Shown here: piece after piece, positions 1-64,000 of the stretch | Layout of the letters: every line of letters begins with the position of its first letter | Position numbering within the stretch: position 1 is the first letter of the stretch | NCBI RefSeq assembly: GCF_037038585.1 | Contig: NC_092541.1 | Coordinates: 2,973,445 to 3,037,444 of the forward strand | Direction: 5' to 3' | From: Patagioenas fasciata | Taxonomy: Eukaryota; Chordata; Aves; Columbiformes; Columbidae | Length of the DNA stretch: 64,000 nucleotides | The notes under the pieces: generated by a model | Databases searched by the model: none | Told to the model about the DNA's origin: nothing | Seen by the model: the letters and a program-made list of their open reading frames with translations, nothing else | Program-made: the position numbers and the translations under genes

Positions 1-1495
1 CAAGGAAAGAAAAGAACTACCATAAGAACAAAGAAAGAGGAGGGGTGAGGTGGGAGGGAGGGATTAGCTATAGTTCTTCTAATTCAGGACTATACAATTA
101 CAGTCTGGTTCTGCTCTCATGCCTCCAGTAGAACTAATTACATTATTCATAAGTACGAAGGTAACATAAAACTACTGGTCTTTCTAAATTACAATAACTA
201 AAATAGGCTTGTTGTACAATGACAAGGAAACACCATGTCCTTTATAACAAGTAAATACTAAAAAAGTACAATTTGTTTCTTTTTTCCTCATATAAATACA
301 TAATATTGGGGATAAATAATACCAAAAAAAAAAGGAAAATATTTTAAACTGGCTATAACCAATAAATATATATGAATGTTCACCGGAACACACACCCATT
401 GAAGGACATTCTCGACTGAGTTGGACGAAAGCCCTTCAAAGTTGTTTTTATACCCATTATATGTAAACTCTAAGTGCAACAAAGATGTCCAGACAAGAAA
501 GCATTAGCAAATACGAGAGATCCATTCACTTCTGCTTTGATGGGAGGACATTCCGTTTGTTCAAATATACCCTGTTTTCACATAAGGTCAAGAAAAGAGG
601 AGGAAAGAAGCATAGGACTTCCAAGTCTTAAGATTGCTTTTCTGTTAATGAACCCTAAGAAAAATACCCCCAAATTAAAAACCCCGGCACTGTTGAATGG
701 AGACTTCACGTCATCAGAGGCAAAGGTGGGAAAATATTCAGACCTGTCAACTCCTCCTTCCTCCCTTTGGGCTGCGATTATTGGTGGTGGGGGCTTGTAG
801 GCATTTCAATTTTGATTTCCCAAACCTTTTGCAATCCTTAGACCTCTCTTATTCTATTTTTTGAAATAGTTTTGAGAGGGGAGGCAGGGGCCAGAGGGGA
901 AGAGCGGGAATCCCACGTGTTGGCAGGTTTGTATATTTGCAGTTTCCATGGGGACTGGTGGCGGTTGCTCCCAGACAAGGATGCGCGAGGTTCCTCCAAG
1001 GAGCTGGAGAGGAGGGCGGCTCTCTTGCGAATCTCTTTTGATTGCATACGTGTACACATGGGCATGTTTACGTGCAGAAACACCCACTGGAAAGCCTTGG
1101 CTGGCTGACTATTTTCCTTTCCAGTGTCCAAGAATTACGAGTGATGATTTGTACTTGCTTTGGAAACGAAGGGTGTTGCTGCTTCAAATCTGCTAGATTG
1201 CCACAAAACTACCCCAAAGCCATTTCAGAAGCATTTGTGTTGAAACACAGGAGGTATATCTCTTCAGAGAGAGAACTGACCTTGGCAGGAAACACTGAAA
1301 TGATTGGAAATTGTGCCTAATGAAACCCAGAAATAATAATAGCAAGTACAACAACCTGGTGGAAATTGCCCTGTCAAAGAAAATAAGAAAATAGCTCAAC
1401 ACAAATGTTCCTGAAGCTGATCCTGCCCTCTTCCCCTCTCCCTTGCCCTGTGATGAGGTCCTGTCCGCGTCACCTGAGCCCGTCCCCGCTCCCCA
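1..1495 (-). other. HOXB3: HOXB3 3' UTR and downstream sequence
   Basis: This stretch follows the HOXB3 stop codon on the minus strand and runs off the window edge. It is AT-rich at its far end and has no convincing ORF. I found no AATAAA on the minus strand here, so the polyadenylation site either lies beyond the window or uses a variant signal (TATAAA occurs twice near 240 and 448). It contains a miR-10 seed match (568-575) and a CACGTG E-box (914-919). That it is UTR is inferred from position and from the miR-10 site expected in HOXB3 transcripts. Confidence 0.7.
568..575 (-). promoter_or_regulatory. miR-10 8-mer target site in HOXB3 3' UTR
   Basis: The plus strand reads TACCCTGT, so the HOXB3 mRNA carries ACAGGGTA, complementary to nucleotides 1-8 of miR-10a/b. 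HOXB3 is an established miR-10 target in vertebrates. The miRNA gene itself lies about 28 kb away in this window. The site is 920 nt downstream of the stop codon. Confidence 0.75.
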
Positions 1496-3769
1496 TCACA
1501 GGTGGGTCAGCTTGGGCGCCTCTTGGATTCTGCCCTGAGAAGAAGCGTGGTGCGTGGAAAGCTCTGTGTAGGTGGGGTGGCTCTCGCAGGGTCCGTGGTG
1601 CTGGCTCGGGGGCATCTGTGGGGGCCCGTTGTAGTCCATGGTGGCCGCCTGGTGGTGTGGCAGGTGGTTGAGGCCATACAGGGACGGGCCAGAGGTGGGC
1701 ATAGAATCCACATAGTTACCTCCAACATAGACGGGGCTGCCCTGCAGACTGGGAGTCCCATAGGCCACCCCGTTCCCTTGTAAGACGTGCGGGTCGTACT
1801 CAGGGGCCGTGTTGGCATATTTCTGTTGAGAGGGGCAGCTTTTGATAGGGTTTTGGTAGTTAGTGGACATGGCGTAGGCATTTTGGTGGGGCTTATTGAA
1901 GGAAGGCGGTGAGGGGGCATCATAGTTACTGCTCATGGTGTGCAAGGCGTTGATGAAGCCAGCGGAGGATTGCATGGGCTGGGGCGGGCTGCCCGTGGGG
2001 GACGGCCCTCCAGAAGAAGACCCCATGCCTTTTGACTTCTGATCTTTCTTATATTTCATCCTCCTGTTCTGGAACCAGATCTTGATCTGCCTCTCGCTGA
2101 GGTTCAGCAGGTTGGCCATCTCCACGCGGCGCGGGCGGCACAGGTAGCGGTTGAAGTGGAATTCCTTCTCCAGCTCCACCAGCTGAGCGCTGGTGTAGGC
2201 TGTGCGGGCTCTCTTGGAGGCCGAGGAGCCTGGAGGGCTTTTCTCGCCACTGCAGGTTTCTGCCGGCCGTGAAATGAAATAAAAGATAATTACTTACATG
2301 CAGAAATTGAATGCATCGTTTCTTAATAAATCCTGGAACAGGCACGAGAGTTCGCCCCCCCCTTTCCTCACCCCTTTGCATTAGCCTGCACTCCATAATC
2401 ATGTCATTTATTAAGAGTTCTGTTCTCCAAAGCTGCCCCTGGTTTATGAAAATTTGATCATGTCATGTAGAAAAGGATTCCAGGGCCATTTATTTAGGAG
2501 TCGATTATTTCCAACAGATAATTTTGAGAAAATAATATTTGGCACGGGGGCAGTCACTGCAAAGCCAATTAATACTAACACAGGTCAGTGTTGGGAGGTG
2601 TTTTGTTTGCCAAGGTACGAATGCACACACACACACACACATCTTGTGTGTGTCTTTTATTTGTGTAGTGCAAATATTTGCGTGTACATTGTTAAACACC
2701 AAATCGCATCTGTGCCTACGTTTTTGTGAGATAGACACAGATACCACAGATAAACCAGATTAACACAAAGTGTGTGCTGTGAAGTTTGTATGAACGTATT
2801 TCTCTCAACAGTGGTATTTCCATACTGATTTTTCTTTCTTGATTGCATTAGGGATGTGCGTGTATGCAAGCAAGAATACCCATGTGTTTGTGCATATGCT
2901 TTATATATGCACAGACAGAATCAGAGCACCATGTTCAGCGCTACGTCTGGAGGCGGAAGGTGGGAAGAGAACCAGCCCTCTGCTCTGGCACCACGGGGTG
3001 AGTGATGGGGAGACGTGTCCGTGGGTCTGTATCTACCCAGCTGGACATGGGCTCTGTACATGGGCCTGGTTTTATCACCCTGCGGTGCTCTGGAGATGTT
3101 GAAAAGAAACCAAGTGTGCACAGTCAGTGCTGCAGGAAGGGCCAGGGCTCACTCAGCCAGGCTGGGCTGTGTGGCTGGCAGCCTTGGGATTCTGCCCAGC
3201 ACCAGGATCCTCGTTGGATCCTCACAGCATCCTCTCCCTCTTTCCCCTGCCTCCAAATAATCCTACTCCGGCCGGTGGCCTTGTTACCTCGCTGTTTAGG
3301 AAAGTGGAGTGTTAAAAAAGCTGAACGCTGTACCTGTGCTAGGGGAGCTGTTTTTCTGTTTGGAGTTTTGCCTCGATTCTTTCATCCAGGGGAATATCTG
3401 CTTGGTGAGACTGGCGTTTGCACTGAGGTTGGCTTTGCTGGGGGCAGTTTTACCGCTCCCTGCCTGGTTATTGCTGTTGCTGCTGGTGCTGTTGGCAGCC
3501 GGGTTTGGGGGCGGCGAGATGGGGGGAGCCGCATGGTGCTCCTGGGCTAAACTTGGGCGCATGCAGCTCCCGTTCAGGTCTTTACTTTTGGCGTGCGGGG
3601 TTGTGTTGCCCAGGGGCTGGAGCGAGCAGGCAGACCGCTGGTAGTCGTTCTCCATGTGAGAGCCCGGCTGGAAGGGCTGCTGGGGACCCTCGTAGCCGAA
3701 GCCATTGGTGCCCCCATAGGAGTAACCCCCGAAGAGCGTGGAGCTGTCGTAATACGTCGTCTTCTGCAT
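1496..3769 (-). CDS. HOXB3: Homeobox protein HOXB3, two coding exons
   Basis: Coding exons are 3334-3769 and 1496-2259, joined by a donor reading CAG|GTACAG and an acceptor reading GGCAG|AAACC. The intron is phase 1 and the product is 399 residues (human 431). Residues 1-145 come from exon 1, which starts MQKTTYYD and contains the hexapeptide core FPWM at 126-129, the PBX contact. The homeodomain spans about 160-219, with [12 protein letters not shown] in helix 3. The proline/serine-rich tail ends QEAPKLTHL, the conserved HOX3-group C-terminal domain (DUF4074 type). The mammalian polyglycine run between PWM and homeodomain is absent, replaced by a short linker. HOXB3 is a nuclear, sequence-specific transcription factor of hindbrain (r5/r6), branchial and spinal patterning. 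Sequence upstream of the start codon leads to a splice acceptor at 3887, so the first coding exon is internal. Confidence 0.97.
2260..3333 (-). other. HOXB3: HOXB3 intron between coding exons
   Basis: A 1,074-bp intron with GT-AG ends and phase 1. It holds a short (AC)n microsatellite at 2619-2642 and otherwise unique sequence. ORFs here are short and unsupported. No RNA gene was seen. Confidence 0.9.
2619..2642. repeat. (CA)n microsatellite
   Basis: About ten CA dinucleotides in the HOXB3 intron, followed directly by a TGTGTG stretch that could pair with it. Confidence 0.85.
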
Positions 3770-3887
3770 CTCTGGGCCTCTCCGAAATGATTTTTCCGGC
3801 TACCAGGGTCTTGACACCCCTATGGCAGAACATTGGCACCCCAAGGCCACGTGACAGGCCGTTTCCAGCTGTCTGTTGGAAGCTGAC
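3770..3887 (-). other. HOXB3: HOXB3 5' UTR part of first coding exon
   Basis: On the minus strand the start codon is preceded by 118 nt that begin at a strong 3' splice site: a CTAAC branch-point-like motif and pyrimidines directly before CAG|GTCAGC (acceptor at 3888-3890). This fits vertebrate HOXB3, whose transcripts start at distant upstream promoters and splice into this exon. The stretch also carries CACGTG (3848-3853) and a plus-strand ATTGG. The upstream non-coding exon(s) could not be located with confidence. Confidence 0.6.
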
Positions 3888-6800
3888 CTGAAAGGTTAGG
3901 AGAAAACACACAATAATAGTACCCGGCCTATGAATCCATCTTGGGGCCTGAAAGGCCCATGACATGAATAGGGTCCCGCAGAACAGGGCGAACAGATGCT
4001 TGGAGCAGATTTTGTCCTGCGTCCAGCCTAAAGAGGCTCAGCAAATGTTGCAGGGCAAACGTGTGGAGCCTAATTTTGGGGAGCAGTTCTCCTGGTTGGT
4101 TGCTTGCACCTTTTTTCCCCTTAGGGGTCTGTACCCAGCATGTATAACTACACACGTGCTCTGTAAGCACACGTGGCTTCATCTGTATCCATCTATTTAC
4201 TTCTATATTTACCTATATATATAAAAAACACCCCTATAAATGTGTGTGTATACATGCAGATGCGTCTGTCGTGTTCACACATACACATCCATGTACAGAT
4301 AGCACACATGTTAAGGTAAATATAAGAATACAGAATGGATAATTGCTAACAAGCATTAAAGGAATCAAAGTCTTGCTTTCTTACCCCCGACTTATTCCAA
4401 TCAGCCATTCACACACACAAAATCCAGTGAGATGCTACGCCGCCAGAAATTAAAAGTCTCTTAAGTTTATCGTAGGACCTCTGTCCAATATATTTGAGTT
4501 TAAACTGAAAGCAGCAAATAGTCAATATGTTCTATATGGTAATGGTGTCCTGACACAGTTGGCTTAATTTTCTGTTTGCACAGGGACTCACAATGTCTTT
4601 GGAATCCAGTGCAAATATTTCCAGCAGATTTAAGCAGGGGCATGAATTCAAGAATGTGCTTCCCTTGGCTGGTCGGAGGTGTCTCCTCTCTGGCAGCACA
4701 GGTTGTATTTAGCAAACACCCCCTCATTGCCTGCACTGCTTTGTGCTCGTGGTCCCGGCTCTGCAACTCCCATTGCCAGGAGGTGATTCCCAAACCGCTT
4801 TAATTGCTGTTGGGCTTTTTTTTTTTTCCTTGAAAACAAATGCTCACCAGGCCATTTGCTCTTAACTTTCTACCCCTTTGATTTTTATACTTTCCTCCTT
4901 CCCTCAATCCAGCTCAAAAAGTCTAAAAACCCCATCCAAAACCTCAGATTACAAAACGAAACCTTCCTTTTTTCTTTCTCTCTCTGACCTTTTTATTTTT
5001 CTTTATCTCTTCCTTTCTTTTCTCAAAGCATAAACTTACTCTGCCATAAAGACAGGGTAGAAATACCATTAGAATTATTAAAACTGTCTTGAGCTGCAAA
5101 TAATCTGCATGCGGATCAATCAAGCAGCGCACGGGTTTTAAAAGGGCAGAGACTTCTCTGTGCAGCTCAGAGTTTGCGAGGAGCCACGGTGCATTTTGTT
5201 TTGAAATTGATATCCATTGTATATTTAATTGTATCTCTTGTATATTTAATTTTATCTGCGCTCTTTCATTCTCTAAAATAAAATAAAATAAACTCTGTGG
5301 AGATAAAGTCTAACGCGATATTTCTAAGTACCGGTGTTTAACAGAAGCCACAGCCAGACAATAAATAACGTCTTTTTTTCCCTTCCCTGACTGCTGTGTT
5401 CTTATGTCATGTCATATGAAACCTCCACATAGTCCTACCACAGCCGACGTGTCCACGAAGGGGCTGCTTCGCTTTTTTACACTGATTAAATCCTTTCTGC
5501 ATTCCCAAATCTGCATTGTATCTTCCACGGAGATGTATTATTGTCTACAGAGGGGCTGATATCCTTGCGGGGAGTTCTTCTCATTTTGTTGCCTCGCCAT
5601 GATAAATATGTCTTATTAAAAAGTAGACTGCGCTACCCGAGCCGAGGAGCTGTGAATTAATTAACAAACAGCAGCGCCTTTATTATGAATAGGTTTGCTC
5701 AAAATATCTACGAGGGCAGAGGTGGGAATTTCTCCGAGGCCTTCCTGTCTGGCATTGGGTCTTTAAAAAGAAAAAGATACAGCAAACCACAAAGCAAACC
5801 CGAACTAGAGCCGAGTGGGGAGGCTCAGCTAAAGCAGCTAAAAATAACACCGGCGATTTTTTTGTTAAATGTCCATTAAATAAATTTACAATCCCCTTCG
5901 CCCAAACGCTCGCTCGCTTGTGGCTTCCACAGAAGATTTGCTTTGTACCTCATCTCTCAGCGCCTCGCAAATGCCGCTCATTTATCTTCGCCGAGGACGG
6001 CCGCAATCCTAATTATTTACTCCAAGGAATTGTTTAAAAAAAAGGAGAATCTCAGGCAGAATAATAAATATTCGATTATCTCCTGCGCCAATTAAACCCG
6101 GGCAGGATCCGTGCCGGGTGCTTCAGCACGCTCCAAGTTTCACTTTGCGAGCGGTTACATTTAACCACAAACTCTTCGCCTGCAACTTTGGAGTGCGAGG
6201 ATTTAGAGGTATTTTAAAAATAAATACATAAAATCGGGGGAAGGTGCGAGAGGGAAAGGGCTGTGGGAGGAGGGTGCTCGGGGAAGAGAAATGAAAGCCG
6301 AGCAATCGGGGGAAAAAGAGCAAAGAACGGTAAGGCAGAGGTATTCTCCTGCAAAGCCAGCCCCTCCATGTTGGAAACCCTAAATTCACAACCTGCCCGT
6401 GTTTCTGAGGAACAGCAGCGCCTTCCCCCTCCCCCGCCCCCCCAAGGTCCATTGCCCCCGAACCGGGCACAGCCCCGTTTTGCAGTCCAGTTATTAGTAA
6501 TAATAAATATTCCAAACGTGCCCTTAACAATAGGTCGGCTGCTCAGAAAGAGCTCAAATCCCAGCGACTGCCTTGCGGTGCGTATGCCTGGAAAATAGAG
6601 ACACATTCCTAAAATTTCCCTCCTCCCTCCCCCCACAAACGAGCTTCCCCCCCAGCAAACTCCCAGTTGTGGAGCAGGGGAGAAACGGGCCCTGGATGGG
6701 GCTGCAAAAGCGGCTCTGCGTGGAGGGGAAGCTTAAAGCTTGTGAACTCTTCTTGAACCGAGATTGGAGTCATATGGTCATAAATCATTGGGACATATAC

Positions 6801-7060
6801 TCCGCCATTCACAAAGTGATAGCCTATTTGAGTCCGGCTTACCTTAGTCTCTGACGAGCAAAGCACAGGCAGACATAATATATTTTCACATCCAGCATCC
6901 ACGCAATCAATAAGCAAGGAATGACCCCCTTCCTTTAAAAACGTTACAGGAATATACGAGAGAGAGGAAAAAAATCCAGCATATGCATGTATATGTGTAT
7001 GAAAAAAAAGCCAAAACAGAGGGGGAGGGGGCTCAGCCAGTGGAGCTTTCGGTTACGGCA
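3888..7060. other. HOXB3-HOXB4 interval, part 1
   Basis: No gene seen. Two CACGTG E-boxes lie at 4153-4158 and 4170-4175. A 22-nt stretch rich in TTGTATATTTAAT occurs twice in tandem at 5216-5258. The block from 5200 to about 6130 is AT-rich, dense in TAAT/ATTA homeodomain cores and CATAAA-like motifs, and has the texture of a conserved non-coding element, though this was not tested. The first copy of the GGTCATAAATCA motif is at 6776-6787. Confidence 0.6.
6776..6787. promoter_or_regulatory. HOX/PBX- or CDX-like motif, copy 1
   Basis: GGTCATAAATCA on the plus strand. The reverse complement TGATTTATGACC fits a PBX-HOX composite (TGATTTAT) and holds a CDX-type core (TTTATG). It is one of four near-identical copies in the HOXB3-HOXB4 interval. 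Confidence 0.45.
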
Positions 7061-8590
7061 GCTCAAATTGTCTCTCTGTCTCCGTTTGGGGAAGAGCAAA
7101 AAAAAAGATCAAGATGCTTTCCAGCTTCCAAGATGTGCAGAAAAGCTGAGGGCTTTGAATGGACAAACCCTGAGATTCTAGTTGCCCTATAGACTGGTAC
7201 GCGCTGCTCACTGATAACAATGGCCTCTGCTTTACCACAGCAAAGGGGAAGAAGGGAAAGAGAAGGGAAAAAAAAAAAAAAAAGAGGAAAGAAAGAAAAG
7301 CTGAACACAACACCCCCCCCCCTTTAACTATGCAATGCTTGGCTGGGATTAAAATAATAACGAAAAGAATCCAGGCTACGGGTGGGGGTGCGGGTGAGGG
7401 GGAAAGAAAGCGGAGGGGATATTTAAAAATCAAGATTTGGTTGGGATTGCCGGGCAAAGCCAACGAGCCTCCCAAACAGCGTCACTAGTGAAAAATTATG
7501 CTAATTGCAGACGTGGTGGACAGAGGCCTAGGCAGAAAGATAGCAAAGCTTGCCTTTGATTCACGTGTTTAACAATTAGGTGTCAATTTATGCTAATAAA
7601 GCCTTTCAACATAGTCATAGTCGCCCCCCCTCCCCTTCCGCGGCGGCGGTCGCGGCTTTTTCAGGAGCTGCTGCTTCCCCCCCACCCCGGCCCTTCGGCT
7701 GCGCTTGGCCGCTCGCAGACACCCCCCTATGGGAAACCCCCTTTTCTGCTGCCCGGGGTGGGGGCCTGGAGCCCCCGGCCCCGGTGTTTGCAAGGGCGGA
7801 GGGGAAGGGGGGAGGAATCTCTTGTGTTGCTTCAACTCCGCAACCCCGCGGAACTTCGGCGTTAAGTTTGTGCGTCCCGCTGGCTGCAGGCTCCGCTCGG
7901 CCCCGGCCGGGGCGGGGGGGGTCAGGGCGCAAATCACCCCCGGGGGAGGCCGAGGCAGAGAGGTGTTGAGCAATAAAGATTATAATGATTCTCGCTATTA
8001 TTAATAAGGGCGGTAGCGCTGTGCCGGGCGCTGCTGCTGTCGCCACGGCACATTGCAGATTTATGCGTTTCCCGCTCCCACGCGGCTGCGAAAGCACAAA
8101 CTCGCCAAGACGCTGCTCGGAAAGTCCGTGTCGAGGAGGGGCCGGGAGTGGGAGGAAGGCAGGGCAAGGAATTGAGGTGTCTGCACTTTTTTTTTTCAAG
8201 TGCTACTTTTGTTTCACATCGCAATTATCTGCCCTCCTTTAATTCTGGCTCTCGCTCCTTTGGGTTAAGTGCTGACGGGGGGAATTTACGTTTAGCAAAG
8301 CCAGAAAAAGAGGGACCACAAAGGCTCTCTGGACTTCGCTGGGAAGGTATGACCCGTCGAGGGGAGGGGGGGGGGGTGCATCGCCCTTTTCTTGTGTGTT
8401 TTTGTGTGCACCTTCAGACCGATACGTCTGGGGGGGTGGAGGGGGAAGGTGTCGAAGTAAACATTTGAGTTTTGAGAGGACAGCCAAGGTTTTGTAGGTG
8501 ATGGATAAAGTCTTACCCCAAGGACTATGGGGTTTCCAGCTATTGTTCTGACCGCAGCCCCAGACGGGAGGGTTTCGACCAGGAGACACC
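7061..8590. promoter_or_regulatory. Candidate enhancer with paired octamer motifs
   Basis: No gene seen. Positions 7480-7625 carry two TTATGCTAAT motifs, each with an octamer-like ATGCTAAT (7498-7505 and 7590-7597), 92 bp apart on either side of a CACGTG E-box (7562-7567), plus CAATTA/CAATTT homeodomain-type cores. The following 7620-7970 is GC- and CpG-rich. POU binding to ATGCTAAT is established for the family; enhancer function here is inferred only from motif density. Confidence 0.4.
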
Positions 8591-9125
8591 TTTTATGCCA
8601 TTTTTTTTACCACATCTGACTTTCTATGAACTGATCCAAGAGAAATCCTCTGCTACAAGGCAGTTGCTATTTTGGAGCCCCGGCGTTGAAACTCCAAGGA
8701 AGGAAAGAGGAAAACCAGTCGTGGACTATTCTTTTAAACCCTGCTCTGTAGGTGAAGTGCTCTCTGGGTTTCTGAATATGGATTTCCAGTGACTTATTTG
8801 GAGCACCTGGGCAATCAGAAGTATCTTGAGTTCTGCAAGTAGCTCTTCCAAAGTGCAAAATTTTGTTTTAACATTAATTGTTAAGAAAGTCGTTGCACGT
8901 TTATATGTTGATGTCCTGTAAGTACTTCATTTATTTATATTATATTTTATTTTTTAGGCTCCCTATGCATTGCCATCTTTGCTCTGGTTGCAGCTTATTT
9001 TTCTTTAAAATGTAACTCCCTCGCACTCGTCACGAAATCAGCAGCAAATGTTGCAATCTGACTGGGTTTCCCTTCAAAGGGAGCACAGGAAATATCTCCC
9101 GTTTAAAACACTCCCTCAAAGTTAC

Positions 9126-9138
9126 GGTCATAAATCAC
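9126..9138. promoter_or_regulatory. HOX/PBX- or CDX-like motif, copy 2
   Basis: GGTCATAAATCAC on the plus strand, identical to copy 1 over the 12 shared bases. Confidence 0.45.
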
Positions 9139-10336
9139 AAAGTTTAAAGACAAGCCGGTAGCAAAACGAAAATACTCAGCTGAAATCCAGGGCAGCCGTG
9201 CTTATCCTGGGGGTGCTGGAGGGGGAAAAGACCACAAACCAACAAGAAGTCCCGTTGGGTGAGTTTGGGGAAGGAATGGCTGCCCAGACTGCTGCAGAGG
9301 GACACACGGACACACAGACAGGGACCAGGTAGGAGATTCAGCAAAACTCACCAATTCTTGAATGCCTGGTCCAGCAAATACGAGGCAGCGGTGAACTTTG
9401 AGAAAGGAGAACTAGGGGGAAAGAAAAAAAGAAGAGGGGGGAAAGTATGAAACTTCCATCAGAAAAGCGTGGTCAAGGGAACTGATCCCAGGGAGAACCT
9501 TGGGGTGGCAATGGGGAGACGATGGGCTGAGGAACAAAGCCCCAGCAGCTCCTCTGGGATTCTCCCACCCAAACAAGCCCAGCACGTCCCGGCACTGCCC
9601 GGGCTCCTCATGGATAATATTCCCATCGAGCGGTGAACACCAGGTGGATTTCTGGAAATCTGATGCAATTCCCGCTCCCGGCCGTTCCTTCCACCTTCCC
9701 TGTGCAAACCCCCAGCCCGGGAACCGCTTCTCCCGTCCTGGCGTTGGCAATGGAGACGCTTTGGCTCCAACCGGGGGTGGTTTGGCGAACTCTGAATGTA
9801 ATTTAAAATATCTACACGTCGGGAAGGGTTTTGTTTAAATCTTGGTGGTAATTTCAGAGTTAACTACGTGTAAGAGATTAAATACACGCAGTCATTTAGC
9901 TCTGGGTTCAACAACAGGATAACAGTAGGGACAATACAAGGCCGTTTTCCTGAGGATTCGGAATTTGGGTGTTGGGGTTTTTTTAACTCCAATGTGATCG
10001 GAAAATCGCCACGAAGAGGGGGAGGACGGAGAAGCTTTACAGTGTACGAGGACACCATCCACACAGCAGTGATTTGGTATCAAAATTAACGGTATCGAGC
10101 CGTAAACATCTTTTAAAGCCACGCCGAGATTTATCACCGCAACTTTGGCGCGGAGGACTGGGGAAGGGAGAAAGAAAGGGAGAAAGAAAAAGCAATCTCA
10201 TTTAAAAATATTTTCGTTTGGGGAAACATTCAGTCGCTTTAATAATCCCGTTTCCGTTCTGTATGTTGATGTTATTAATCTCAAATAAAAATGTTCCCCT
10301 CACACCCTTGCTCTGCTTGTGACAACATCCCCGAGT

Positions 10337-10347
10337 CCATAAATCAC
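10337..10347. promoter_or_regulatory. HOX/PBX- or CDX-like motif, copy 3
   Basis: CCATAAATCAC on the plus strand, reverse complement GTGATTTATGG, the best fit of the four to a PBX-posterior HOX composite site. Confidence 0.45.
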
Positions 10348-12600
10348 CCGCGGATGCTTCATGACCTTCTCTAGTCGGCGGCCTGTAGCTGTATTTTTTA
10401 TTAGTATTATTATTACACGCGCGCACGCTTTAATACACAGCTTTGGCAATATTCCACTTACATCACTGCCTTCCCCGCTTAACTGGGGCTTTTCAGTTCC
10501 CTCTGTAGAGTACACACAGAGATTTGTAAACAGGGAAAAAAAAACAACCACCAACCAACCAAACCAGCAGCCTCTGCTGTGTGAGCTCAGCAAAACCGGG
10601 CCGAGCCTCCGCGCGTTCCTCCCACGCAGCCCAGGGAGGGGGGAAAGGGGGAAACCGCGTTTATTCCGAGTGGATTCGGGAGGGAGGAGGGGAAAGGAAA
10701 AACAACCAAACAACCGAAAAGACGCTGTAATAAAGAACGGCTCCAGCAAGGAGGGCGGGGGTTGTGGGGCTGTTTTTCTTTGTTTTTCACTTATTCCCTC
10801 GCAGTACAGGCAAAAGGGGGATGGAGAGAGGGGTTTTTCCTCTCTCGTTGTTCTTTGTTTTGATTGAGGTTGGTTGTTTTGTTTTTTCCTCTAGTTGCAC
10901 TGATTTGTCCTTCAGGTCCAGCCCGGTCCCTGCTCATCCCGCACCCCACGATAGGCTCCTGCCCCCGGCCCCACCGCGTTCCCCGTGGGGTTGCCCACTC
11001 TGCCCTGGCCCTTGTTTTTTGTCTAGAGGGAAGGAGTTTGGGTTTTCACATTGCACAAACAGCCCGAGGGACGAGAGAGCTCCGAGGAAGAGGGGAGAGT
11101 TATGGAGGGTCCAGGACCTTCTGAAACCCCAAACAGAAGCCAGCCCGGATAAGAAATCAAAATGAGACGGAGTGAGCAGTGGGCTTGCCTTGACAGATTA
11201 GACCTTTTTCTCTCCCTGACCTTTGCTTAGAAGAGCAATAACTCACCAGGTTAATGATCAATCAGCGGAAGTGCTTTGGAATTGTCTCAAAAATAATAAA
11301 ACAAAAACAACCACAAGTCCCAGGCTCCTTGGGGCACTGAGTCGTTCGACCCCCGCCCGTCCCCCTCCCACAGGTCCCCAAAAGCCCCAGCGAGGGGTGA
11401 GGCGGGGCTGGGGGGTGACTGGGGGGCTATGGGATGTGCGGGGGGAGAGGAGCCGGCAGTTCGCGCTATCAGCGTGCTACAAATCGCTATTTTGGGAACA
11501 GCTCAGCAGAGGCGGGCTGGGAATCACCATTCTCACTCCTCTCTCTGCCCCCCCCCCGCCTTCCAAATGCCAAAATAATAGCTTGAATTATGCGCTCACG
11601 TGACTGGGACACGTCAACCTTTTGCCCGTTTTGTACAGAATTGGTCCATGAGCGACTCTCCCCTCCCGTCCCACTAATTCCCCAAACTTCGCAGGCAGCG
11701 GGGCGGGCGATGCCACTCGCTCCCTGCCGCACTGGGGCTGCCCTGGCTCTGGGGCACTCTGGGCTGCTTTTTCTGCTTTTCTTTTAGTTTTTCCTTTTGC
11801 TTTTTTCTCTTTTAACCCGAAAGCGAAGGAAGCGAGCAAACATTAAAGAGGAAAGCGACTGCAGCAGCCTCAGCGTCCAACCGAAGGGCAAAGACGGAAA
11901 CGGAGGGGAAAAACAAACGGGTTTGGGGGACAGAAAGCAAGGAGAGCGGCTGGCACCGCCGGGCGCGGCTCCTGCTCTTCCTGAGCTCGGTCCCGACTCC
12001 CCGTTTCTTCCCTTTTTAACCCCCAGCCTCCTCCTCCCATTAAAGAAAGAAAGAGGGAGAAAACGAGGATTCAAAGCTCTTTCTCCCTCGCCCCCCGGAG
12101 GACCAGGCACCCACGCTACCGCCGTGGATGTTTCTATGAGAAAAGGAAGGAATTCGGGTGGTTTTTGCAGTGATACTCGCCTGAATCCGGGACCCGGCTG
12201 GCGCTGGAGAACGAGCTGGGCGTGGGGGAGAAGGAATGAGTTCCATTGTACCTGCTTCTTCCACCTGATAATTTGTAAAGACCCCAAATTTCTGAAGAAG
12301 AAGTCTCAGGAGAGGGAGAAAGAAGGGGTGTCAAGGCTTATATTTCTCTGGTTTGGGGTGTTCACACTGAATATTTATGGGCTGTAGGGAACCGTGTGGA
12401 TGCCACTGGGTCCTGCATCCTCCCCACACAGCGCACCCCTGCAAATCCCCCAGGCACGCACACCCGAGCCGCGGCTCCACCGAATTCTCGGTGCTGAAGG
12501 GTGTTCGCTCTGTCATCCTCATCACCACATCAAAGGGCTCCCATCCACGCCGGGCTCTTAGTTAATTTTTAATTAGGTGAGAAAGCTTAGGGAACGGCGA

Positions 12601-15600
12601 TGTTGAACGCAACAGAGGACACGTAGGTGGAAGTGGGGGTTTTAAACCCTAATTTCTGCTTATCACACGGATGCGAGCAAGGCGGTGCTGGCGCTGGGAT
12701 GTTCCGCGCTGCAACACGCGTGTTCTCGCCAGAAATATCCCTTCCCACGGCCTCCAAACGCAAGAACTGAGAAACCCAACTATGCAGTGCTCATCCACCC
12801 CAAAAAGCCGCATCTCGGTGCTCCTGGATTGACCCACGAAGAGGAGCCGAGCTCCCAGATCCGCTCCCCACCCCAGGGCTCAGCGTCCCCATGTTGGGGG
12901 GGAGAAAGAAAGGGAGGAATCAAAAGGGAGAGTGGGAGAAACGAAAACCAGAAAGGTGGAAAAATCCCTCCCCTAAAATCTCCTGTCCCAAAAGAGCAGA
13001 AGTGGGAGCGACACCATCATATAGATCTATACGGTTAGATTTCAGAAAGTGTCCATTAATATCAATTTACTTCAATGAAAACTTTGGGTCTTCATGAAGT
13101 TGATGATTTATGATAAAATCAATTAAATTACGGCCACTTAGGGCCTGCGGTTTCTTCTCAGATTTCATTCGCCGACACATCAAGCGCTCGGTAAAAAATT
13201 TCGAGTGTAGCTGGAGGCGAGTAAAGATAATTCTGAAGCTGAGGAAATTTAATGCAAAGCAATTTTCAGGGAAAAAAAGGAAAAGGAAAAGAAAAATAAA
13301 TATATATCTAAAAGAACAAGCCAGACGCTTGTGTATCCGAGCTCCTGCTCCTGCCAATATACCAGTTCGCCTCAGGAAATATTGGTCACTGAGTCCAAAC
13401 TTTTCCAGTTTCACAATGTATAAAGACAGTTTTAGAACTGGCAGCTTGTCCCGGGGACTGAGTTATTATCTCGCTCTAAAAGGAAAGGAACAAAAGGAGG
13501 ACAGAGAGCACAAATATATACATATATATAAACTTTACAGGTTTAATTAGATTTCTTTGAGGGTTTTTTTTTTGCTCCATACAAACGGTTTTCCTGTCTC
13601 TTAAAACACTCATCGGGCCGACACGGGGGAGGATGGAAGGGATTGTGGGTTGTTTGAGTCAGAACTGAACAGCACAAGTCCACAGCAAATAACGCACCCG
13701 ATATTCCCACGCGAAATCTCGCCCTCCCGGCCATCCCAGAAACTCCAGTTGAGCCAATGACCCATTTTCGAAGACATCTCCCCCCAGCCCAAACAAACCT
13801 TGAATCTTTTGAAAAGCCCGATATTTTGGGGCTTCCCCAGTAGCCCCCGTTCCCATGCTGGACGGTTCCGAGTCTCAGTCTTACCCATTTCGACCGCCTA
13901 AAAGAAACAGCAGCTCAACTAACCAGATGTTCATTAGTCACATCTGGCCACTACACCCAGACCTGGGGAGGGAAAACCCGCTATGGACAGGCACTGAGCA
14001 TGGGAAACCTTTTTTTTTCTCTTTTCTTTCTTTTTTAAAGAAGCTTTTGTAATTAAGGTCTGCTTCAAGTAAACAAAAAACTTTGTAGGGTCATAAATCA
14101 CCATCACATACATTCTTCAGATTAACACCCCGCTTTTCCAATGGGCTTTTGTAGTTGCTTTTTCAAACACGAGAGAGGTGCTAAACCTTTACCAAATGTG
14201 GCCCAGACAAACCTCGCGGGGAACGCGCACTCGGGGAGCGGCGCTTTGCGGTCGCGCTCGGTTAGAGACCCTACGAGAGGATTTTTGCTCATCTACAGCT
14301 CCCCCGATGCTGCTCCCGAGGCTTCTCTCTTAATTTGTAACCAGGAGAAAACCAACTACAGCTCACGGGGACCGGGAACAAGACTGTCAAAGGTTTCGGA
14401 GCAATTCATTATATCTCACAGCGCTGAAGCTGAGAAGGTACAAAAAGCAGAGCTGCATCATGCTTTTATTTATTTAACTTCTTACCTGCGATACTGTCCG
14501 ACCCAGGATTTCAAGAAGAAGAAGAAGAAGGAGCGAAGCCGGCTCGGGGTGGTGTGAATTCGCAACTGGAGCAGGCAAATTAAGGAGAAGAAACTATTTA
14601 ATTGCACCCCAGTGGATCTTGCTGACAGCTTTCTCGGTTTTTTGTGTTTGATTTTTTTTGTCCCCAAAGATGCTTTGATTTTTTTTTTTTGGACTCGCTC
14701 GATTCAAACGGAACCGACTTGACGTGGAGAATAAAAGAAACTCTTCCAAAACAGCTTAAAGTGTTGCAAGGATGCGGCCCCCTTTGCAGAGAGATGGCGA
14801 GCAGGGGGAGATGTGATGGGGGTGTCGGGAGGGGGGGGTGGCGCGCACATTCCCCTTCAAAAACAAAACAAAAAGCCCTAAAAAACCTCCCCCATTCCCG
14901 AATCCTTGGTATCTATCTGGAAAGCTGTTTCTCTTTATAAAGACTTAAAATGTTGCAAGACGGTTATAATACTGAGTGACAAGGGGTGCTGGAGAGAAGG
15001 GAACCAAATGGATTCTGGTTTTAGAGCCAGTAGGAATTGGCCGGCCTTCAATGTCAGGATGCAAAATTGATTCCATATGTCTCGTCCGGGGAAAGGGGAA
15101 AAACGAAGGAATGAAAGAAAGAAGGAGAGAAAGATGGGGGAAATAAAACTTATGCGAAACCCGCGGCGTTTCTTTCTTCCTTTCAACTCCACCCTTCCCA
15201 GTAGCCCCGGATAAATACCCTGCGATTAAATCTTGCCCTTTTCCAGGGAATATTTTGGTCTCTCGCGTTTGAAACAGAGAGGTACCAGGAGCAACAAGCC
15301 AGACCCTGGAAGTTATTTTTAGACTCGGCTTTGTTCGAACTGACCTGAGTGCGGGGAGAGGAAACCTGGACCTGGGTACAGGGGAAAGGGAGAAGCCGCG
15401 GGCCCCCAAAAACCAGAGGGAAGGAGGGCGAAATGCCCCCACCAAGTCCCCCCGGGGTAGGTCAGCAAACCCCCATCAGCCGGGGGGCGCAGTGCGAGCA
15501 GCCGGAGCCTGGACCCGGCGGCAGGTGACGGGCTCGGTGGGACCGGAGCCCCCGGGGCGGTGGGATCGGAGGTTCGGGGTGGGGGTGGGGGGTCGGACCC

Positions 15601-16750
15601 TCTGCCCGTCCGCCCCCCAGCTCCCGAGCCCACCGCCGGCCTTTCCCTGTTCATTTCACCGGGACATGCTCAGAGAGAATTTGACCCGGAGTTTTTCAGG
15701 CTTCTCTCCTGACCTCTAGATACCGCTGCCAATAAAGCCCTGATATATTTCACATTGAGTCGGACATCAAAAGGAGACGATACAGCAACGAGTGGGGATT
15801 TCGCCTTAACCCCTCCCCTCATATCTACCCTAAAATGAAGGAAAAAAAAGAGTCAAATCTCCACCATCGCCTCTGATTTATAACATCCCTTTTAAACTGG
15901 GATGGTTACGCGCAGGGAGGTGTTGAAATGTGGTTATTCCCTTTTATTTCTTTCGCCTTTCCCCTCCTACCGACAAAAAAAAAAAAAAAAAAGGAGAAAA
16001 CTTCAAAGAAAACTGTCACCGTTTCCAAACTTTTGCCCATTTAACTGAAAAGAGACTGAGCTCTTCCCTTTTGTCTTGTCTGCCTGTGGCCCGTGTTCGT
16101 TTTCCTTTTTAAAGATGAAAACGAAGCAGCAGAATTGGCACCGGCTCCTGGGCCTGCAGTGGGGCGGGCTGGGGGTGACACCGGGTTTGCTCCGGCCGGA
16201 GCCGCTTCAAAAAGGGGGGGAAGGTAAAGCCGCGTCCTCCCCGCCTGTCTCCGCGCCTCTCCGCGGGTTTCCGCCTTATCCTCCTTCACGGCTCCGCTCT
16301 CTGGTCTCCACGCTTCTGCAGCTCTCGCCCTCCGTGATGCTTTGATCTTAAATAACTCTCTCCTACCGCCTGCAATAAATTATGAATTAAGGTGCTGTTG
16401 ACTCATATTTACAACGTTAATAGTTTCCTCTTTGGGTCAAGAGAGGGTACGTGTGGCCGAAAGGGGATGGGAGGGAGATTTCTTTGGGGATGAACTGTGA
16501 TAAACACGGATCCGCAGCTCTGATAGACCGGGAACTTGTGACTAGATGACAGGCGAGGGGAAAGGCTTCTTGCACAGAAATTCAAGAAACAGCGCCTGTT
16601 CGAGCTACTTGAAATAGCTGATTATCTTCTCCCGCCTCTCGAACGTTATTTCTGGCATTTGTAACTATAACGTACGATAGCTGATTTCTCGAAAAACTCC
16701 GTTTCAAGGAGTTAATAAAGGAATAGTGCTTAAAAATGATAAGGAGAGAT
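12601..16750. other. HOXB3-HOXB4 interval, part 3
   Basis: No gene seen. It holds motif copy 4 (14089-14102), an AT-rich block near 13030-13140 with TGATTTATGATAAAATCAAT (overlapping homeodomain/PBX cores), and a TGCTGTTGACTCA sequence at 16393-16405 that resembles a large-Maf/AP-1 element. Blocks near 16360-16440 and 16600-16745 look like possible conserved elements. Poly-A and GAAGAA runs occur near 14515 and 15975. Confidence 0.5.
14089..14102. promoter_or_regulatory. HOX/PBX- or CDX-like motif, copy 4
   Basis: GGTCATAAATCACC on the plus strand, matching copy 2 over 13 bases although 5 kb away. Confidence 0.45.
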
Positions 16751-17124
16751 TCGCTCGTTCTATTTAGCGACTCTGGGAGAGGAGAAGCTGTTGGCGCTGG
16801 CAGAGGCGATGGAGAGCGGCGGGACTGCGCGGGGGATGCGCGGAGGATGCGCGGGGCAGGAGATTCTGCTCCGGACTTTCCTTCCCAAGCTGTGGCCGAA
16901 ATGAAGCACTTTCCCTCGGGTCACCGTTAACCGCAGGACGGAGAAACTTGGGTTTTTTTGAGGACGATGGAGCTGACAGGGGTGGAAGGAGAATAGCCCT
17001 GAGGATCTGGGGCAGAAACAAGGACCGAGCTGGTGCTTTCGGGGATGCCGGTGCCTCCCAGCCCGGATCCTGGTGAAGTTCTGCATCACCCAAGCCCCTC
17101 TCTGCCCCGGCCCCACTCCCTACC

Positions 17125-17370
17125 TGGGCTCTGGGGTTCCCTCCCAGCTCTGGCTGCTACCCTGGCTCTGGAGTCCCCTCCAACGTTTGAGTCTCTTCTC
17201 CCGAGTTTTGGGATCCTATCTCTGTTACCCTCTGGGGTCTGGGGATGCTGATGGAGATGCGGAGCTATTATCCAGGATCTGAGCATCTATTCTAGCTCTG
17301 AGTTTCTTAATGGGGATCTGGGGCTCTTACTCAGGGTCATATTTGGGGTCCAGAGCCCCTGGGTCGGGGC
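17125..17370. repeat. Degenerate ~20-bp tandem repeat
   Basis: Successive stretches rich in CTCTGGGG/GATCTGAG alternate with CTATT/CTTACT at roughly 20-bp spacing, clearest from 17260 to 17345. The copies differ at many positions, so this looks like a decayed minisatellite. Boundaries are approximate. Confidence 0.5.
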
Positions 17371-19550
17371 AGTGTCCCCAGCACGGAGCCTCGGCCAGAG
17401 CGACCCGGGAGCCCTCGGCCACCCCATCTCCTCCTGACATCTGATTATTAAAGGACGACACTCGCACAAAGGCGTCTGGACCGGGGATAAATAAAGCCCC
17501 GGTATTGATTTAAAGGGAGCTGCCGCCCAGGGTGGGGGCTGCGGGGCGGCTCCCCCGCACCGAGCCCGCAACCGCCCCCCGCCAAGGGCCAATTTCTCAC
17601 GCTCAACATCCCAAGCCGACAGAAAGGGAAAATAAGAATGCAACAAAATAAAACAAATACCACCGAATAAAATAAAGGGGGGTGGGGGTCTGCATCCATT
17701 TGAAGCCGACAACTTAAATTAATACGGGGCTTGACAGAGAATGATGCTGTATTTCTGGCTCAGTCACCGTCCCTGGATCTCCCTTAATATTTAATGAAAG
17801 TCGCTGAGTTGCTCTAATTTTGCTACATAAAGGTTTACACTAGCAGACAGAGTTAAATATCCCATGCTCGGGCGGTGTGAGACTTGGCTGGCGAGCGGAG
17901 GGAGGACAGCGAAGGGAAGGGGGAAAAGCGCTAAATTCTCATCCGAGAATCCGGTGCGAACATTTAATCTTTGCTCCTGTTGTCAGTTTTATTGACTCCT
18001 CGCATGTTGAAGCTTGTAAAATATTTAAAAACGCGATCTCCCACTTCCTCCTTCCCTTTCAACACTCTGGGTTAGGACCAATTTGGTCCAGTTTGGGGGC
18101 GGCAGGGGAGGGCAGTGACTCCTGACGCCCCATCCTCCGCGGAGGACACTGGGCAGGTACCGGTGCCCCCACTTTGGGACACGCACCTCGGCCCCCGAGC
18201 TGCAGCTTCGCTGCCCAACCTCAGTGCCCTGACCGAGATCTCCCTGGTAGAGCTCAGCTGTGTTTTACATAGGATCCACCAAAAAGGTAACAGCTGCTGG
18301 CCAGGTCTTGCTACTATTTCAGCCTGTTTTCAGTGTTATTTCTCCTAGTAGCTCTGCTTTTCCCGAGGTGAATAACAGGCCTGGCATCCTAAATAGGAAG
18401 AAATTCCTTAGAGCACCTTTCCAACTTTCATCATAAGAACATTCTCCTCTGTCTCTCTGTCGCAGGCTCAGAGAGACCCGGGCGCTCAAAGCCAACCAGT
18501 GTTACCTTCCTGCTAGAAAAACCCCGAATCACCCCGCAAGGACTTGATCCCCCTTTCTGTCGTCAGTGGTTATAGGGACAAAACGCCTCTGCTGGGGTGC
18601 CCCCGGCAGCGCCCCCGTTCCCGCAGGTCCCCATTGTTCTGGTTTGGATGGGCAAACTCCCCTTCCTGCCTGGACCGGAGCCGTGCCCCTCACAGGAGCC
18701 ACCTTCCAGTCCTCTTGCTGTAAACTCTATTTTCTTTTCAAATTCCATTTTAAGTCGGATATCTGTGTCTAGTTTAAAATAGGGCATCTCCAGAAACGGC
18801 CTCGCAACCTGTGCGTGTTCTCCAGCGAGTCCTGCCGGGGATGGGGAGAAAATGAGATCTCGTTGATGAAGGGATGCTGCAAAGCAGGACTCCAAGCTGT
18901 AATTTTTATATTAAGGTCGTGCTCTTTTACTAGGTTCATATGCCAGCGAGGCGTTCCCGCTTTACCAAATTTATACAAATCTTTCCTTAATTGGTAATCA
19001 CAGATGCTGTAATTTAAGACCCCCAGCTACAGAGCTTTCATATTAGCTGCTGATCTATTACTGTAAATCGTCTGAAATAATCAACTCCAGGGAGTGGGGT
19101 AGAGAGAGATCCTCGCTCTAAAATATCATCGCTTGCACATCATTTTCACTCGAGAAATGATTTATCTTGGACACCACTATAAACAACACAACTCTCTCAC
19201 AAACACACACACAATGGCAGCCGCACTGCTGCTGACATGTTTATTGTAATAAATCAAGAAAGGAGGGAAGGCAAAAAAAAAAAAGGTTGCGAGGAGAGGG
19301 AGAGAGAGGAATATTCCTAAAAATATCAATGAAATGCCTCGATGGGTATAAACACACATACCACCATGTGAAGAGAAATGGGAGGAAATGAAGACGGCTA
19401 TTTGTCACATTTTACGACAATAACATTAATAACAAACAATAAATTTACATGGACATATAGACACGCTAGGAATTGGGAAGCCCCTGCTACTTACAATAAT
19501 CCAGCCCTCGGCGTGGCTTCGTGGTTCCTGAGAATTGTTTTATTGCAGAC

Positions 19551-19624
19551 TCCTCTCCTCTCTCCTCCTCTCCCCACTTTCTCTCTCTCCCTCTCGCTCT
19601 TTCTCTCTCTCCTTTTTTTTTCCT
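19551..19624. repeat. Pyrimidine-rich tract (CT/T)
   Basis: About 74 bases that are nearly all C or T on the plus strand, mostly CTCTCT and a terminal T run. Confidence 0.8.
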
Positions 19625-20085
19625 CAGCTATAGGCTTGTTTTTTAAAGGACAGTTGAATTTCACGTCAGACACAAGGAGACCATGTCTGCGATTTTCCTG
19701 ACGAATACATATCTATTCTGCAACCTCTGCATTAATTATTTAATGAATCACGTGATGGGGAAGGGGGAAGGGGGTCTCTCAGTTTCATACTCAAAGGACC
19801 ACTGTGACCTTCCACCGGAACAGGATTTTTTAAAAGAAGTTTCGAACTGAACGAAGCTTTTCTTGCTGGCCAGAGATGCCCCTGCCCAGGGCCGCCTGGC
19901 ACGGGGGGTGCGCAGGGCACCCACCTCACCCACTCCTCCATCAGAAGCCACGATTCGAGGTTTATTTCCCCATCCTCTCTCCTGCCCGGAGCTTGGAGCA
20001 TTTAAACCTTTCTCTAAACCTTTCCTGGAGCTTGGCTTTGCTGGACCTTGGTTCAGCTAAGCTACAGCGTGCATTTTTCCTCCTT

Positions 20086-20108
20086 TTGTTGTTGTTGTTG
20101 TTGTTGTT
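20086..20108. repeat. (GTT)n microsatellite
   Basis: Seven GTT units followed by a C-rich stretch. Confidence 0.8.
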
Positions 20109-23100
20109 TCCCCCACCCCCCGCCTTGGCACTGAGATTTTATTACAATCTTGTACTGAATAGCACAACTGTTTGAGAGTCTGAACCAGCTGAGAATATTT
20201 TTGTACTCCTGGTTTTAAACAACTCGGCCCTCCCTTCGCCTCACTTCCAGGCCTTTCTCCCTGCCGCTGTTATTGTTTGGCCGGCCTTATTGCATTAAAA
20301 AACAATCAGATTTTCAGTCTGAAGAGCTCTGCCAAGTACAAGGATCTCGGGAAAAAAACATCGCAACAAAGGGAGGCGATGGGAAAGGCCGCGGAGCAGC
20401 CAAGGCGCGGCCCTACACCCACGGGGGAAATCGTCACCCGAGAAAACACAGCAACCTCGGGGTGTCCCAGAGCGCGGGGGACCCCAGGACAAAGCCTCTC
20501 CCACCCGTAATGTGCCAGCATCCCACAGTCCCCCCGGGGCAGTGACACCCCGGAATGCCCCCCCCCCGCCCTTCGCGGGTACAGCCCGGAGACAGCTCGT
20601 GTTACGTGGAAAAAAACCATCAAGTCTCAAAGCGGGGTTCTGCCCCACTTTAAGCCGAGCTTAGGGAGGTCTGAGCTCCCCTCGCCAGCACGGAGCGAGC
20701 GGGGAAGCGCTTGGTTTTCAAAAGCCCTCGATGATATCCGAATCGATTTTATCGAGTGGAAGCGGTTGTCGGAAGAGACGTTTGGTGAAGGTGTGGGAGG
20801 AAGTGGGGGAAAAATCCCATTAAAAGGGGCTCCTGTCGCTGGCGGGGGGGGGGGGTGGGGGAGGGTCCCACGAGGGAGGAAATTTCGGGGAGGCCTTTTA
20901 TGGGAGCTTCAGGTGAATTCAGAAGCCGCAACTTTAGCTTTACTACCATTACTTCTTTTTAAACTTTTTTTTCCTTAGTCATAAAACGAAGTGTCCCTGT
21001 GAATGGAGACGAGTAAATACAAATTAAAAATAATAATAAAAAAGGAACGGAGCCGTCACAGGCAGCAAACGGGACACATACCCCCCCCTGCCCCTCCGCT
21101 GCCATTCTGGGGTTTCTCTCATGCAAAAGGAGGACCCGTTTCGGTGGTTTTTTTAAAGCCCCCAGTTCAAAGGGTCGGAAACGCGGCCATAAACAGCGGC
21201 TTCGCCTCCGAGGTGCCGTGATCAAAGCCGTTTTCTTTCTAAAGATAAAATGAACGTTTATATAGTGAGAAAGCGAGATTGATTTACGGATTTAAACACG
21301 CCGTTCTTATTGCGGATCATAAATCTGTCACTGGCGCTGAGAAACTCCCAACCCGCTGGCCCGGCCGAGCCGCCTTTCCAGCGAGCAGCGCAGGCCGGGG
21401 CCGCACGACCCCCCCGGGCCCCCTAAACCCGGCAGAGCCCCGCCTCACATCCATACAAATATAGACTGAGATACACAGATATATTTATTTTTACTTCCCG
21501 TATACCCCTTGTCTCTAATAACTACAGCTCGTTTATGCTGGGTTACGCTATTTTTCTCACATGAAGCCCGATTTTTAATCCAACTTTTAGACTCAAAGGA
21601 AACAAAGGGGTTCAGCAGCTCGGACAGGACCGGTGCCGGGGGGGTGGGTAGGGGTCCCGGTTAGGGGGTACCGGGTAGAGTCCACCCGAGCGTCCCTTGG
21701 CTCGGGGGTCCCCCGCACCGCTCCGCGCAGCTCCGCGCCAACAGCTGGGCACAGAGAGGCTTTTGAGAGCGCCGTGGGCAGGGGCAAAGTGGGAGGAGGT
21801 GCGGGGAGGACGGGGAGGGGGGGAAGATGGAGAGGGACTCTCGGAAACAAAGGAATTTCTGAAAATAAGAGGCGAGATGAGACGCGGGACGAGGGAAGAG
21901 CCGGTGGGTTGAGGGCTTTGCTCCTTCGCTTGGGGTTTGGGTTGGCGTTGGTCTCCCCAAATTATTTTTGTAGAGCAAACAGCGAGCAGTCCGCTCTGCA
22001 GAGGCAAAGCCCTGCGGAACCCCCGCGCCTCTCTCCTTCCCTGCTTTCTTACAAAGAAGCGAACGAACAAGCAAACACCGGGAGCTTTCCATGTGAAATC
22101 AGAGAAGAAAGCGCCTGCCGGCCCCGGGCTCGGCAGCAGAACGATTAAACCGTAATGAAGTAGAAATCAACCGAGTTGTAAATCCCTTCTGCACCCCTTG
22201 TTCCCCCCACCTTCTCCTCTCGGACCCGGTTCTCCGCTCGCACGGCCCGAGGCCGCGGGGAGGGCGGGCGGGACCCCGCACGGTTTTGCTGTTGCCCAGC
22301 ACCATGTCCAGCCTCGGAGAGGTCAAGGGGTTTGGAGGTCACTCCCCGGCTGTAATACACCGCTAATCGCCTAGAAAACGTGTCCTCTGCGTGAACTCTA
22401 TCCCCCGAGCCGGACTTGCCAGCTCTGGGTTTTGTCTCCCCAATTTTCACCCCGTTCCTGCGCCACCGTTTTCCTGCAGCGAACCCCGCACCGCCAGCTC
22501 CCCCAGGACACCCACAGTCCTGGGACACCCGCACCCCGTTACAACCGCACCCCGGCACCCTGTTCCTTTTGGGACACTCCACCAAGCCCTTCCCAAACTG
22601 TGACACGGGGAGAACTTGTTCGGTGAAAAAAAAAAAACCAAGACAGTAAGAAAAGAACCAAAGGGGGGAATCCCCAAACTCGGGCCCCCGCCCTGCCCGA
22701 GGTGCCGCTCACAGCCCCCAGGACTGAGCCCCAAGCACGCACAGCCGCGAATCCAGGAGGAAAAATCCCCTCTCGCCACAAGAAACCCGCCTGCAAACTT
22801 TCTCTGCCCGCTCCCCTCGCTCCCGATAAACCGAGAAAACAGAAGGAAAAACCCGCACAAAAATTCACGTCTTGTTTTTCTTTCTGCCCTTTTTTCTTTG
22901 CGAGCTTCTCGTTTCTTTTGCTTTCCCCAGTGTTGTGCGGAAGGAGCGCTAACCCGAGCCGGAGTGCATGCCAAGAGAGCAGCTCTGTTACCTGGTTCGC
23001 TCCCACATCCTTTTCCAGCGGCCCAGGGATGGCCCTCATGCTTTGGGTGGTTTCTTCCAAAGTGAGAGGTCTGGGGGAGGGGGTGACTTGGGGGGGCTTT

Positions 23101-24791
23101 GCTTTTGCTTTTTCTCCCCCAAAAATAAAGCTTTCACCTTTACGATCCAGATTTTATTATTAATATTATTATTTCCCCTGAAGATTCTCGTAGTACTCCG
23201 GGTGCTTTTTTCCCAACAGACGGTCTGCGGAGATTTGCTGTTGAATAACAATGGGAAAAGGATAAGTATTTAAAGAAAAGAAGTGATTAATGATTTTCTG
23301 TATAATTCTCGCATTTTTCTTGGCTTCTGTCTGCTTATAATGGCTGTGAACTTTTAGGTCCTATAGAAATCTTCTTTTCTCCCCCTTCTATTCTATTCAT
23401 ACTTTCCAGCTTTGATTTGCTTCTATAGACCCCACATTCCTGGAAGCATATGCTTTGCTTTTTGCCCTTTTTCTTTTATTTTTTTTAAGAACGATTTTTT
23501 TGGCCATTCTTAGAAGGACTATCCTGAAAATAACACCCTCTTTACAACCCCAGCACATCAAAGAGACAAACAGTAAAATAAAATGCAACAACAAAACACC
23601 CCAAGCTCTGGCATTACAATAAAATACAACCCTTACCACCCTCCCCGCAAAACAACAAAACCCCCAAAACTTTAAACGCTTGCAGTTGCCACCCCTAAAA
23701 CCACGATAGTTAACCCAAAATACATCCATAAATCCAGTTCTTCTATATCAGGGTGTGCAGTAGATCTGTACCATGGGGATACATTAATATTATTTTAAAG
23801 TATTAAAGTGTCAATGGAAAGAAAGATCTAATGGCCGTGTGAGCTGGGGGCAGGGAGATTTGGGGGACACTGTATTTGCAAGGTGGTGCTGCAGTGGTTT
23901 TAATACAACTGTGGGGATAACACAGAATCACACCCCGGCTTGAAGTATTTCCAGCTCTGTCTTTGTTTCTGCATAGTGCAGGGGGATATTTCGGTCCTGC
24001 TGGGGGGTCTCGGAGAATTCCGTGGACATTGAACAAATAAGCAAAAGCCTTTTTGTTTTAAATGATGATTTTCTTCGGCGGGTGCGGAGGTTTCCTCCCC
24101 CCGCGGACCCCCTGCTCACAATAGGCTTTCTTTATGTACATTTGTAACTTGGAACTGCAATGCTATTTCGTCCTGAACAGTATTTTCGATACTTTCTATG
24201 AGAAAGAAAATGAAAATTAATACAAGAGCTGCGGCTCACAAAAGAAGCCATTTGTCTTCTTGATTATCTATTTGCTTGTCAGGCTATGAGCTATCGCAGG
24301 AGCCAGCTCCTTTGTAATATAAAAATACACAGAAAACCTGCAAACACCGAGAAACATCTGTGCAAAAATTAGACTCATTAATGCATTAACTACCTTGGAG
24401 AAGGAGATTTTGTCTTTTTTTTTAAATCGAAAAGTGTCTCTAGAGAAATACAACGTTCCATCCATTCCTTACTCAAAGCAAGGCGCTAATGACTACCTCT
24501 GGTTTGTCTGAGACCAGTTTGGGAAGAGCATATTAATATATGCTTAGAACAAATAAATCATAATATGTAAGGCTTAGCAGTACTTAAGGCTGATATACCC
24601 TATAGTCAAACATCTTTTGTTTTCATTAGGGACTTGAGGCTGTGCCATTGACAACAGAAATCCCTGGAAAAAGAGAAACGTGCTGTTTAATTAATTTATT
24701 TCAAATAGATATTTTTTGCTCACCAGAACAAAAAGACAACACCCGCCTCCCCCCAAAAAAAACACACAGGGGCAGATTCACAATGAAAAAA

Positions 24792-24797
24792 TTTATT
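24792..24797 (-). terminator. HOXB4 distal polyadenylation signal
   Basis: TTTATT on the plus strand, AATAAA on the minus strand, about 1.12 kb downstream of the HOXB4 stop. It is followed downstream on the minus strand by TTGTGAATCTGCC. A proximal alternative is at 25531-25536. Confidence 0.5.
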
Positions 24798-25530
24798 TCC
24801 AATCGCGTTTTTTGTGTTGGTTGTTTTGTTCCTTTTCTCCGCTATTTACAGGTATCCTGGGCAGCACGAAGGACAAAGAGAGGGGGCGGCCGGGCCGGGA
24901 GGGTTCGGGGGGCCCAGGCCGAACCCCCGCTCAGCCCGGGCTCCCCCCGCCCGCAATTCACATTGTGGGTACAAACCTGGGCTGGGCAGCGGGAGAGGAG
25001 CTTCCCGACCCCCCCGGCCCGTCCCCCCCCGGCTCGGTGCATTCAGGTGTTGCTCGCCCAATTTCTAATCTAAACCCCTTCGTTCCCCTCTCCCTCCCAC
25101 CCCTTTTCCCAGACTCGCAATTAAACCTGCTGGACTCAAAAAAACAAAGCCGGGGGGTTCCTACATCACTTTCCATCCTCTCGCTTTCTTTGTCCACCAC
25201 TCACTAGACCTAATTTTCCTTTCTTCCCCCCCCATGGTTGTCTCCACTTCCCCCCCCAGCACGACGAGCGCAGCGCCCGAGAGCCCCCGCTCCCCACGCT
25301 CCGTGCTCGGGGGGATTTTGGTTGTGTTGGTTGGGTTTTCTTTGTTGTTTGGTTTGGTTTGGTTGGGTTTTTTCTCCATCGTAGGACTGTGCTAGAACCG
25401 TCGCGTCTTTGGGGCATAAACTTTCCGTTTGTAGGCAAGAAAAGAAAAAGAGGAGGGGGGAAATTAAAAACAACAACAAAAAAAAAGGTGGGGGTGAAAA
25501 TCCAGTTCGTCTTCAAGAAACTGAGCCTCA

Positions 25531-25536
25531 TTTATT
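25531..25536 (-). terminator. HOXB4 proximal polyadenylation signal
   Basis: TTTATT on the plus strand gives AATAAA on the minus strand, 380 nt past the HOXB4 stop codon. Confidence 0.45.
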
Positions 25537-25867
25537 AAAGTGAGCGCTGGTTGTCGAGGTAATAGCAGACATAAGGTCCATCCTTTGTACGGGAGAGTAA
25601 ACATGACAAATGGGGCAGAGCTTGGCGTGATTAAAGATGAAACAAGGATCCATCTTAGCCAAATCTGAACACGACTATCTGCAGCCTTCTTCTAATGGAA
25701 GAGGCACAACGGCGCAGCTCGGCTTTGTTGCAGCTGAGTCTCCCTCTGTTCCCCCTATAAATAAAGAGCAGCCCTCCTTCCCTCGCTTCTTGGAGCATTA
25801 ACAACAACAAAAAAATATCATGTGTTCCCTACACACACATAAAATCACACCCACAGCCACGCACTCT

Positions 25868-25908
25868 CCATCCATCCATCCGTCCATCCATCCATCCATC
25901 CATCCATG
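25868..25908. repeat. (CATC)n / (GGAT)n microsatellite
   Basis: About ten tetranucleotide units with one interruption (CGTC), lying just past the HOXB4 stop codon inside the 3' UTR. In the transcript it reads (GGAU)n. Confidence 0.9.
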
Positions 25909-25914
25909 GAACAG

Positions 25915-27408
25915 TTATAGGCTGCTGGCTGGTCCATGGGATCGGGTTTGGGATCCTCCTTGTGGGATCTGCAGGCTGGCCGAGGAACTGGAAGAGTTAG
26001 ACCTTATCTTGGTATTGGGTAACTTGTGATCTTTTTTCCATTTCATCCTCCTGTTCTGGAACCAGATTTTGATCTGGCGCTCGGAGAGGCAAAGGGAGTG
26101 GGCGATCTCGACCCTGCGCCTCCGGGTGAGATAGCGGTTATAGTGAAACTCCTTCTCCAGCTCCAGGACTTGCTGCCTGGTGTAGGCTGTGCGGGAGCGT
26201 TTCGGTTCCCCTCCGGAGTAATTGGGGTTTACTGAACAAACACAAAGGAGGAAAAAGAAAATGGGAGAAAAGAAAAAAGAGGAGGAAAAAAAAAAAGAGC
26301 AGAAGAATTACTGAGCGGTTCCTTTAATGGGTCCTTTCCCCCACAAAAAGCATCACACATTCTTTTGGTGGGGGGGATATACTCAAAAAGCCACACCGCA
26401 AACCTTCTAAAAATACACCCAAATCTCCACCTCCATCCTCATTGCTTGACGTGTATTCCTGTCTAAACGTTTTTATAAGGTCCCCTAGACACATTTTCCA
26501 TGCCCTCTACGTGTGTATATATCCATTTATACACACACCTCTGCCCGAGCATAACTCTGTTATCCCCAAACCTAAAGGTTCCCCCTACACACATGCAAAC
26601 AGGCAAACACAGACACTCCTTTTTATTAAATATCACACACGCACCAAAAAAATAAAAAAAAAAAAAAAGATGGGGGAGGGAAAATAGTAAAAGTTTACTC
26701 AACCCGCCACTTAAATACAAATTACAAAAACATAAAACTTAACTTATGAAGATTCAACAGCCATAAAAAAGTAGCCTGCAAGAAATTGGAGGAGGATGGT
26801 AACAGAGACTTCAAAGGCACATGGCCAAGCAGAGCAATAAAAATTTATGGAGGATGTAATTATACCGCTCTGCAAACAGGCGATCGTAAATCTCCACGAA
26901 TGGTTATTTTACAACCGGTGCAATAAGATTTCTACAAGACTTTGAGGTGCTACTTAGTATAAAGCAAAGCCACTTTAGTTCACTTACCCGTGCTTACATG
27001 GACTTTTTTCATCCAGGGGTAAACTACCGGCTCTTTGCAAGAGGAACTGGCAGGGCTTTGGTTCAGAGAGTTTTGGCTACAGGAGGGTGGCGGGCTGGGG
27101 GTGCCCGGCTCGCAGGGCGGCTGCGGCTCCGAGAGGCGGCTGTGCAGTGCGGCCGGAGGATGGACATGACCCCGGGGGGACAACACCGCTGCTGGGTGGC
27201 CGGAGCTCGGGCAGGACGCGTAGAGCTGCTCCTTGCAGGCTGACCGCGGCGGGTACATCGCTTCATGCTGGAAAGTGCTCTCTCGCCTCTGGCTGCTGTA
27301 ATATTCCGGCGAGTGATTGGGAAGGTAATCGCTGTGGGAATACTCTTCACAGGGTGGGAACTTGGGGTCCACATAGTTCGAGTTGATCAAAAACGAGCTC
27401 ATGGCCAT
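25915..27408 (-). CDS. HOXB4: Homeobox protein HOXB4, two coding exons
   Basis: Coding exons are 26988-27408 and 25915-26231, with donor ACGG|GTAAGTG and acceptor TTCAG|TAAACC, phase 1, giving 245 residues (human 251). The start is the ATG in ATGGCCATG, giving the conserved [12 protein letters not shown]; a longer in-frame ATG at 27636 would run through promoter sequence and is rejected. YPWM is at 130-133 and the homeodomain at about 150-209 ([13 protein letters not shown], then [13 protein letters not shown]). The tail KLPNTKIRS followed by serines is typical of HOX4 proteins. The polyproline run of mammalian HOXB4 is missing, as expected for birds. HOXB4 is a nuclear transcription factor acting with PBX in posterior hindbrain and cervical patterning and in haematopoietic progenitors. 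mir-10a lies 1.2 kb upstream on the same strand. Confidence 0.97.
26232..26987 (-). other. HOXB4: HOXB4 intron with HB1-like homeodomain element
   Basis: A 756-bp intron with GT-AG ends. At 26834-26864 it holds GCAATAAAAATTTATGG followed by GTAATTATA, a cluster of homeodomain cores. Vertebrate Hox introns, including Hoxb4 and Hoxa7, are known to carry a conserved enhancer of this kind (HB1). The match is by eye and from memory of the family, not by alignment. Confidence 0.6.
26834..26864. promoter_or_regulatory. HB1-like intronic homeodomain-binding cluster
   Basis: CAATAAAAATTTATGG and TAATTATA lie within 31 bp, giving three overlapping or adjacent TAAT/TTAT-type cores inside the HOXB4 intron. 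Confidence 0.5.
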
Positions 27409-27950
27409 TAATTTCTTAGAATTGCACACACGAAAAAAAAATATATGTATCTCTCTCCTAAAATTTATTCCTGTCCCCCCCCCTTTACTCGTTTTCCTGT
27501 TTCGTGAAACCCTCCTACTTACTGTCAAGTGAACAAAGTTGGAGTCCATGTGACAGCGCGGGCCAATGGCGAGGTGCCCTGCGAGCCCCGGATAAGGAAA
27601 TCTGCCCAGCCCGGGTTCTCCCGGGGCCCCGAGCATCCCCGGGGAGGCGACGGGGGCGCCCGCTCCCCTCCGGCCCCTCCGGCCGCCCCGGCCCCGCCGG
27701 CCCCAGCGGCCCCAGGCTGCGCAGCGCCCGCGGGCGAGAACCGGCCCCCCCGGCCCACACCCCTCGGGGGTGTGTCCTGGCTCGGGGCGGGAGGGAACCG
27801 GGGAAGGAGGGCGGGAAAGAAATAAAAATATCGCCCCCCCCGGTCCAAGGGAAAAAAAAAATCCAGTGTAAAAATGATTTTTCAGGTTTTTTTCAGCACA
27901 TGATCCATGGCGGTCCCTCCGGGTGGCGGCTGCATCTCATTCCGCGCTAA
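27409..27950 (-). promoter_or_regulatory. HOXB4: HOXB4 proximal promoter and CpG island
   Basis: It is very CpG-rich from 27560 to 27840 and has no TATA box. On the minus strand GCCATTGG (plus CCAATGGC, 27563-27570) overlaps a YY1-type GCCAT core and an inverted CCAAT box, followed by TCACATGG (E-box-like CATGTG, 27547-27552). NF-Y and YY1 acting on the Hoxb4 promoter is established in mouse; that this is the same site is inferred from sequence and position (about 155 bp upstream of the ATG). Confidence 0.65.
27563..27570 (-). promoter_or_regulatory. Overlapping NF-Y/YY1-type site, HOXB4 promoter
   Basis: CCAATGGC on the plus strand reads GCCATTGG on the minus strand. The CCAAT box and the GCCAT core share bases, so occupancy by the two factors could be exclusive. 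Confidence 0.55.
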
Positions 27951-28650
27951 GGTGATACGGGAAGGGACATTGCGCCCCGAGCCTGGCAGAGATGAATAGG
28001 GCTTGTTTGGGATCGATAAGAAATTCATCAGCTAATTCGGGGTACCCGGGCTCCTAAATCACATTTAGCTGTGCTCTAAGATTGACTGGTTTCCCACGCA
28101 CCGATGGAAAAAAAGGGAGCCCGTCCTCCGAGCAAGAAATCAGGGACTTGATGAACAATTACAAAAGCGAATTAGCCCGAGTCCTAATGCATCTTCGCCT
28201 CGCCCTTCTTGTAATAAAGACGCTTTAAAAGCCAGAGCGAACCAGCAGCATTTCAAAAGCCGCCCCTAATTCCTCAAATTCGCGTTTAAATCTGAAACGC
28301 GCAATAAGCTCCTCACAAGCGGCAGGAAAGCAAGCGATATTTCTTCTTTTTTTCGGTGTCAGTGTGGAGATTACACAAACTAAAGCAATAGCGGGATCCT
28401 GGCTCCCAAACCGCAGTAATAACGCCCCTGACCTCCCCCAGCTTCGCAGCTCAGATTTTATCTCCAAATGATGATAAAGTTTATCGCAGGAGCGCTGGAG
28501 TTGAGCTAAGGTCAAATCCAAAGTATTTCTTTTCAGCTATAAAACGGTTTTCTGGTTAAGACCTTGTTCTCACAATTTTATTTAGGGTTCTGGGGGTGCG
28601 GATGGCTTTTTTTTTTGCTTTATTTTTAATACCTTCTGGGATTGTGACCT
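27951..28650. other. Interval between HOXB4 promoter and mir-10a
   Basis: No gene seen. Moderately AT-rich with scattered ATTA/TAAT cores. It would lie in the 3' part of the mir-10a primary transcript if that reads on toward HOXB4. Confidence 0.5.
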
Positions 28651-28755
28651 GTAGTGTTTGTGTCAACTACATATTCCCCTAGATACGAATTTGTGACCCA
28701 ACTTCCTTTACACAAATTCGGATCTACAGGGTACATATAGAAGACAGATGCATCC
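28651..28755 (-). ncRNA. MIR10A: microRNA mir-10a precursor
   Basis: The minus strand encodes the full mature miR-10a (positions 28711-28733, starting TACCCTGTAGATCC) with no mismatch to the vertebrate sequence. The opposite arm, miR-10a* (28672-28693, containing TCGTATCTAGGGG), lies across an 18-nt loop. The arms pair over about 22 bp with a few mismatches, and the flanks extend the stem. Position between HOXB4 and HOXB5, same strand, is the conserved genomic site. miR-10a represses HOXB3 among other targets and is co-expressed with HOXB4. Confidence 0.98.
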
Positions 28756-31320
28756 TCCTTGGTCACAGATCTCCGCCTATTGCCATGATTATCTTCTGGG
28801 GCAGGGGGGCAAAGTTTTGTGACTCAAGAAATCAAGAATTTATCTAAAGATGGTTAAAATATTAACTCTTCACAGGAAAGACAATGAAAGCACTAATTCA
28901 GTATCCGAATATCTGATACGAGGTTGGATAATTAGAATTTTCCTCCCTTCTCTGTACCTTATACATCAGTTTACTGCCGTGCTAAAAAAATATCGCTTTC
29001 TGAGCTGAATATAGAAATACAGACGCACAACGAGACTCGAATCCAAATAATTGCCGTTTAAAAGCAAAACGCCATCGCTCCGTTCCCCCTCCACCCCGAA
29101 ACCCTCCTAATTATTCCCTGATACGCAGCGCTGAGATTTCATCCATTTTTCGTTCTTGGAGGTCAACCGAGGTCTGAGTTGATACGAACCGAGGTTTGAG
29201 TTGGTACGAACCGAGGTTTGAGTTGACACGAACCGAGGTTTGAGTTGGTACGAACCGAGGTTTGAATTGACACGAACCGAGGTTTGAGTTGATACGAACC
29301 AAGGTTTGAGTTGATACGAACCAAGGTTTGAGTTGGTACGTGTGTGTGCGCGAAAAAAACAAATGAAAAAAGAGAGAGAGGGGAAAAAAAAGGAAGGAGC
29401 AGATGAAAAGAAATACAGAATGTAAAGGCAGATGGGACGACAGGTTTTTTTTTTAATGACAGGCAATTCTTTTTACAACCCGAGAAAAAGATCAAAGGCG
29501 TTTCATTTCCGAAAAAGGGATATAAAGCAATAAAATATTCATACTGTCTAGGTAATGAACCTTCATTCGGAACTAATGAGGGTAGCATCATGTTGAGATT
29601 TCGTTTAAAATTACAGTTGCCCAAGAGATTAAAAGTAGAGCATCCTCTCATCCTCTCCCCCCCCACCCCCCTTTTTTTTGTATTTCAAAAGACAGAACAT
29701 TTTTGGTCAAGTGTTTCTCGAATTAATTGCATTTAAATGCCACAGCAGACAAGCTACCAGAGAAAAACTGCATTTCCCCTACATTAAAATTCCTGGGAAA
29801 GCATCTTAAATCTATTTCACAAACTCCTGCATTTTATTTTTCTGCCGAAAATAGTTACGACCAAGAATTCGTGCCCCGTAGTTTTCCCGGACACACGATG
29901 CCCCGATATTTTTCAGGTGAATAGTCGTTTTTCCCGATAAAACGTATGAACCCCAGATAAGCAGAAAAACGAACCTATATTTTAATAAACCGACCCAAAT
30001 TCCCCGAAGCATTTGACAGCCCGAACGAGCCCCAGGTTTGAGAACAGCGGAGCCAACGCCGCCGCGCTCCGGCCGTGGCAGCGGCTCCCCCCGCCGCACC
30101 CGCGCTCGGGCAGCGAACAGCAGCGCTACAATTGACCTTCCCCTCTAAAACCTGCCGTGAAAGTAACAAGTCAAATCAAATCTGCTTGTACAACGTGTAG
30201 GTAAATGCCATAAAATAATTCTACACAACCAATCCCATTAGAGCTCTCCCCCCTTTTTTTCTCTCTCTCTCTCTTAAATTTTGTTCCTCCTTCCCAAGCC
30301 TATATCTGATTTATTTTATTGTATTTCCTCACAGACGGTACCGTAGCGATCTCCTAACTGAGGAGAGGAACCTGGATAAGAATAACTAGGCCTATTCTGT
30401 ATTTTTAACCCCCTCCCACATCCTTTAAAAAAATCGGTTTTAATTTTCCTACCCAAAGGCACACGGGGTTTGGAGCCAGCAAACCAGCACCCCTAGCGTT
30501 TACCAGAATTCTTCCCCCCACACACCTCCAAGAAATCTCCCTGAGCCCAAATTAAAGGCAGCCCCTCGCTGCCCCCCCGCACACCTTTACCCCTGCGCTG
30601 GGAAACCGCCCCACGCCGCGGAAGTTTCTCACCGCAAATTTCACTCGAGCTCTTTTCCATTTCAAAGCGACCTCAATGGGGAGGAAGGCGGGGGGGGGGG
30701 AGTCCCGCATCCCCCAGCCTCTTCTCTTCCCAGCCAGGGGAGGTCGGGGGAGCCCCCAACCCGCCCCAAAAACCCCCAAAGGCACCTGCCAGGGCAGCGG
30801 GGGCTGTTGAGCCGCTCCTGGTGCTCAGCGCCGTTTTGGTCGCCCCAAATGAGGGGACCTGAAGCGAGGGTTGCCCCCCCCGCCCAGGTGTAACCCCGCC
30901 AGCCGTACCTACCTTGGCAAAACGTGGGTCCCTTCCCCGGAGCAATCCCCGAGGGTTCAGGGCGCTCCCTCAAAACTTGGTAAGGTTTTGCAGGCGGAAT
31001 CCTATAGAAACCCCCTAAACACCCCCCACCTCCCCCCCCCCGGCCCGCTACCCCCTCCCCAATCCCGCCTGGGCTCTTCTGCTCTCTCTCTCCCCCGTGT
31101 TGCTTTTTCAATGAGATTATTTCTCGATAAGAACACTAATTTCCCTCTCTCTTCTTCTTCTCCTTTTTTTTTTTTTTGGTGGGGTTTGGTGGTGCCCCCT
31201 CCCCCTCTCCCCCAGTATAAACCACTATTGTCCTTACAGGCGAGCGGAACTGCTCCTGGCAGCGCCAGGAGGCCCTCTGAGCATTTTGGGGTGGGAAACC
31301 CGCAAGTTTTGGTATTAATC
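28756..31320. other. HOXB4-HOXB5 interval, part 1 (upstream of mir-10a)
   Basis: No protein gene seen. It holds the 22-bp minisatellite (29167-29340), a TAAT-rich stretch (29500-30000) and C-rich low-complexity sequence (30540-31100). The primary transcript and promoter of mir-10a probably lie here, since the miRNA is on the minus strand, but I see no TATA or initiator that would fix the start. Confidence 0.5.
29167..29340. repeat. 22-bp minisatellite, eight units
   Basis: Eight head-to-tail copies of a 22-bp unit, CCGAGGTTTGAGTTG(R)(Y)ACG plus AA. Variation is confined mostly to two positions (GGT, GAT or GAC before ACG) and CCG/CCA at the unit start. The last unit ends in a TGTGTG tract. 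All three minus-strand frames are open across it because 22 is not a multiple of 3 and the unit has no stop, which explains the long apparent ORFs; these are not genes. Confidence 0.95.
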
Positions 31321-31403
31321 TCATAGTTTGTCAGTCTTTGTTAAACAGCGAGGCGTGTCCGCAGCGCGGCGGCCGCCGAGAGCCGCGCTGACCCGCGCTT
31401 CAC

Positions 31404-31463
31404 CCCGCGCCGCTCCGCGCCCCCCCAAGCCCCGCTCCGCGCCCCCAGCCCCGCTCCGCGCTT
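31404..31463. repeat. GC-rich ~19-bp imperfect tandem repeat
   Basis: Three imperfect copies of a unit containing CCGCTCCGCGCCCCC within a CpG island. Confidence 0.65.
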
Positions 31464-34331
31464 GCTTTTTATTTCTCACCCACCCCCCGCCCCGGGTATA
31501 TTCCCCAACCTCCTCCAGGGATCTGCTCTCGAGCCTGGCAGCATTTAGGATGGGGTTTTGACTTTCTTTTTTTCCCTTTCGGAAGAGCAAACCTTTCGGG
31601 TTTGTGTATTAAACTGGGAATGCCCCCCCCCCGCCGCAGCAAACGGGGAGAACTGGAAGCCTGAGGTGCTTCTCTAGGGGAGAACGTTTAATAAGGAGCA
31701 ACCAGTCCCTCGGTTGCGTCTGAGCTGTATAAATGTACCGAGGGTGGAAACCAGCCCACACCTGTTTTGCAACGGGGAAAGGGAGGTTTAAGCCTTGCGT
31801 GGTTTCCCTCCCAGCCTTGGGTGTCCTTTCCATTTCTCATGGATAAAAAAATCAGACTTTCACCTCAAGCCCTCGATGCAGGGAGCGCTGGCCGGGCAGC
31901 ATCCCTGCCGATCCACCTTACCACCACCAACCCTGAGAAACAGCTCATTTGGGGAAGAAAAACGGGATTAAAAAGCTCATTCCATTGATTGTCAGGTAGG
32001 GAAAAGAAAAAGAAGGCAAACCCACCCCGACCGGTGCTCGCAGCGCTCGGCTGGTGCTGCGGGACGCAGAGCCCGGGCCGAGCCGAGTCCGCCCCGAGCG
32101 AGGGAGATGAATTAGAAATAGCCTTGGAAATGATACCTTTAATTTCCTCCCTCTGCCCTCCCTCCCTCACCCCTCCAAATGAACCCACTTCACACCAACA
32201 CGCAGCCTCGCGTCCCTAAATTGAAAGTTAAACGTTGTGATGTAGGAGTGAATATTATAAGGAAAGTTGGGAGGTGTTTTTTTTTCTATCTTTTATTTCT
32301 TTATTGCCGTGAAATTATACCTTCTTGTTTTAATATCCCGAAAACAAATGGCCTTTATTATCCGTTACCTGTTCTATAAACCTGGAGTAGAAATGACTGT
32401 TCTAGAGAGATAAGTATAGTAATTACAAGGGCGAAGAGATGGATCACCCAAGTTACAACTAAACGGTAGCCCTTATATAGTGATATTTTATAAATACCAA
32501 GCAAATTCATGGCAATTAATTAAACCCGAGCCTTATCACGCGAAACAAAACGCTTTACGTTCTCTTGAATTTCACCTACTCCATGAATATATCCGCATCG
32601 GGAAAGCAAATGGATTTTCCAGAATGCCTTTCCCAGGGCTCTAATATTCTCTCTTTCTCTTCCAAGAAAAATGACCCTTGTTATAAGTATTTAGTCACTC
32701 AAAATATTTAAAAGCCGAGGGGGAAAAAAGGCAAATTGCAGGGCTTTTTTTCCCCTAGAAAAGTTTGCCGTGCTATGACTGTTTGCTTAAGAAGCGATTC
32801 CAAAGATCTACCCCGGTCCCAGTGCAACTAATATTTAGAGTTTGGAGGGTTCAAAGTCTGGCAGTGTAGAAATAACTTTGAAATGCCAAGGGAAATATTT
32901 ATTACATCAGTTCATTAAACTGTTGCAATGACCAGAGTGGAGTCACATTTCAAGCAAGGGATAGAAAACATTTCATTCCAATTCTGACGGAAAGCGTGCT
33001 GCAAAACAAAAATAACTCCGACCCGTCCGAGCCACGAAACGGGCGCTCAAAAGAGCCTTTAAATACATACATTGAGTTTTGCAAAGCCACCAGTCCGTTG
33101 GTTTTGCACATAGATCATTATTCTAGGTTTCCTTGGGTTAAAATAGAAATTAGAAGAGTAAATAATGGACGTTATTTCGTGTAATTCTTATATATTTTTG
33201 GATGGTATTTGCCCTCATAACGAGTGGGAGGCAGGAACCTCTCCAAGGGACTTTCCGAGGGAAGATGTTACAACACATTTTCACCAACCGTGTCAGCCCT
33301 TTTCTTTGGGTATAATTTAAACCCTATCCAAACAGAGCTGACGCAGGAACGAAAATTATTTCTTAACTGCTCGCGTTAATATCCTAGAGGGACCTCCACG
33401 TAATTGGATTGAATAAATGCATTTCCCCCTATATTCTGCTAATTCGCCTCCAAACAGCGTTGCAGGGGTTATCTTAGACAAACACCACGCAGTTGCTCGA
33501 CGTTTCCTCGCGGGAGCCCCGAATCAATGCAGGTTCTTTGGTACCGACCCCCCACCCTGTCCCCCTCGCTCCGGGTCGCTCCCACCTCGTCTGGTCTCTC
33601 CCATGGCTGCCGGGAGCGGAGCCTCTTCCTCCCACCTCGCTCCCCCCTTTCTCCCTCTCCCCTTTTCTCCACCCTGACATCAGTCTATCAGGGTTATACA
33701 CAGGACTGAGTCACGCACAGCCTAAACTTTTGACCCTCAACTTTTTGACCCCTTCGAGCTATAATGCTGTATTAACAAGCCCCCCAAGACCAGAGTTACT
33801 GTCTTCGTCTCTAGAAATTCATGCGGCGCTGATTTCCCATTTTATTTATTTTGATTAAAAAGAAAAGAAAAAAAAAATAAGCTGGACATTTCTTAGTGAT
33901 TTTTTTTTTCCTAGGGAAGAACTAAAAAATCAGAGCTTTGCAAACATTAGATGTTTATCCCAGCTCACCCACTGCTGTCGTAGACCGTTTTGTTTCATTT
34001 TTCGCTTTTCCTTCCCCCTACTTTTATAATTGAAAGTATAAGAGAGGGAAAAATAGCAAACCTTGAACCACTGTGATATTTTATTTGGGATTTCACCTAA
34101 ATGGGTTGCTGACTGCACTAATTAGATTGTTTGGTTTGGTTGTTGTGGGATATTTTGTTTTCTGTTGGTTTTTCTCCTTTTTGGGGGGATAAAGAGGGAG
34201 ATGTTTTTATGATTCGATGTTCCTGTGATTCTCCCCACAGCACCGGAGCTCGGAACGAGCAGCGCGGCAGCCGGAGCCCGGGGGGGACCCGCGGGGGGAA
34301 CCGAGCCCGGGGATCCCGATCCCGCTCCAGC

Positions 34332-34353
34332 CCGGCCCGGCCCGGCCCGGCCC
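34332..34353. repeat. (CCCGG)n pentanucleotide repeat
   Basis: Four to five GGCCC/CCCGG units inside a CpG-rich block. Confidence 0.75.
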
Positions 34354-48760: not shown

Positions 48761-51700
48761 GAAATGCACCCCCTTAACCAAATATATAATATCTGCCGAA
48801 AGAAACATTCCCGGCGCGCTCGGGGCTTCATAAATAAATAACCGTGTTCCCCCGCCCCCGGCGCGGAGCAGGGGTGCGCAGAGCTCGGCTGCGCGGACGC
48901 GGAGTGCGCGGCTCCAGATATTTACACACACAACGTACACGAATGGAGAAGTGAGGGGAAAAGTTAATTACGCGCATTCGAAAAAGTTTAACCCCTGGTG
49001 TTTGCAAATCGTCCTGAAATGTCCGAGCACTTTGCAGCAGTTAAGGAAAACAAAACAAAACCCCCCCAAAAAAAATAAAAGGAAAAAAGTTTGGCGTGTG
49101 TGTGAACTTTGCAGGGAGGAGATCCTGCCGGTTTGGTTAACTTAGATTTGCTATAGGAGAAGAGATGGGGTTTGACAACTTATTTGGGTTCATGATTACC
49201 TAATTATCATAGATTAGCATTCCCTGTTCAAGAAAGCTCCACTCGCTTGAACCGAACCTCCGCTTTTCATATAGTGCATCTTTTTTTCTCTCTCTTTTTA
49301 TTTTCTTTTTTATTTTTTTTCTCCCCCCCACCCCCGCCCCCCCGCCCCGGTGCAAAAGCTCCGTATTCGGGAGACAAATGGAAAATCGAAGTATTTCCTT
49401 TATCCCTGCCTAAATCGCCATCTCCTCCGGAGTCCGGTACCGCATTGTGCCCTCTTGCGTTTTTTTGTTAATACCAAATCTATGCCCGACCTTTTCTGCC
49501 TCAAAGGCAGCCTTGGGTTCCGGGCAAAAGCGGAGTTTATCGATTGTTACCGATGCAGATTTTTTTGTTTAACGAGAGGAAACCGGCGGAGTGCTGGGGC
49601 TGCTGCCCCGGCGGTGCGCAGGGACCCCGCGGCTTTGCATCCCCCCCTTTTAAGCCTTTTCCCGGATGGAAGGGATAATTCCGAAAATCTCGAGCGATTC
49701 CCTCTCACCCTAAAAGCTGCAGTTTGCTCTGGGCTTTGCCTCTCTCGGTTTTGTGCGCTCTGCTCTACCTGGTGCATCCCCCTCAGATCCCTGTTTGCTC
49801 AAGGTAGAGTGGGGTCTGAGCGCTGCCTTCCCTCTTTGCAACTGGGAAAATCACAGACATCTCACAGGGAAAAATAAAATAAAATAGCCCCCCCCAACAT
49901 TAAATTAAGGGCAGGACTGTCTCCCCATCATTTGCGTTTTATCGAGGATTTGTTTCCTGTCCGAATTTGTAGCCAGCTGTCTGTCGGGTTCTTAGATGCA
50001 ATGCAATGACACGCCTTATAATACACACTCCCGTGTACTTGAATCTGTGAATGTGTGTGCTACAAATCTAGAATTACATATATTACATGGTGTCTGTAGA
50101 GCTGCCAATGCGGCTTTCTCTGACGGAGCTTTAAGTATCTACGAAACTGGTATCTTATTACAAGCTAATTTATTTTAAACATCGTGTTTACAGCAGCAAA
50201 GCCAAGATTGTTTCATGCCACGGCTGCAATGAACATTGCGACTGAAACATAATCCTTATAATTCAAGGAAATAACATGCAAAGGAAGTAGTTTTCCAACC
50301 TCCACCCCCTCTCTGACTGATATCTCTTATATTTGTTCTTGCAGAGTTTCCCTTTGTGTATGGAATGGACCCAAACTTACGTAGATCTGCTTTATTGGTG
50401 TGAAAGGGGAAAAAAATAGAAAAGAAAAATTTTAAAAAGTGGGTTTGAAAGGGAACGATGACAAGAGGAGGAAAATAAAGAAGAACACAACAAAACACCC
50501 CACACAGGATCGGCTGGGAGCCTGGAATTAAGTGCCTTGCAGGAGCCGAACAGCTCAGCCTTTTGATTTGCGAGTTACGCAATATTTGTAGATCTGCAAA
50601 ACCAGCGATTATCTGGCGTGATCGGCTCCGCATGCAAATTTTGGGCTAAGAAATGGGATGTGCAGATAATCCAACGCGTGAGTACATCTGCTGGAAATGC
50701 TTGCTCTGTTTGTTGTCTCACTTCTCCTGATTGCTCAGCAAATAAATCCCTCGATATAGTTTGGAAAAATATTCTGCCCCCCCGCTTCAAGTTGTACTGC
50801 ATTAAAATACCCCTCATCCCGGTATCTTTGTGACTAAACCAGGTTTTTAATGTAGTTTAACAGTCGACATTTAAGGGAAAATTAAAATGCAGTAATTGAA
50901 GCTGGCCGATGGCTAATTGCTTATTGCTGTCATCTTAGACACGCTATAGATAAAACATCTTGCCTCTTAGAAGAAGGATGATCCTATAGATGGTTATTTG
51001 GGAGAGAAAAAGGGGAGAAATTGGTTCCCAAAGTGAACAAACCCTCAAGCCTGTCGTAGTTTTCACCTTCCACAGGGTCAAGCCCGCGGTCTAATTGATT
51101 TGCCACCTATAATACATGTAAATATGAGAAGAGGTCTTAAATCGCACTAAATCTCAGAGAACCGAACGTTTACCACAGAGCTGCTTTCTATTGCCAGTTC
51201 AATAGTTTAAAAAAAGAAGTGGAAAAGAAAAAATGCATGAAAGCGTTGAGTTATTAGTGCAGCTCTGTAGCAGGGGCGCTCCTGCCTTCCCCGCTGAAAC
51301 CCGAAGGTAAATCTGAGACCGATTTTGTGGATGTATTTTCTTTGGCTGCCTCCAGCGCCAGCCCAGCCGGAGGGACACGGAGCAATAACGGGCGAGATTA
51401 TACAGCAGCCCTGAAGTTAGAGCTGGCTTTGGAGGTACCGACGGGCACATCTTTATTCCGTCTTTGGCCTCCCCCCCTCACAAACACGCTCCGGGTTTGC
51501 TAAAAAGGGAGCAATAAAGCGGGGAAGTTGTGAGAGCCCCCCGAAGGTGGTGCCACACATTTCAGTGCTTTCCCCTCCCGACACACATCACTCAGCTGAC
51601 AGGGTATAAATACAGATAAAGAGAAGTATTTACAGTATGTACAAGCCCAGCTCTCTGGCCAGGAAGGTCCCGCTTTTTGTCGCTTTGCTTTGCTGGCCAG

Positions 51701-54400
51701 GAAACGCCAACCCCCCCCAAGCAGAGGCAGGCAGATAGATGAGGGGATTAAAACAACACCCAAATATTTCGAAACACAAACAGAACAGAGCATTGCTTGT
51801 GTGAAAGCTAAAGCCGCTAAGAACTTGATAGAAAGTTCAGTGCAGTTGGTTCCAATAAAAAATGAAACTCTCTTTTTTTCATGTGGAGCTGGAATTCCCG
51901 ATCCTTCTGAAGTGAGAACACAGCGGGGGTTTCCCTACCCAGGGACTTATTGCAGCAATAAAGTCAAGCCAACACCAAGTGTTTTACTTGAAACAACCCC
52001 TTGTTCCTGGAGTCAGGCACATTGGCTGCCCTGTAGTGCTCATGCACACCCGAAATCACATCAGAAAAACCACCCGACAGAGCCATGTACAGTTCCAGGG
52101 CTGGAGGATTTAAAACAATCATCCCCAAGGTGTAAAACAACACCCTCTCTCCCCGCACACAACCGCACACAACCGCCTGAAACTTAATTTCCAGCAATTT
52201 CAGTTTAATTTACCTGACTTCCCGTGCAGTGCATAATAACCTTGTTAATGAGATCTTTGAAAAGAAGCAATAATAATCTACCATTGTTCCATTAAAGAGT
52301 GCAGCTAATTATTAACAAAAAAAAAGGGGGGGGGGGGAGAATGAGGGAGGGGGCAGAAGGGCATTGGGGGAGTCAAAATGCATCCAGACCTAAGTACTTC
52401 TGTGAAAGTAAATCCTGGGAAGGGAAAGCAGAGAGAAGGAGAGGAAAAGGCGAGACGGATCGTGTGATGTGGAAGGCGAGTGCTGGGAGTGTTGGGAATT
52501 ACAGCATGGAACAAGTTAATCATGGCTGTTGCTGGTCAAAAGAGAGAAACTTTTTTCTTTCATTCCTTTTTTTTTTTTCACATAGCCCCTGGACATCTCA
52601 CTTTCTTCGAGAAAATGTCCTGGTCTAGACGCAAACAGTTGCCAGGAAACTGTGTGGTAGAAGGAGAAAACGAGAGGGAGAAAGCGAGAGGGAGGGAGGG
52701 CGAGAGAGAAACCTTTGAAAATAACAGGCACGCATTGTCCCTTCAAAGCTACAGTAACTTAAAAGTGATTCGTCGTCTGCTCCTTCCCCAGCCACCACCT
52801 CCTCTGTGCGCACCCGGCCTGCGTGGCTTCTCCAGCCCCACCGAAATGACCACTGGCGGCAATAAATAAATCCGAGCTCCTCCGCCGTTTATGATCAGCT
52901 GAAATCCCCTTCGCCTCGTACGTCATTATTGCATCGCATTTTACAACATCCACGCTTGTGTTCGCGCTCAGCAACCAGCCACCTCTCATCTTCCATGTGC
53001 ATACAGACAGACAGATGTGAGCCTTTATGATGTAGGATGTGTAGATTTGTCCGCAGCCCGCAAGGCGCAGACCCGCAGTGTATCAACAGCATCGGAGACA
53101 CATATAGATCAACACACACATTCGGGGTGCGCACAGCTCACATGTGAGTGCACATACATGTGCGAGTGCACCCTATAGACATATCTCCAGACACTTGAAG
53201 GCCGAACATATAGCTATAAGCACACATGTGCCGGCCGCAGCGCACAGCGGGACACCGGGGCTCGGCGGGGCCGGCTCTGCCGGGGGAGCTCCGGGCCCTG
53301 GCACCGGTCGGGGACAGGGGAGGGCAGTCAGGGCAGGGTCCCCCCCGGGACACCAGCTGCGGGAGCCCCCCGGGAGCCGCCGGCCGCCGCCGCCGACGGT
53401 AGATGGCAGCAGACGGCGGGGAATGGGCCGAGCCCCGCGGCGCGGCGGCACCGGGGGACGGGACGGCGCTGCGGGGGGTGCCGCGCTTCACTCCTTGATT
53501 TCCTTATTTTCTTAAATAAACAAGCAGGGTAGGATGCTGGGAGGGGAGCCCAGCCCAGAACGTAGCGGACACCCCCACAAACACCGGGGGTGCTCGGAGT
53601 TTTCTCGGTTACATCCCGCCGGAGCGGGTTGCAACGGGTCAATAGACCTGCCCGCACCGAGCTGCGTGGCTGCCACAGGTGGTTGCCCACGCAGGATTTG
53701 GAGGAATCGTCATAAAAGCTTTTTTTCAAGTAAGATTTCTAAATTTTCTTCTTCCGAAGGCAAAAAACAACAAGCAAAACACATCAAATCAAACGACCAC
53801 GGAAAGACTCGGGAACAGACGTTTGAACCGGCATTAATTTTTCCCCCTGTGATTTATGAAAAATGTAACAGGTTCGGGAAGAAATAGCTTTTTAAAATGA
53901 CTTTCTGTTTATTTCCACGGCTTGCGATCATTTAATCTTGCCCACACCATATTCAGGCGCAGTTAGTTTATGTGAGATAAATCGTCACGTCATAAAATGG
54001 TTTATGCGTAAGTAATGAATCTCGTCTTACTCAGCCTTGCTTCACATACAACAGCTCTTACATCACCTTATTTAAAAATCACCTCGTAACAGTAGCAATT
54101 AGGACTATATTTCAACACACACTAACCCTTGAAATATTGAAAAAAACACCCTTAAAATGACGGGCACCTCCTTACAAATATTTTCCTAAAAGCGAAGAGA
54201 AGCGTTAGGGAATCAGCCAGAGGAGAGGGGGATTTGCACATAACCTGGTGTGGGAAAGCACCGACACATCGTGGGGTGAAATCCAAGCCCGTGTTCCGGC
54301 CGTAAAGCCGTAAAACCCCGTTAACACGGCAGAACGCAATTAAATACAATGAGGTTTATTGCATCGCAACGTCAGCTTCATTTGGGAGTTTCACAAGGGG
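48761..54400. other. HOXB6-HOXB7 interval, part 1
   Basis: No gene seen. CpG-rich patches lie at 48840-48910 and 53230-53480. AT-rich, homeodomain-core-dense blocks at about 49990-50250, 50570-50900, 52190-52320 and 53900-54130 (ATAAATCGTCACGTCATAAAATGG near 53980) look like candidate enhancers. ORFs of up to 175 codons follow GC content and have no domain signature. Confidence 0.5.
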
Positions 54401-55560
54401 AAAAAAAAAAATACAATAAGAGCGCTGCGCTCTGGGTTGGCTTCATTCTTATTAGTTTTTTCCTTCCCATCTCTCTATTTTTTTCTCGCCCCCCCCCTTT
54501 TTTTTAACTAATTTCCAGAATCTTATTTCCGAAGACCGCCACGAAGTGCCCTCTCCGAAGAAACCACCCACATAATAATGACCCTGGAGAGCAGCGCAAA
54601 ACCCAACCGGCTTCCACACGAACTTTGCCAAATGACTGGGCTCGCCTGCAGCCAGGGAAACTGGCAAGAGATGCTGCGAGGGGGGGAAATAAAACACGAC
54701 AACTACCCACAAAGGGTTTGGGATTTTTTTAAAGGCAGTGCCTAACAGCCTCCGTCACCGCGCTACTGCAAAATCCTTCATTCCCACTCTACAATCTCCA
54801 GGTGACCTTACAGGCTTTATTTTTTCTCCTTATTCCGTTATTTTAATTTTCTTTCTCTTTCTTCTTTCCTTTCTTATTTTCTTTCTCTGTTTCATCCTCA
54901 CACTCTTTCTTCCTTGCTTTCTTATATTTTTTTCTATTTTATTTCTCTATTTCTTTCTATTTCCCTCTCTCAATTTCTTTCTTTACCTTTTTCCATTCTT
55001 CTTTCTCCCTCTCTCTCCTTTGCTCGCCGTTCCGCTACACTTTTTCGGCAAAATCGTCACTTAAACAGATTTCCAGCACCCCTGATTTCTCCCAGTGTCT
55101 CCCTTCTTCATCACCAAACCCTTTTATTTCTATTCCCCCCACCCTGGGTAGAGGAGAGAGGGAGATGGGGAATGGAGTAGAAAAGGCAGCTTGACAAATG
55201 CATTTTCTCAAGGAAAAAAATTAAATGAAGAGAAACAGATATTATTCCCTTACCTTTTGACGTCCATTTCTGTGGCACAAGTAAAACATATAGGGAGAGA
55301 GACACAGCGTTTGCTTATCTGTTAGCTGACAAATATTGTCCCAACCTGATAGCCGTCGATTGCCTCTCTGACTTGGGAGAGCTTCTTGCATTTCTGTCAT
55401 TTGCATAGAAAATAGAGCAACTTCCCTCTTTGAAAAATGATCGCCACTCCGTCCGGAATCTCCTCTGCCCCTCCATCACTACTGAGATTCCCAATCAGCA
55501 GGCAAATTAACAGAGGAATTAAAAAATGATAATAATCTAAAAAAATCCTAGGAGTGCTCA
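54401..55560. other. HOXB6-HOXB7 interval, part 2
   Basis: No gene seen. It is dominated by a ~200-bp pyrimidine tract (54816-55022). A mixed-composition block at 55320-55560 with TATTTTCTATGCAAATGAC (minus strand, octamer ATGCAAAT) may be regulatory. Confidence 0.5.
54816..55022. repeat. ~200-bp polypyrimidine/polypurine tract
   Basis: TTTC/TTCT-rich plus strand with few purines over about 207 bp. Imperfect rather than a simple microsatellite. Confidence 0.8.
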
Positions 55561-55734
55561 GCTATGTGTGTGCGGAGGTGGGTGTCTCTGTGTGCGGTGT
55601 GCGGATCCGCGTCCCCCCCTCCCCTCTCCCTGCTTTTAGCCCTATCGAGCTTATACACAAAAGTAAAAAAATGTAAAGAGGCGAGAGCCCTATAGAGGAC
55701 ACTGATCCGACCCAAGGTGCAGCGGACAGAAGAA

Positions 55735-55940
55735 TGGTGCAATATAACCACATGGGAAATAATAAAAAGTTCATGTTCACGGTTAGCAGTCCACATGACC
55801 GGCTCTGGCCAATCCCAGAACCCAGCCACTCATAAAGTTCTATCACAAAGTTGTAAATTTTCATAAAACAACAAGGAATTTATTGCATTTCTTCATGACC
55901 GGTTTAACAGCAGTCTTTTTCTTAGCCGCCATCTTTTTTT
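55735..55940 (-). promoter_or_regulatory. Orphan Hox-type promoter-like block
   Basis: On the minus strand, in order: AAGATGGCGGC (perfect YY1-type promoter motif, 55925-55935), GCAATAAATTCC, TTTATGAAAATTTAC, CTTTATGAGTGGC, ATTGGCC (plus CCAAT, 55809-55813), GGTCATGTGG (55791-55800). The ATTGG plus CATGTG pairing matches the HOXB4 and HOXB7 promoters. No open reading frame with a homeobox follows. It could be an alternative HOXB6 promoter, a lncRNA promoter or an enhancer. Confidence 0.5.
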
Positions 55941-57654
55941 AAAACAAAAATAAAAGAATATGAAAGGGGATTCGGGGATTTTTGCACACCCCCCCTACTT
56001 GGTTGCATGTAGGGGGGGTGTTGGAGAGAAATAATCGAATAACGCCTCACACGGTCGGCTATGAACATTAATACCCCCCCAGAATAAAAGAGCTTGGGGT
56101 TGGGGTTGGCTTTGAAACGAGGAAAGGCACAGTAAAACAGTGGGGTTCGGGTGGGATTTTTGACGTCTCTTTTTTTCCACAATTGGGATCCTTTCTGCTG
56201 ACAGGGGCAATTAGCGGCTTTCGGGGGCGGGGGAGGCGAAAAAAGGCAAATAAAGGCAATAAAAATGTGGCCGGTTTGCCCGAGGTCTGGGTAGAGCCCA
56301 GTCCGGAGCGTCCTGACTGTCGGGGTCCCCACGGCCAAACACCCCAGAACCCACCGGGACCCCACGCCCCCCCCGCTATAGCGCGGCAAGGTGGGGTCCC
56401 CCCCGCGGCAGCGCTGCCTTCGGCAGAGCAGCGTCCGTGTGACTTGCTCTGCCTTTTTTTTCCGTGGATTTCTCCTCAATTCCTGCTTGTGCCTTGGCCG
56501 CCGGGGTCCAAGGCAGGGGGGGGCCACTGTGGGCCAGAAGAGCGAGGGGGAAATTTCTGGAACCGCCGCCTCTTTTTGTTTTCCCTCCCCATCCCCGCTC
56601 TGCACAGAGCGCTCCTGAGATTGCACCCAGGGATTTCAGCAAGAAAAAGGGAAGATTTTCCCCTTTTCCCTTCACGTGGGAATTTCACTGTGCAAAAGCC
56701 ATAATAGCTTCTGCCTCTAATAATGGGCTTCCCGTAATTAGTATCAGCAGCGTACACTGCAAATCTGCGTTAGAGCTGTGGGCGCGCAGATGCTTTACGT
56801 GGCATCTGATTTTCCCTAAAACCTGCGGAAGGATGAGCTGCGCCCTTCGCTGAGCACATGGAGTCATCTGCGGGGGTGGGAGGTGAAACAGCAGACAACC
56901 GGCCAGGGAAGGAAGGTGGAAATCGGCCCCGCCAAGTCCTCCCAAAACTGGCTGCGCAACGCGTTTGTGGAGCGAATTAACGTGCAGGAATCCGCGGGTT
57001 TACTGCGCACTGTAAATAAACAGGCAGGGGTGGGAGAGGGAGATGCGGAGGATGCTCCCCCGCGCAAGGGTTTCCATTTACTCGCCTTTTGTTTTGCATT
57101 GTTGATTTTTTTTTCCCCTGCGTTTAATTGCTTTAATTTATTTTATGCGTGCTTTGATGCTGAACATTATTTGTTGCTAATGAAAGAGTTTCACTCGGCA
57201 ATCAAGTAATTGAAAAGCCGAGGGAGAATCTATATATATACGCGAAAGGCACGGCAAAATAGATTTTTCCCTGCAAATTAGTTACGAGAAGAAGAGAATT
57301 TAAACAAGGGGCGGAAATCCCGTTCGGGCCTTTTTTGGGTTATTTGCATTTCTCCTTTATGCTCTTACCTACATCACTATCAGACCCAGAGCGGTAACGG
57401 AGGGAAAGGGGAGCAGCCTCAATCTAAACGTATCAGTATATTCGCCAAATCTGGTGAAAGGGTCCGAACATTTTGAAAGGAGCGACTGTCCCGCCCCAAA
57501 AAGAGAGTTCAGGGTGATAGAGCGGGGCATGTATAATCTAAAATTATCTGTAATACAAAAAGTACTTTTCCCATGTAAAATAAGCCCGTATATTATATTT
57601 AATAAGAAAAGTGGAAGGAACCAAACGTGATGGTAGATAATGGGAGATTTCCTT
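55941..57654. other. HOXB6-HOXB7 interval, part 3
   Basis: No gene seen. GC-rich from 56210 to 56560, then AT-rich with TAAT cores from 57080 to 57600. CACGTG at 56673-56678. Long overlapping ORFs here are composition-driven. Confidence 0.5.
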
Positions 57655-57660
57655 TTTATT
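57655..57660 (-). terminator. HOXB7 polyadenylation signal
   Basis: TTTATT on the plus strand, AATAAA on the transcript strand. Confidence 0.6.
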
Positions 57661-58105
57661 TTGAAGAATAATAATCACAGACAAGGGTGAAAAGGGGGGG
57701 GAGGAAGCAACGCGTCGCCATTAAATAATTTGCTACTTCGATATAGAACATTTTACGTAGCACAATATTAATTCCTCTCTTTTTTCCGTAGAGACTTGAA
57801 CAAGTAAGAAATGCAGGTAAAAATATACAGAGACGGGAGAGCGTAGCGAGGAGAAAAGAACCACAGAGGATACAGGGAGAAGGCGGGATCATCATTCGTA
57901 TTATGTACAGGACTATATACGCTAAGCAGAATTTGCATTCAGACTTTCAGGTCACATTTTCTAAATTAAAGGTGCTAAACACGACCATGTTACTTCATAC
58001 CCCAAAGTACACAGCGAAGTACAAACGGAGATTTACAAATTACTTGTACTATAGGAAGACTCACATACAAAAATGTATCTATTCCGACTCTAAAGCCACA
58101 TTTAA

Positions 58106-58112
58106 TAGGTAG
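58106..58112 (-). promoter_or_regulatory. miR-196 seed site 2 in HOXB7 3' UTR
   Basis: TAGGTAG on the plus strand matches miR-196 nucleotides 1-7. Nucleotide 8 does not pair. Confidence 0.55.
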
Positions 58113-58151
58113 ATAGTCGTTCTATTGTACAAAAAAAAAAAGACTTTAATA

Positions 58152-58159
58152 TAGGTAGT
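58152..58159 (-). promoter_or_regulatory. miR-196 8-mer site 1 in HOXB7 3' UTR
   Basis: TAGGTAGT on the plus strand matches miR-196 nucleotides 1-8, about 165 nt after the stop codon. HOXB7 is a known miR-196 target. Confidence 0.7.
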
Positions 58160-58324
58160 ATTTTTTTTCAGTGTCAGGAAACACAATGTATCATTCCTAG
58201 GGTTTTCAATTATTTATGTACTTATCCTTTATCTATTTTAATATATAGTCTTTTTCTGTGTGTTTTTCCCCCCCCTTCTCTTCTCGCGTGGGTTTCCACC
58301 TTTCCCGCATCCACCTCTCGCCCC

Positions 58325-61795
<3,471 letters not shown>

Positions 61796-61990
61796 AATTT
61801 GGCCGGGTGATTTGTAGGTCGGGACGTTTTAGTGTCGGTTTTACGAGGTACCGTGATATATTACGGAATTAGAGTCCAGATTTACACCAAAAAGGAGCCT
61901 TTTTCCTCCCGGCCCATGTGACGCGCGGGCACGTGGCTCCGGCGGCGCCAATCGCCGCCCGCTCCCTCCTCGGGGGCAAAAAATTGTAGT
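61796..61990 (-). promoter_or_regulatory. HOXB7: HOXB7 proximal promoter
   Basis: On the minus strand: ATTGGCG (plus CCAAT, 61948-61952), CACGTG (61930-61935), GTCACATGG (61914-61922) and an AATATATC AT box near 61855. It is flanked upstream by TTTATAAAT. The inverted CCAAT lies 153 bp upstream of the ATG. Confidence 0.65.
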
Positions 61991-63235
61991 GCTGCTGGAT
62001 TTATAAAATATGATAAATAATTGATGCGATATAAAACCCTCCAAGATCTATGCTGGAAGGGGTGAAATTGTGCTGGAGTCGATAAGCAACCTGTAATCAG
62101 TTTTCAGCTCAGACCAAAGGAGAAAGAGAAAGGCGGGGGGGGGGGGGGGGAGTAAAGCACGTTGCTGATAAACCAGCGTCTACCTCTCGGTCTCTCTCTG
62201 CTGGAGGAAAAGGAAGGGAGCTCTATTTATCCCTCTATTGATCCCGTCTAAAATTCCCTCCCTCGCACCATTTCCCTGGCTCCGAGGTACTTTTTTCACA
62301 AGACTGTACATAATTCCCTCCCCCCTTGACCCTCACCCCCTCACCCCCCCCCCCCCAAAAAAAAAAAAGACAAATGTCTCATTGATACCTAATAGTTTCA
62401 GGGGTCTCTTTTCCCAAATGCCATTCAGCTCTAGACCTAATTTATTCCAGTGCCACAGGCTTTGAGCTTCGTATTGAGCTGGCATTTGCTTTTCTTGTTG
62501 CGGAAAAGAAAGAGTGCACAGATCCCTTGTTCAGCGTGTCAGCGGTTCTGCAGGGCTCAATCACACAGTCAAACCTCACCAGCTGGCTGATTTGCTTTCT
62601 GCTGGAGAAGCAGAGACACTTTCCAAAATGTGGTCTGCCTCAATTTTTTTTTTTTTGGGGGGGGGGTGGGGGGTAGAAAGAAAGAAAGTCTTACAGGCAG
62701 GAAAAGCGGCGCAGACAATGGTGGCTGCGCGTCCAGGGTTCGCGTTGTTTCTCCTTCCCCAAGGTTATGCTGCAGGGGTGGGTGAGCATCCCCGCGCTCC
62801 TCTTGCCATGGCAGGGCAGCACAAACCAGCTCCGCTGCGAAAATCACCGCTTATTTTATCTTTTTCTCAGCGAGAAGAGCGGGAGGAAAGGAGGGGGGGG
62901 GGACGCAGAGCTGGGGATGGGCGAGGGAGAAAGGAGAGGAGAGAAAGGGAAGAGGAAAAGAAAAATCACACATTACCTTCAGGAAGGGTTTCCACACTGC
63001 CTCCCAACCTGTCACCACCCAGGAGCTGCTGCAAACACTACGAAGAGCAGAAGCCCCGGCAGCTGCCCCGCGTCCCCCCCCTCGGCCAGGGCTGCCCGGC
63101 CCGGTCCTGCCCGCAGCATCTCCCCGGGCTCGGGCGGCTTTGATGGCCCGGGCTGCAGCTCCCACACAATTGACTTTTATTTCCTTTCTATCAAAGTGGT
63201 CCTGGAGGAAATGGAGCAGGGTAAAAGAATGATGT
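61991..63235. other. HOXB7-HOXB8 spacer
   Basis: No gene seen. It contains TATTTATCATATTTTATAAATC just upstream of the HOXB7 promoter, a 16-base G run (62135-62150), C, A and G homopolymers near 62340 and 62655, and a GC-rich patch at 63050-63150. Only about 1.4 kb separates the HOXB7 start from the HOXB8 transcript end. Confidence 0.5.
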
Positions 63236-63257
63236 CACGGAATTCTCGCTTGTAAAC

Positions 63258-63263
63258 TTTATT
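63258..63263 (-). terminator. HOXB8 polyadenylation signal
   Basis: TTTATT on the plus strand. The minus strand reads TTACAATAAAGTTTAC, a canonical signal, with cleavage expected 10-30 nt further at about 63230-63248. Confidence 0.7.
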
Positions 63264-63580
63264 GTAACTTTCTTCCGCCGCTTCCAGGTTTAGACAATAG
63301 AACAAAGTGATGAAAGAACAACAAAATATATCATTAGTTCCCCCAATAAAGTAATTCACGTATACAGTATACATTCTTTTTCACAGTTAACCTAAAGATC
63401 ACTTTACAACTTGCTTCACTGTGCGCATGCTAACTAAAGGAGAGAAAAACGCTTTTTTCTTGTATTTTTAAGAGACATTTAAAAAATAAAAATTATTAAA
63501 AAAATCCCGAACCAAATAAAACAACAGAAGGAAAGTAAAGAGAGAAAGACAGAGAAAGAGAGAGATAACTAGAGCATAAA

Positions 63581-63602
63581 TAGGCAGTTTCATGTTGTTG
63601 GG
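63581..63602 (-). promoter_or_regulatory. Full-length miR-196 target site in HOXB8 3' UTR
   Basis: The plus strand matches mature miR-196a at 21 of 22 positions. The single difference (C for U at nucleotide 5) gives a G:U wobble in the duplex. This is the known near-perfect HOXB8 site at which miR-196 directs mRNA cleavage in vertebrates. Confidence 0.95.
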
Positions 63603-64000
63603 ATGTTTGTTTCAATAGCTACCTCCAGTACATACAGATAAACCACAACCAAAAAAACGTGAAAAATAATGTTTAAAAAGTGCACAAATGTAATTTCACG
63701 TAACTCCTATAGCATTGAAAGCTACGTTAACCAACCCACCCCCCAGGAAAGAAGAGAGAGATAGAGAGAAAGAGAGAGAGAGAGAATTTCACAGTCATGT
63801 TTTACATAAGCTATTGCGTTACACTACCACTAGTTAATAACTGGCAAAAGGCAGGAGAGACCTCCCGATCACTTTTGCATACTGTTCATTGTATCAAAGG
63901 ATAATCAGGAAAGTGGTGCTTACAGCTATATTGTTTACAGCAATAAAAGGGGGTTTTTCCCTTCTCTTTTCTATGCATTGTTGTTTGTTTCCCACCCCTC

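Follow-up and report, generated by a model that had tools for sequence, protein, structure and literature searches.

A probable distal promoter on the sense strand between HOXB6 and HOXB7 in Patagioenas fasciata and its homologue in the HOXC cluster

The block at positions 55735-55940 of the window (a 64,000-nt stretch of the Patagioenas fasciata genome; Table 1) is probably the central part of a distal promoter on the sense strand, in the spacer between HOXB6 and HOXB7, old enough to be common with the HOXC cluster. Judged from its sequence, it most likely represents HOXB in a family of mid-cluster distal sense promoters that make long HOXB6-containing transcripts, a family that is itself most likely at least as old as the HOXB/HOXC split. 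The block is homologous to an element at the matching position of HOXC and has the same orientation; YY1-type and NF-Y/E-box sites are aligned in the two, and a splice donor sequence follows downstream. From these features we infer that the block is transcribed from a start site of its own, that the product is spliced and that factors bind it. The original prediction had offered an alternative HOXB6 promoter or a lncRNA start. The former is the best-supported reading and overall stands in part, on the strength of the HOXC paralogue, the orientation, the donor and the positions of published promoters. The label "orphan", also used at the time, does not really fit, because the block appears to belong to the distal mid-cluster Hox promoter family.

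Motifs and setting of the block

The window contains HOXB3, mir-10, HOXB4, HOXB5, HOXB6 and HOXB7, all on the minus strand, with gene names assigned from the homeobox and start sequences. Start and stop codon positions confirm that the block lies between HOXB6 and HOXB7, in the spacer separating the PG6 gene from its upstream neighbour, and about 1.7 kb after an AATAAA at 57660 behind HOXB7. As had been stated, no homeobox ORF follows the block directly, the next on the minus strand being HOXB6, 7.3 kb on.

The motifs that had been ascribed to the block are present. Read on the minus strand towards HOXB6, they comprise the YY1 motif AAGATGGCGGC (55935-55925), two TTTATG cores, ATTGGCC-N7-GTCATGTGGAC, which includes the inverted CCAAT box and CATGTGG, and a second CATGTGG. 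The YY1-type motif, a single copy in the window against 0.027 expected per 64 kb, may indicate the region where a minus-strand transcript starts. We take the TTTATG cores to be CDX/HOX-type sites; counting TTTATG/TTTATT-type cores on either strand, the block has four against a mean of 0.68, a number reached in 1.3% of 206-bp windows.

The composition of the block leaves room for a conserved enhancer of HOXB6/HOXB7, receiving CDX/HOX, NF-Y and E-box input and having no stable transcript of its own. GC content is 0.38 and CpG o/e 0.55, compared with a CpG o/e of 0.83-0.98 in the 500 bp upstream of four HOXB genes, and the block is therefore not a CpG-island promoter; nor does it contain a clear TATA box. 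Because of these two properties the enhancer stays the main rival to the promoter reading, and both the clustering of CDX/HOX-type cores and the conservation of the block between clusters would suit it as well. We nevertheless consider it unlikely, since the YY1 motif is strand-polar and a strong donor lies downstream of it in both clusters; the distribution of the NF-Y/E-box module and the published promoters described below also argue against it.

The ATG within the YY1 site opens a 23-codon frame (55932-55861, minus strand; MAAKKKTAVKPVMKKCNKFLVVL), which we rejected as probably not coding, the HOXC frame being different and shifted in an alignment judged by eye. Just upstream of the YY1 site, at 55986-56021, is a 16-nt inverted repeat that contains runs of C and G. 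Scanning viral contigs for an exact 28-mer gave no occurrence, and a literature search for the YY1 11-mer likewise returned nothing.

Table 1. Features of the HOXB window and of the Hox sequences compared with it.
Feature	Position	Strand	Remarks
Window	G000:C29:2973445-3037444		1.45-Gb genome
Element core; homologue at C35:5196566-5196703 (minus) in the HOXC8-HOXC6 spacer	55761..55899	-	genome DNA search
YY1-type motif AAGATGGCGGC	55925..55935	-	sequence
TTTATG core, CDX/HOX-type (assumed)	55862..55867	-	not conserved in HOXC
TTTATG core, CDX/HOX-type (assumed)	55831..55836	-	TTTACG in HOXC
NF-Y/E-box (USF-type) module ATTGGCC-N7-GTCATGTGGAC	55789..55813	-	full module ATTGGCCAGAGCCGGTCATGTGGAC
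Second CATGTG E-box (CATGTGG from 55754)	55749..55754	-	not conserved in HOXC
Proposed non-coding first exon	55254..55945	-	predicted from YY1-type motif and donor
Splice donor AAG/GTAAGG	55252..55253	-	score 11.3; predicted
Candidate acceptor CTCCCTTCAG/C	48585..48586	-	score 9.2; first exon base 48584, 101 nt before HOXB6 ATG
HOXB6	46588..48483	-	ATG 48483 to homeobox ORF end; proposed downstream gene
HOXB7	58325..61795	-	ATG 61795, stop about 58325; upstream neighbour of the block
mir-10 precursor	28666-28740	-	Rfam RF00104, 73.1 bits; upstream of HOXB4
HOXB4 proximal NF-Y/E-box module (ATTGGCCCGCGCTGTCACATG)	27547..27567	-	159 nt ahead of ATG
Module copies	window 27567, 61952; C2:133612022; C35:5162764; C10:23993636	sense	HOXB4, HOXB7, HOXA7, near HOXC4, HOXD4
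HOXC cluster	C35: 5205340, 5185113, 5180475		starts of HOXC8, HOXC6 and HOXC5

Homology to HOXC and to other Hox promoters

Searched against the 1.45-Gb genome, positions 55700-56000 returned one non-self match at E ≤ 10 (the first look of this search passed two candidates, and weaker relatives could be missed). The match pairs 55761-55899 with C35:5196566-5196703 over 139 bp at 73% identity (E = 1.3e-13), in the same orientation, and sits between HOXC8 and HOXC6, where HOXC7 would be. HOXC7 has been lost in vertebrates. A local blastn alignment of the block with the HOXC element gave E = 2e-17, and the alignment score was 89, whereas none of 300 shuffles exceeded 33. A blast comparison of the window with 40 kb of HOXC, run with low-complexity filtering, gave 20 matches at E < 1e-4, of which one was the block and the other 19 were homeobox exons. 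Short AT-rich matches between the flank of the block and HOXC (E of 6e-5 and above) were rejected as low complexity and were gone once the filter was on.

Within the homologous stretch, the YY1-type motif (AACATGGCGAC in HOXC) and ATTGGCC..GTCATGTGGAC are aligned in both clusters, the former lying 122 nt before ATTGGCC in HOXB and 117 nt before it in HOXC. A pattern built from the downstream end of the block matched the block and nothing else, and conservation therefore ends soon after the module. A literature search of limited depth found no published account of homology of the element between HOXB and HOXC.

The motifs alone prove little, because the YY1 11-mer is common genome-wide (1174 copies against 40 for a reversed control) and the module pattern, allowing up to three mismatches, is not distinctive (7 places against 13 for a reversed control). 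Among the seven places are the block with no mismatch, the HOXC site with two and five unrelated places with three. Commonness of this kind is what would favour a fortuitous grouping of motifs, or a conserved remnant that no longer has a function; a 139-bp homology to one place in the genome, at the corresponding position in a paralogous cluster, makes either very improbable.

The block had also been likened to the HOXB4 promoter, and the likeness turns out to be real within narrow bounds. NF-Y and USF are reported to act at the HoxB4 promoter (PMC3675019). Like the block, the HOXB4 proximal promoter has ATTGGCC followed by GTCA(CA or TG)TGGAC. Going by this motif and the HoxB4 literature, NF-Y and USF may bind the module at 55789..55813. 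The shared part is a short NF-Y/E-box module of about 25 bp; nothing aligns beyond it, the spacing is off by one base, and the HOXB4 promoter is richer in CpG than the block (o/e 0.83). Compared with the 600 bp upstream of HOXB4, HOXB5, HOXB6 and HOXB7, the score of the block (18 for HOXB4) was reached by 193, 53, 28 and 130 of 300 shuffles, respectively, and homology to these proximal promoters beyond the short module was rejected by this test. The "same order as HOXB7" once claimed for the block applies loosely only, HOXB7 having ATTGGCG...CACGTG...GTCACATG at 61952.

The likeness to HOXB4 reflects a short module common to several Hox promoters. A strict form, ATTGGCC-N3-20-GTCA[TC][GA]TG, occurs twice in the window (in the block and in the HOXB4 promoter at 27567) against 0.005 expected, and a looser ATTGG-N5-20-E-box form four times against 1.6, both patterns having been chosen post hoc, after the block was seen. 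Across 164 kb of Hox DNA (the window plus 100 kb of HOXA, HOXC and HOXD stretches), ATTGG-N5-22-CA[TC][GA]TG was found eight times in the sense orientation and twice in antisense. Four of the eight sense copies lie 122-162 nt ahead of the start codons (as read here) of HOXA7, HOXB7, HOXB4 and HOXD4, which argues against the enhancer reading; a fifth is near HOXC4, and the others are in the HOXB spacer element, the HOXC spacer element and the HOXD8-HOXD4 spacer. No copy was found within 600 bp of the starts of HOXA4, HOXA6, HOXB5, HOXB6, HOXC5, HOXC6 or HOXC8 (0 of 7), a promoter count that leaves out two spurious MSSF-like starts (33889 and C35:5204686), neither of which has the module.

Splice signals and the predicted transcript

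A predicted splice donor follows the YY1 site by 682 nt and is the only one scoring at least 8 on the minus strand between 53.5 and 56 kb. It is also one of five minus-strand donors of at least 10.5 in the window, the plus strand having one in the 64 kb. In HOXC, a donor (CTG/GTAAGT) occurs 786 nt after the YY1-type motif, and in the HOXA6-HOXA7 spacer a donor scoring 10.7 (AAG/GTGAGA) occurs 526 nt after AAGATGGCGCC. Donors of at least 10.5 are expected 0.080, 0.062 and 0.040 times per 800 bp in HOXA, HOXB and HOXC, respectively, and were found after the YY1-type motif in three of three spacers; that this is due to chance is unlikely, although the threshold and range were set after seeing the data. 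Donor and acceptor scores come from frequency tables that are imperfect: they recover the HOXB7 sites (exon 2 acceptor, 11.8), the HOXB6 donor scores only 7.0, the donor table finds nothing for HOXB5 and the acceptor table none for HOXB4, HOXB5 or HOXB6 in the ranges tried.

On the promoter reading, YY1 would set initiation near 55950, NF-Y and USF-type factors would open the chromatin, and CDX/HOX factors at the TTTATG cores would give positional input. The polymerase would then run towards HOXB6, and a first, non-coding exon some 0.7 kb long would be spliced from 55253 to the HOXB6 5′ leader, perhaps at 48584, or alternatively to an intermediate exon or further downstream. The products would be long transcripts that contain HOXB6 or span several genes, like those of the mouse Hoxa5 promoter D2 and of HOXC6/C5/C4. 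Several observations weigh against this reading. Among them, the YY1 site precedes the NF-Y site by about 120 nt, an awkward arrangement if YY1 marks the start, and the acceptor at 48584 is modest, with a stronger one (score 14.1) at 52414, the highest of seven acceptors scoring at least 8 between 48.1 and 53 kb. A HOXC6 counterpart of the acceptor at 48584 was not evident.

If the predicted exon is real, it is a candidate 5′ exon that the genome annotation may lack, and the block offers a concrete target for deletion with which to test how important long sense transcripts are for HOXB6 and the genes next to it.

Mid-cluster promoters and the other Hox clusters

Promoters at the corresponding positions of HOXA and HOXC are already in print, which also argues against the enhancer reading of the block. 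The mouse Hoxa5 distal promoter D2 is described as lying 2.3 kb downstream of Hoxa7, between that gene and Hoxa6, and as including a 160-bp block that is highly conserved among the vertebrates compared, with a TATA box in most of them (PMC2868907). In the same account, reporter staining in transgenic embryos was Hox-like when driven by a 4-kb D2 fragment to which a mesodermal enhancer had been added; the long D2 transcripts run towards Hoxa5 and the vicinity of Hoxa3, and only the short Hoxa5 transcript is translated into HOXA5 protein (PMC2868907). D2 resembles the block in its spacer position (2.3 kb, against about 1.7 kb after the AATAAA), with its own conserved 160-bp block and long sense transcripts, but differs in its described TATA box and in that the readable HOXA spacer here has no detected homology.

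That spacer does have a likeness to the block of its own, namely AAGATGGCGCC, about 4.7 kb ahead of the HOXA6 start, together with the strong donor noted above; AAGATGGCG has two copies in 144 kb of Hox DNA, one in the block and one in the HOXA6-HOXA7 spacer. Neither blastn nor a profile of the HOXB and HOXC elements matched the readable part of the spacer to the block, and relaxed alignment gave weak, mostly low-complexity matches only. Both the HOXA and the HOXD comparisons are incomplete, with 755 of 30,000 bases of the HOXA stretch and 255 of 20,000 of the HOXD stretch being N.

Hoxc6, c5 and c4 are described as able to use a common promoter and as sharing a non-coding exon (PMC1831499; PMC9680502, citing Simeone 1988). 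The position thus described resembles that of the block, between the PG6 gene and the next upstream gene, in the sense orientation and with a donor downstream. Going by position, the HOXC8-HOXC6 element may be this published promoter, in which case the shared HOXC promoter has 139 bp of homology to the block. The HOXC element differs from the block in that identity is 73% and the flanks diverge, and transcripts from the HOXB element are a prediction. Table 1 of a 2007 EST survey gives multi-gene transcripts for HOXB4/mir-10a and HOXB7-8-9 and none for HOXB6 (PMC1831499).

The HOXD8-HOXD4 spacer contains a look-alike, ATTGGC-N8-GTCATGTG (ATTGGCTGCGGCTGGTCATGTG), at C10:23981207, with the 14-base spacing of the HOXB and HOXC elements. 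The strict form of this pattern had a mean count of 0.0000 in 100 simulations of 164 kb, although it was fixed after HOXD had been seen and a looser form found the HOXD copy first. The alignment score of the look-alike with the block (17.0) was reached by 1 of 200 shuffles, whereas that with the HOXC element (10.0) was reached by all 200; the HOXB and HOXC profile gave four matches in HOXD (E of 1.2-9.1), none at the look-alike, and the donor after it scores only 8.8. As a possible HOXD counterpart of the spacer elements, the look-alike is suggestive only.

Human HOXB6 has a long upstream RefSeq isoform that starts some 2 kb downstream of HOXB7. The interval hg19 chr17:46679968-46680261 presumably lies kilobases upstream of the human HOXB6 ATG. 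CpGs in this interval are assigned to the "HOXB6 5′ UTR" in one paper (PMC12273044).

Taken together, the sequences suggest that a single promoter, older than the clusters, gave rise to at least the HOXB and HOXC elements. A wider reading, which we put forward tentatively and with some doubt, is that the ancestral PG6 gene already had one distal promoter upstream of it before the early-vertebrate duplication of the Hox clusters, that this promoter was kept in HOXA (as D2), HOXB, HOXC and HOXD despite later loss of PG7 or PG5-7, and that it derived from the NF-Y/E-box module now at the PG4 and PG7 proximal promoters. Distal promoters feeding several Hox genes have so far been reported cluster by cluster; were the wider reading true, mid-cluster multi-gene sense transcription would be an ancestral Hox feature.

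The other origin proposed for the block, the start of a lncRNA, could be an antisense transcript on the plus strand or an independent sense transcript that does not reach HOXB6. Many antisense transcripts are reported from Hox clusters (PMC1831499, PMC8330917), and the promoters of the antisense lncRNAs HOXA-AS3 and HOXB-AS3 are described as homologous between clusters (PMC8330917), as the block is to its HOXC element. These antisense transcripts are reported to start 3′ of HOX5, about 900 nt downstream of HOXB5 in the case of human HOXB-AS3 (PMC8330917), whereas the block lies in the HOX6-HOX7 spacer. The YY1 motif and the ATTGG..E-box module, moreover, point towards HOXB6, and the single plus-strand donor counted above offers little for an antisense product; we thus regard a lncRNA start as quite improbable, the antisense version being less likely than the sense-strand HOXB6 promoter.

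Downstream of HOXB5, CCATAAA and TTTATGG sites of CDX type face each other at 39894-39914, a possible HOXB-AS3 promoter region, but comparing 38.5-41.9 kb of the window with 20 kb of HOXA by blastn gave no match.
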